A stretch of DNA of 64,000 bases from Eudorina sp. 2006-703-Eu-15 (Eukaryota; Chlorophyta; Chlorophyceae; Chlamydomonadales; Volvocaceae). How positions within the stretch are numbered: position 1 is the first letter of the stretch; every line of letters starts with the position of its first letter. Position numbers and translations under genes: made by a program. The DNA is taken from the NCBI GenBank assembly GCA_003117195.1, contig BDSI01000033.1, positions 62,001 to 126,000 on the forward strand, read 5' to 3'. The notes beneath the pieces are model-generated. The model ran no database searches and was not told where the DNA came from. It saw only the letters and a program-made list of their open reading frames with translations. This document shows positions 1-64,000 of the stretch, in pieces.

Positions 1-190
1 TCGGGTTCTGGGCCATGTATGGGGCAGCGGTGAAGCCAAAATGGCAGAATTGTATATGCTCCCATCCTACCAGCTTGACTACCTAAAGCGTCGCTGATGT
101 GCTGCGGTCCCCAGCTTCGTTGGCCGCTCCAACTGGCAAGGAGGCCATACTGCACCAGCTGAGGGTTCCGACCGCTGCTCCCTTCTGCAG

Positions 191-1974
191 GCTGACCAGG
201 AGCGCAGGGCCAAGGCGGCCGAGGAGCAGCGCGCCGCCGGCACCTCGGGGGCGGGCGGAGCGGCAGGCGCGGATGCAGCCGGCGGCGCGGACGGGGTCGC
301 GGGGTTAGGACCGGGGTCAGGGCTGGGCGGCCCGGCAGGCGCCGGACCCGGCCGCCCCGGCCCTCCACCATTGCCTCCACAACCCGGGGGGCCTCCCGAC
401 GGGATGGGCCCCCGCCGCGGCACCCGCAGCCCCTCACCTCCGTTCCGGCGGTTCACCTCACGTTCTCCGCCCATGCGCGGGCGATTCATGGCGAGTCGCA
501 GTCCGCCGCCGCGGGGGCGGTTCATGGCGAGCCGCAGCCCGCCGCCGCGCGGTCGCATGGGTGGGCGCTACGCAAGCCGCAGCCCGCCGCCGCGCGGCGG
601 GCCGCGCTACGGCAGCCGCAGCCCCTCACCCATGGGTCGGATGCGGCACTACGGCGGGCGCCACGGTAACGGGCCGCCGGCGAGCCCTAGTGACATGCGC
701 GGCAGGCGGTTTGGGAGCCGCAGTCCCTCACCCGTTGGCCGCCGCGGCAGCCTGCGTGGCCCGGGCAGCCGCTACAGCAGCCGGAGCCCCGGACCGGGGC
801 CCTTCCGCGGCATGGGTCCATCCGACCGGTACTCGGACGAGGACGAGCTACCCGGCGGCCGGCGGGCCGGACCTCGGGACCGGGGGCGGGAGGACCGCGA
901 GCGGCCGGCGGGCGCCGCGCAGCAACCCGCGGAGCAGCCGCCGCCAGCTGGGTCACCGGAGGTAAGCCTCCACCGTGTTGTTTATCCCTCCACCTGGGCC
1001 GAATAGGGGCGGGGGCTCCGTATGTCCTCACGGTGCCGATGCGGAGGTGCTGCCTGGCAGAGGCAACAGGGTGAAATATGCCTGCTGCTTGCGGCTCATG
1101 AAATTGAAATTGAATCGCACTTGCTACAGCCTGAATTGTGCATACCTTGCTGACTCCTTGTATCTTGTCCCCTGCTCTGCATACCCCGGATCGTCCTCAG
1201 CCGACCGAGTCGGGGGAGATATCGGAAGGCGAGGTCCCCGGATCAGACGCCGAGGGGCCCCCGGGGCCCAGCGACCGCGCAGCGGCAGGCGAGCCAGGCA
1301 GCCGGGCTGGCCGCGGTGGTGGTGGCGGGGCTGGCCATGCCCCTACGGATGGCAAGGGCTCTCGTCGGGGCTACGCCGGCGGGAGTTCCTACAGCGGGGG
1401 TTACGATAGGGGCCCACGGGGCGCGGGAGGCCCGGAAGGGCACCGGGGCGGGGGGCCTGGCGGGTCAGGGCGGGGGCGAGGGCGAGGCGGCGGGCGGGGC
1501 GGGCGGGGCCCCGGCGGCCTGGGGTCCGGACCCGGAATGGGACCCGGTGCCATGTACGCCTTCGGCAGCCACCCAGGTTTCGAGGGTTACGACGAGGAAG
1601 CGTACGGGTGGTTTGACGAAGGGTACGGCTACGGGTATGATGAGGATGGCGAGGGCTGGGAGGGCGACTACGGCTACGCGTACGCCGATCCGTCGTACTT
1701 CGGTGGCTTCTACGCAGCAGGGCCAGCGATGATGGCTGGCGGTCGCGGGGTGGGTCCCGGAGGCAGCCGCCTGGGTGCCGGAGGGGAGTTTGAGATGTTT
1801 GGCTTCGGCGGCATCGGCGGAGCGGCCGGCATGGGCGCCGGGACCGGGGCCAGCGCCGGGGCCGGGGCCGCCGCCGCCGCTGGCGGCGGCGGCGGCGGCG
1901 GCGGTTATTCGGGCGGCAGCCGGCCTAGTGGCGGGACCGGGGCCGGCAAGGGCAAGGGCCGTGGTGCAGGGTAG
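191..1974 (+). CDS. RS/RGG-rich putative RNA-associated protein, last two exons (5' end outside window)
   Basis: Two exons can be defined: 191-961 and 1201-1974, both joined in phase 0. The first follows a pyrimidine-rich acceptor (cccttctgcag) and ends at GTAAGC; the second follows tcgtcctcag and ends at TAG. Exon one opens with a charged stretch (ADQERRAKAAEEQRAAG), then carries many RSPSP, RSPPPRG and SRSPSP repeats. Exon two starts with an acidic patch (ESGEISEGEV), continues with RGG/GRG tracts, then a Tyr-Gly-Asp/Glu-rich part (YGYGYDEDGEGWEGDYGY), and ends in Gly/Ala-rich low complexity. RS repeats plus RGG boxes are typical of nuclear splicing or mRNA-binding proteins, and Tyr/Gly-rich tails often phase-separate; that role is inferred from composition alone. 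No RRM, zinc finger or cyclophilin domain is inside the window; such a domain could lie upstream. Bases 1-190 read as intron. Confidence 0.7.
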
Positions 1975-2140
1975 CGTCGGAAAAGGTGCTCGGACCGCTG
2001 TCTTTCCGTGCATGTGTCTTGGTGTGAATGGAACTGGGACAGGTGCCAACTGGCCATGCGTGCCGGCTTCGGCTCCGCTGTGTGGAGGCCATGTGCCCAG
2101 CCGCCGTGATGGCTGGCCCGCTCCTTCCGTGCACAGTGGA

Positions 2141-2145
2141 TGTAA
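2141..2145 (+). promoter_or_regulatory. Candidate poly(A) signal TGTAA of the RS/RGG gene
   Basis: TGTAA is the usual poly(A) signal of volvocine algae. This copy lies about 170 bases after the stop codon at 1972-1974. A second TGTAA at 2498 lies inside a dispersed repeat. Confidence 0.4.
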
Positions 2146-2497
2146 CCGTGTGGGCCGTGCGGCCACCGTGCAGCCGTCGTTGCGACAAATGGATCTTAGC
2201 TTCTTGCACTGGAGGTTCGTACCATGCAGATTCGTACCGTACAACGAAATATTCCCAGGTCAAGGAGGCCGCCTGAGCCTGGTCATTGGAACCTAGCCGA
2301 CTTCGTCCCGCTGCCGGACGTTGGTCCCCACAGAGCCCAACGCTGATACGGTAGCAATCCCGCAATGTTCCCCACAGCCAAAAATGATTCCATCTGATCC
2401 GCGCCTAGGTCGTTTCGCGGTCGCGAGGTTTGAAGGAAATCAGCTCCATCCCCGCAAGGTACATGGACATGCCCTTAGCATTCCACGTGGGATGCAA

Positions 2498-2588
2498 TGT
2501 AACCGTTACAAGGTGGACCCGTATCCCGACCGGGTGTTCCAACGGGCCCAGATAGCTCGTAGGTGCCTCGTCTCATCAACCCCTACCA
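2498..2588 (-). repeat. Dispersed 91-bp repeat C, copy 1 (inverted)
   Basis: Its reverse complement matches 40670-40760 over about 91 bases with one mismatch seen by eye. The matching block begins ggtaggggttgatg and runs to ccaccttgtaacggttaca. Confidence 0.85.
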
Positions 2589-2881
2589 AGGACTGCGCAC
2601 CCATCCTCTCTCACCCGGGGGGGGGCGGTCACGCAGCCATACCGGCCACTACACCAGGTTACCAGCGCGCCAGGATTGCCTCTCCTGGAAACCGCGCCAG
2701 ACCCGCCTAATCACCTAGCGGTGAGGGGGTTGGGATGCAGTCGTGCTGCAAGCACCCCATCACCTGCGCAGCCGGCCGGGCGCTGTGGTCGACGCGACAG
2801 GAGCGAGAACGGCCGTTGGATCTAGGTAAATGGTAAGCCTCTGCGATGGCTCAGATTCAATGCTCACATGGCCCAGAGGCC

Positions 2882-2928
2882 GTTGGAACACCCGCTTGGG
2901 ACTCTAGGGTCCACCTTGTAACGGTTAC
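2882..2928 (+). repeat. Dispersed repeat C, partial diverged copy 2
   Basis: It shares gttggaacacccg and gggtccaccttgtaacggtt with the other two copies but has a 2-base length difference in the middle. It lies 300 bases from copy 1 in the opposite orientation. Confidence 0.75.
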
Positions 2929-5132
2929 TACTACAGCACGCACGCAACGCGCATCAGGACCTTGCGCGCGTGGGTTGCGTGGGTTAAAAGCTGCCACAGC
3001 AGGCAGAATTGTACGGCTATTGTTTCGGGCTGGGCCAAGGCTGTCGACGCCACGCAGATGTTTCACTCCTAGAGCCTTCTGCAGTGGGGGTAGGGAAGCC
3101 GCCAAGCCTGCTTACGGGCTGGAGGGGGTGAATGACCTGCCCGCCGCGGGCGATCGAATGAAGTGGCGGCTGTCGCGATCCCGGCCACGGCGGCTCAGGT
3201 GTTCACTCGCCACTGTACTCGACAAAACAGGTATCCATCGAAAGGGTTACATACCGAGGGTCTGAACCTCACTGACGCACCCTGCAGGCGGGCGAGCGTT
3301 GCATTTCCAAACACCTCCTTCCAGCCATCGCGTCAGCGTGCATCAGCAACACGACACTACTCGACATCAACTAAATGAAATAACACCTGTCACGCAAACA
3401 ACCGCAAGACACGGCAAGGATATGGAAAATTGACATCCAACAGTGGCGGAGATTCGCTGTAGCTAGTCGTATGCCACCGTCCGGCCGAGGACGGGGGCTG
3501 TAGCCACCTACCTACAGCTTCTCACCACCGTATAGCCCGACACCGACGACCCCTCAACACGCTGGGGAGCTATCCATCCTAAGGCTCGGCATGCAAGGCC
3601 TCCTGATGGTCAGCGCACACAGGCGAATCCCATGCCGTGTCCAGGGGGCCAACACGCTTTCTCCATCTCCATCCTCCATCGTCAACATCCGCTATGATAC
3701 ACAGCTATATCCATGATGATCAACACACGTCACCAAACAACATCGGCATAACCAAAGATTTCTTGGTTTATCTTCTCTCGACAATGCGGACAATACGATA
3801 CCTGCGGCTAGCGCACGCCGCCGCCGCACGTAGTGTTACAACCACCTGGCCGCGCCAGCCGCAGACGCTGTACAGCAACCAAAGGCGGCACAGATCCGAG
3901 CGAATACAGCACAAATGGACCCGACTGTGAGATGATGTATGAGATGCACAACACGTGTGTCCCCTCTGCCGCGAAACTGCTTGCCGCCGATGTGAGGGAG
4001 GTACCACGGAGGGCGCGAGCGAGGGAGTGAGGCAGGGCGGGAGGGGGGGGACCGCAGGTCCGCGAGGCCTCCTCGCCGCCTGCGACAGAGACGGCTCCGA
4101 ATGAGGGGCACGGAACAGACCGCGGGAGCCACACCCGACAAACAACAACCACCATATCGCCACCAATCAAAACCCACGACGGACCGAGGGCCGCAGGGCG
4201 CAACAAGCCTTGCGTGTGCACGGAGTGCCGCAGCAGCCCCCCTGCCGGCCAGCACCGCAAACGGCGCAATAAGCAATGCGGCGCGCCTCGAGGTGCCGAA
4301 TTCGCCCATCGCGTGGGCCCCCCCATTGGATGTACGGCATAAAATTGTTGCCCCGGCATGAAATAGTAGCCCCAACGGGACCTGCTTTCCGCAGTTCCCT
4401 GGGGGGCAGCAGTCCCAAAACGTGGTCCGTCGCGGGATCCCCATTTCCTCCCTGTCTCCCGCTCACAACATTCTCTCCCAGCCTCCCGCTACTGCTCCGC
4501 TACTGCCACAACATTTAACAACACTTGGTGGAGCATTGAGCAGGTGCGCACTGCTCCCGCTGGACCCCAACCTCGCCAATTCAGGAAGTAAAGAGAGTTG
4601 GAGACCTCCCAAAGACAACGGCAGTGGACGACGCACTGCGAGCGCAGACGCGACGCGCCCTGTCCTGTCCACCCGTTATTCAGGTCCGGAAGGCAGCGAG
4701 CTTCCGGCAGCGAGCGTCCGATCGGCCGACCAGCCAGCCGCCGCCCAGATGCCCGTGCACCTTGCAAGGAGGAGCTACAGCCCAGACGGGCCCTGCACCC
4801 CGGCGCGAACACACCAGGCGTGAACACATAAACGAAACGATGATGTAGCAGTACAGAGGAGGCGCTGACGGCATGTGCCGGAGGGAGGGACGCATGCAGA
4901 CGGCAGCTGAGGCAGGTGCTGAAAGAAGATGACAGGTCTCGCAGCGCATTGATTGGGGGGATGCCCAAGCCCTGGTCACTGACAAGCCGCATCCTGGCCG
5001 GATTCCCTTCAGAGTCATACCGGCGGCCCAACCCGCTTCCCTCACTCGTCCCCCATCCACCACCCTACCTCTCCAAAAACATCCATCACTGAACATGCCG
5101 GATCAGGACCTCCAGACGGTTGACCTAGTTTT

Positions 5133-5171
5133 GCCTAATTAGGCGTCCCCCGGCCGTTTGCCTTATTAGGC
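5133..5171. repeat. Pair of 12-bp palindromes near the 3' end of the ankyrin gene
   Basis: GCCTAATTAGGC (5133-5144) is a perfect palindrome and GCCTTATTAGGC (5160-5171) a near copy, each preceded by a T-run. They lie about 215 bases past the ankyrin stop codon on minus. Two such AT-cored dyads in GC-rich DNA could be a transposon footprint or a protein-binding site. Confidence 0.4.
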
Positions 5172-5384
5172 ATCCCAACAAGTCTAAAACACGATGACAT
5201 GTCCCCGAAAGCAAGACGCCTTGCTACACCATAAATCCATACGACACACACAATCCGCAAGCGCGTCCTTCGTCCGCTGCCTCCGCGCGTTCCGCACCCC
5301 GACCCATCGCCTCATCAGCCGTTCCTTTCTTTCCTTCGCTCCCGACCAATCTTCTTCGCATATCCCGCGGCATCCCGCCACCGG

Positions 5385-7787
5385 TCACCCGCTGCGGCAG
5401 CCCAGGCAGCCACAGGCCGCCCGCGACAGCCCCGACAGCGCCCGCAGCTCCACCCCCGGCGGCGCCAGCCCCGCCAACGCCAGGACCTCCATCCGCAGCT
5501 CCGAAACCAGCCCGTGGTGCGGCCGTAGGGAGCGCTGCTGCTGGGGCTGCTGAGGCAGCCGGCACACACCATCACCCTCTGCCGGCGCCACCGCCACCGC
5601 CACCGCCGCCGCCACCGGCTGCTCCTCGCTCCCGTTGCTACAGGCCGTACTGCCGCTGCTGCACGTCACGGCGCTGCCGCCGTTGATGTTGGAATGGACA
5701 CAAGCGCCGCCGCAGCCACCGCTCAGCGCCGCCAGCGCGGCGATGCGCTTGCGGTCGAGCAGCACGCGGCCCGCCGCCACCGCCTTGTCGTACAGGTTGA
5801 CTCGGAGCTGCCGCTGCTGGCGGCAGCGCGCCGCCGCCAGCAGCCAGCCGCCCGCGACGTCCTGCATGGCGGCCAGCACGCGCTGCGGCATCAGGCAGTG
5901 CGGCGCGGCGGGCTCGCCGCCCAGCTCCGAGACCACGGCGCTGCAGCCGTACCGCCACAGCTCGTCCACCACCTTGCGGCACTCCGCCAGCTCTTGACCG
6001 TCCTGGCAGAAGGTCAAAAGCCGGTTGGCCCAGGGAGGCGAAACACCACTAAGATTGGGCTCGGAGAGGGGCGTGATGGATGTGATACACGACACCGTAG
6101 CGCTCCTACACACCTCAAGAGGATCAGCTGCGCCACACCCTCTCCCGCCGTCCGAATGCCCAGTGCACCGCCGGGTCAGCAAGTGCCCGGTGAGTGCCGC
6201 CTCCTCAACGGCTACATGCATGCATAGGTGCAAAGCACAACCCGGCAGCTGGCGGCCTCCGGTCCCGTCCGCCTCCCCCAAGGGTTCCCCCACCGGGGTA
6301 CACCGTACCAAGCACTCCACCCACTTCCGGGGTACCTCCCGGGCGGCGGTTCGTCCCCGCGTCGCCGGACGCACCTGCAGCTGCTCCATCTCCGCACGGT
6401 GGTGGCGGTACCAGGCGTCATCCGCCGGCGTCTGATTGTGGCAGCTGTTGCCACCCGCGCCCGCCTCGGGCGCCGCCGGCGCCGACTCCTCCGCCTCCGG
6501 CGGGCCCTGCACCGCCGCCGCTTCCGCCGCCTCCGTCCCCCCCTCCGCGTCCTGCGGCCACAGCCCCGGCCACACCGCGTGCTGCTGCCCGCACGGGCAG
6601 AGCATGTCCGCCCCCGGCGCGGCCGCAAGAGCGCCGTACTGCTGCATCAGCGCGTCCAAGTGGGCCTCCCACGGCGCCGGCGCGTACAGCGCCTCTCGCA
6701 CCCGCGCCGCCTCGGCGCCCGCGTCCGCGCCGTACGCTACCAGACAGTGCACGTGCGTGAAGCAGTCGCCCGCCGCCGCGAGGCGCAGCGGCGAGTCGGC
6801 GGGGTTGTCGGCCCAGGCCACGTGCGGCGCCGCGCCGCGGCGCAGCAGCGTGCTGACGCAGCACGTCCGGGAGCCCCGGCAGAACCGCCCCGCGCACAGC
6901 AGCAGCGGCGCCCCCAGCTCGGGGTCGGCCCCCTGCTGCAGCAGCCACTGCATCAGCTGCTGCTGGTCGTTGCCGGTGGCGAGCACCAGCGGGGTGGAGG
7001 CCAGGTGGGCGGGGCGCACCGCGTCGATGACGCAGCGCGGCAGCCGCGGCGGCAGCCGGGAGATGACCTCGCGCGGGAAGGCCTTGTGGGAGGCGAGCGC
7101 CCAGACGAGGAAGCGCAGCGCGCGCAGCGCCGGCGGGCGGCGCTCGTAGTCGCGGGGCAGGGCGGCGAGCAGCGCGGCAACGACGGGCCAGCGGCCGGCG
7201 GCGGCGGCCGCAGCCAGGGGGCACGTCGTGCGGAGCGCCAGCAGGGCCTCGTCGTCGTCGCCGTGATCGCGGCCGTTGACACTGGTGGGTGCGGTGGTCG
7301 TTGGGGGGGCCTGCTCCGCCGTGGTTTGGTGTGAAGGGTGGGGGGAGGTGGGCCGGCGGGGGGAGCTGTCGGTGGTGGTTGGGAAGAGGGAGGCGCCGAG
7401 GGAGAGGAGCTCCTCCACGACGGCGATGAAGCCCCCGCTGGCGGCCATGTAGAGGGCGGTGCGCCCGGCCCGGTCAGGAGCGTCCAAGTGCGCACCCAGC
7501 GAGGCCAGAACCTGCACCAACGAGGGCTGGTTCCGCTGCGCCGCTCGATGCAAGGGGGTCTCCCCGGTGCTGGAATCCACAAAGTTGGGATCGGCACCGT
7601 CGGCCACGCAGCGCATGACCGCGAGGGAGTCGCCCATCGTTGCCGCGGTCAGCAGTCTGAGGCCTGCTTGAGCAGCGGCCTCCGCTGCTGAAACGGACGC
7701 TGGTTGATAGTCGAAAGGCAGGCCGCATCTGCCGAGATCTCCAACGCCGCGTTGGCTGAACGTGTTGGAAGGTGAAAACAGCGCCAT
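5385..7787 (-). CDS. Ankyrin-repeat protein
   Basis: Two exons on minus, 7787-6375 and 6002-5385, joined in phase 0 give 676 residues. The donor is CTGCAG|GTGCGT and the acceptor TTCTGCCAG. The start is the ATG at 7787, 50 codons before the first repeat. Canonical ankyrin motifs are visible around residues 43-140 (GETPLHRAAQ, GRTALYMAASGG, VVEELLSLGA) and a second set around residues 260-345 (TPLVLATGND, QWLLQQGADPELG, DSPLRLAAAGD, LVAYGADAG). Between them is a Pro/Thr/Ser-rich linker. A Cys-containing piece follows the repeats (MLCPCGQQHAVW), then an acidic Ala-rich segment and a C-terminal region with Ser/Ala/Gln runs. Ankyrin repeats mediate protein-protein contacts; no catalytic domain or membrane segment is apparent, so the partner and pathway are unknown. 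Bases 6003-6374 also read open in the same frame, so intron retention would not stop translation. Confidence 0.8.
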   Translation of the reverse strand: MALFSPSNTFSQRGVGDLGRCGLPFDYQPASVSAAEAAAQAGLRLLTAATMGDSLAVMRCVADGADPNFVDSSTGETPLHRAAQRNQPSLVQVLASLGAHLDAPDRAGRTALYMAASGGFIAVVEELLSLGASLFPTTTDSSPRRPTSPHPSHQTTAEQAPPTTTAPTSVNGRDHGDDDEALLALRTTCPLAAAAAAGRWPVVAALLAALPRDYERRPPALRALRFLVWALASHKAFPREVISRLPPRLPRCVIDAVRPAHLASTPLVLATGNDQQQLMQWLLQQGADPELGAPLLLCAGRFCRGSRTCCVSTLLRRGAAPHVAWADNPADSPLRLAAAGDCFTHVHCLVAYGADAGAEAARVREALYAPAPWEAHLDALMQQYGALAAAPGADMLCPCGQQHAVWPGLWPQDAEGGTEAAEAAAVQGPPEAEESAPAAPEAGAGGNSCHNQTPADDAWYRHHRAEMEQLQVRPATRGRTAAREVPRKWVECLVRCTPVGEPLGEADGTGGRQLPGCALHLCMHVAVEEAALTGHLLTRRCTGHSDGGRGCGAADPLEVCRSATVSCITSITPLSEPNLSGVSPPWANRLLTFCQDGQELAECRKVVDELWRYGCSAVVSELGGEPAAPHCLMPQRVLAAMQDVAGGWLLAAARCRQQRQLRVNLYDKAVAAGRVLLDRKRIAALAALSGGCGGACVHSNINGGSAVTCSSGSTACSNGSEEQPVAAAVAVAVAPAEGDGVCRLPQQPQQQRSLRPHHGLVSELRMEVLALAGLAPPGVELRALSGLSRAACGCLGCRSG

Positions 7788-10721
7788 TCACGCTTCCGGA
7801 ACAGCTTCCTCTGCATACAGACAGATTTCACCAGAAAATGGTATCATTCGTAAGAAAACTAAAGCCTAAAAATAGCGATTCGGCGAGTACAACAGGCCTA
7901 GGCCTGGAGGCCCAGCATGCCATGGCGCGCGGTCCATGCCACAATGCTATTGACAAAGTGGAAGGCAAATGTTATAAATATCGCTCAACCTCGAAGCGTT
8001 GACGAACAAATAGGGTTTATGCGTCCGCCACCCTTCCAGAACAACGAAACGAGGCCCGCACCTTCAATACAATACAGCTCGATCGATATGTGTCCCAAGC
8101 GACAGTAGACGGGCCCAGGAAGCAAAGTATCTCAACGCCGCGGGCACAGCGGTTGACGCACTGGCCTCGCGCTCCCGAAACAACTAATGTGATTCGGTCT
8201 AACTCAATAAATTGCTGGGTTAGATATCAATGGCACGATCTTTACTTTTCCGTTCCGCGTCCGCAGGTACCAGCTGTTTGGGCCTTGTTGGATGACAGGA
8301 AATTACACTTGTCCGGAGCGTATGCCAAAGCGCAATGACCCTTACATTGATTATGCATCTTTGTTTATGGCATCTGTGGGGTGTACTGCTTCCAGTCGTA
8401 TCGTAGATTTGGTCGTCCATGGGCCAGGCTGCAAGCTGGCAGAAGCAAGGCGTTGCCTTTATGAATGGGCTCACGCCTGGTGTCTCAAGGTCTCTAAGCA
8501 CTTCCACCGTTGTGCGACCCGGACGGCGCACAACAGCTTTCGCGTTCCAACTGCCATCGAAGGGGGTTGTGTCGTCCGTGTTGAGTGGGCCGCAACAAAC
8601 TCTTCTTGCAATACCTTTTTGTAATCCTAACTCATAGGGTCCAAGGGTGTTGCACAATCATCGTTCGTCTGTCGTATGCACGTCCGCAGTGTGCGGGCTA
8701 CCGACAGCGGGCTGTGATGGGGGCCCTAGCAGCCCTCGAGCGTGGCCATCATCGCTTGTATGACGCATGGGGACTTACGCACTGCTCTGGCGCGCCCACC
8801 GATCGCTGTGACAGTCAGTGCGGACTTTGGGGCTCGTCTCGCGTCCTTTGCGGCACTGAGGCTACCTCCACGGAACTGGAGTTCCGTACCGCCAACCCAC
8901 CATTTGCTGAGTGGGGTTTCGGGCCGTGTCGGTCTGTCACGGCCCCAGGAAGTTGAGTCCCCGCCCGTGTCTCCCAAACCCTGATTGACGTGATCTGTTG
9001 GGGCGGGTGTCGTCCTGTCATAACGGATTGGCCTTATTGCTGTTGTTGGCCGCATTGACGTCACGGATCACACAACCAACCGATGCCCATCGTTATTCAC
9101 GGATTTGTATCGCGTAGGCGCCCCGACGCGCAGCACATAGGCTGCTGTGCCAACTAAGGGACCACTGAAGCTCATCCTAAAATTCGTCGCCGTAACCTCC
9201 GTGCACCATGGTCAGGTGTTGTCGAATGGTTTCGAAGTGCTGTGTCGACGCCTATTCGCGTGAAAGATTCTGCTCTCTTATCTTGCTCCTTGTCGCCTCC
9301 TTGAGACTACTGCGCACCGAGATCCCTTCCGCACGCGGACTTCTTCCGGAATACCCTCCGATGTGTTGCCCACAGCCGCTGACCGCCGCTGCCTGAGGAC
9401 GGTATTGCCGAATATTGTTGGCCCCTTGCGCTCACTCACACGACCGGCTACTGACCTCATTCGCCATCGAATGGAAACATGACTGAAAATACTCGCACGG
9501 ACTCGCGTGCTGTTGGCTGGTATTGGTACAGCGCCGGCACCAAGTGTGGCAGTGCGTGGGCGCAAGCCAGCCAGCCCGCTAGGGATGAGGGAACAACATC
9601 CGAACTTGAGCCGCCAAATGCCGAGATGGAGTACCGTGTACCCTAAAACCCTAGTACCAAGCTCAAGAATGCAGCAGGACACAGATCGACTGCCATGCCG
9701 GACGAGCGACTCAACAGCAAAGTCAGTTTCACCACACAGTCACGTCTCGCGGTCGACCTACCACGCCAGCGACCGCACCTCCTTCCATCTGGAAAGAAAC
9801 GGCAGCAAGGAGCTCGTCAACACCCGCCACAGCTGAGGGCACGGCCGACTGGCGGTGGCTGCGCCAATACAAATGTGGCTCCCCGCAGTCGCTGCAACAC
9901 CCGCCGCCCACCACGCTGGTACCCACGAGCACCTTTTGACCGCGACCTAGATGGCTCTGTAGCAGCACCCAGTGGGTGCACGGGGCGACAGCGCAGCATG
10001 ACAGCGTGCATGCACGGAGCCGCCATCGTCATTCTTGCTGAAGACCTGCCGGCCAGGGACGCGTACTGGGAGACGACCAAGGTGCACCATCCTGCAGGCC
10101 ACAAAAGCAGCAGCAGCAGCAGCAGCAATACACACCGGAGAGTTCGGCCAGCACGAGAGCACGACGTTCGTCCCCGAATGGCACGAACCGAAGACATGTT
10201 TGACGCTAGTTTGTGCCCCGCTCCGTATCGGCGACTTCAAACCGGTCTGCCCCAGGGACGGCTCAGCGCAATATCTGATACACATAACTACATGTACGGG
10301 CGTTTTTCTCCGAAAGCCCAACCACGTCCTCTCAACACCCACCTGCGCGGTCGAGCTGTGGCAGCCCCTCCCCGCCTGCTTGGCGTTCCAAGAGGCCGTC
10401 CGAGCTCCACCCGACATTGCGCTCCGATTCCGTCGATTAGTGTGCAGCGCCTCGAAGGTCCCAAGGAAACGAAAGGTGCAGAGAGCTCCGATGTTCATTT
10501 TAAACTACGTAAACCTAATTGTTCATGTCATCTACAAGCTGGGTCAGCCATCGAAGCCCTGCACCCGAAATAACCGAGCCCAATACCAATGCGATGGCGC
10601 AGCTCTGATGTGGCTGCGCCGTACGGCTTCTCTGTCCTACTGTCCTGTCTTTCCTCGAATGGCAAGCTGGGAACAACAACGCGGCTCCACCGCATCTGCC
10701 GCCACTGGCAATTTGCATCAT
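7788..10721. other. Intergenic region, no gene recognised
   Basis: It separates the ankyrin gene (upstream side) from the 3' end of membrin. The longest open frame (9695-10573, plus) is low in informative composition, has competing frames on the other strand and matches no family I recognise. A CAG run sits at 10106-10127. I see no tRNA or rRNA. Confidence 0.45.
10106..10127. repeat. CAG trinucleotide microsatellite
   Basis: About seven AGC/CAG units in a row in DNA that I read as non-coding. Confidence 0.8.
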
Positions 10722-13021
10722 TCAGAACCAGAACAGCCACACGCAGAAGCAGATGATCAACGTGATGATGATCTGCAGGGGAACAACACTTGGGCTGGGT
10801 TACTGGAGGCCTCCTCAAGGCGTCGGGCGCAAGCGGAGATCGATGGCAGAGACAGCTAGAGCGGCATGCATGCACGCAGACTGATCTCGAGCACTCTGCA
10901 TTTTGAAATCAGATAGGCTACATGCGGTCCTCTGGACAGGCAGCACCCCGTTCAGCCCTTCGAGCCATCCCAAACTGATTCAGTCCATGCATCCCAAAGC
11001 TGCTTCCCAGAAGGCGTCTTACGACGTTGCTGCAGATGCAACAGGTCACAGATTGGCCAGGCGCCGAACTGTAGCATGGCCTTCACAAAGTAGTGTAGGT
11101 CAGCGCGCCGGAGCTCCACCACCTCGCAAAGCCGCTTTCCCACCCCAACACATCGGATCGCAGACCAGCACTTACCATGCCGCCATACGCGGTGTACATG
11201 TCCACCCGCTGCCGCCGCTCAATCACACGCAGCATGGACTCGCCCAGCCCCACCGAGTTGAGCACGTCCAGGGCCTTCTTTTGGGCGCTCTGCGGGTGCG
11301 AGTGCCATACAAGGGTCAATCAACCGCTGCACGAGTCCGTGCCTAGCCAACCGGGATACGGGGAGTCCTCACGACGTGTCCGTGTCCGGCACCGGCAAGG
11401 AGGACAGGGCAGAACTGACAGTGACAGACCGTCGCGTTCCTAAATCCCCTTGCATCCGCTTGGCGGACGAAGGCGACCTCCAGAAGTGGGCGTGGATGTG
11501 GATGCGGGTGCGGCAGTCCCCAAGTGTAGTACCCGAGGCTGCGGCTGTCACCGATGACCCGCGGGGTCCACTGCAACACGACTCGTTCAGCCATAACTGC
11601 AGCCGGTATTGACGTGATTATTGATGTGATAACGCAATTGTGATTTCCGTCCTCTCCGCGATGCGGGTGCTGAACCTGAATATACCTTTAGCCGCTCCCT
11701 GTTGCCGGCCATGCTGACCAGGATGTTCGACCCTGTATCGAACATCTCCTCCAGAAAGCGTTTGGACCGCTGGACGCTGCCAGCCATCTGAGCCTCCTCG
11801 TCCATCTCCTGCAGATCAGCTAACCCATTGGGATGTCAAGCGCACAACAATGTACCGAACAGTTGTGCGAGCAGCAATGCCATGTCGGGTTGAACACCTG
11901 CCGAACCCTCCATGCCAAGTGATTCGGCGGGGGTGGTGCGGTTTCCTGGAGATCCAGTTCTCCAACGTGACGCCACACTAATCACACCGCTACACGCAAA
12001 ACACTATTCGCATAGTTGTAACACCGCAAATGCCCTTACAGCTGTCGTTGGCGTCCCAAATACCTGCTTGGCTTTCCGCCCCATCTCGCCACGCGCAAGC
12101 AGCTCTTCCCGCTCCCGTTGCTCCGCCACGCGGCGGTTTTCGCGCGATGTGTGGCGATTTAACGCCTGGCGGATGCTGTCCAGCTCTTCCGACACTTGCT
12201 CCACCTTCCTTGGATTGCAGATAGGAAGGCCGACACGTTGCGGGCGAAGATAAGAAGATACAAGGCAAGCACATTCATTCCGCGCCGGACGGCTGGCCGG
12301 GAGATGCTGAAACGTCGAATTGCAAACCCAAACAGCAAAACCAGTAGTCGGCAGTTTTACCACTGTCGCTGTGGGATCCCGTTAGGTGGACACCGCATGT
12401 CCACGAAGCCCCCCAAACCGGAAACCAAACCCACCTTTTCCAGACATCCCGTTTGCTTGAGTTCTCCCGAATCACTTGCATTCGCCAGATGGCATCCATT
12501 TCCCCGCTGATCCGCTGTAGGCAAGAGTGGGGTCGCCCTCAGTAGCAATTGCTTCGCTGCGTCGGAAAACCATACCTACTCTCACAGGCGTCGTGCAATT
12601 CAAGGCAGTATTACCCTGATACAGTAGCTCCTACGTAAGCGTGTTCCCGTGCGATTAAGGTATTGATCGACCCGGTGGGACGGGACACGTCATCCCTTCC
12701 AGCCCTTGCGCACCGCTAGGTCTCCTAGTTTCCCTTTTAAATCTCTAGCCAGACCCGAGGTTGCATCGTTGCCTCCATGGTGCCGACCGGTTGCACCCTG
12801 ACGAAAACAGCGTTGCAGCGGAACACATGGTTGAAAATAATGTGTGATGCAGAGCAGCCATAAAATTTTCAGGTGAGTTAGGATCAACACAGTCCTCGGC
12901 AATTTCTTGGTCAACACACTGAACAGCACCACACCTCCAGTGCCTCCAAGCGCTCAAGTCCTTCACGGAGGAGAAGAATCAGCTTCTTCGCTTGACTATG
13001 TAGTGCAGTTAGGTCTGACAT
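10722..13021 (-). CDS. MEMB: Membrin, Golgi Qb-SNARE (GOSR2/MEMB11 family)
   Basis: Membrin is a tail-anchored Qb-SNARE acting in ER-to-Golgi and intra-Golgi vesicle fusion with syntaxin-5-type, Bet1-type and Sec22-type partners. Seven exons on minus, 13021-12935, 12797-12714, 12514-12435, 12208-12064, 11808-11686, 11289-11176 and 10772-10722, join in consistent phase to 227 residues, close to the 225 or so of plant membrins. Recognisable parts in order: N-terminal helix (AKKLILLLREGLERLEALE), helix with MDAIWRMQVIR and KRDVWKRKVEQV, SNARE region (EEAQMAGSVQRSKRFLEEMF, then SAQKKALDVLNSVGLGESML and RVIERRQRVDMY), and a C-terminal membrane anchor of about 16 residues starting IIITLIICFC and ending WLFWF just before the stop. 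The last exon encodes only this anchor and follows a 403-base intron. The intron 11290-11685 carries a short interspersed element. The start codon is 955 bases from that of UGP3, on the opposite strand. Confidence 0.95.
11520..11585 (+). repeat. Short interspersed element A, copy in a membrin intron
   Basis: It contains ctgtcaccgatgacccgcgg followed by ggtccactgcaac, matching the copy at 55481-55577. It lies in the membrin intron 11290-11685, antisense to that gene. Confidence 0.75.
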
Positions 13022-13976
13022 TTTAATATTGACACTGTAACACTATGGTCGGATGCTTGACAACAGAGAGTTAAATAATTACAGATTTTGTGTAGACAGA
13101 GAGGATCACAGTGATATGGCTTCGGACTTGAGCGAAGGAATTAAAACAGGCGCAAGTCAGTTTGGCTAAGAGAGCTTGAGAATTGTACAACAGTAACATT
13201 CTGCAAAACCGCGTACTCTGCATACGAAAGAACCGTATTGTGCGATTTCGACGTCATTGCTCCTGCGCAGGCCGGGTCTCATTGCCGTTTACGGCAGTCG
13301 AACCATCAGGGCGGGGTGCGCATCTGGCCTGAGCATCTTGACCATTGACCAGCAATAAAGCTGATACCATTGCTGTGTGTTTTCATAAGTTGATCGGATC
13401 ACCTAACATCTCTGCGTTTCGTTGAGCCACAAAGCTACCTCGGTTCCATCGGATTATTGCGCAGTCGCCATCGTGCGCATTTAGGCCGTGCCGAACTTGA
13501 CGATCATTGAACAAGTGATGCCTCCTCGTTTTGCGCGCAGTGAAGGAACCAGCGCTTGCGTCGCAACCGTCATGAAGGCATCCTGCTGCTCGGCCACCGC
13601 GTGCTGTTGCAAGCTGTGTTGTTGCAACACCTGTGCTTGTTAGGCCCTCAATTTTCGTCTCGGGGGCCCACTCACCAGTTGGTTCGCCCCCAGGCCGTCA
13701 GGCCAACCTCCATCGATGCTCTCGTCCTGCCGCGCTATCAACGTGCTGTGCCGCGCCCAACCGTAGCGGCGCGCCGATACGGACTGCTAAGCCAGCGCCT
13801 CGGCACAGCCTGCGTCTCAAAGCCGCGTGCCTGCTAGGTGTCGCCGGCTAGAGCGCAGCCCTACTCGGCATCGCACCGTTCGGGCAGTCCAGGCCAATCT
13901 CCGGGCTGCTCCGACTCGCTCGGGAGGAGAGTGCGCAATCTCAAGGTCGTTTTCGCGCAGTTTGATATAAGCAGAC
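13022..13976. promoter_or_regulatory. Shared upstream region of membrin and UGP3 (head-to-head genes)
   Basis: The 955 bases between the two divergent start codons must hold both 5' UTRs and promoters. The part nearest membrin (about 13000-13250) is clearly more AT-rich than its surroundings. No TATA box, operator or regulatory RNA can be assigned with confidence, and no convincing open frame is present. Confidence 0.4.
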
Positions 13977-16900
13977 ATGGCCTCATTCGGCCCTGGTGGT
14001 TCTCTGTCGGTCATGGCAGCGCCCCAGCGCGCGGCTGCGGTGCCGCTGCCGCAGGCGGCGCCTGCGGCTTGGGGAATGCGTGTGGTCCCCAGACTACCCG
14101 TGCCCCTGGAGTCTCGCGGCGCCGCTCGGCGTGGGGTCATCGCCGCAGCGGCATCATCAGGCCACGTGCCGAACCCGTACCACCAGCCGCGCAAGCTCTC
14201 GCCGGCAGCGCCTAAGCTGTCGTCCGCTGCGGCTAAGGCCGCTCAGACGGCCGCAGTCACTTCGATCCAACAACTGGTTCGACAACACCACAAGGAACAA
14301 CAGCAGCAACAACAGGAGCAACAAGAGCAACAGCAGCAGGAGCAACAGCAGCAGGAGCAACAGCAGCACCGACAACAGGAGCAACAGCAAGAGCATCAAC
14401 AGCATGTCTTCCCCGTGCCCTTCATGGGAGGTACGGTCACGTCGTACGAAGACGAGTACCAGATGCACACGGGCGCGGAGCTTCCCCTGGAGGCGCAGAT
14501 CGATCGCCTGCAGGCCATCTTGGATCGCCTGCGTCCGGCCACGTCGGTTGACGACAAGGTGCGGCAGCCGTACGGTACGGCACCAGGGACGGAGAGGGCG
14601 GCAGCCCGCTTCCTACCCTGAACACCTCGTTATTACCTCGTTACGGGATGCAGGTAGTTCGCAACTTGATCTTCCTCTGACGCGCCATCAGGGCTCGCCT
14701 AGGCACGTAACCTGGCGGGTTAGTGATATCCTGGTAACCCTTGCCACATGAACCATCTGCCCGCACGCTCTGGGATGACGATGGCGCAACTTTTGAAGGG
14801 TTTCCCGTCGGGGACCTGTACCGCCGCAGGTCCGCCTGCTGATGGCGGTCGGCAGTGTGGCGGCCTTCCTCAACAACCCTCGGTGCGTGAAAGGGGGAGA
14901 CTGAGGTCTCTGCGTCTTATCAATGATGGATGGATGGATGAATGGATGGATAAATGTGGATGGTTGCAGCGCCTGAGTGCCTTCCGCGGCCCCGAGTGGC
15001 CACGACGTCCTGGATGCGTCCCGCGGCCCTGACTTCCGTTTGCTGCCCTGCCCGTCCCGCCTTTGCCCCTGCCCCTGCCCTGCCCCGCTCTCAGGAACGT
15101 CGCCGTGTGCGCCGCGATGTACCGCATGGAGCCCTCCCAGCAGCTGCTGCTGCTCAGCCTGCCCGCCATGCTGCAGGAGCACGTGCTGACGGAGCCGCCG
15201 GGAGGTGGGACCAGGATCTGGACCTCCGGGCTGGCGGGTTCTGGAGCTGCCGCCCCAGAAATATCTTCGTGGGGATCGTCTTCTTAGGGATCGGGATGGA
15301 GGGTGACGGGTCGTAGGGGGCACCGCGTCCCGCGTGGTGAGCCCTTGTTGCTGCTTGTGCTGAGGGTTTCGCGTGCCCGTGTGTCGCAGCGTTCTGGCCC
15401 AGCCATCGTGGACCTGGTGCTGCTGTTGGTGCTGGTGCTGCTGCTCACCCTGCCGAGCCCTATGCTGGCCCTTACCTTGGTCCTATGCCCCATTTTGGAC
15501 TTTCCCTGGTCCTACGCCTCATGTCCTTGCCCTGGTCCTATGCCCCAGCCGGCCCTGACCCTGCTCTGTCCGGTGTCTCGTCGGTGCGCCCCTGCAGCCC
15601 CCGCCGGCGGCCCGGAGACTGTGCTGCCCCGCCTGGAGGCCCTGGCCGCCCGGTTGGCCCGTGTCGAGCAGTTCTACGACAGCGTGGGCGGCCTGCTGGG
15701 GTACCAGCTCAAGAGCCTGCAGCTGATCGTGGCGGGGATGCAGGTGAGCGGAGGGGGGAGGGGCGGAAGGAAGGGGGCGGGGCACGTGGCGCAGGCAGGT
15801 GGGTGGGCGGGTGGGTGGTTTAGGCTTCCAGTAGTTGATCAGAACCGTTCAGTTGTTTGGGGATGGGTTGAGGGTTTAGGAAGTTTTTACAGGATTGATG
15901 ATGACGTCGCTACGGGTTGCCGCTGGCGTGAATCGACCGGGCATGTGGTCTGTGTGTCTCGGCCCCCGGCCTCCGCTTCCCCCGCCCTCCTGAGCCCTAA
16001 TGTGACCGATGTGGAAACACCAATCGCTCACACAGGATAAGAGCGCGCGCAGCAAGCAGCAGCAGCAGCAGCCGGCGGAGGAGGAAAAGCGCGGCGACAC
16101 GCCGCCGCAGAGTCGGTCCCCGGCGCCCCAGGTGGCGTTCCACGTGCCGCGCGGCATGGACCTGGCGGGCGAGGAGGGCAGCGAGGTGGGCGTGGTGGCG
16201 GCGGCGCAGGGCCTGGCCTCCTTGCCCTTCATGGCGGAGATCTACCCCGTGGGAGGCGCGGGAGACCGGCTGGGCCTGGTGGACGAGTTGACGGGCGAGA
16301 GCCTGCCGGCGGCGATGCTGCCGTACGCCGGCCGTACCATCATGGAGGTCCTGATCCGCGATCTGCAGGTACGGCAGCGGCGGCGCAGTGCAGCTGCCGG
16401 TGCGGGGGAGGTGGGGTCTGGGGGGGCCGGCAGTGTAGTTGACTGATGGGGGCGTCAGGGCGGGTCTAGGAAGGGCCGGGTCAGGTAGGTAGTGGTGGGC
16501 GCGGGCCGCCAGGACGTACGGCTAAGCGGCCTGCCTGGAAGCTACGCGCGATGGGTTTAGAGCGTGCCGTTGCGGGCCCTGCGTGTGTGTGTTTCGTGCA
16601 TGCATGTATGTGCGTGCTTGCACAGTGCCCGCTCCCGGACATCCATCATATCACACACCGCGGCGCCAGCCAAGCCTTTGGATCCTCTACCCTCCCTGTC
16701 CTCCTCGTCCTCATCCTCAACCTCCGGCTGCTCCCCTCCAACACCCTGTCCTGGCCCCCCTCCCATTATGCCCTGCTTCTTCCCCACCGCCTCCTCACCG
16801 CTTCCCCATCGCGCCCAGGCTCGCGAGTACTTGTACTTCCAGCTGACCGGGCGGCAGGTGACCACCCCTGTCGCCATCATGACCTCGGACGCCAAGGGCA

Positions 16901-19900
16901 ACCACAAGCGGGTGTCGCGCCTGCTGGCGGACCTCAACTGGGCGGGCAGGGGGCAGGACTCGTTCCGCCTCTTCCGCCAGCCGCTGGTGCCGGTGGTGTC
17001 CGTGGAGGACGGCAGGTGGGGGCGTGAGGGCGTGAGGGGGATGATTGAAAAAAGAAATAAAGGGGGAGGGGCCATGAGGACAGAGGCGGGCGCCTTTAGA
17101 GCGGGACTTGCGGGGCTAGCCACGTAGGGGCCGCGGCACATGGGTCCGCCAAAGGGGGCGGTTTGGGGCGGGCGGGCGGGCGGGCGTCGGGGCTGTGCAG
17201 CACAACCTCGATGATCCATAGTGTGTACACACCTTGGCGAAGCTGGGACCGCTCTCGACGGCCAGCGACGAACCAAACCCCGCACCGCAACACCGCGCAC
17301 CTCGGCGAGGCAGCAATAGCCGTCCTCGGTTTGTGGATTGGATGAAGCCGCCAAGCTCATGTCTTGGCAGAATTTTTACACGCCAGATTAGCAGGTATCC
17401 GTGGGCATGTGCCCGGCGGCCTCACCTCGCAGAAAGCGGACCTCCCGTTATATCCGCCCGGTTGGGGTCGCGCAGGTGGCTGCTGAGCCGACCCATGGGT
17501 CCAATGATGAAGCCCGGCGGCCACGGCGCCATTTGGAAGCTCATGTGGGACGAGGGCGTTTTCGAGTGGCTCACCAAGCGCCACGGCCGCCGCGCCGCGC
17601 TGGTACGGCAGATCTCAAACCCGATGGCGGGCACCGACACGACGTTGCTGGCGCTGGCGGGCGCGGGCTTCTCGCGACGCGGCGGCGGCGCCGCCGCGTT
17701 CGGGTTCATGAGCTGCGAGCGGGCGGTGGGCGCCGCCGAGGGCATGAACGTGATGCAGGAGCGGCGACGCTGGGTGCCGGACGACGACGCGGCGGCGGCG
17801 CCCGCCGGCGCCGGCGGGCGCTGGGTGCACGAGTACGGCGTGACGAATGTCGAGTACACGGAGTTCGAGCGGCTGGGTCTGAACGACGAGGCGGTGTCGG
17901 CCAACTCCAAGACGTCCGTCTTCCCGGCGAACACCAACGTGCTGTACGTCGGTCTGTACGGCGCCAAGCGCGTCGTGGCGGAGGTGGGCGGGGGAACGTG
18001 CCTGCGGGGGGTTAGGACGGTGTTGGAAACTAGAGCCGGGGCCCCATGGGGTGTCGGTGTCTCTTGTGGTGGGGCGTTGCGGGATAGGGGTTCGCTGGAG
18101 GAGGAGGAGGAGGAGGAGGAGGAGGTCATGGGTGGCCTGGCCGAGGTCTGCAGAGTGGGGGTTAGCCGCCTGGGTGCGGTCACGGCCATCCCCCATCCGT
18201 CATGACCAGCACGGAGGCGCAACGCGGGAGGCTTCTCTGGATGCACCCCGTTCAACCATGGGGTGGTCTCCCCTCCCCTCCCCTCCCACGATCTGGCCTT
18301 TGCTCTGGCAGCAGCGCAGCTTTATTAAGTCTTGCCAATTTCCCAGCCCCCTCCCCGCTTGGGTGTCCCTGAGCTCCCCGCTCACCTCCGCATCCTCACC
18401 TCCCTCCGCACCTCCCTCCGCACCTCCCTCCTCAACCTCCCTCCTCACCCCCCACCAGGCGGTGGCCAAGGGTGATGGCGAGCAGCTGCTGCCCGGTCTC
18501 ATCTTCAACCTCAACAAGAAGGTGTCGTACACCGACCCGTTGGACGGCAGCACACGGCAGGTGAGGCAGTGTGTGCGGGGGGGGTGTTGATGAAGGGCTT
18601 GGGGGCTCGTCGGTCATCGTTACCTCCGCGGGTTCCCTCCCTGGCTCCCACCTCCCTGGCCCCCTTGCCTGCCTCCCACCTCCCGGGCGGTCCCCCCCCA
18701 CCCGCGCAGGTGACTGCCGGCCGCATGGAGAGCACCATGCAGAACCTGGCGGACTACCTGACCGACCGCTTCGACCGACGGATGGACCCCGCGGAGCTGC
18801 CGGCATCACAGTGAGTAGCAGGGCACCCGGGGCACCCGGGGCGGCTTCGGAGCGTTTTGCGGTGCGTGTGACCGGAGGGGCCCGCTGGACACTGCCCCGT
18901 CCTCCTGTGCAGACCTCCGTCACCGCTCTGCCCCCCCCCCCGTCACCTCGCCCCACCGCCCCCCCCCCCCCAGGCTGTCCACCTTCTTCGTCTCCAACTT
19001 AAGACGCAAGGTCACCTCCTCCGCCAAGAAGCGCCGCGAGCCCGGCTCCTCGCGCATCGCCCAGACCCCCGACGGCTCCTTCTACGACCTGCAGCGCAAC
19101 GCCTGGCAGATCCTGCAGCGCTGCGGCCTGAAGGACGTGCCCGAGCCGGGCAGCACGGAGCAGTACCTGGAGAAGGTGAGGTGATCTGCCGGGCAGGGGT
19201 TGAAGGGACAGCGGCGACCGCGGGATTTCTCCAGGGTTTGTTGGGAGGCACGGGGCACGGACTGCACTGAACCGCACTGAACCGCACTGCGCCACGTCAA
19301 CGCATGGACATGACCCACGTAGCCCCGTGGGGCGCAGCCCTCGACAGCGCCCGCGGGATGTCTGCCTTTGTGGCCTGACGGCCCCTCTGCATTGGCAAGC
19401 TGAGTTACGGCCCCAAGGGAGCGGTACTTGCGAACGGTCGTTCTGCATCAGCGGTACATATACCAGCATGGATGATCGCCAGGCCACCTGCCCACCGGTG
19501 GCTGCTCACCCCAACCCCGGCCGCTGCGCACCCAGCCAGACCCATTAACCAGCCGCTGCTTGTGCGACGTGTTTGTGCCATCACCCCCCTCCCAGGGCCC
19601 CGGCTTCATCTTCCTGTTCCATCCGGCGCTGGGCCCGCTGTGGGACGTCATCAGCCAGAAGATCCTGGGCGGCTCACTGACCCAAGGGTCGGAGCTGGTG
19701 CTGGAGGTGGCGGAGGCCCGCCTGGAGCAGCTGCACCTGGACGGCAGCCTGCAGGTTGGGACGGGGAGGGGAGGAGGGCGGATGGACGGGGACCTTGGAG
19801 GGGCTCGCAGAAGTCCGAGGGGGGGAGGCCCGGGTCTGGCCCGGGGGAAGTCATCAGTTTGCAAACGACACTGCGGGCATATGGAGTACCCTGCGTAGGG

Positions 19901-21636
19901 ACGACGCAGTCGGAAAGCGGGGGCAGCGCCGTTTCGGCGGCGTAGCTGGGGGGATAGATGGGCGTGGCGCCTGGACCGTCAGCCAGGGCCAGGGCCTCTC
20001 GACTGACCGACTGGTGTGGGAGGGTTGGGGACTTACAGCTAGAACCGCGTGTGGTTGAGGCGCTGCCACAGCTGCCACACGGGCCCTGCGGATCGGACAG
20101 GGCGCCGTGACCGGCTGTGTGCCTGCACAGCGCCGCGCTCTTACCGTATACGGTGCCACTGCCAGTACTAGTCATGCCGTGGTCGTGGTCGTATGCACCT
20201 CCCCCCGGTCGGGCTGAGCTTTGACGAATCCTCTTTTCTCAAAAAATTACGCTCAATACAAAACGCGTCGATGTTGGGAATCGGTGGCAGGTCTACGCGG
20301 AGAACGTGATGGGGCACATGGAGAGCGCCGGCCTGCCCGCCGCGGCCGCGGCCATGGAGCACGGCGGCTCCGCCGCGGCAGGCCTGTACGGCACCATCGG
20401 CGCCGCCGCGGCCAACGCGGGCGCGGGCGGCCTGGCGGCCGCGTCGACGCTGTCCATCTCTAGCCTCCACAACGGCACCCTGGAGATGCCGCTGCCGCGG
20501 TCGGTGGCGCACGGCGGGGCGCTGCAGCAGCAGCAGCAGGCGGCCGCGGCGGCGGCGACCGGCGGCGCGGCGGACTCGGGCATGTCCCCGGCGCCGGGCG
20601 GCCCCGGGCTGCTGCGGTACGGCCGCCGCTGCGGGCGTCTGCAGATGACCAACGTGCGCGTCCGCAACGCCGGCATCGACTGGCAGGCCCCGGGCAACGT
20701 CTACTGGAAGCACCAGGTGTGGGCTCGTGTGGTCGTAGGCAGGCAGAGCAGGAGGGGAGTGTGTGACTCGGAAGGGGCACATAGCGGAGAAGCCCGGAGA
20801 GATATCCGTGTGCCACACAACTGCGCCTGCGCCTGCCCATAATATGTACATAACACGGCGCCAGATGTGTTCAACTAGGTGCGGTTCGCCACGCCCATTT
20901 GCGCAACGGGATGGGAACGGCGTGTAGGCGAGCGCGTTGGAGGGCGCGTAGGGGATTGTGTTGGCCCAGCGTCGCTTCAGGTTCGCAGTCCCCTTGGAGC
21001 GGTGTCCGAGTTGCTCGGCGTCGGCGTCGGCGACGCGGCCGTTCTCCGTCAGCCATGGATCAAGGCACGATTACATTCCACGGCCCATCAATCCGATGAA
21101 CATCTGTGCCTCCGGTGTCCGCGTCTGCCTGCCTTCCCCCTCACCCGCTCGTCCGCCATTGCCTCTCCTCTCCTGGAGCCATTGCCTCTCCTCTCCTCTC
21201 CTCTTCGCCGCGCTGTTCCTCATCGTCGTGTGTTCCGACGCCGGTGCCGCTGCTGGCCCCCGTCGCGGTCCTCGTGATGCAGGTGGCTCGTCGGGAGTCG
21301 TGCAAAGTTGTACTGCTGGGCCAGTCCGAGTTCGAGGCACACGACGTGACCATCTCCGGCAGCCAGACATTCGTCGTACCCGACGGCTTCCGCCTCACGG
21401 TCGTACAGGCTGCCGACGGCGTCGGCATTCGCACGCAGCTGACGCCGCTGCGGCCCGCGGCGCCCGTGCCGGGCTTCGAGCCGACTTGGGAGTGGATATA
21501 CGCGATGGACACGTCGGGTGCCGTACGGCTGTCGTACATTGGCGCCGCGCCGCGCGCGCCGGCGACGGGCATGGTGGCGACGGCGATGGCGGCGGCGGAG
21601 CGGCGAGGGGAGTACGTGCTGGACTTCAACATCTAA
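13977..21636 (+). CDS. UGP3: Plastid UDP-glucose pyrophosphorylase UGP3
   Basis: UGP3 makes UDP-glucose from glucose-1-phosphate and UTP in the plastid; in Arabidopsis this supplies SQD1 for sulfoquinovosyl lipid. Thirteen exons join in phase to 1090 residues: 13977-14558, 14830-14882, 15095-15204, 15598-15743, 16036-16368, 16819-17015, 17476-17983, 18459-18560, 18710-18810, 18974-19175, 19596-19754, 20291-20716, 21283-21636. Residues 1-75 look like a transit peptide (Ala/Arg/Ser/Pro, few acidic). A Gln/Glu run covers about 105-143. The family core then follows: EQFYDSVGGLLGYQ, GDRLGLVDELTGESLPAAML, TPVAIMTSDAKGNH, RLFRQPLVPVVSVEDGRW, KPGGHGAIWKL (about 486, nucleotide-binding region), TEFERLGL, FPANTNVLYV, GRMESTMQNLADY, LFHPALGPLWDV, AENVMG, RYGRRCGRLQ, GIDW. 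Compared with the plant enzyme there is an Ala/Gln/Gly-rich insertion of roughly 80 residues in exon 12 and the long N-terminal Gln tract. Confidence 0.95.
14923..14963. repeat. GATG/ATGG tetranucleotide repeat in UGP3 intron 2
   Basis: Imperfect run of ATGG units inside the intron 14883-15094. Confidence 0.8.
18096..18125. repeat. GAG trinucleotide repeat in UGP3 intron 7
   Basis: About ten GAG units within the intron 17984-18458, just after the exon with the catalytic region. Confidence 0.85.
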
Positions 21637-21702
21637 ATCCCGGTCACCGGATTGCGGATTGGTCCGTGGTTGCCGAGTGCTTTTGCACTGCTTGTCAAAG
21701 TC

Positions 21703-21707
21703 TGTAA
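21703..21707 (+). promoter_or_regulatory. Poly(A) signal TGTAA of UGP3
   Basis: TGTAA lies 67 bases after the UGP3 stop codon, a plausible distance for a volvocine 3' UTR. Confidence 0.6.
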
Positions 21708-24662
21708 TGCTTCTGCTAATGGCTCCAGGCAGCACATCCACAGGAGCAATCTCTCTCGCTGGTTGGCTGTGATGTCCAGAGGCTGTTGCTTCAATCTCCA
21801 TCTCGTATATAAATGCGCCTGGTGGGTTGTTCCTGTTGTCGGTTGGCAGTGCCGGGCAGGTCTGGGGGCGGCGGCGGCGGTGGCGCCGGCAGCGGAGGCA
21901 GCAGCGTTGTGTATTATTTGTCCTCCGCACGGCGGCGGCCTAGAGTTGTGCCCTCGGGAGGCTTGCAGGGGCTGTTGTAGTTTATCAAACTGCCGCGCGG
22001 TGCCGGCCGGCTGCCGGCTGGCATCGTCGCAGCGTTGCGCGTTGGCGACCTGTGCGTCGGTCCGTCCCTCGGGAGCGGGACGGTGTCAGTGTCATTGCCT
22101 GAAGCGCGGGGGCTGCGTTGCGTGGCGCGCGCAGCACGGACGGGTTGTCAGGACATATTGCTCGGTGGAGGCTGGGCCTGACGGACATCCATATCATCAT
22201 CATGTGAAAGCAGATGGCCAACGGTTTCAGTTGTTGGCGCGGTGCGGTATAAGCGTACAACATATCATGGTTCGGTGGAGTCTCGGTGATGCAGGCAAGA
22301 TGTATGAAGACCCGCAGATCGATGCAGCAGCAGGGGGCAGTTCACAGGAGGACGGCGCTGATGTTTCCGAGTCGCCGATATTTGCAGCCCCAGTACAATG
22401 CCCTACAAGGTTTCCCTCTGTACCAATTCGTTTTTCATTTCGGTCCGCGGCTCGATACGCGCAGGCCAAGTTTGGGTCAGGCGGCGGCGAACACGGACGT
22501 TGACGTGTTGAGAAGTGGATTTCTGTTGGTGTGCGGATTGATTCAGGCGGGCGATGGTGGTGTGTCCGTGTCAGCAAAAGTGAATCCGCGGCGCATCTAC
22601 GGCGAGTCCGCGCATCGGCCGCGTCCATTGCGGTGTTGTGTTGGCCACGACGTACGCATTACCATGCGGGCCCGGAGGTCTGGTGCGAGGACGAAGGGCG
22701 TGGCTGGGTTGGTAGCAGCGGACAGCCGGACTCCATGCGGCAAATGTTGTTTGTCTGGTCGCGCGAACTTCAGAGCGGTTGGCAGGGCCCTGCAGGGCCT
22801 GTGCGGCGTATGTCGAGATGTGGAGCGTGCGCGTTATCGGAGTCCGCGCATCCTGTCACATCGTACTACATTGTATGGATCGCGCACAAGACATGGCGCC
22901 CACGGTTCATTTCCATCTTTCTGCTGGTTTTCAATTGAGGCCTCGCTGGCAGGTGACACTCTTGCATTATTTGGTCTCGGAGCTCCTGCCTGAGCCCTGT
23001 ATGTTAATTGCACAAGAAATAAGTTAGCTTTATCCTTATAGAAGGCACTCCGGTGACTGCACCACTGGTTCAGTGACTGCACCACTGAATCCCTTAGTAA
23101 TGTGTTGTTATGTTTCCAGCCTTGACGGCCTTTCCAATGTGTCTGTCTCGAGCATCAACCTGTTTGCAGGTGTTCACGTGTGTTGCACTAGATGGCTTGC
23201 CCGATGCGGCGTGGGAAGCCGTACTACATTCAAAGACAGTTTGCGTAGCTTCTCCTGAGTGTGTTAATGTCGCTATGCGTAACGATTTTTGCGCTCATCC
23301 GCCCGAGTTGGAAAGGGCCTCGCTGCATTTCGCCTCATCATATTCCGATGCCGTACTGCGAATCCGTCGTACTACGGTACCTTTGTATTCGCTCTGCTTG
23401 TAATTCTTTCCCAACGAGGTAGACGGACGCAGGGAAGTGTGTCGGCTGAGCTTTATTTTGTTCTCCTATAAAGACAGGCTCCGCCGCGCGAAGGCATGTT
23501 GTAATAATTCAAGATAAAGGCTGACTACGCATCCAGCCTACATAAAAAAACTGAAGATAGAAGGATACCGCGCGTCGCGTCGCCATTATGAAAAGTTTCA
23601 AAAGGTTCTTTTTGTTCAGGAGTGTTCACGTCGGGGCGACGAAGGCGATACAACCGCGCGCCAGCAGGCGTCAGCGAGGGACCTTTCTGTCTGCAACATC
23701 GTACCACGCCTATCTTTCTTCTGGGTGATTGCGTACGTCAACCGACTGATGTTTCGCGTTGACTGTCGCTCGTCATCACGGTTATCAGTGTGTGACGAGC
23801 CCCTCAGGGCCTGTCACTTTACCGCATGCTGCAGGAAGAGAAGATACACCCCCGCACCTCAGACCAGATAACCTCAAACGTGTCGAGGGTGCCGTTGCCG
23901 TTGCTGCGCCTCGATTATTGAGGTATCGCGCGTAAATCCCGTCACGACGACGTTTCGCGACTACCCAGCAGTACCGTGCTCCCTTTTCGTTATCTTATCA
24001 TAAGTCATCTGAAATTAATCAGAGACTATCCAATTACAGCAATATCAGTATTGCTGCTGCTTGCGCACAGTAAGCAGGTTCAGTTGTCGCCCTATCTACA
24101 TCCAAACCCGCAGGGCAATACCGCCGCGTGCCTCGCCTGCTGGACGGGCTTGCAGCGCCCAGCATTCGCTCGCGATTTACAGCACAAATCCAGCTGGCGT
24201 AAGCCCCTTCGTTCGCGTGGGCCTTTCGATTGACCCACGGGTCATCTCCGCAAGCGGGATATTCCTAGCCGGACGGCCTATCGTATCCGTGCTACGCAGC
24301 GCTCGCAAGGCAAGCCCAAAGCGCCCCCCGCCCGGTAGTGGGTAGAACCAGTCTGATGACATGCATTAGTGCACATATCGTAGGTATGGCACCATCCAGC
24401 AAACGTCGCCTTGATAAAAGGTCGCAACCGGTAGCCCCGTGTATCCTTTTCTGCTGCTTGAAACTGGCGCCCCATGTACCTGGCAGGGACAATTTGTTAT
24501 CATGCGTGGCTGTTTGGTTCACTAGGGCCCTCCCTACGATCCAAATGCCCCACCTGTTGTTCGCCCGAACTAGAGCAGGTGACTGTCCCCTAATTCCTCC
24601 GTGTCGGCGAGCAGGGCAGCGTGATCAAACGTCGTGATCTGCGGCTCTACAGAACCGGCATT
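21708..24662. other. Intergenic region, no gene recognised
   Basis: Nearly 3 kb between UGP3 and the RING-CH gene. Overlapping frames on both strands, the longest at 21652-22503 and 22286-22993, have no recognisable motif. A 19-base direct repeat (GTGACTGCACCACTG core) sits at about 23051-23090. Composition shifts toward AT from about 23400. The upstream region of the RING-CH gene lies at the right end. Confidence 0.4.
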
Positions 24663-27600
24663 ATGAGTGATCAATCCGTGCAGCAAGCGCTTCCCCACCC
24701 GCCGCAGCCGTTGGCATTCCAGCCCGCGCTGCTGGGAGCCAAGGCCGACAGCAGCAGCAGTAGCAGCGGCGTCGATGGCGGTGGCGATGTGATGATGGCA
24801 GGGGCCCGCGGCGGAGCGCAGGGCAGCGGGAAGCGCTCCGTCGCGGAGGCGGCGAGCGAGGAGGACGTGTGCTGGCTGTGTCTGGGCGGCGAGGAGGAGG
24901 GCCTGGGGCCGCTAGCGGCGCCATGCAGGTAAGATAGAGGGGAAGGGGGAAGCGGGTGTGCTACGGGACAGGGCGCGAACGGAAAGCTGCGTGGAACGCC
25001 GAAAGGTGCGGCTTCTCGTGCACTTGACGTGACCTGACACCTGACCTGACCTGACAAGGCCGGTCGCGGGGCAAGAAGTGTCTCTTCTGTTACTCGAAAG
25101 CTGGATGGTCCGTACATTATTATTAAGGATGTTACAGCGGACCCCGCGGGTCATCGGTGACAGCCAACGGCGACAGCCGAGGCCTCCTCACCATACACTG
25201 CCTAAACGAACTCCGCACATACCGTAAATGTGACCTCCTGCTGCTTCTCCTCGTCGAGCCGCTAACGGCATGGGGGTCGGCCTCCCTGCTGGCCCTGCGG
25301 ACACCCTGATCCGACCCCTCCGCCTCCAGGTGCCCCCGCCTGTGCCATCCGGGATGTCTGTCGCGCTGGCAGCTGCACTGCGCGGGCCGACAGTGAGTGG
25401 GAAGGGGGGCTTGGCGGGTTCTTGCGACCTAGGGTTCATACCCGGAGGACGGGAGGAGGCATCCCTTGTCGCGGACATAGGAATTGTCATGATACTACCA
25501 CTGCAAGCTGCGTCAATTGTCCTGCCGGGGAAAGCCGCGTTCCGCACATCGTGATGCAGCCATGCCAACACGGAAGGTATGCCGCAACGATGGGCGGCTT
25601 GGCTCTTTAGCACTGATAATCCCCTTGGGGTCTGCAGGAACATTCGTACACTGTTTCATCATATCGCGGGGCCCGCTGTGGCTTGCCCTGGTTATGCACC
25701 GTTGATCCCTTTTCGGGGTCCGCTGTAACGTTCATTTATTCATATCGTCAGCAAGGCAGCCCTTCGAGGGCGAACGTCTGCTTCGCTTCATAACCATGGC
25801 TCCTCCTCGGCCGTCAGCCCTTCCCTCCCCTTCCCTTCACAAAAGTAACCAACGAGCGGAACCGCTATGACGTTCAATCTTCTCTCCTGAACCCATGGGT
25901 CACTCGCCCTATCCGGTCCAGGGAGGAGAAGCTGTGCCGCTTCTGCGGGGATGAGCTGCCCGACTGGCGGCACGTGCCCCCAGCGGGTTTCGCCCCGGAC
26001 GGCGCCGCGGCACCGCCGCCACCGGCCGTGGAGGCGCCCCCCGCCTACATGAGGATCAGCTACAACGGCAGGAGGTACGCCCAAATGCACGTGTTTGGCA
26101 CGAAGGCACCCATGCTGAAGATCGCCGAAGTTATCGTACTCCGTACTGGGCCGTCGGGCTGTCCCCGCGCCCTCTGCCCAAAAGAGATCTTACCAAAACC
26201 CTCTTTATTCTTCACCTGCGCAGCCACAAGATCCGTGTACGGCCAGGTCCGGACGGCACCCGACAGTTCATCGAGGACTGCAGGCAGCTGGTGAGTGAGT
26301 GGCGGACTAGGCGACGGCCTGGGCGGTGGATGGGCAGGGTTAGGGCTTTTGAGTGCGCAGGTGAAGTCTTGAATGGCGGATTCCTGCCGTTAATTGGGTC
26401 GGAGCCTTGACTCCGTTCGCTGCCTGAGGCAGGGTTGCAGGAGTTTTCCGTTTTGCCTGCTGGTCGGAGGGCCAGCACCCCTTCGGCTGTGTCCTCCGTG
26501 GAACAGCTGGAACTCGCAGAGGCCGCCCAGTGCCCCCCAGTGCACCAGCTCCACCTTCTGCGAAACTGGCCTCCGAACAGCCTCGCGGATGATCATTAAA
26601 CCAGTCGCCCCTTGCCATGGCCCGTCCCTTCCTCCCTTTCCCCCATCCTGCCTTCCTTCATGTCTTCCCCCGTCCCTTGGGTCCTCGATCCGTGCAGCTC
26701 AAGATTCCGTCTCATCTGGAGTTCGATGTAGTCTTCCATTGTAAGGTGGGTGATGTGAGATCCGGGGCTGCCGCCTGGTGGCAACGAATGAAGCTCTGGA
26801 TGCTGATGCGGATCTCGATGCTGATGCGGATCTGGATCCTGATGCGGATCTGGATCCTGATGCGGACCTGGATGCTGATGCGGATCTGAATCCTGATGCG
26901 AGGGCCGCTGCACGCCCTTCGGGCTGCTGCCATCCTCTCCGCCTCCGCCATGTGGCAACGCGCGAAGTAGACAAGTCGTCCCATTTGAGACCCCTTGCTA
27001 TCCTTGCCTGTCCGCCGCCGCAGGAGCCTGCCACCCAGTCCGACTTGCGCTTCCGCGGCCTCGAGGCCTTTGACGCGGCGGTTTACTGCGCCAGCCTGGC
27101 CAACCACGCCGCGGCGCTGCAGCAGCAGCAGCAGCAGCAGGTGCCGCAGCCGGAGCAGCAGCTTCCGCTGCCTCCGGCAGCACCCTGCCCGCTGCCGCCG
27201 CCGCCACCGCCGCCACGTGCGTTGGTCCGCGCCACAAGCGAAATGGCCGACGAGCTGGCCCGCATGGCCGCCGCCGCGGAGGAGGAGGAGGCCGCCGCGG
27301 CGGCAGCCGCGGCAGCGTTCTCGGCGGCGGCAGAGAGCGGCGAACGCTCCGCGCCGCAAGGCATGTTCGGGCCGGGTGACGATGCCATGGTGCTGGATAA
27401 CGCGCCGCCGCCCGTGCCGCCGCCAGTGTCCGAGCAGCAGCAGCAGCAGCGCGGCGGCTTTGAGCTGCCGGTCGGCGGTGTGGCGGCGGGGGCGCCGGCG
27501 AGGGCCTTCCGCAGCAGCAGCAGTCGAACGATCGAAGACCCGCTGTCGGGCCCCCGGAGCCACGTCGGCACGGGCATGGGCTACAGTCAGGGCCGCAGCC

Positions 27601-27911
27601 GGCGGCAGCGAAGGGCAGACGGGCTGTCCTCCAACATGCTGATGATGCCGATCCCCAGGACGCCGGAGGCTGCTGCGGACGCGGCGGCAGCACCTTTCAG
27701 CAGCCCGTACAGCGCGGAGGCGGCCGGCGCCGGCGGCCCCATGGGCGGCAACGTGGCGGGCGGCCACGGCATGCCACCTGGGGGCGTTACTGGCGGCAGC
27801 GGCAGCGGCCACGGCGGTGGTGTGGGGCCCTCACTCGCTAGCATTGCGGCGGCGGCGGTGGGGAGCGTTTTGGGCGCCTTCCGCCGCTGCGGCAGCTGGG
27901 AGGGGCCCTGA
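24663..27911 (+). CDS. RING-CH (MARCH-type) finger protein with PB1-like domain
   Basis: Probable E3 ubiquitin ligase. Six exons (24663-24928, 25330-25392, 25922-26074, 26224-26290, 26698-26745, 27024-27911) join in phase to 494 residues. The RING variant at about residues 70-120 is split over three exons: CWLC, then CRC, then LCHPGC, a linker, then CRFC. This gives a C4HC3 pattern with His in the RING-CH position, where such domains recruit E2-ubiquitin. After a Pro/Ala linker, residues about 152-240 read as PB1-like: YMRISYNGRSHKIRVRPGPD, RQFIEDCRQLLKIP, FDVVFHCK, GLEAFDAAVYCASL; PB1 domains pair with other PB1 or acidic partners. The C-terminal 250 residues are Gln, Ala, Pro and Gly low complexity with a Ser/Arg patch. 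Most MARCH proteins carry membrane helices; none is seen here, so a soluble ligase is likely. The RING call is firm, the PB1 call moderate. Introns 1 and 2 carry interspersed repeats, intron 5 a minisatellite. Confidence 0.85.
25115..25212 (-). repeat. Short interspersed element A, full copy in RING-CH intron 1
   Basis: The reverse complement is nearly identical to 55481-55577 over about 95 bases, from ttcgtttag through ggctgtcaccgatgaccc to ggggtccgctgtaac, and ends in a TAA-rich tail. It lies antisense to the host gene. Confidence 0.85.
25667..25745 (+). repeat. Short interspersed element B, copy in RING-CH intron 2
   Basis: It shares gcttgccctggt, caccgttg and cggggtccgctgtaacgttc with the copy at 55265-55338, then a CATT-type tail. 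Confidence 0.8.
26797..26900. repeat. 18-bp minisatellite in RING-CH intron 5
   Basis: About 5.8 units of GATCTGGATCCTGATGCG with base variants. Because 18 is divisible by three it stays open in several frames on both strands, which makes it look coding; the splice chain skips it. Confidence 0.85.
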
Positions 27912-29375
27912 TGCCGCCTCTGGTGCGGCGGCGAGCACGTGGGTGGGGGACGCGGTCCCACGCGGGTGATCTGTTGCGGCGAACACGTGGGGTACGCGAT
28001 CCCACGTGGGTGGTTGATACCAAGTGATGAACAGGGGGGCCCGCAGAGTAGCACCGCTGCGCGTTGGTGTGCAAGGTTCCTGTCTGCGGATTGTTGGCCC
28101 TCTTTATGGAGCTGGCGCGGGTGGCGCGCCTGCTTTTGGAGGTGGAACCAAGTCGTGATTGATTCGAAGTGGGCAAAAAGGACGCACGCGATGCCGGCGA
28201 GCGGGGCTGACGCTGCATGCGGGTTGTGACGAGATGCGATCTCAGCTTCTCAGCTGGTGGCGCTCTAGGCAGCGGGGAGACGGTCCCACTGGGGAATCGC
28301 TCATATTTTGTGGCACCTCTAGGACTTACACGACGAGGTCGCAACGCAGAGAGCTGTGATCGGGGAGGGCACTGTGGTGGTGGCGGTGATCGCAGGCTTG
28401 GCTTGCCTCAGACCGAGGCACAGCCGGGGCGAAGCGTCTGTGGGGGCGAAGCGTCTGTCGTACGCATGTGAAGGTGAATCCCCAAAATTCGTGTGCTCGC
28501 TTGCAGCAATCCCAAGACCATGTGTGCCACCGCCTTAACTGACAACCGTGAGAGGGCCAGCCACGGCAAGTCACCACACCGTGATGACCTGGGCGCTCCC
28601 GACTAAACGGGCTGAGCATGCGGTTCGTTATGCATCCAGTTGGCAGGCCCTCAGCATTGTATCTCCGATTCAGCCCTTCGGAACAGGAGCCTACAAGAGG
28701 TTTGTCCTTGGCTTTTTGCTGTCTAGAATTCTGGGACGGAATGGTAACCTTCTGGGTCTTGGTCGCCGTGCCGGCGGGCCCCGGGAATCCGTTGCCCCGG
28801 CCTGAAATATGCCCTCGGCCTGGGCGCTGTTCGCTGGGAGCCGGTCGAACGACGGCATGTAGATGTTAAACGAGTGACACAAGTTGTGTTACCCATGCAC
28901 TCCATGTGAAACGTACTCCGGTTGCTATTGGATGAGGCATGGTACTCGTGGAGCAGGAGACAGACACTTCTTTGTAAGTAAATGCTGTGTGTCGCGGTGC
29001 AGCATCTGGGAGAAGGGTAATGCATTTGTACGCAGCAACATGTGACGTGACGAAAACTACCAACCAGTTTGACGATAGCGCTTGATTGATCCGTCACGCC
29101 ATGAAAGACGCACTTTGTCATGCAGGCACGGGCATGGCACTTAGGAAGCAAAGGTTACAAGGGGGACCAGCAAATAAGCTGCTCGCTCACCGTATAGGCA
29201 CAAACACAGACCGACTGTTCATCCTACCCCAGGGGCATGCCGTGCACTAGGCAGGGAGCCATGCCAAAGAAAATACAGCCAAGGACCACCAGCGCCCAGC
29301 CTTCATAGCATTCAGTATACGGTACGTATGGAAAAGCAGCCAATCACCACCAGCGCCCAGCCACCGCAGCAGTCC
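27912..29375. other. Intergenic region between RING-CH gene and the 10-kb inverted-repeat unit
   Basis: No gene recognised. A 16-base direct repeat (ggggcgaagcgtctgt) occurs twice at about 28430-28460. Just outside the left arm, a block containing caccagcgcccagcc is tandemly duplicated with a 61-base offset (about 29277 and 29338). A TGTAA at about 28974 is the nearest obvious poly(A) motif for the RING-CH gene but is about 1 kb away. Confidence 0.4.
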
Positions 29376-29845
29376 AGTAAGGCAGCGGCCACAGATCAGG
29401 GCTCAGGGCGCGCCCTGAGAAAATACGTCTTTTGGGGGGTCAGGGCGCGCCTCGGCCAGGGCGCGCCCTGACCCCCGAAACCGGGATGCAGGCGGACGCG
29501 TCTGGTCTGTAACTACAGACTGTCCTAGTAGCGGTTTTTGTTTATTTTGATTATCTGGTGGCTGACCCTGCGACCTGCAGGCGTCCGGTCGGCCCGCCCC
29601 AAATCAGGGCTCAGGGCGCGCCTCGGCCAGGGCGCGCCCTGACCCCCGCAACCGGGACGCAGGGGGGCACGTCTTGTCCTATATTACAGGCTGTTCTGGT
29701 AGCGGTATTTGCTTCTTTTGAATATCTGGTGGCTGACCCTGGGACCTGCAGGCGTCCGGGTCGGCCCGCCCCAAATCAGGGCTCAGGGCGCGCCTCGGCC
29801 AAGGCGCGCCCTGACCCCCAGGACGGGGGTGCAGGGACAGGCCTT
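29376..29845 (+). repeat. Left inverted arm with three palindromic modules
   Basis: Modules recur about every 171 bases. Each has a hairpin-forming core reading CAGGGCGCGCCTCGGCC then a complementary GGGCGCGCCCTGACCCC (about 29434-29476, 29607-29647, 29778-29820), then a less GC-rich spacer with GTAGCGGT and TATCTGGTGGCTGACCCTG. The outermost core TCAGGGCGCGCCCTGA (29403-29418) is a perfect 16-bp palindrome. Confidence 0.85.
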
Positions 29846-30736
29846 CCTTGCTCTTAATAATTGCGACTTAACTCTTGGGATGTATTCGGGCAACGCTGAC
29901 TTTCGCGTCTTTGTTAATCCGTGCAACGCTTCGACCTGCCTCGTCATCGACCTGCACCTTTATGGATAGCCTCCTTAATTGCAGATTATGTTGCAAATGC
30001 GAAACGTATGTTTCATCGTAGATGTTGATGAATATGTTAAATTCAAGCAAGCGAGCTGGTATGGACGAGCCAGGAGGCTCATTGGCCGTAACCAAGCAGC
30101 ACACAGAATACCAATCATGAGAAGGAGACACAACGGAAACGATTGAAGAAGGATAGGGGTGAAATAAACGCCACTGGATATTACGAATTCGTTGGATCCT
30201 GCCGGACATCGTAACAGCTCGTATCTTCATAGCACTGGCGAACACGAGCTCGCTGGAAATTGTAACATAACCGTCATTACTATTACTGGCGGCTCATGAT
30301 CAGTCATGCGGTCTGTCACCCACTGTACATACAGCACAAATGCGGAGCTGCGGGGCCCAGAGCATGTTGAAAAGCGCGATCTACCGTTGGCAATCAGACA
30401 CGATCCGCGAGGCCCAAATTGTTATATGCCAATGACGGTTTTTCTGCCCGCCTGGCCCCGTTGGGTGGTAGCACGCCCTAGAGGCACTCTCGCGCAGTGC
30501 TCCTTGCGGCACGGCTCTCACTCCACCTCCCATACGCGAAGGACAGGACGCCCCTCCGAAGTCAAGAAACTGGCTTACTGTTTTACAGTCAGTTAGCAGA
30601 GACAGTCTCCATACGCGACGGCAACAAAGCCCCACGGCAAACTCTCCTTGGCATAGCCCGACGACATTCTCAATCCACCCATGTATGTAGTAATGTGCAT
30701 GAGTGCCCAAAGACAGTCCGGGATGTTGCAACCCTA

Positions 30737-31021
30737 ATGGCCCGCAAGCAAAAGCACGCCCGCACCCAAAGCAGGCCGTACTGGCAGTTATTGTACTACA
30801 TTCCCGCATGCGCAAATTGCAAGCCGAAACCTCACGACATGGGAGACAGGGCCGCCGCCTGGAGCCAGTACCCTACCAGCCTGGTTCTCCAAACCCTCTG
30901 GACCGCTCTTCGGGCCACCTGGCTCTGGGCCGTTTGGTGCCACAAGCAAGCCGCCGACGCCGAGCCCTGCCCTTCCAAAGCTGTCGTCACCCAGGTTGTC
31001 AGCGAGCTCCAGCGGCTCATG
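30737..31021 (+). pseudogene. Coding-like fragment truncated by a minisatellite; retroelement origin possible
   Basis: About 95 codons with a clear G/C third-position preference run from an ATG at 30737 into the 20-bp repeat array, where the frame becomes repetitive. The piece has CANCKPKP and a Trp-rich helix-like stretch (TLWTALRATWLWAVWCHKQA). Trp-rich helices of this kind occur near the C-terminus of some LINE-type reverse transcriptases, but no catalytic motif is present, so this is only a suggestion. The fragment has no plausible end of its own. Confidence 0.3.
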
Positions 31022-31625
31022 TCTCAGGCCCCCACACGCGGTCTCAGGCCCCCACGCGCGGTCTCAGGCCCCCACACGCGGTCTCAGGCCCCCTTTACGC
31101 TGTGCCAGGCCCCCACACGCGGTCTCAGGCCTCCACACGCGGTGCCAGGCCCCCACACGCGGTCTCAGGCCCCCACACGCGGTGCCAGGCCTCCACACGC
31201 GGTGCCAGGCCCCCACACGCGGTCTCAGGCCCCCACACGCGGTCTCAGGCCCCCACACGCGGTGCCAGGCCTCCACACGCGGTTTCAGGGCCCCACACGC
31301 TGTCTCAGGCCCCCTTTACGCTGTGCCAGGCCCCCACACGCTGTCTCAGGCCCCCACACGCGGTGCCAGGCCTCCACACGCGGTGCCAGGCCCCCACACG
31401 CGGTCTCAGGCCCCCACACGCGGTGCCAGGCCCCCACACGCGGTCTCAGGCCCCCTTTACGCTGTGCCAGGCCCCCACACGCGGTCTCAGGCCCCCACAC
31501 GCGGTCTTAGGCCCCCACACGCAGTCTCAGGCCTCTACACGCGGTCTCAGGCCCCCACACGCGGTGCCAGGCCCCCACACGCGGTCTCAGGCCCCCACAC
31601 GCGGTCTCAGGCCCCCACACGTACG
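31021..31625. repeat. 20-bp minisatellite array ending in an inverted unit
   Basis: About 30 units of CCCCCACACGCGGTCTCAGG, with variants CCTCCACACGCGGTGCCAGG and a 21-base form containing CCCCCTTTACGCTGTGCC (about 31089, 31308, 31452). Right after the array, 31624-31650 reads the unit on the other strand (GGCCTGAGACCGCGTGTGG). All frames across it are repetitive and need not be translated. Confidence 0.95.
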
Positions 31626-32397
31626 GCCTGAGACCGCGTGTGGAGGCCCCGGTGACTTGCTCCTGCTCGATGTTTTCCTTCCCGCCGCGCTACGTGGACT
31701 TCCCTCGTCCGGACAGCTGCCTTGCCCCCTCGCCCCCCGCCGCGCAATTACGGTTATGCACCAACTGGCCGCTTTGCTTAGTCTCTCGCCACACAGCTGC
31801 TGTGCTCCACCGGCTCCACCAGCGGAGCTTAGAAGGCACTTCAGCAAGTGCCTCGTTGGCCACGCTTCTCCTGTAATGGGAAGACAGATGGTCAGACACA
31901 CACAATGTTATGTTGCAGAATGCGGTTGTTCACAACGGCAAATGACGATTGCAGGCCACGCTGGCGAGTACACGAGTCAACCAAGCTCAAATCTTACTCA
32001 AGGCAAGCTTGCGAACTCTGTTCTCACCAGCATGCGTAATCTCGGCCCAATATGAAAGCCATGTTATCGGTCTGTCGCATTCTGTCGCTTGCGAAGCCAG
32101 CCCCAAGAGCTGCCAAAACGCGAAGAGACAAAGCAACCGGACAGTCTCTACTTAATAATTGTTTTACAGTTCATGAGAGCGTCCATGGGATGAGCGTATG
32201 GTACGAATAAGGCAGGGTCAACTTGGTCCAGCGGTCAAGGATAGCAATGTGCATGATGGCACAAGAACGTGAAAGCAGTAATATGTGGTATGTAAGTATA
32301 ATGATAATAGACAAGAGTCAAGGACGCTTGAGAAATCAGAAGCATGCGGCAAACGTGCTTCCGTACTGAATAACAAAGAGCCCTCTCGCCGTCATGC

Positions 32398-35300
32398 GAC
32401 GGCTGGCACCCTTGATGGGAGTCTCCTGGTGCGACGGCGCGTCCAGATTCGTTTGGGCGCCCATCTGGACGGTGCCGCAAGGCTGTTCCGGATGGGTTTA
32501 ACCCTAGGGCCGTTTCCAGGATCGTGATTCGGGCCATGCGCGACTCCCTGTTCACCGAATCTCACGCTGCCCTTTCCCCTGACGGCTGACACCCTTGATG
32601 GGAGTCTCCTGGTGCGACGGCGCGTCCAGATTCGTTTGGGCGCCCATCTGGACGGTGCTGCAAGGCTGTTCCGGATGGGTTTAACCCTAGGGCCGTTTCC
32701 AGGATCGTGATTCGGGCCATGCGCGACTCCCTGTTCACCGAATCTCACGCTGCCCTTTCCCCTGACGGCTGGCACCCTTGATGGGAGTCTCCTGGTGCGA
32801 TGGCGCGTCCAGATTCGTTTGGGCGCCCATCTAGACGGTGCCGCAAGGCTGTTCCGGATGGGTTTAACCCTAGGGCCGTTTCCAGGATCGTGATTCGGGC
32901 CATGCGCGACTCCCTGTTCACCGAATCTCACGCTGCCCTTTCCCCTGACGGCTGGCACCCTTGATGGGAGTCTCCTGGTGCGATGGCGCGTCCAGATTCG
33001 TTTGGGCGCCCATCTAGACGGTGCCGCAAGGCTGTTCCGGATGGGTTTAACCCTAGGGCCGTTTCCAGGATCGTGATTCGGGCCATGCGCGACTCCCTGT
33101 TCACCGAATCTCGCGCTGCCCTTTCCCCTGACGGCTGACACCCTTGATGGGAGTCTCCTGGTGCGACGGCGCGTCCAGATTCGTTTGGGCGCCCATCTGG
33201 ACGGTGCTGCAAGGCTGTTCCGGATGGGTTTAACCCCAGGGCCGTTTCCAGGATAGTTTTTCGGGCCATGCGCGACTCCCTGTTCACCGAATCTCGCGCT
33301 GCCCTTTCCCCTGACGGCTGGCACCCTTGATGGGAGTCTCCTGGTGCGACGGCGCGTCCAGATTCGTTTGGGCGCCCATCTAGACGGTGCCGCAAGGCTG
33401 TTCCGGATGGGTTTAACCCTAGGGCCGTTTCCAGGATCGTGATTCGGGCCATGCGCGACTCCCTGTTCACCGAATCTCACGCTGCCCTTTCCCCTGACGG
33501 CTGGCACCCTTGATGGGAGTCTCCTGGTGCGACGGCGCGTCCAGATTCGTTTGGGCGCCCATCTGGACGGTGCCGCAAGGCTGTTCCGGATGGGTTTAAC
33601 CCTAGGGCCGTTTCCAGGATCGTGATTCGGGCCATGCGCGACTCCCTGTTCACCGAATCTCACGCTGCCCTTTCCCCTGACGGCTGACACCCTTGATGGG
33701 AGTCTCCTGGTGCGACGGCGCGTCCAGATTCGTTTGGGCGCCCATCTGGACGGTGCTGCAAGGCTGTTCCGGATGGGTTTTACCCTAGTACCGTTTCCAG
33801 GATCGTGATTCGGGCCATGCGCGACTCCCTGTTCACCGAATCTCACGCTGCCCATTCCCCTGACGGCTGGCACCCTTGATGGGAGTCTCCTGGTGCGACG
33901 GCGCGTCCAGATTCGTTTGGGCGCCCATCTGGACGGTGCCGCAAGGCTGTTCCGGATGGGTTTAACCCTAGGGCCGTTTCCAGGATCGTGATTCGGGCCA
34001 TGCGCGACTCCCTGTTCACCGAATCTCGCGCTGCCCTTTCCCCTGACGGCTGACACCCATGATGGGAGTCTCCTGGTGCGACGGCGCGTCCAGATTCGTT
34101 TGGGCGCCCATCTGGACGGTGCTGCAAGGCTGTTCCGGATGGGTTTAACCCCAGGGCCGTTTCCAGGATCGTGATTCGGGCTATGCGCGACTCCCTGTTC
34201 ACCGAATCTCGCGCTGCCCTTTCCCCTGACGGCTGGAACCCTTGATGGGAGTCTCCTGGTGCGACGGCGCGTCCAGATTCGTTTGGGCGCCCATCTAGAC
34301 GGTGCCGCAAGGCTGTTCCGGATGGGTTTAACCCTAGGGCCGTTTCCAGGATCGTGATTCGGGCCATGCGCGACTCCCTGTTCACCGAATCTCACGCTGC
34401 CCTTTCCCCTGACGGCTGGCACCCTTGATGGGAGTCTCCTGGTGCGACGGCGCGTCCAGATTCGTTTGGGCGCCCATCTGGACGGTGCCGCAAGGCTGTT
34501 CCGGATGGGTTTAACCCTAGGGCCGTTTCCAGGATCGTGATTCGGGCCATGCGCGACTCCCTGTTCACCGAATCTCACGCTGCCCTTTCCCCTGACGGCT
34601 GACACCCTTGATGGGAGTCTCCTGGTGCGACGGCGCGTCCAGATTCGTTTGGGCGCCCATCTGGACGGTGCTGCAAGGCTGTTCCGGATGGGTTTTACCC
34701 TAGTACCGTTTCCAGGATCGTGATTCGGGCCATGCGCGACTCCCTGTTCACCGAATCTCGCGCTGCCCATTCCCCTGACGGCTGGCACCCTTGATGGGAG
34801 TCTCCTGGTGTGACGGCGCGTCCAGATTCGTTTGGGCGCCCATCTAGACGGTGCCGCAAGGCTGTTCCGGATGGGTTTAACCCTAGGGCCGTTTCCAGGA
34901 TCGTGATTCGGGCCATGCGCGACTCCCTGTTCACCGAATCTCGCGCTGCCCTTTCCCCTGACGGCTGGCACCCTTGATGGGAGTCTCCTGGTGCGACGGC
35001 GCGTCCAGATTCGTTTGGGCGCCCATCTAGACGGTGCCGCAAGGCTGTTCCGGATGGGTTTAACCCTAGGGCCGTTTCCAGGATCGTGATTCGGGCCATG
35101 CGCGACTCCCTGTTCACCGAATCTCACGCTGCCCTTTCCCCTGACGGCTGGCACCCTTGATGGGAGTCTCCTGGTGCGACGGCGCGTCCAGATTCGTTTG
35201 GGCGCCCATCTGGACGGTGCCGCAAGGCTGTTCCGGATGGGTTTAACCCTAGGGCCGTTTCCAGGATCGTGATTCGGGCCATGCGCGACTCCCTGTTCAC

Positions 35301-36905
35301 CGAATCTCACGCTGCCCTTTCCCCTGACGGCTGACACCCTTGATGGGAGTCTCCTGGTGCGACGGCGCGTCCAGATTCGTTTGGGCGCCCATCTGGACGG
35401 TGCTGCAAGGCTGTTCCGGATGGGTTTTACCCTAGTACCGTTTCCAGGATCGTGATTCGGGCCATGCGCGACTCCCTGTTCACCGAATCTCACGCTGCCC
35501 ATTCCCCTGACGGCTGGCACCCTTGATGGGAGTCTCCTGGTGCGACGGCGCGTCCAGATTCGTTTGGGCGCCCATCTGGACGGTGCCGCAAGGCTGTTCC
35601 GGATGGGTTTAACCCTAGGGCCGTTTCCAGGATCGTGATTCGGGCCATGCGCGACTCCCTGTTCACCGAATCTCGCGCTGCCCTTTCCCCTGACGGCTGA
35701 CACCCATGATGGGAGTCTCCTGGTGCGACGGCGCGTCCAGATTCGTTTGGGCGCCCATCTGGACGGTGCTGCAAGGCTGTTCCGGATGGGTTTAACCCCA
35801 GGGCCGTTTCCAGGATCGTGATTCGGGCTATGCGCGACTCCCTGTTCACCGAATCTCGCGCTGCCCTTTCCCCTGACGGCTGGAACCCTTGATGGGAGTC
35901 TCCTGGTGCGACGGCGCGTCCAGATTCGTTTGGGCGCCCATCTAGACGGTGCCGCAAGGCTGTTCCGGATGGGTTTAACCCTAGGGCCGTTTCCAGGATC
36001 GTGATTCGGGCCATGCGCGACTCCCTGTTCACCGAATCTCACGCTGCCCTTTCCCCTGACGGCTGGCACCCTTGATGGGAGTCTCCTGGTGCGACGGCGC
36101 GTCCAGATTCGTTTGGGCGCCCATCTGGACGGTGCCGCAAGGCTGTTCCGGATGGGTTTAACCCTAGGGCCGTTTCCAGGATCGTGATTCGGGCCATGCG
36201 CGACTCCCTGTTCACCGAATCTCACGCTGCCCTTTCCCCTGACGGCTGACACCCTTGATGGGAGTCTCCTGGTGCGACGGCGCGTCCAGATTCGTTTGGG
36301 CGCCCATCTGGACGGTGCTGCAAGGCTGTTCCGGATGGGTTTTACCCTAGTACCGTTTCCAGGATCGTGATTCGGGCCATGCGCGACTCCCTGTTCACCG
36401 AATCTCGCGCTGCCCATTCCCCTGACGGCTGGCACCCTTGATGGGAGTCTCCTGGTGTGACGGCGCGTCCAGATTCGTTTGGGCGCCCATCTAGACGGTG
36501 CCGCAAGGCTGTTCCGGATGGGTTTAACCCTAGGGCCGTTTCCAGGATCGTGATTCGGGCCATGCGCGACTCCCTGTTCACCGAATCTCGCGCTGCCCTT
36601 TCCCCTGACGGCTGGCACCCTTGATGGGAGTCTCCTGGTGCGACGGCGCGTCCAGATTCGTTTGGGCGCCCATCTGGACGGTGCTGCAAGGCTGTTCCGG
36701 ATGGGTTTAACCCCAGGGCCGTTTCCAGGATCGTGATTCGGGCCATGCGCGACTCCCTGTTCACCGAATCTCGCGCTGCCCTTTCCCCTGACGGCTGGCA
36801 CCCTTGATGGGAGTCTCCTGGTGCGACGGCGCGTCCAGATTCGTTTGGGCGCCCATCTAGACGGTGCCGCAAGGCTGTTCCGGATGGGTTTAACCCTAGG
36901 GCCGT
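32398..36905. repeat. 183-bp satellite array, about 24.6 copies, with 9-unit higher-order repeat
   Basis: Unit starts at 32398, 32581, 32764 and 32947 show a period of exactly 183 bases. Each unit runs from GACGGCTGRCACCCTTGATG through GGCGCGTCCAGATTCG, GGATGGGTTTAACCCTAGGG and TTCCAGGATCGTGATTCGGG to GCTGCCCTTTCCCCT. Diagnostic variants recur 1,647 bases (9 x 183) apart: TGACACCCATGATGG at 34051 and 35698, a GGGCTATGCG change near 34170 and 35820, and CTGGTGTGACGG near 34805 and 36452. The array stops mid-unit at 36905. Since 183 is 61 codons, one minus frame stays open for over 1,500 codons, an arithmetic result rather than proof of a protein. Confidence 0.95.
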
Positions 36906-36937
36906 GATGAGATGATGAGAAGAGTACGTAATCCTTC

Positions 36938-37291
36938 ATGACCCCCGATCTCGTAATGTACTTTAGCCGTGCTCGATCCAATTTAGAACAAAATTGTAGC
37001 CCACCGAGTCCCAGTGCACAGCATCCGACAGAGGCGGGCATCAAGAAGCTGTTCGGTTCCGTCACTTCTCGCAAAAAGCCTCACGTGACTCCTCCCCTCA
37101 ACTCAGTCAAGTCACGCGGCATGGGCCCTGCCGGCTTTGGCAGCAAGTCAGTTCCGCTGGCAGCTTGGCTGATATGGTGCTTGCGGGAGTTGAACCCACA
37201 GATCCTGGCCATCCAGCAGCACCAGCAAGTGGACCCCTTAACTGCATCTCGCGCATATATCCGATGCAACCGCTGCGAGCCGGACGACTAG
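36938..37291 (+). pseudogene. Possible C-terminal coding fragment after the satellite array
   Basis: An open frame of 117 codons ends at TAG 37289-37291. Its second half looks protein-like (KKPHVTPPLNSVK, AAWLIWCLRELNPQILAIQQ, YIRCNRCEPDD with a CxxC). The first half has poor composition and the satellite begins 33 bases upstream, so any original 5' part is gone or displaced. I do not recognise the family. Confidence 0.25.
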
Positions 37292-37304
37292 GCCAGCTAG
37301 CCCG

Positions 37305-38175
37305 GCGTGATTCATAGCCGCCGAAATCTAAATCCTCAAGGCACCCACAAACCCCGTCCCATGGCCATCCGTCAATCGCCCCAGCGTGACGCCTACTGCG
37401 CAAAACTCCCATCAAAAAGCTGAACAAGGCGGTAAACAGGGTGACGCCAGCAAGCGTTGCCCAGCTGCCATTCCGTCATCAAATCCCTATCGTGCCGCGT
37501 AGCATGTTGCACGTTCCCGATCAAATGCAGTGTGCCTGGTATCCACAAGCCCGCCCCGCGCCCAGTCGTTTACCTGCTGTCAAAGTGGCCGCTGCTACCT
37601 GTGCCGTTGCCGCCGCTGCCCCCTCCACCGCCAATATGTCAAGTTCAGAACGCTGCGCCGCTGTGCCCTGTGAACGGCAAAAAAGGGAAGGCAGTCGTTA
37701 AGGGCAGCACGTTGCGTCCCTAGTGAAATCGTACCAAGCCAACCAGCACGCCGCCCACAAATCAATCCCAGCCACATGGCAATCCCCATGCAAATCAAGA
37801 AGCCCCTCGTGATTCATCACCGCCGATTATGAACCCGCAAGGCATCCACAGGCCCCGCCCCGCGCCAATTCATCGATTGCCCCAGTGTGAAGCCTAGTGC
37901 GCGGCATCCACGTCAAAGGCTGAACGAGGCGGTAAACAGGGTGATGCCAACAAGTGTTGCCCAGCTGACATTCCGTTATCCAGACCCTAATGTGCCGCGT
38001 AGCATATTGCATGTCCCCTATCAAAAACAGTGTACGTGGTACCCGCAAGCCGCCCCTCCCCCAGTCGTTTACCTGCTGTGAAAATGGCCGCTGCTACCTG
38101 TGCCGTTGTCGCCGCTGCACCTTCCACCGCCAGTGTGCCAAGTTCAGAACGCAGCGCCGCTGTGCCCTGTGAGCA
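37305..38175. repeat. Diverged tandem duplication, period about 503 bp
   Basis: Block one (37305-37690) and block two (37808-38175) share CGTGATTCAT, GGCGGTAAACAGGGTGA, GTTGCCCAGCTG, GTGCCGCGTAGCAT, CAGTCGTTTACCTGCTGT and GCCGCTGTGCCCTGTGA, at roughly 80 percent identity by eye. A frame common to both (SRLPAVK then AAATCAV) is broken by a one-base length difference in block two, suggesting decayed coding sequence. Another frame of block two is Cys-rich (CRCRRCTFHRQC) but is not preserved in block one. Confidence 0.7.
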
Positions 38176-38943
38176 CTTGTTCATGAGCAGGTTAACTAAC
38201 GGCATTCTCGTACAACCCAAGCGTCCGAACTAAGCGCTGGCGTTCCGTGCGCTTTCCGACGCGAGGGCGAGGAGGCTGATGAGAAGCGCTTCCGAAGCTT
38301 GCCGAGCTCAGCGACGCGGTCTGAGAACTTCTTCGCCTACAACGTGGATGATCGACAGCTCCTCGGGAAAAATGTTAACTATTGTCGCGCCTTCTTCTGC
38401 AAACCCAAACAACGATTAAATCTGTATGCGGATGTTGCTTCCGCATAAATAGAACGCGTTATCTCAACATAACCGTCTAATACCTGCAGGCGTTCCAGTT
38501 CCTTCTTTTCCAAGACACCCACATTATATGTCTCAAGTTTGGTTTGCTTCTCCGCTGGCCGGTTCGATGTTCGTTGGAGGGGCCAGCGCTGGATGCATTC
38601 TCAAGGGAAGCGAGCACGCTAGATCCCGCAACTACCACTACAACAATCGCAAATTAGAAACCAGCCATAAAGGATCAAAACTACGATTTCAATACTTGCC
38701 CGATTATGGGCATGGTTGGTTCCCTTCTTATCCCTTAAAGGTGTCCCTACTCTGAAGGATATTTTACAAGATATGTAAGGTCAGCGATCAATCACCAAGG
38801 GTGTAGCTATTTTTGACATTATGATACATCCTCAAGCCGTTGTTCCGTACTTCAGGATCCAAAGACTACCGGCTAAGATGAAAGTTAATGTGGCTTGCAA
38901 CCCTATGTTCTCACTTACATATCCTTATCATCATATTTCCGTG

Positions 38944-39412
38944 TATGGACGCGTCCCCCTGTGTCCCAGTTCAGGGGGTCAGGGCGCGCGCGCCTCGGCC
39001 GAGGCGCGCCCTGACCCCTGATTCCGGGCGGGCCGGCACCGACCCCTGCAGGTCCCAGGCTCAGCCAACAGATGATGAATTACCGTTACCAGGACAGCCT
39101 GTAATATAGGACAAGACGTGCCCCCCTGCGTCCCAGTTTTGGGGGTCAGGGCGCGCCCTGGCCGAGGCGCGCCCTGAGCCCTGATTTGGGGCGGGCCGAC
39201 CGGACGCCTGCAGGTCGCAGGGCCAGCCACCAGGTAATCAAAATAAACAAAAACCGCTACTAGGACAGTCTGTAGTTACAGACCAGACGCGTCCTCCTGC
39301 ATCCCGGTTTTGGGGGTCAGGGCGCGCCCTGGCCGAGGCGCGCCCTGACCCCCAAAAAGACGTATTTTCTCAGGGCGCGCCCTGAGCCCTGATCTGTGGC
39401 CGCTACCTAACT
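38944..39412 (-). repeat. Right inverted arm with palindromic modules
   Basis: Its reverse complement follows the left arm module by module, including AAATACGTCT, GACGCGTCTGGTCTGTAAC, CGTCTTGTCCTATATTACAG and CAAATCAGGGCTCAGGG. The innermost module is the most diverged and carries extra GCGC units (about 38974-39017). Confidence 0.85.
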
Positions 39413-39740
39413 CCAGCAGTCAGAGTTTAAGCACTGGCACTCAGCAGCAGAAGGGCAAACCGACTTCTGTACGCCACCATTCTTAACATCCACTACCATG
39501 CCCTCCCTTCAATATCCATCCCCTCTCTGTCCGCTGCAACCTTCCGGGGCATCTGGACCAACCTCACCCAACCTCCGCTTACATAAAAGCAGCTTTCTTA
39601 CCTGACCAGGGACCCCGAGGTTCTCCTTGCATTCTGACCAGGCAAAGTCAGACACGACATCAAGTCCACTTCACATTGAGCACCCCAAGCAAGCAACCCA
39701 CCGGCATACTCAAACATAGCTCAGCCTGGCTAAGGATGCC
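39413..39740. other. Flank of the inverted-repeat unit, nothing recognised
   Basis: About 330 bases without a convincing frame, repeat or RNA gene. Confidence 0.4.
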
Positions 39741-40069
39741 CGTGGACCGTTGCCCGGGCATACGACTCGGCGGCTGACCGGCTGACTGTGTACTTCACGA
39801 GGTCAACCCCAGACACCGAACTGCAGGCGACGGATGACCCGCGGATCTCCGTGCTGAAGGGGGGGCGGTCACGGTCCATCCTTAGACTGGCTGAGCTATG
39901 GTTTCCTTAGCTTCATGGATCACCACACCTTCCCACGTGCCGTGAAACCCCTTCAGCACGGAGATCCGCGGGTCATCCGTCGCCTGCAGTTCGGTGTCTG
40001 GGGTTGACCTCGTGAAGTACTCAGTCAGCCGGTCAGCCGCCGAGTCGTATGCCCGGACAACGGTCCACG
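39741..40069. repeat. 122-bp inverted duplication of a gene fragment, potential long hairpin
   Basis: Plus bases 39741-39864 repeat the reverse complement of 39948-40069 with two mismatches seen (ttgcc for ttgtc, actgtgt for actgagt). The 83-base spacer holds the last codons and stop of the DUF2283-like frame. A read-through transcript from the minus-strand gene would fold into a stem of about 120 bp with a loop of about 83 bases. Volvocine algae process long hairpins of this kind into small RNAs, so a small-RNA locus is possible. Confidence 0.85.
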
Positions 40070-40296
40070 GCGGCTTGCCATCCAGGTTGTCAGGGGTGTC
40101 CCAGAAGTGGCAGGGTAGCCGCTTGGATGCATCTTGGATATCAAACGACACAATCCTGTTGTCGACCGTGTAGTCCACAAGGAGGCCTGGTACCACGCTG
40201 TCAGACGCAAAAATCAGTCCCCGGAAGGTCTTCATGAAGTAGAAGGTCACAACGTCGCTCTCCGCAAAAATTCTCGACTCGGGGGGACAGAAGGGC
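39882..40296 (-). CDS. DUF2283-like protein, last exon (5' exons not resolved)
   Basis: The exon follows a good acceptor (gttttcttctgcag) and ends at TAA 39882-39884, giving about 137 residues. The first half reads AESDVVTFYF, then SVVPGLLVDYTVDNRIVSFD and IQDASKRL, which fits the DUF2283 signature of an Asp-Tyr-rich strand followed by a GIEI-DAS-type motif. The second half repeats the beginning (VVRAYDSAADRLTEYF), suggesting a tandem pair. DUF2283 proteins are small and of unknown biochemical role. I could not fix an upstream exon: possible GTAAGT donors on minus lie near 40370 and 40415, but no clear coding exon goes with them. The gene may be intact with missing exons or a displaced fragment; the adjacent inverted copy of its own sequence favours recent rearrangement. 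Confidence 0.5.
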
Positions 40297-41920
40297 CTGC
40301 AGAAGAAAACAGCGAACGTGAGAACGGCCCAACCTAGATCTGCAGCTACAATTTGTCCCTAGTTCGGCAAGGACCTGCGTCTACACTTACAAATTATCAG
40401 TAGTGATGATAGGAGAACTTGTAAGTTGCAACAAAACAGTGGACCGGTCTGGCACGCGCTTGTCAGCCAGAAGTCGGTGCCGGAAGTGTGGGTCTGTAGC
40501 AAATAGCGCATGTCAAAGGCCCATACAGCACAACCCGAACCGTGTGGGAACTTGATTTGAAAACACCCACGCACCGTGTGCGCCTGTTGACATCCCAGAA
40601 TTTCCCGGACTTCGTGGTGAAATAAGCGCTGCAGATTGTACAGGGATCTGTGTCTAATGCCAATATGATGGTAGGGGTTGATGCGACGAGGCACCTACGA
40701 GCTATCTGGGCCCGTTGGAACACCCGGTCGGGATACGGGTCCACCTTGTAACGGTTACAAATATGATGCGGTGGATACCCGTTGCGGGCGAACCGTCTGC
40801 ACGAGTAATGATATCATCCGGACCCGGTCCCGGTCAGGGTTGCGACCGTATATTTTTTGCCATTTGCCGTATTGTTGGACTTGTCGTATTGGGTTTGAGC
40901 AGGCCGGACTCAAGCGTTATTACCTTTCCTGAAGGGCCGCAACGATGTCAAATGCTGTTAACTGGATCTTGTCGCTCTGAGAGCAAACTTGAGTACGTAT
41001 TTCGGCGCCACAGCGCCAGGGGCCGCCCACCGCATGCCAATGCCAATTGCCGGCGGAATGGTGAACACACTGCTGAACACACTCGTGACACACTGCAACC
41101 CTGTTTGAGCCCGTCGGTGCCCGGAGCCTGTCGGTACGTTCATGGTGTGTGTGTTAGTGTGGCTCTTACTCCGATTGCGTTCTTGCGTGTTTGCGGTGGT
41201 TTTTTTAGGTGTCTTTCTTCACACATCTTGACGTAGCAACGTCTGTGTGTATGGCTCCTGTGCTTCGGTTGTACGCCGAGCGGCCGGTTATGTGAAATCG
41301 GGTCCTGTTCGGGTTTGTAATCGCACGGCAAACATGTTTGTGTACTTGGGTTTATTGAATGTGAGCCTTCCAACATCCGGGAAGTAGATCATCTGTCGAA
41401 GGGCTCAACCGCAGAAGACCGAAAGGCGAACTCCTGCACTCCTCCCACACGATTATCGCCGGCAGATGTCCGAGCAAAGCAACACGCTTGCTTATAGTGT
41501 CCATCAATTGCGGATTCACATTGGAAGATTGCAGCTTAACCTCCGAAATGTACGCCCTTACGCCCAGCCCTACACGTGCAGTCATTCTTCCATTGGCATG
41601 GCACCAAATTATTGCCAGCGAGGACAACGTATTACGCGTATTCCCGTGTTCAGTTACGTCTGAGAGTACGTGCCTGTAGGGGGGCCTGTACGACACGCGT
41701 AGTGCGCGAATCTCATCGCTGTTCCTACTGCAAGGCAATATGCACTCCTCACCAGACGCACATATCAGCATCATAACACACGTAAACATCGTGCCGCGCA
41801 CATGCATGGCATCGATTCAAAGAGAACCCTAAAATTTTTTACTGCTTAACATAGTTGCTGAAATTTCTACCTGATGTGGTTGTAATACATACCAATCGAA
41901 TCTGTGCAGACGACGTCTTC
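40297..41920. other. Intergenic or unresolved 5' part of the DUF2283-like gene
   Basis: Contains dispersed repeat C at 40670-40760. Frames on both strands (such as 40359-40694 and 41352-41807 on minus) give no recognisable motif. The upstream region of the reticulon gene lies at the right end. Confidence 0.35.
40670..40760 (+). repeat. Dispersed 91-bp repeat C, copy 3
   Basis: Near-identical to the reverse complement of 2498-2588, 38 kb away in the opposite orientation; a shorter related copy is at 2882-2928. Confidence 0.85.
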
Positions 41921-44900
41921 ATGTTGTATGTATGTTCTTGCGGGTTCACCGCCGAGACGGCCACTGCGTTTTACAAGCACCTTGCCGAATCAAAAGGTGC
42001 CGAGCAAACTACACTATGCACCCGTGCGTGCCCATGGGGCATTAATCCATTATGGTGAACTCAGCTGTCTTTCGAGTTCATGCAGAGTCGGGAGAGGGGC
42101 ATCAGCTTATTCAGGCCCGGTTTTCCGAAAAACATAACAAAGGTGGTGCGAAGGTGAATGAAGCGCTACAGGTGAGCTTGGTGAAGCACCACGGGCTGCA
42201 AATGTCGCCGACCCCGCACAGCAGCTCTCTTGACGTCTAGAATAGGATGTACAACGTTGGTGTACATTAAAAGCGCAGACCTCCTTGAAACAACTTCCAA
42301 AGTCCCGGCACTGACACTTTTCCCTGTCAACCCCAGGGCTCAGTCCAACAAGCCCCGGCCGCAGCGTCTTGGGTTGATGAGTATCTTATGGTTGACCAGC
42401 GTGACACGGGAGCGCACGGGTCAGCTTCTGGTCGCGTAAGTCCCCTACCGGTCAGCTCAGGAACTCTGGAACCGCCACTGCAGCACCCTGCCTCAGAGAG
42501 CGGGATGGAAGACGTACCGCTGAAAGACTTGCAGAGTCTGTCCCGGGGTTGGGGCAGTTTGGGAAGGCAGCGCAGTTCTGCCGCTCGGCCTCCCCCTCCC
42601 GTCATCCGAGGCAGTTCGGTGACTGCTGCGGCGGAGGCTGCCGCAAAGGCGAAGCCGCTCGCCTCTGGTGGGTATGGCGCTGGTGATACGCGATCATTCC
42701 GCAGTTCAAAATACACACACACACACACATAGCCACACAAACCCTACACAACCACATACCCATACACCACCCCACACTAACCCCTCACAATTCGCACACA
42801 AACCCCACACGCATACCCACGCCAACGCCAGGAGCTGCCCGGCTGGCAGCGTGCCGGCTGCCGTTGGTTCATGTTGCTTGTGATGGCGTTGCCGGCGTCC
42901 AGCAGTTTGATGTCCGACCCAACTTATGCGGCGCTGCCCCGCATCCCTGTAGCTTCGACGCTGACCCTGGCTCCCGGCTCCCTGTCGTGCGCGACGGCCC
43001 TGCGCGCCACGCCCTGCGCTTGTCACTTACCGCGTCCGTATCAGACGAAGTGGAGCTTATCGAGCCCATCAGGAACACGCGGACCAGCAACCCTGGCGTC
43101 GGAATTGACGCTGGCGCCAGCGGTAGTGGCGGCACCGCCGCGCAGGCGGCCCTGCGGATGTCGGGAAGCGTCGTGAGCGCCATGGTGGTGGGGCTGAGCC
43201 CTTGGAAGTGGTTTGGCAACGGGGCTGCCGGCGGCAGCGGCCCGCACGGCAACAATGCGGAGGCAGGGTCTGGGGTGTACACGGGACCTGCCGCGCGGGC
43301 GGATCCGTACGGTACGCCTGTGGGCAACGACGACAGCGGAAGCGACTTGGGGGTCGACGCCATGGTGAGCGTTAGGCGTGGGCTGTCGCTGTGGGCTCTG
43401 GCTCAGCACCGTCGCGACCGCACGACGAGAGAGGCACAGCCCCGAAGGTGTCCACACGTATGCGCCCGCGCGTTCATGTCGCGTCATCACCGGGGGTGCC
43501 GTAGATGGATGCGAGCGCAACCCTCCTGATGGCATTTGTTGCATGGCGTGTTTGGCGGGGGCTTACAGAGGCAGGCAGTCCCAGGGTCAAAGCCAGCACA
43601 CAGTGAAGAAGAGGGCCGGAGGGGCCATCGTACCACACCATCTGGAAGACACCACCTTGCGGACAGCTGTTGCGCTGACTGCGGCTTGTTTGGGCGCCCT
43701 GGCGCTGTAAATTTGCTGCAGGAGGGTGATGCGGCGCTGCAGCAGCATGGGGGCTTGGGCCTTGATCCTCCAGTCGCGTCGCTGGAGGCTGTTCATGCCG
43801 TGCGGGACGTCCTGATATGGCGAAACCCCTGGCGCACGGGCCGTGTCTTCGGAGCTGGGCTCTACTTGGCGGTTTGTGTACGGCAACTCACAAAAGGTGC
43901 GGAGATGCAGTATCATGTTCCAAGTAAGTCTGGTGCCGAGTCTCACGCAGTTTTCGATACCACATGACGTCCGGTTGAGGACGTGCGGTTGTCGGCGCGT
44001 TGGCCATGCCGTGGTTGTCACCACCCCTTCCGCTTCTCCCTGGCTCCCCTGTGGCCTGTCCAGGGCACGACCTGCTGCAGCCGTCCACTGCCATCTTTGG
44101 TTTGTGCTTCTTCCTACTACTCCGCAACGTCATCCGCGAGGCGGCTGCCACGTATCGGCGAACGCAACAGCACCAGCAGCAGCAGTCGGGCCTTGGGCAG
44201 CTGCCGGACGGCCCGGATGGCGCACCCAGCCAGTCACCGCTTGACGAGGACGTGGAGCGACGCAAGGTACGGTGCTCATGTTTCAAACTTTAATCGCCGG
44301 GGTTCACGGCACGGCATGCCGTCTCATAGAAGAAAGGATAAGCCCGCCGAAAGGGGCGAGGACGTCGTGTATGTGGCGGCCTTGGGCCTCACGGCCTCAT
44401 GCTTGTAGGGATTCGGATACTGCGCGATCGGGCCCGACCCGCTTGGTCAGCCCTCCTTTTGTATCGTTGTTTGCAGGCCGCCATGCTCCTCCAGCAGCGT
44501 CTGGAGGTCATGTTGCAGCCTGTGGCGGTGGGGGCTGCGCGGTACGGCGCAGCGCTGGTGGTGCTGGGCGCTGGGTTGATGAGCGGCAGGCGGGCGATCA
44601 CTTCGGCGCTGGTGGCCGCACTTCTGTGGCTGGGAATGGTCCTGGGCGAGCTGCGGTTGATATCACAGGTAGGCGCAGCAGTTGGGCGGAGGGCAGGGAG
44701 AGACGCAATCCCGATTCAGGCTTGGGCCACACACGCGCTCATCAGGGGGCCCGCGGGGTCCACTGTAACATCACTAATAATTCAAGGGGCCGGGCACGAG
44801 CTTGCCGGGGCGGATGGTGGGGATCATGGAGTCTTCGGGGGCTGTGCAGAGTGAGCCACAGTGGCTCGCGTGGCGCGCTCACAGTGCGGCGTGCGCTGTC

Positions 44901-45623
44901 ATGGACATGCGACGGGTAGGCAGCAGTGTCCGCGCGCCAGGGTAGAAGGTGTCGCGCCAGGACAGCGAGCTGCAGGTGCGTTAGGATGTCAAGCCGGGAG
45001 ACCGGCAGGCATTGGGCTTACGGGTCTGTACGAGTTTGGATGCGGATGTCTTAAGTTTCGCGGAGGCGATGTCTACAATGTAGTTGCAATGTCGAAACGG
45101 GGACACAGTGCCACGGGACCACCTTGCAGTGATTACTAGTGCCAGCAGATTCAAAATCCATAATCATTCCGGGTGTGACAAACACTTGTAATCATACCGG
45201 ACCCACTCTGCAACTGCGTTGTGTCCGTCCCCGATTGCTCGTTGACCGCAGCCCATGTTCTGGCTGCTCTGTTACGTTGCGGCCTTCACCATCCCGGCGG
45301 CCTACTACCGCTGCCGCCACGCCATGGACGCAAGCGTGGAGGCCGCACTCCGCTTTGTGGTGCGGGTGCTGGTCAGTGGGAGCCGCACGACCCTTTTCAT
45401 GGCCGCCGGCGTGGCGGCGGTGCTGGTGGCGGTCCTGCCGCTCAACTTGGTGCTTCGGGCCAGCTTGGCGGCGGCAGGAGCGTTCGGTGTGCTGCTATGG
45501 AAGTCGGAGTTCGGGGGACAGCCTTACGTGGGTGGAGCACCAGGGCAAGGGCAGCTGGCCGGGGGACACGGGCTCAGTAGGTTGCTGGCGGAGGGTTCTC
45601 AGGGCCGCGCCCACGGGGACTGA
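41921..45623 (+). CDS. Reticulon-family ER membrane protein
   Basis: Reticulons insert hairpins into the ER membrane and bend it into tubules. Proposed exons: 41921-41996, 42065-42171, 42337-42667, 42832-43364, 43722-43896, 44064-44266, 44477-44668, 45252-45623, all phase-consistent, 662 residues. The reticulon domain is in the last four: VRDVLIWRNPWRTGRVFGAG then LYLAVCV; LLQPSTAIFGLCFFLLLRNV; GAALVVLGAGLM, SALVAALLWLGMVLGELRLI; MFWLLCYVAAFTIPAAYYRC. A further hydrophobic segment (LFMAAGVAAVLVAVLPLNLV) follows. The N-terminal 350 residues are Ser/Gly/Ala/Pro-rich and unassigned. The start is uncertain: the first exon used here gives MLYVCSCGFTAETATAFYKH, a possible zinc-binding knuckle. Alternatively the ATG at 42052 starts a single exon 42052-42171, giving 641 residues. 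The reticulon call is firm; N-terminal exons are moderate. Intron 3 has a CA repeat, and the last intron a fragment of interspersed element A. Confidence 0.8.
42713..42729. repeat. CA dinucleotide repeat in a reticulon intron
   Basis: About eight CA units followed by CAC/CCA-rich sequence within the intron 42668-42831. Confidence 0.8.
44750..44792 (+). repeat. Short interspersed element A, 3' fragment in a reticulon intron
   Basis: Reads cccgcggggtccactgtaac then atcactaataatt, matching the 3' part and TAA-type tail of the full copies. Confidence 0.75.
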
Positions 45624-46418
45624 ATGGTGGGTGGAAACGTGGGAAACGGGGCGTTGGGAGGAAGCATGGCAGATAAGGAAGGACTGAACGCTTTAGGCGC
45701 GATATTTTTTAGCGGTTCGAGGAGCTGCCTGTTGAGTGAACGGCGTTGTGAGTAGTAGAGTGTACTGTTGTCCTTGCTGGCCGTTGGTGCGTACAGTGCT
45801 GCGGGTGCACGAAGCGGTAGCGTGCATAGCACGCAAGCGTATGTTCTTCCTAAAGTAATATATGTGAGGATGTTTGCATTTTTGTTATAAAACGAGACGC
45901 GATTGGGCCGAGGGCTGAGGGACTTGAATTTCATACTAAAAGGTCAATAAATGCATTACGTTCAAGACGATATTCACATAGGATGCAGGGCACTGTTAAT
46001 GGGGCTTTGAGGAGCATGATATGTATGTCCGACTTTAGAAGTGCGTGTTAGTCCCGCTTTCGCAGGCAGTGGGGCGGGCGACAACCGTCAACCGCCAGTG
46101 CGGCACGGCTTCCATTGCCGTCGTAACCGTTCCTTGCGTATACGTAATTGTCCGACCAAGTGGTTCAGAAGTGTCAACGGTTTCATGAATAGCAGGCGTG
46201 ACCCTGGTCGTAGCTACTTCTCGGTTCTCGCCCGCCACATCAGTGGACTGACGGGGTCAACTTGCAGCGTTGAGACCTTGTGCTCACTGCGTATAGGTAT
46301 CAGCACATTCTGCACGTTGTAGGTCGCCTTCCCCGCCAGGCAGGGGGCGTAGGTTCTCAATTGACTTGAATATACGATTCTAGACTGCTACGTTTTAACT
46401 TTACTCAAATTGTTGTAA
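45624..46418. other. Intergenic region, no gene recognised
   Basis: Reticulon 3' UTR and the upstream region of the secreted-protein gene. A moderately AT-rich part (45680-46020) has no convincing frame. TGTAA occurs just before the next start codon (about 46410). Confidence 0.4.
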
Positions 46419-49400
46419 ATGAGTGCGACACCAACCATTTTACAAAAAATGTCCGGCGCGGCGCTACTTGTTTCGTTGTTGGCGACCAGCTTGTACCGGG
46501 CGGCCATCGCCCAAGACAACCTTCCGGACCCAGCGCGCATGCTAACGCAGCCAACGAACTGCACTGGCTGGCCTGAGCCACGCATGTGGATCGAGGCGCA
46601 GTCGTGGTGGACGGACCCGGGTTTCAATGTCTCAACGGACGCCCTGCACTTCCATATTGGCGGGTGTAAGTGGCTTATCAGCTGCAGGCGCAGGAGAGCA
46701 CATAGCGTTGGCAGATGCGACCACTGTTGTGTTACGGGTTCGCGCACTCCTTGTTGGTACCGTTGTTGTACCGCCCAACGCTGTCCGTCGCCGGGGTCCC
46801 GACGTGCTGACCCCCCACCCCTCACTCCCCCACCACCCCAGGCATGCCCTACAACCAAACGCTCAGCGGGCAGGTTACCTTTGACATCCTGTTCCAGCTC
46901 CATTACAACCCGGACTACCTGGTCCGGGAGATTTACTTCCTGGCGCCACTGCCGTACAACGCGGTACGACCGGGCTGTGGACGCCCCCCCCCCATGCACC
47001 GAGCACACACACACACACGCTGCGCGGCGCCTGCCACGGCATTTCGCATAGCGTCAAGGCATCCGCGGGCGGGTCCCCTCGTCCGGTTCGGATGATGCAG
47101 TACGCAGGGGCGCGTTTCCGACTCAGACGCTTCTCGGTTCTGTGTACCTACCAGAGATTACCTCACAGATACATGGCTTTGCGTGCCTGGTGGCTCACCC
47201 TGCTGCTCACGTGCCGCAACTCAAAACAGCATGGCACCCGGCGAATCCGCGCTCCTGTGCCGTCGCCGGTGAGCGCAGCGCGTTAAGCCAGCTGCCCCAA
47301 CGGCCCGGGTCCGATGCCCTCGCGCAAAGGCAACGCGATAGCGCCCTTGACGCGGTCGGCGACGCCAGGCCACGCAGATTACCTCACGCCCCGGGCTGGG
47401 TGTCTCTGGGCGGTGTCCATTTCAGCCCTCACGCACCGATCGTGACAGCATCGCATCGCGCCGCGCACCGTCCCCGCCCCGCCCCGTCCCCTGGTTACCC
47501 GCCCTCCGCCAGAGCGGCATCATCACGGATACCACCAACCACCGCCTCGGCAGCACGGGCATCATCGACTGGTCATGTCCCCGCACCAACCTCACCTGCG
47601 GTCGGGTCTTCCGGATAACCATCGACACCACCCAGGTGCCGCACGACTGCGCGGCGGGCCTGCGGGTCCGCGCAGGTGGGGCAGGGGTCGGGGGGCCTGG
47701 ACCGGTCGTCCGCCCTTACCACGGGGGGGGGGGGTAAAGAAGAAAACACAGCCCCGACACCCCCACCCAGGGGGGGCTGCAGAAGCGCTCGCGGCCGCCG
47801 GTCGCACACTTCAGACGGTGCCATGACGGTACCTGTACAGCGAGGGTGGGGCTTGGAGCGGCTTGGGGTTACACATAGGACAAACCCTAACCGGCGCCAT
47901 GGGGGATGCCGTGGCTGGGAGTTTGGACTGCGCGGCTCGGGACGCCACGAAGCTCCCGAGCGGGAGGTTTTGCTGATGAGCTTGTCCCTCATCAAGGGAG
48001 GCCGTTGCGGCTATTGTCCCTCGCGGTCCATGGGACTATTGGACCGAACCACTCTCGCCGCCCTCCTTGCTGCCCCTCCCTCGCTGCTGCCCCTCAGAGA
48101 CCGGCCTCTTGCCGGATGTGATCCCCAACATTGCGGCCGGTAACGGCTACATGTACGTCCCGGAGCTGAGCTTCCCGGTGAGCTGTCGGGAGAGCGAGGG
48201 GAGAGGTGGGCGGGTGTAGGACAAATTGGTAGACATGTTGAAACTGCTCTGACTGCCAGAGATCAGCTTCGGTCCCACACCCTGGGACTTGACAAGGGGG
48301 TGGGAAGTTGGGAGGAAGGGGTCCTTTCGCGGGTTTGCGGTTGTCATGGTGTGGCCGGAGGTCTAGTTTCGGAAGGGGGGGACCTGGGGGGCGAGAAACC
48401 GCGCGGCAGCGGGTCGCGGGGTGTCCACGTGGTGGAGGGCGCGGCTTGAAACGTTCGGGGTGTGCTCCATCATCGGTACACACAAATCTATTTTGATGGG
48501 GGGTGTCGGGGGAAGGGGGTGCATTGATGGATGAGCCATTGGTGCGGGGGGCCGTCCCACTGCCCTCCCCCCTGTCGCGGCGCAGCGCCGGGTCGGGTCG
48601 GTGGATCGGCTCCCCGGGAGGACGGGCAATGACCGATGACTGGGATCCATCCATTCCTCGACCCGTGGGGTGACCGACCGGGACGAGGCTCCCGCTGGGG
48701 GGCCGCGGCGAGCCCTGGGGCCCGAGAGTCTGACGGCCGTCGGTCCGCGCCCCACCTCTGTACCCTGTCCGCGCCCCACCTCTGTACCCTGTCCGCCGCC
48801 TTCAGGTCCGTTTCGCCAACGGCAACCCCGCCTGCCCCGGCATGGACGTCCCCGACTACCTGCCCGAGGTGCCCACAATGTAAGGGGAGCGGGGTAGGGG
48901 GGACGAACGGGGCTCAGGGGAGCGGGAATTGGAAGCGGGGGGGTCCTCGGGGTCGGCCCTGTGGGGGAGGCCCCCTTGGGCTCGACATCTGCCAGCGCAT
49001 CGCGTGCATGGACGGCCGGGCCCCTGGGTGCGGATAACCATAGCCCTGCTCGTGGCATGGCGCCCCCTTGCCCCACAAAATCCTACTAATTCCTACCAAT
49101 TTCCTGTACCACCCCCTTCCCCTTGCCCCACAGCTCCACTGCCTTCAACGACTTCCCCTGGAGCTACACCCGCATGTCGATTGTGAAGGACCAACTGCCC
49201 ACCCAGTGAGTCCAGGGAGGGAGGGAGGAGGGCGCAGCCGGGGAGGGGAAGGGGGCGAGGGGAGGGCGCAAGGGGACGCGGGCGAGGGTGCGGTTGCAGG
49301 GGAGCTGAGTGAGAGGGAGGGGGAGGGGCAAATGAGGCGGGGCGGGACGGGAGGATGTCGATGTGTGCGGCATCAATGGCACGGCATCCGGGTTCTCACG

Positions 49401-51435
49401 GCGGGGTGCCGTATCTCAGGTCGTGCCGCGTGCCGCGGCAGCTCAGTCGCTTTACGACGCCGGCGAGGAGGCGCGGGCGCGGGTAGCCTTGGGCGACGAG
49501 GGCGCGGACGAGGAGGGCGATTTCGGCGCCCGTGCACCGCCGACGGGACGCGAGCCTGGGGGTTTGCGCAGACCGCCATTGAAGGCCCCACGTGATGCAG
49601 CCCTCGCCGCGGCATCACGTGCCGTCTCTCGTTGCCCTTGTTGCTGATGCGGCCCTACCCCCCCTTACCCCTTACCCCACTACCGCGCCCCGTCCCAAAC
49701 TGACCAAACTGATATCGGCGGGCCCCAGGGCCGTGTCCGGCAAGTGGACCATCCGGCAGCTCCTCACCTTCGACCAGAGGCTGTTTGGGCGAGTTAGCCC
49801 CGTGGTGGCGCCGGTCACCCGGACCTTCGTGAGTGGCGGCCCAGGCGCCGGGGACCGGTGAAGCGCAGCTGTTATTGAGCCAGTCCAGAGCTACACTACT
49901 AGAGCACCGCACCAGGAAGCCGCCATTGCAAGCCAGTTGTCGGCCAGAGCAGGCAACGTGACCTTGGCCCACAGCTTGTTGTTTCCGGCGCAAACGCGCG
50001 CAGGGGTGCTGCATGTCGGGGTGCGCGCGCCGTGGCCGGCGCCGGGGCAGTGGCGCAGAGGTTGCTCTCTACAGCTCGTGCCTGGTCTTCGGGGGCCGCA
50101 CGCTTTTACACCCGAAACACGCGTACGATATGAGCCTTGGGTGTCCTTGGGTGTTGTCACCGAGTCGAAGGCTGGCCCCATCCACACACACACACGCGCC
50201 CACACGCACTCTTGTTTTGCCTGCCTAAATAACACACGCCCACACGCCCGCTCGCAGGTGACGGTCGACCCGCGGTTCCACCGGGTGGACCCCGTGACGG
50301 GCGCCCGGTCGCCCCTGCTGGGCACCGTACAGCTGGACATCAACGACCTGTTCTACTCGAACCTGGTGGTGAGTGCCTGAGCGCCGGGTGGGGGGATAAA
50401 ATGAAAAACAGCCCAGACACACCCGGCCCGGCGACAAGTATTACGGGTAGGGGGATAGCGGTTGTCTGGGGAGGGGGCTAGGGTCAGGGCGGTTCTGCTG
50501 GCTGTCGGAGCAACAGAGCCAGCTGACAAGCGAGGAGGAGATGAGTCAAGTGGCCCTGCGGGCCCAGCTGCCACGACCGGTGGGCGGGGGAAAGGGTGTA
50601 GGTCCCGCTGCCTGGGGCCGGCGGCCCGGTGCGCGGAAGCGCATTGTGGGTGGGGGTGCCGCCGCGGGTCGCCACGACGTCCTCCTGTGGGGATCATGTC
50701 TCTTTAACGTCCTGGTCATGTCTTCCGGCCGCCGCCGTTCCGCAGATCGACACCACCACCCTCACCAACGGCCGGCACGTGCTGTTCTTCCGCTCGGACT
50801 CGTACATCGAGCCGGGGACCATCCTGCCCGACACCATCCCCTGGCTGCCGGGCGCCACGCACGCGTGAGTACCCAAGGCCGTACAGCTGCCGTACAAGTC
50901 GTACCCGCACCCCTGGCGTGTGCGCGTCCGCAAGCCCCCGGGCCGCGAGGTCTGGGCTCCCGGGATGCGCCGCGAACTGTCCCCTCCTTGGGCTGCACCC
51001 GTAGCGCCCGCTCCAGGGATGGCTGCCGGCGCAGCCACGGTGGATTTTGCACCGAAGGTCACCTGCCGTACCGCCGCCTGTCCAGGTTTGACCATCTGCA
51101 AGCCCCAGTGTCGTGTCGTGGCCGTGGTCAGCTTCCTAGGTACCGTCGTAGGTCCAGCCCGCACCCCACCACCTGGTGGCGTCGACCCCTCTCACCAGCC
51201 TGGCCGTGCGACCCCTTACGTGACGCGCAGGTTCTCGGGCGGCCTGCCCCACCCGGGGGGCACCGCATCGGCGGTGCTCACGTTTTCTTTCCTGGTGAAC
51301 AACCCCGTACCGCCGCCACCGCCGCCGCCGCCTGTGGCCAGCTTGCGCAGCGCGAGCCCCAGCCCCAGCGCCAGCGCCGGTCCCAGCAACGGCAATAGCA
51401 ACGGCGATGGCAACATGGGCCACAGCGATATGTAG
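46419..51435 (+). CDS. Secreted or luminal protein of unknown function
   Basis: Eleven exons can be chained in phase: 46419-46665, 46842-46963, 47155-47268, 47513-47675, 48098-48177, 48806-48879, 49134-49205, 49729-49828, 50258-50368, 50746-50864, 51231-51435, giving 468 residues. The N-terminus has a signal-peptide pattern (basic start, ALLVSLLATSLYRAAIAQ). The mature part is rich in beta-type sequence with Cys, Trp and Asn-X-Ser/Thr sites: NCTGWPEPRMW, HFHIGGCMPYNQTLSGQVTF, IIDWSCPRTNLTCGRVFRIT, NGNPACPGMDVPDYLPEVP, GKWTIRQLLTFDQRLFGR, TTLTNGRHVLFFRSDSYIEP. The C-terminus is a Pro run followed by Ser/Asn/Gly low complexity, like the Pro/Ser stretches of volvocine extracellular proteins. I recognise no domain. 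Exon 3 is the weakest: another acceptor at 47168 gives a different frame (IHGFACLVAHPAAHVPQ) that would need an extra small exon near 47380. A role in extracellular matrix or cell wall is a guess from the signal peptide and composition. Confidence 0.65.
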
Positions 51436-52586
51436 AGGACTGGGGGGCGTGGTGCGATGGTGTCCATTGGGGTAGTACATGGGGCGCAGGGGGGGGTTAA
51501 GCGGCTTGTAGAACGGGTAGGGTGCGACCCGAAGGGTGGTTGCGGAGGATGTCGTGATGAAATTATCGTGGTGAAGATTGTGTGCAGGCTTTCCTGGCGC
51601 TGGTTCGCGATTCGGATCAGGCTGGGCGTGCGCGTAGAGGTGTTAGGACTGTACAGGACGTGCAGGGTTATGATGGGCATGCCAGGACGAATCAAGGCAT
51701 CGTGTGTGGAGAGGATGAATTTGTTGTGTCCAGGACCGGACGCCTCAGGGAAGCTTTGCTCTGCGGCAAACTGCAGAGATTCATGGTGTTCATCATGGGC
51801 AGGGGGTGTTGGGAGGCTCAGGATGATCGTTGCGCGCGGCGTCGGTGCTGGCGGGTGAGGCGAGGCGAGTCATGTTGAGGATCCAGGGATTCCTTCCGTT
51901 GTGCGTTGATGTATTCTGCAAAGAGGCCTATTGAATTGCAGGGATGCGTGCAACATACGTGCCGTGCGAATGGTGCGAGCGACGGGATCTATTTATTAAC
52001 GGCATTTCTTAGGACAATGTGATCGGCAGGTGCAAGGGTGTGATCGGCAAGGTGTTGTGCGGATCTGAAGCAGCAAAGACACACATATGCTTATCGTCTC
52101 AAATATTGCGTTTGATAGGCCTGAAGATGTAAGGTTTGCGTGCATAACTTCTCGACTTGCGACTCGTTACTTTTCCCCAGGGCCCTGCTTTTCCCAAACG
52201 AAATGCGTCAGAGCTGGACGGACCTAGTTTCAATACTAATTCCCAGAGACTACAAGCCTGGCCTTTCTAGGTCTTTGACGTTGGGAGCGAGTGTAACCGA
52301 CTAACCGTCAGCTGTCGCGGAGCCTGATTGCATTCGGCTGCGTCGGTAACGAGCTTCTATCTGACTGTCTGCCCACACAGGTTACCAGGCCAGATTCTGC
52401 TGGCGCCGTTCCAGGTTTATGGCTCCGCTGAACATGTCGGAAGGTGCAGGGCAACCACTTTCGGCCCCGAGCAGGCCCAATGATTGAATCCTTAAAACGT
52501 TATGCAACATCGCGTTCACAAGCATCTCCAACATTTTCATGTACCAATATTCGTAATCGCGCACAATCTCGTATTTACTCTTTAGA
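51436..52586. other. Intergenic region, no gene recognised
   Basis: Over 1.1 kb of lower GC content past the secreted-protein gene. A minus-strand frame (52382-52564) has a protein-like stretch (YEYWYMKMLEMLVNAMLHNV) but no splice partners or known motif. A TGTAA lies near 52290. Confidence 0.4.
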
Positions 52587-55259
52587 ATGTCGGAGACATG
52601 CGTTCTCCACTCGCGCCAATATCGCAGCGTCTACGAAGGTTTAGTAAATGCACTGGCATCTGCTGGACTGCCAAATCACACTATCCAAGCGTGGCGGGGC
52701 CTGCAATGCGGCGAGCTGTGCACCTGTGCGGGTCAACCTCATGTCGACAACGCTGCGTGGCGCATGGTCGATGCACCAGCCGAGACCAGCGGGAACGCAA
52801 ACGAAGATAGGGAGTGCTGCGATGAGAAGTCGGAAGAGGGCTTCGTTGCGTAAGTTGGAGAATGCGCCGCTCGTCCTGCGTCGAAAGCTCATGAGGCAAA
52901 CGCCTTGCCTCAAGCGACACTGGCCATGTGGGCAGTAAATATTATGATCTATCTTAATTTGCTCGACTATTTGTGAAGTGCATCACCTGTCGCAGCCGGA
53001 AAACTTTGTTCGCAATTACCGTTAATGACCGACATAGGTCTGTGTCGCAACCTGTCGCAATCGCCGCCTGGCCTCGCAGTGTAGGCGGCCGTCGAAGGAA
53101 CCCGTTCCAGGAAGCCACAAGAGCGATTGTGATCGCGGCCCAGGCCGAGCTGGAGCGACTGGCAGGGAAGCGCGGCCATCTGAACACTCTGCGCCCCGCC
53201 ACCTCACGCCTGGTCCCCTTGCTGGAGAAAGCCCTGGCCGTTCCCCAACCGGTGAAACTCGTCAAGGTGCGAGGATGTAGAGCGGGGATGTAGAGCGGGG
53301 ATGTAGAGCGGCGACCGCGGGTACAAACGCACAGCCGGGCTGATGGACGATGCGTCCTCCCATAGCCTTTGACAGCATTCCCCCTAAAACAGCACCGCAC
53401 CAGTGATCTTGTGCAAGTCCCTCGGCATCGCTGCAATGGCATCAGGCCTTGCTGGCCCGGCGGCAGGCGCTGGCCTTCACCCGGGAGGCGAAGCGCGTAC
53501 AACCTCACTTGGTCGATGTAACACGTACGGATAGGCACGGATTGCGCTACCTGCAATACCTTGCAATACCTGCCATGGGAGAATCGCAGAGCCCATCCAT
53601 CTGCCGGGGTACCTGGTCGCGATTTGCCTACTGCTTTGCTCAGATTGCCCGAGTGCGCGGTTCACTGGATACAAAGCTCGTAACCGGCTCTTGTTTACCG
53701 GACGGGGCCGTGGCGCTCCCGGCTCTCCCGGCTCCGGAACCTATCCTGCGGATAGTGGATCAACCGATACCCGTACCCGTCGTAACACTGGCTCGCATCT
53801 CCTGACTGTAGGCGGTTGAGGATACCGGCGCTGCGCGGTACAGGAAGGCGCGAGTGCTGCATCAGCGCAGGGCAGCCCAGATGCGCTACCGCCACCGAAG
53901 GTACTACCACACGTCACCGCCGGCCGCGCCGCCGGCCCCGCCCAAGCCGTACGCGCCTCTGCGCTGGCCGCCAGTGGCCGTAACCATGGGGTTGCTCAAA
54001 GGTGGGTGGCAAGCTGGTCAACGGACAGTGGTGCATCCCTCATCTGGATGCGTCGCACTGTGCTCAATTCAAACCACGGTCTGATCCTGGAGGTCGGCCG
54101 CAGACACGTCTTCCTAGTTCGATGAAACACGATGAAACACGATGGATGGATTCCGTGGTGCATGTTTGCTTGGGGCTTGGGCAGCCGTGCCTTCGAATCT
54201 ACGGTAGCCAACCGTCGGTGGCGTCCTTGATCGCCGTATCTATATATAAGTTGATATCCCGCAACTCCAACGGGCTCTTGACCCTCTCCATATTCCAGGC
54301 CGCTTGACGCGGGCGAGCCGGCAGGTTCCCCAGCCACAGTCCCTGCCGCGGCCACCCTTCGAACCCGAGTGGGAGTCCGAGGACGACGTCGCGGAGGACA
54401 TCGCGGAGCGCTTTGAGGTGAGAGGGAGGGACGACGAGTTACACGGCGGGAGGCGCACGGGTTTGCCTTCCCGCGTGTGGGGTTTGCGGAACGGGGTTGT
54501 GCTCGTCAGTTGCCCGTGGTGCAGGCTGAGCTCGGACACTGTTAACCTGTGGAGGGAGGGCGTGGAGCGCGTCGCTTCCCCTCCAGGCTCCAGCAGAGAT
54601 CCGGAAGGTTGATGAAGGAAAAACACCTGCCCGAACCGACCAGGCAGCGACGTACCGTACACATATGCCGTCAGGCCCCTCCCCACGCCTGTCCAAGGGG
54701 CTACTTCTTAGTCTGCTTGCAACATCCCCCTGCAGTGCAGTGCAGTGCAGGGCCTGCATCCGCGATGTTGCTCATCGGCTGTTGTTCATCGGCTGTCACC
54801 GATGACCCCGGGGTTGCCCACTGCCTTAATTCATTCATGCCCCGTATAGACCGCCGCTCGTTCAACCGGTCAAACGGCACCAGGCAATCGCACAGGCTGA
54901 CAATGTTTGGGGTCTGCTGTAACGTTCATTCATTCATTCAATGTCACGTGCCCATTGGCGCGCAGGCTAAGCTTAACATGGGCCGCGGCGGGGTGGGCCG
55001 CGGCGGGGTGGGCCGCGGCCGCGGTCGCGGAGGCTGCTCCCTGTCCGGCATCAAGTACGAGCTGGCGGGTGTGAAGCGGGGTCAGTCAGCGGGAGGCGCC
55101 GACGCGGTGGTGCTGCTGCAGAAGGAGATGGCCCGTCTGGAGCGCAAGGAGCGCAAGGCGGCGATGGCGCACAAGCACGACCGAAACGACGAGCGGCGGT
55201 ACCTGCGCGGCGGCGGCAAGGCTGGCGCGGACCTCGCGGAGCTGTGGCCGTACAAGTAG
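52587..55259 (+). CDS. Unrecognised basic protein
   Basis: The last five exons are well supported by splice sites and phase: 53080-53266 (or starting at 53111), 53446-53496, 53812-54001, 54299-54417, 54966-55259. A phase-compatible first exon is 52587-52849, giving 367 residues in all, but its sequence is not strongly coding-like and the true start may differ. Recognisable stretches: a helical part (AIVIAAQAELERLAGKRGHL), a very basic part (RRQALAFTREAKR; HQRRAAQMRYRHRRYYHT), a Pro-rich linker, an acidic patch (EPEWESEDDVAEDIAERFE), a Gly-Arg run, then a charged C-terminal helix (LLQKEMARLERKERKAAMAH) and a final LWPYK. The mix of basic, RG and acidic segments would suit an organellar ribosome-associated or RNA-binding protein, but I recognise no family. 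Introns carry interspersed elements A (54776-54830) and B (54908-54943), and another B copy overlaps the 3' UTR. Confidence 0.6.
54776..54830 (+). repeat. Short interspersed element A, partial copy in an intron
   Basis: Contains tcatcggctgtcaccgatga then ccccggggttgcccactgc, a diverged match to the element A core. Confidence 0.6.
54908..54943 (+). repeat. Short interspersed element B, 3' fragment in an intron
   Basis: Reads tttggggtctgctgtaacg followed by four CATT units, the 3' end of element B. Its TGTAA could act as an intronic poly(A) signal. Confidence 0.75.
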
Positions 55260-55264
55260 CACGG

Positions 55265-55338
55265 TGGGGCCTGCTGCTGCTTGCCCTGGTATACACCGTT
55301 GTTCCCTTTGGGGTCCGCTGTAACGTTCATTCATTCAA
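55265..55338 (+). repeat. Short interspersed element B copy in a 3' UTR, carrying a TGTAA poly(A) signal
   Basis: Matches 25667-25745 and starts six bases after the stop codon of the upstream gene. TGTAA at 55319-55323, 60 bases past the stop, is the first such signal, so the repeat probably ends this gene's mRNA. Confidence 0.75.
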
Positions 55339-55480
55339 GTAGCAGGCCTGCTTGGCAGCGGCAGTCCTCGCGCAGCTCCGGTATCCGGATGCGTGTGCAG
55401 CGCCGGGGGGGCCGTTCGCTTGCTAGCGTCCGCCCGGGGGGGAGGGGTCGCTTGCTAGTCCGGAGCGCCATGGTGGCGCC

Positions 55481-55577
55481 AGTTCGTTTAGCCAGTGTAT
55501 GGTGAGGAAGCCTCGGCTGTCGCCGTTGGCTGTCACCGATGACCCGCGGGGTCCGCTGTAACATCCCTAATAATACT
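55481..55577 (+). repeat. Short interspersed element A, full copy
   Basis: About 97 bases from agttcgtttagccagtgtat through cggctgtcgccgttggctgt and gggtccgctgtaac to a TAATAA-type tail; the inverted full copy is at 25115-25212. Confidence 0.85.
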
Positions 55578-57016
55578 AATAGCAGCTGTGCGGTGGGTAG
55601 GGGACGGGGGCACGATGCTACCTGAAGACTGCAGATGCCCCACGAATGGATGCGATGGTAGGTTTGCGATTGAGATAAGTGGCGGCAAGAGGCCGATGGT
55701 GGTGAGCTGACAGACTAGTGTTCCATGAGGTGGTGATGGTGGTGCAGCAGTGCTGCTGCGCCACTGCAGGTGCGGGATATGTTGCGGCCGTGAACGCATG
55801 GGTGTCCGTCCTGTGAGTCCTGGGCGCAAAAGTGATAGTAGCCATGTGGCTGGCCTCTTTGGCCTGTACAGCATTGTCGTACATATTTATATCATCCAAG
55901 GAACCGGACTGCCGCGGGCGGATGTGTGCAGAAGTCCGTCAGTAGGCGCGCACGCTTTTTGATACCGAATCTAACACAAAGGTTTTTCGGGGAGAAGGTT
56001 TGTACGTTGTCCAGCAACGCGGATGGGCCGCCGCGTCGCTTCGTACCTGGCCGGGGCCCCCAAGGTCTTGACCTAGACGAGCTTATGGAGCTGTCCCGAC
56101 TCCCGAGCTGATTGCCTTGGCGTGTGGACCCGGATTCAGGCCGGATTCTGTGGCCATGAGATGTACCAAGCGATTTGATGTCTTTCTTGGCGGATTCCGC
56201 GATGAACCTTAGTGGGTTCTGCCAAGTTGAAGCTTGGCTTCGAAGCCAGGGAAACAGCAGCAAGCGGCAGTAGGGACAGTAGGGGGGAGGCTGCGCAGGG
56301 CTGCGCTGTGCTTGCGATTAACTATATTCCTTTTATTCACGCACACACGTTGCACCTGTGTGTCAATTTCATGACCATGTACGATGTGATGAACCACGTG
56401 CTCGCCCGGGATGTAGCCGCGGCAGTCCTGGGCGGATGCTCGCGGCCCGATCGCGTCGCCGTGAGCCGCCGTGGCTGGCCAGGGCACATCGGCCACCGCA
56501 CCACCTGTGCAGTCGGAGTCTTCGGCTGTGCAGAGGTTCCATCGAGTGGTGGATACGCTTGTCTGCACAGATGTTGACATTCGAAGCGCGACCAAGAGTC
56601 ACCGTGACTTAAAACGTCCTCATGCGAGGTACACCTAGGCAATCGGCAATCGGTACTTTTGTAAGCGCCTGCACGGGCAAGCTCATCGCGTCCGCATCCG
56701 TGCGCATAAGGCCTCATGTGCCGCAGCCCCCTTCCCCCCACGCGTAACTAGACCCCCGTCTGCGTCGGTCAGAGCAGGGATTTGTCGGTCATGAATACAA
56801 ACCCCTCCATTCGATCAGCAGCCCCCTTCGCGCCGTTCAGCCATCGTTATTCCACGTGCATTCCAATGACATGGGCAGTCCAGCATCATTCGTTGTGTTC
56901 AGAAAAGAAACCCGCACGCGGCGAGAGCCGAAAGCTTTGCGCTGCCGGCCCCCAGAGCGCCTTACCGCCCCATTCCCCCTGACCGCACTCCCCTGAATGG
57001 CTATCGGGGGCTCCCC
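55578..57016. other. Intergenic region, no gene firmly recognised
   Basis: A plus frame ending at 56111 has a protein-like tail (GPPRRFVPGRGPQGLDLDEL) and could be a last exon, but no upstream exons fit. Other frames near 56337-56741 overlap on both strands without motifs. The right end is the 3' side of TMEM218 on minus. Confidence 0.35.
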
Positions 57017-58390
57017 TCAGCTCCGCTGCTCGAGCACGTCCAGGTGATAGCTGAGCGGCCGGGCATACAAGGTAGGCAGCACGGCGAAGATGAGGAACCC
57101 CACTCCTCCCAGCAGTATTCCCACGCCCAGGCTGGCCATTATGACGATGAGGGGCACAATGGTTTGGTCGTAGCCCTGAGGGCCCATGACGCGAAGCACA
57201 GGGTCGTGGACACGGCGTCAAGGATGTGGGTGTGTGCAGCTCTCTAAGCGGTGCAACAGATGGCGTGAGGGAAAAGGGTGGCACGACCCTCTGAGACATG
57301 GACCCCAACGGGCAGTTTTTTCAGGATGGGGGCTGGGAGCATACAGTGGGGAGCGGCTCTACGTTCCATGGTGGTGGTGGTGGTGGTGGTGGCGGCCCGA
57401 TGTGACTAGCAGGATGCGCGCAGGGCCGCGCGTCAGCTGCACCGCGGGCGCCGGATGCTCGTGAGGCAACCCCCAGTCGCGTACAACCACTCGGTTAAGG
57501 GATCCCCTCCCAGCACTCCAACCCACCTCCGGTGGTTTCGGCGGCTGGGGCCCCTTGGGTGAGGCCAGCAGCACCAGCGCCACGATGCCAAACATGGCGC
57601 CCGATGCCAAGTAAATGATCCTGGGTGGCGTGAGGATGGGGGGGCCGAGGCTTAGCCGGCGGCCAGATGAGAAGTGGTGCGTCTAGCTGCTGAGCTGGCA
57701 GACGGCGTGCGACACATGGCTCTGACGGTTCGTTTGGCGCCATATCAGTGCCGGCGGATGTCATCCCGCGCAAAATCCGGCAACGTTTCTTGCGCTCCTG
57801 TGGAGGGGTAGATTGGCTGTGCGCTGGGTCGAGCTGACCAAGGCACGCTAAGACCACCAATTCCCAAACAAGCGAACGAGCGCACTGGGGGCATGCGTCC
57901 TCGTTGATACATAAGGTTCCGAGTGTCCACTCACCATCGTATTTTGGTCCGCGAGCCGATGAGACAGATCGCGACTGATAGAGCCCTGTAACGGTGTGTA
58001 GGGGCGATGGGTGCAACCGGAAACGTCGGCACGCAGTTTAGATTGTTCGGGCGCCTGAGTGGCTGATTCCCCGAAGTGGGCCGTATCCATAGCACCGTCT
58101 GGTTCCCGTGAACGGGGTTGTTCCCTAGAAGCGCGGGCCTGAGATGAGATTTCCGTACGCCAATGGTAACTAAAAAAGGATGCGCTCAAGTTTTTTCCCT
58201 TTTCAGTGTGTGTGAGGAGCCTACGGCTGCCATGTGTGCAAGGAGGCTACGGCCGACCCGTGGGGTCCACTGTAACCTGATTCGTGCGGAATGCTGTCCA
58301 AGCTTGCAATCCTTTGGAGTTATGGTAAGCTTACAGGAAGAAGAAGATCAGGAAGACTCCCACTCCAACGCCGGCCACCCTCGAAGCCAT
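57017..58390 (-). CDS. TMEM218: TMEM218-like ciliary transition-zone membrane protein
   Basis: TMEM218 is a small triple-pass membrane protein of the ciliary transition zone, where it works with the MKS/tectonic module; human mutations cause ciliopathy. Four exons on minus, 58390-58335, 57985-57935, 57620-57527 and 57175-57017, join in phase to 119 residues (human about 115). The start MASRVAGVGVGVFLIFFF matches the family's VLGVGAGVF-type start. Helix 1 continues as LALSVAICLIG, then basic SRTKIRW; helix 2 is IIYLASGAMFGIVALVLLAS, followed by PKGPQPPKPPE; helix 3 spans VPLIVIMASLGVGILLGGVG then FLIFAVLP, and the tail has the family-like LYARPLSYHL at about residues 103-112. Three of four exon joins split codons that read through correctly. 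It suits a flagellate alga. The first intron holds a fragment of interspersed element A and the third a GGT repeat. Confidence 0.8.
57369..57392. repeat. GGT trinucleotide repeat in TMEM218 intron 3
   Basis: About eight GGT units inside the intron 57176-57526. Confidence 0.85.
58250..58285 (+). repeat. Short interspersed element A, 3' fragment in TMEM218 intron 1
   Basis: Reads gacccgtggggtccactgta then acctgattc; matches the 3' core of element A, antisense to TMEM218. Confidence 0.65.
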
Positions 58391-58829
58391 GAGTGCTCTG
58401 CCGTGACTGGGATGCGTTCCCATGCCGAAAACGTCGAGCTCCGATGCACCTCTAAAAATCCAGTCTCCATCTAAAACTCTTTCATCTGTCATTGTTGGGG
58501 TCAGAACTACTCAGGAAAAGGCAGAAATGCAACTTCTGGTTACCGACAGGTGCCCACAACACAGCCTTGCAAGGGCTTCAACCAGGCCGTTGTGATAACA
58601 ATTCTCATGTACAGTAAGCACTGGTTACCATAAAGCACCTCGGGGATACCGTCACGGTTTCCATTGTCCGGATTAGCATTCTTTTGTGAATTGCCTGGAT
58701 CCAGATTCACACTTTCTCGATGTCCTTCCTATGAACATCCCAAATCGTAAAGTGGTCTATTGTTTTATGATGCAATTTGATCGTTTATCCTGCACGGCAG
58801 ATACCTAGAAATTGACAATCATTATTGCC
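58391..58829. promoter_or_regulatory. Divergent upstream region between TMEM218 and the DUF3598 gene
   Basis: The 439 bases separate two divergent start codons and must contain both 5' regions. The sequence is AT-richer than its surroundings; no specific element can be named. Confidence 0.35.
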
Positions 58830-61240
58830 ATGTGGTCTATGCGCGTGAGCCCTGCGGGCATCCACAGGCCCCATGTCAACAGGTCGAAAGGAGGTTCGAT
58901 TTTGAGGCGGGGTGTCCATGACATTGCTCGGCGAGCAACACAACTACCCGCCGCGGTCTCTGCCGAGCGGGAGCGCACAACATATGAAGCGGTGTGGGAC
59001 GCTTTTGCAAGCAAAGTGCAAGGTAAGCTTGCACAGCGTCCCTCTCGCGTACGTGACCTTGCAACCTGCGGTTCACTTCCCTGGAACCATGGGCCATGGC
59101 TCTATGCCGTACAGAATCTGTAGCCCAAGGGTTCCGAAAGCGATGGCCTTTGCATTTGCAAAAAGTGCGGTCTCATCCCCGGCGCTCTTTTGCTATGTAC
59201 ACCCTTAACTTCTTCGTTCGTCCGCAGGGGAGTGGGAGGGTGTCACCGTCAACTTCAACTCGGAGGGGGCTGCGCAACCGCTGCCGGAGCGCTTCGTGCC
59301 AGGCGCTTACCGTGAATGGTATGTGAGGAGGGCTCCTAGGCCTTGGCATGCCCATGCCTGTGTTGCGCTCTGGAGTTCTTCATACGTCGGTGTTGTGTGG
59401 CTGAACGCACACGCATTGCACAGGGGAGTCGAGCTGTGGGACTGGCAGAGCCAGAGCAGCTGCTGCTTGGCGGCCGAGGGCCCTGACCGAGAGCGGACTC
59501 TACGCAACATCTTCAAGCGTCTGATGCCCACCGTCGGATGTGAGTGCCGCCGCGTGCGAAGGGGAAGGCACCTGGCTCCGTCACCGCCGTAGCGGGAGCG
59601 CCGTCGATAGGCGTCGTTGGACCGGCTTGGCAGATGCAGGCGTACAGCGCATCATTACAGGTCACCGGGGCGCCTACTTGTTGGGCGTCTCGTGCCGGTT
59701 GGGCACGGTCTCGCCGTGTGGGCTCAGTGCCCTTGACGGCATGACGTGTTGGGGGCCTAGGCCGATACAAGGCAGCAGAGGACGGCGGAGCCCCGGACCC
59801 TGCTGGCGACTGGCCGCAGGCCGATGCAAAGTGGGTGCCGCCCTACAACAGGTGCACTTGTATGGCCCTCAAGTGCCCGTGTCATCATGCTCCTGGTCTG
59901 CGCCCGCCTGCAGGCGAGGCGGATGCGATCGCGTACGTGGAAGAAGCGGAGGATGTATGGAAGGCGGATGGCGGGTAGGTGACCGCGGTCATCAAGGGAG
60001 CTGGCGTGCAATGTGCAACACTGCGGCGGGTCTCTTGTCTGCAAACACTGCAGATAGGCAAGAGGATCCGTCACGAACGCGTGCATGGCGCTGCGGAAAA
60101 CGGGTCGCACGGGTGTGCCTTGCCGATTGTATCATAGATCGGCGTGTCGTTGCGGGCTGTCCCACCGAACCGGCTGTGGCCCTGGCGACAGCAGCCAGAT
60201 TGACGGGAGCATCTCTTCTTGCCGGCTGACGTGCCCTGCGCTTCCAAAGTCACTCCACGACCTCTAGCTGCTAGTGGTAGCTATCCGCTTTGCCTGTCGG
60301 GGCGATGCGGCCTTTGGGCCATTGTGCCTTTCGGGCGCCTCCCGGATGTGTGGACCGCTTGAGAGTAGTTCATCGTCGCCACGGTCACGACACGCAGAAG
60401 CCCCATCAAGCCTATCAACCCGGATGGCGGGTTCGTGGCCGCCCCGGCCCAGCTGCCGGCGCGCGGCGGCAAGGTGAAGCTGGAGACGTGCCTGGCGGCG
60501 CCAGGCGGCAAGTCGCGGCTGCGCGCAACGCTGACGCTCATGCAGCACTGGGAGACGAAGGAGTGGCAAGTGGTGTTCGTCGACCTCAGCCGCGAAACGT
60601 ACGTGGGGTGGAGTGCGGGGCGAAGTTTGGTGCTTGGGAAACCCCCGTCTGATCCTTCTGCTCTGATGCGTGCTTGGTCCGAGCTGCAAGCCAGCTTAAG
60701 GCAGCCGTTCTCGTGTGCTGCAGTTACGACGGGCCCTTCAATGGGGGCGTGGAGCTGTCCGGATGCGCGGGCGGCGGAAAGCCCTTCGCGAAGGATCCGC
60801 CGACCAGCGCGGAGCAACTGGCCGGGTCGTGGTCTACATCGGAGGTGTACAGCTACACACGCAACGGAGCAACGCGAGTGCTGGAGCTGCAAACCGAGCA
60901 CAGCGGCTCGGTCAGGTGCGCAATCGTTGATATTATTTTCAAGGAACTGGGGAGGCAGATTGTGCTAGGCCCGCCGCTTTTCGCAGGGCTGTCAGCTGGC
61001 AACCCCACAATCTTTGCCCTAACCTGAACCCCATGATCTCTTTGCCGCAGTGCTGCGAGCGCCGGCGGTGCCAACACGATTTTGTTGCCCATAGGAGCCT
61101 GGGTCAGCTGCGCGCCGTCCAAGTCAGATGTCCGTGTTGAAGTCGGCGCGTTGCGCGGTGACTTGGAACGTGACGTTGCGGTTTGCCGGTACGCCCACGG
61201 AGACCTGGTTGAGGTTGTGTTGGCGCGTGAGACGAAGTAA
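58830..61240 (+). CDS. DUF3598 protein, probably plastid-targeted
   Basis: Seven exons join in phase to 347 residues: 58830-59022, 59228-59318, 59424-59539, 59914-59974, 60398-60598, 60724-60915, 61051-61240. The arrangement matches the plant/cyanobacterial DUF3598 family as I know it: EAVWDAFASKVQGEWEGVTV, then FNSEG with PLPERFVPGAYREW, GVELWDWQSQ, KRLMPTVGCEADA, INPDGGFV, LETCLAAPGGKSRLRATLTL, YDGPFNGGVELSGC, GSWSTSEVYSY, LLPIGAWVSCAP, VRVEVGALRGD and a final LVEVVLARETK. The first 45 residues are basic and Ser/Arg-rich with few acids, like a plastid transit peptide; the ATG at 58830 is the first in frame, with another at 58839. Biochemical function is unknown; lipocalin-like beta structure has been suggested for such families. 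Confidence is high for the gene structure and moderate for the family name. Confidence 0.8.
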
Positions 61241-61673
61241 GTTTCGCGTTTCGAGTTTCGACGGTGGGTGCAGTACCCAATGCGATGTTGGAGCACAATT
61301 CACGTCGTCCGTCGGATGGGTTATGGAATACACCTACAAGGGATGTCAGCCCAAAATCCTGAAAGGTAAAATGATGACCTGAAAATTGGATCCGAGGTGT
61401 CGTACTGGCGTACTTTTGGCGCGCCAGGCAACGCTGCACAAGGAATGAGGTTTGTGAGGTGACTTTCTGTTCCGTGGGTCGTGATCGCTTCTTGTATATA
61501 TTTTCGAGCTGCGCTACTGTATTTACGTGTCAGGCATCCATCGTAAAAGGCTCGCCAAGGCCCCGTTCAGCCTTCATCAGAACAGCTCTGCTTAAGCGCC
61601 CGGTTTCGTCAGCAGTTCCCTCGGTGTGCAGCATAACGAGACGTTGTCAGCTTTTCAGCGACCATAATCAGCC
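61241..61673. other. Intergenic region before the kleisin gene
   Basis: Downstream of the DUF3598 stop and upstream of the kleisin start; no convincing frame or RNA gene. It should contain the kleisin promoter. Confidence 0.4.
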
Positions 61674-64000
61674 ATGTTCTATTCGCACGACCTCTTGGGT
61701 CGGAAGTCCCCGCTGGGAGCCATTTGGTGAGCTGCTTCGCACAGCGTTTAGATTTTGCCTAGCCGCTCCTTCGCGCTTGGCTCGCACAAAATTGCTTCTT
61801 CACACGCGGTCGCCAGCTTTCTGCCTAAGCATGCATAAGCTTGTCGGGAGAACAGCGAGCAGCTCTCAACTGTGCTTGCCGAAATTCACAGGACGATGGC
61901 TCACGGCAAGAAGCTCAGTAAGGTCAAAATTCTTGGCATTAACGTGTACAGCATTTGGTAAGCACCTTTCGGCTTGGGCAGCAGTATCCGCGACGGGATG
62001 CCTTCGGCTAGCGTGCTGCTTGCGCCTGCCCTCTACCGGAGCCTCGTATTCACACGTTCGTATGAGCTTGGCGGGATGGGTGGCAGCGCGCCGACCTTTG
62101 GGTCAGCGAAATGGGTCAAAGCGGACTTGATACGCGCATTCGGGAGTTGCAAGGGCCGCGCGCGGACCCGCGGGTCAGCCGTCTCGGTCAGCCTGAACAT
62201 CGTGGGGCGATCTACATGCGCCCCCAGTTGCCATTGATGCATCTTCGTTCAGGGCTGCTGCGCATGTCCTCCTGCTCACCATAGCGGCCCTTCCCCTGCA
62301 CCGCCCCCCCTCGCGTGTCCCGCTGCTGCAGCGAGCACATCATGCAGCCTGACGTGCCGCAGTCGCTGCGCCTGCAAGGCATCCTCGTCGGTGAGGCGGG
62401 TGCGGCGACGGTTGATACATGGGCATGCTGGACACACCTGCGGGCCAACCCGTATGCATGTCGGACGCGCCCGCGCCCTTCGTTGTGCCCTCCACAATGA
62501 TGTTGCTTTAGATAGCCGCTGCGACACCTCGTGCTTGCAACCAACCCACATCACCGTCTGACGGCATCACGGCCATCTTGCCCGACCCAACACAGGCGGC
62601 GTGGCCGTCGTCTTCAGTCGACAGCAGCTGTACCTCCTGGGTAGGTGCAGGCGGGGTAGGCAGGGCGAACACAGTCCTGTGGCGTCTGTCGGGAAGGCAG
62701 GGGCATCCATCCCCGGGGTGGTCAACCCTATGACCGCAGTCAGCAACACACGATGCGGTTTCCGTAATGAACGAACGGCTGTTGCAGCGGGTCCGGCAGA
62801 GGGATGACTGGTGCCTACCTTTTTTATTAAGGTTGTTACCTGTGATGCCGGTCAGTGTACGAAATACGCTGTTTGAGATGACGTGACAGGCTGCGTGACC
62901 AAACGGGGAAGAATCGGCGGGAGGGCAACCGCCTGCTGCGGCACTGCGTGCGCCTGCGCGACCCAGATGCGGGAGTTGTGCTATGTCGTTGCTTGCCTTG
63001 CGATTTGCGACTGCATGCGTTTGGGCGCCCGCAGAGGACTTGCAGGAGATGCTCCGCCGGGTGACCGCCTCCAAGACGCCCGAGCAGACCGCGGCAGCCG
63101 TCGTCAACACTGTCCTGCAGCGCGGCCGCGACAAGGCGAGGTCAGTGAGGCGTGGCGTTTGCAACTGCAGACGGCGCAACCAAGCCGTGCGCTGCAGCAC
63201 CGCTGCACGTGCAGCATTACGGATGGGGCACTGGGCCTTGTCAGCACCGCTAAGCTGTATGAAATACGATCTGGGTCGGCCGAGTATTGCGTCTATCTGC
63301 CTAGCATTTGGGTCAGACCGCTATTCGCTAGACTCCCTCGCATCAAGGCATTGCCGGTCTAAAAGCGTTTGAGAGCTTACGGTACCGGCGACCCAACTTG
63401 TTGGTGACTGGGCGGACGGCCGCAGGGTGGAGGCCATCACGCTGCAGGACGCTGGCCCCGAGGCCATGACCCTGCCCGCAATCATGCTGGGGGACCTCCA
63501 GGACCTCGAAGACCTCGAGCTGCTCGACCAGCAGGACCGACTGGGCGCAGCCGGTCCTGACCCGCATGGCAACCAGCCCAACGACGACGATGACGCCGAG
63601 GTCGAGGGGGAGGACGGCGGCGGCGGCCGGAGCCGGGGCCGGCGCGGGCGCGGCGGGGCGTCTGGCGATGCGGGGGGAGGCAGGGGCGGTGGCGGTCTGC
63701 TGGCGGAGGATCTCCTGATGTTGCCGACGCTGGCTCCGATGAGCGCGGCTGACGGCGGGAGCGAAGGTGAGGCGCATGCGGTTACCCGGCGTCAATAGGC
63801 GTTGGCCTCGCTCGGGGGTCGGATGGGCATTCCAGTCTTGAAGGCGGGGACGCTGTGTCCAGATTGGGGTATAGTGGTCATGCGTGGTGCTTCTCAGTCG
63901 TTTGGCTCTCGTGGCTCTGGTATGCCTGATGTCAGACCGCCGTACCATAACGTCAGGTATTCCTCCGCGTGTGTGTCGCCTGCAGGTGCGCAGAGGGCCC
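61674..64000 (+). CDS. Alpha-kleisin cohesin subunit (RAD21/REC8 family), N-terminal part, runs off the window
   Basis: Alpha-kleisins close the cohesin ring by binding the SMC3 neck with their N-terminus and the SMC1 head with their C-terminus. Exons 61674-61726, 61892-61957, 62332-62390, 62596-62640, 63035-63140, 63426-63766 and 63986 onward join in phase. The start MFYSHDLLGRKSPLGAIW is the family hallmark. It continues with MAHGKKLSKVKILGINVYSI, CEHIMQPDVPQSLRLQGILV and GGVAVVFSRQQLYLLEDLQE, matching the Rad21/Rec8 N-terminal domain (ALRLSGILMGGVVIVYERK type). The family's EAVTLP-like motif appears as VEAITLQD. Exon 6 then becomes acidic and Gly-rich (DDDDAEVEGEDGGGG, RSRGRRGRGG). Whether it is mitotic RAD21 or meiotic REC8 cannot be told without the C-terminus. 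Intron 62641-63034 contains an open stretch (62888-62980) that looks exonic but breaks the phase and the alignment. Confidence 0.92.

Follow-up and report, generated by a model that had tools for sequence, protein, structure and literature searches.

A multicopy DNA transposon in Eudorina with arms of repeated palindromes and a central satellite array

Results

The window analyzed here is a 64,000-nucleotide stretch of the genome of Eudorina sp. 2006-703-Eu-15, on contig BDSI01000033.1. Within it lies a unit of 10,039 bp with exact bounds at 29375-39413. The unit and its immediate flanks contain the following features, given in window coordinates.

29367..29374, + strand: target site duplication, left copy, 8 bp, CAGCAGTC, read from the flanks
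29375..29836, + strand: left arm, terminus 5'-CAGTAAGGCAGCGGCCAC, three palindromic modules spaced about 171 bp
29403..29418, no strand: terminal palindrome of the left arm, perfect, 16 nt, TCAGGGCGCGCCCTGA
29436..29475, no strand: palindromic core 1, 40 nt, two inverted GGCGCGCC boxes
29607..29646, no strand: palindromic core 2, 40 nt
29779..29818, no strand: palindromic core 3, 40 nt
31021..31621, + strand: minisatellite, 20 bp, 29.9 copies (6.9 to 50.9 at the other loci read)
32398..36905, + strand: satellite array, 183 bp, 24.6 copies, nine-unit higher-order period
37299..38172, + strand: internal direct duplication (37299-37673 and 37801-38172)
38957..39413, - strand: right arm, terminus 5'-GAGTTAGGTAGCGGCCAC on the - strand
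38988..39018, no strand: right-arm palindromic core, innermost
39142..39181, no strand: right-arm palindromic core, 40 nt
39313..39352, no strand: right-arm palindromic core, 40 nt
39370..39385, no strand: terminal 16-nt palindrome of the right arm
39414..39421, + strand: target site duplication, right copy, 8 bp, CAGCAGTC, read from the flanks

A sequence-only reading of this DNA had proposed a unit of about 10 kb with matching inverted arms, each made of units of about 171 bp with GC-rich hairpin cores, and both proposals are borne out. Positions 29376-29710 pair in inverted orientation with 39078-39412 (335 nt, 96% complementary), and the pairing continues between 29724-29809 and 38988-39073 (86 nt, 88%). 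The tandem units of the left arm (29436-29819) have a period of 171 bp and 2.2 copies. The word GCGCGCC marks the cores of the left arm at 29445, 29616 and 29788, with spacings of 171 and 172, and those of the right arm at 38988, 39151 and 39322, with spacings of 163 and 171. Folding of four of these six cores as 40-nt single-stranded DNA gave a hairpin in every case, with energies from -19.7 to -24 kcal/mol and z scores from -5.0 to -7.1. Both arms also contain the perfect 16-nt palindrome TCAGGGCGCGCCCTGA, starting 29 bases from the arm tip; the folding of a 17-nt piece with this terminal palindrome was no different from that of shuffles (z -1.25). The termini nearly match (left 5'-CAGTAAGG, right 5'-GAGTTAGG), as the same reading had noted, but the 7-base word CAGCAGT that it placed at both flanks gives way to the actual 8-bp duplication CAGCAGTC, with the ends at 29375 and 39413.

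The arms are not confined to this locus. A search of the host's own genome returned at least 145 arm matches, many of them single modules, and this count is a lower bound because 40 of 72 candidates were scored. The exact left terminus occurs at 28 places and the exact right terminus at 22, and the arm pairs for which a genome search had been proposed turned out to be many, with different spacings and fixed ends. Both arms and the interior are present in twelve copies, including the one in the window, with the C8 copy lacking a part; beyond these full copies, one is split over two contigs, one is about 40 kb long, and others are shortened. A 103-bp derivative has two boxes and still has its target duplication, and it may have shrunk after insertion. 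Unpaired ends were also examined for a coding copy. In the C14 and C23 copies, the roughly 1.5 kb inward of one end showed short end similarity only and no window-like interior. Open reading frames were sought in the unmatched stretches next to the C10 and C667/C355 copies; the stretch at C667/C355 is a nested insert with the short duplication TGACA, and the four of its open frames that were scanned gave no Pfam match.

The flanks were read for 23 paired insertions, a set that leaves out the pairs C834 and C1328, and a perfect abutting target duplication was present in 20 of them: 7 bp in 15, 8 bp in 4 and 9 bp in 1. The three insertions with no duplication were C135, C336/C638 (counted once) and C19. 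Judged by eye, the duplications listed share no word that would indicate a target preference. A search for uninterrupted target sites, with 15 whole junctions and a sixteenth in part as the query and 40 of 2299 candidates scored, answered the earlier call for empty sites by finding them for three insertions (C8, C701 and C91) and, weakly, for a fourth. The C8 insertion sits in a repeat, and its junction is spanned at at least 36 other places, at least 35 of which cover all 180 nt at 97-100%. The site of the C701 insertion is unbroken at C375:14305-14491 (99%), and the C91 insertion lies within a tandem repeat, other units of which span the junction. With terminal inverted repeats at fixed ends, as in TIR DNA transposons, the segment 29375-39413 is a copy of a multicopy DNA transposon that inserted as a unit.

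Comparison of the arms among 11 copies bears on how the inverted structure arose. Long inverted arms and hairpin-forming cores are what local fold-back or template-switch replication might be expected to leave behind with no transposition, as the sequence-only reading had also suggested. However, mean identity is 98.9% among left arms and 98.8% among right arms, compared with 91.5% between the two arms of a single copy, and all left arms form one clade with a support of 1.000. The separation of left-arm and right-arm clades indicates that both arms were duplicated together and did not arise by fold-back locus by locus; together with the fixed ends, target duplications and uninterrupted sites, it contradicts fold-back replication and makes this origin highly improbable. 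An assembly artefact is more improbable still. The assembly is a draft, one insertion is divided between two contigs, and the 40-kb C79 copy contains a 9.6-kb run of N, but identical ends and order recur at a dozen loci, nearly all with their own duplicated target, and it is this recurrence that makes an artefact unlikely.

Apart from the 183-bp and 20-bp arrays, the core of the element is about 4.9 kb. The two arrays vary between copies by whole units and explain 99.6% of the variance in copy length (11 copies); the 183-bp array has 3.6 to at least 32.8 copies at the other loci read, and array lengths in the draft assembly may be compressed. The halves of the internal direct duplication cross-match at about 82-84% in other copies. 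The unit in the window has 22 open reading frames of at least 80 aa, of which six were scanned along with a 302-aa piece of the satellite's 1560-aa open frame. None of these gave a Pfam match at the curated cut-off (the satellite-frame piece matched DUF382 with an E of 6e-05 and SH3_12 with 0.002, each under its cut-off), and the earlier statement that no transposase is visible inside holds for these scanned frames.

A sister family is organized in the same way, but its palindromes differ in sequence; both ends were read in a single copy, and this copy has a 7-bp duplication. Two compensated pair changes separate the first 16-bp palindromes of the two families, which suggests, from sequence comparison, that the symmetry of the palindrome is under selection. 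Compensated pairs were seen only in this comparison: covariation was also sought within the window family, and the commonest changes in its 40-nt cores are uncompensated (GGGC...CCCC and GGGG...GCCC types). Module spacing is about 150-180 bp in both families, which is near the nucleosome repeat.

Discussion

Our results support a model in which the unit belongs to a multicopy transposon with palindromic arms that is moved in trans and whose arrays change by whole units, a reading to which we assign a probability of roughly 0.85. The many arm pairs, fixed ends, target duplications and uninterrupted sites all favor the unusual non-autonomous element that had been envisaged from the sequence. In the proposed mechanism, a transposase supplied in trans would bind as dimers to several palindromic boxes in each arm, with the arm repeats serving as a row of binding sites; it would then pair both ends and cut and paste the unit. 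Unequal exchange or slippage would account for the whole-unit changes in the arrays, and through such changes the element would disperse satellite DNA. Set against this reading are the three paired insertions with no duplication and the lack of compensation in the commonest core changes of the family.

Nearest in design are Tetris, Galileo and Cg_HINE. Tetris, a foldback-like non-autonomous element of Drosophila virilis, likewise has long inverted ends with tandem repeats (about 220 bp), its repeats also build kilobase-size satellite-like arrays, and a short relative has its ends, as in the window family; the window unit, too, has inverted ends of tandem repeats around a non-coding middle. However, Tetris duplications are 8-10 bp instead of mostly 7, and it is its end repeats that become satellite, whereas the window family has its satellite in the middle. 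The main text on Tetris never uses the word "palindrome", whereas the arms described here are repeated palindromes. Galileo (P superfamily, Drosophila) shares long, internally repetitive inverted ends, which hold several transposase binding sites, and 7-bp duplications, but it has another host, other termini and a target consensus, GTAGTAC, that is not seen in the window family. The Cg_HINE elements of the Pacific oyster are mobile elements that also carry central satellite-like arrays (13 clusters in 11 elements, some related to a classical satellite), but they are non-autonomous Helentrons, whereas the duplicated targets and inverted ends of the window family point to cut-and-paste transposition. 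The earlier remark that no named family with this design is known stands only in part: long repetitive inverted ends occur in Galileo and Tetris, and central satellite-like arrays in Cg_HINE.

The mobilizing enzyme has about an even chance of belonging to the KDZ (Kyakuja-Dileera-Zisupton) superfamily. The host genome has 38 stretches matching one KDZ protein. One KDZ lineage has the ends GAGCTATGG with 8-bp duplications in five of seven pairs, another has the ends CAGCTATGG, and the [CG]AG..A(T)GG ends of the KDZ elements here, beside GC-rich inverted repeats, are comparable to those of the window family. Kyakuja reportedly makes 7-bp duplications and has a 5'-CA, and the window family likewise starts with 5'-CA and duplicates mostly 7 bp (reported lengths are 7 for Kyakuja and 8 for Zisupton). 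In contrast, Kyakuja is reported to have TG at its 3' end (CA..TG) and no terminal inverted repeats, whereas the window family has 5'-CA..TC-3' and long inverted arms. Neither the C79 copy nor the element in the window has a KDZ match inside it. The earlier reading had proposed looking for a related coding element with the same ends; none was found, and the KDZ elements whose ends were seen end otherwise, so that the mobilizing enzyme can be named only tentatively. Among the KDZ matches listed, none lies within 50 kb of the listed ends of either family except on C3. There, a sister-family end (C3:424248) is a few kilobases from a KDZ gene in the same orientation, but this gene belongs to its own element (C3:412755-420141, inverted ends GAGCTAYGGACGGG), and the co-location was therefore dropped as evidence.

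A hAT, Mutator-like or P/Galileo enzyme moving the same non-autonomous transposon has a somewhat less than even chance. Galileo's 7-bp duplications and long repetitive ends speak for the P superfamily, and the authors of Tetris, which has repeats in its ends and duplications of 8-10 bp, assign it to Mutator. A slight counter-indication for the P superfamily is that its RNase H domain has a single short match in the genome (C135:278753-278905; E 1.6e-4, over the cut-off, with 51 of 137 positions covered), about 90 kb from the C135 copy. hAT elements make 8-bp duplications and have the terminal motif YARNG, and the CAGTA of the window family does not fit this motif.

The C79 copy of the transposon, about 40 kb long, has the same ends and its own 7-bp duplication. 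Its satellite comprises about 108 units of a 183-bp monomer unrelated in sequence to the window-type satellite. For a 265-aa open reading frame in this copy, the genome contains six weak relatives, and one unnamed protein was found elsewhere. On C91, the 183-bp repeat of the window type makes up a long array as well, and no element copy was detected there. Two unrelated 183-bp satellites in the same ends and the C91 array are the basis for picturing the palindromic-ended frame as a shuttle that picks up and spreads satellites and seeds long genomic arrays, an idea that we consider rather unlikely.

In summary, the window family provides a clear green-algal case of a cut-and-paste type element carrying a satellite array. 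Its near-identical copies with differing arrays, together with the uninterrupted sites, allow array growth to be traced copy by copy. Between the sister families, the sequence of the end palindrome has changed and its symmetry has been kept, and this kept symmetry may offer a direct handle on how a transposase reads repeated subterminal sites.

Structure and transposition of the element

The sequence-only reading had proposed a 10-kb unit bounded by inverted arms of palindromic modules, and the arms were confirmed: they match over 335 nt at 96%, with additional inner segments. They enclose a 20-bp minisatellite and 24.6 copies of a 183-bp satellite, and each arm carries one 16-nt palindrome close to its tip plus three longer double palindromes spaced 163-172 bp apart.

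29375-39413: the element, exact ends, with CAGCAGTC on either flank
39740-39862 and 39948-40070: directly outside the element's right end, another inverted repeat of 123 nt, 98% complementary, with 85 nt between

Elements of this family (the window family) have moved. Flanks were read on both sides of 23 paired insertions, with contigs C701 and C667/C355 of this genome counted once and C336 and C638 likewise, and a perfect target duplication abuts both termini in 20 of the 23. The duplication measures 7 bp in 15 insertions and 8 bp in four (the window element, C78:566083, C189 and C701), and at C247 it is 9 bp long; no target duplication was found at C135, C336/C638 or C19, the last two judged by eye. 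Joined flanks were also used as queries for uninterrupted sites (best 40 of 2299 candidates). Empty sites, which the sequence-only reading had suggested seeking, exist among the matches listed for the C8, C701 and C91 insertions. The C8 insertion (flanks of C8:1719000-1725600) sits in a repeat with at least 36 other near-identical places. Its junction is spanned at no fewer than 36 places, 35 of them over the full 180 nt (21 at 100%, the others at 97-99%). The C701 target is uninterrupted on C375 at 99%, and the C91 insertion lies among tandemly repeated units of about 149 bp, others of which span its junction. The C55 junction had a weaker, partial match (85%), and the remaining queried junctions had none among the matches listed.

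Copies in the genome and history of the arms

The search covered 181,203,499 bases in 3033 contigs. The arm search proposed earlier for this genome returned at least 145 rows of matches, many covering a single module; the best 40 of 72 candidates were scored, so the copy number is an undercount. Exact matches to the left terminus number 28, and those to the right terminus 22. With up to two mismatches the left terminus has 148 matches and the right 36, against 41 and 12 for control patterns, so these inexact matches are partly due to chance. Both arms and the interior are present on C33 (the contig whose positions 62001-126000 form the window), C172, C98, C91, C78, C247, C244, C8, C135, C189, C701 and C55, although part of the C8 copy is missing. 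C667 and C355 jointly hold one further copy, which is interrupted by a nested insert about 10.9 kb long; its target sequence identifies this copy as the same insertion as C701. The nested insert is flanked by a short duplication, TGACA, and four ORFs scanned in it matched no Pfam family. Eight shortened copies, from 103 bp to 2.4 kb, also have target duplications.

Left arms are 97.3-100% alike between 11 copies and right arms 97.0-100%, whereas the left and right arms of one copy are 90.7-93.1% alike, and a tree of the same copies sets left arms apart from right arms with support of 1.000. Thus, the two arms diverged once, earlier than the spread of these copies. This single divergence speaks against the suggestion that fold-back replication made the structure, with arms formed anew at each locus.

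A sister family with conserved symmetry

A second family has the same layout with different palindrome sequences. Its left terminus, CAGTAAGGAAACGGCC, has 33 exact occurrences; the left end was read in three copies (C58, C8 and C3) and both ends in one, a 1025-bp copy on C8 with the duplication AGTAGTG. As in the window family, the terminus is accompanied by a single palindrome 29 bases in and a double palindrome at offset 61, with further double palindromes near 250 and 413 (236 and 404 in the window family). In the sister copy at C58:513194-514468 the palindromic modules follow one another every 167-172 bp and number at least five, so module number varies. The two families differ in their first palindrome, TCAGGGCGCGCCCTGA against TCGGTGCGCGCACCGA, and the four differences form two compensated pairs. 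The sequence has changed and the symmetry has been kept; two pairs in one comparison are few. Four palindromic cores of the window element, when folded as single-stranded DNA, give strong predicted hairpins; the palindromes might act in that form or as dimer sites in double-stranded DNA, and folding alone fits either.

Candidate enzymes and related systems

No coding copy with window-family ends was found among the copies and ends examined in this genome. Circumstantial evidence makes the Kyakuja-Dileera-Zisupton (KDZ) superfamily the best-supported candidate for the mobilising enzyme, at roughly even odds, in a comparison that covered KDZ and P-type transposases. One KDZ protein used as query matched 38 stretches (all 48 candidates scored), and the KDZ Pfam model had seven matches; a P-type transposase, of Galileo's superfamily, gave a single short match. 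Five KDZ loci (C3, C4, C86, C120 and C130) lie inward of GAGCTAYGGACGGGTCC-type ends, C120 with one mismatch. Five of seven GAGCTAYGGACGGGTCC-type pairs read by eye have an 8-bp duplication (C24, C40, C109, C86 and C60), and C50 and C3 have none. A second KDZ lineage begins CAGCTATGG (two copies, C18 and C98, one end only). The ends of window, sister and KDZ elements resemble one another over a short stretch, starting [CG]AG and reaching A(T)GG with GC-rich inverted repeats adjoining; however, the KDZ elements whose ends were read share none with the window family. As far as the published description goes, Kyakuja elements of two fungal families have 7-bp duplications, a 5'-CA and a far-end TG, without inverted repeats (PMC12730594); the first two features are common to the window family, whereas the last two differ. 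At C10:1685701-1700142, six KDZ-like gene stretches follow each other on a single strand at intervals of 2.5-3.0 kb, resembling a tandem gene array.

By their available descriptions, Tetris, Galileo and Cg_HINE are the closest in design. No account of the element turned up in the open literature, as far as its text was accessible; it may already stand in Repbase or a supplementary repeat library under a different name.

Satellites and length variation

A 22-mer of the 183-bp unit has 735 exact genome matches (control, 0), 174 of them within 17 loci counted, which are a subset of the copies. A long array of this satellite extends over at least C91:480203-497763; near it there is no right terminus at up to two mismatches and no left terminus at up to one, and it could belong to a copy with worn ends. 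The copy at C79:168090-208255, which spans about 40 kb including a gap of 9.6 kb and has a 7-bp duplication, is filled mostly by a second satellite of about 108 units, also of 183-bp period (172077-188449 and 198104-201151, either side of the gap), with no similarity to the window satellite past 8-base words. A 170-bp tandem array also lies in this copy, as does an ORF of 265 aa that has few relatives.

Across 11 copies, the 183-bp units number 3.6 to 24.6, with an identical fractional unit (0.6) in all, and the 20-bp units 11.9 to 29.9; other loci reach at least 32.8 and 50.9, respectively (C273, cut off by the limit of the stretch read). The window's 183-bp array has a higher-order period of nine units. 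In a linear fit, the two array copy numbers explain 99.6% of the length variance among the 11 copies, leaving 4.84-4.94 kb in ten and 4.63 kb in C8. These counts and the near-constant remainder indicate that the arrays grow and contract by whole units within an otherwise conserved element.
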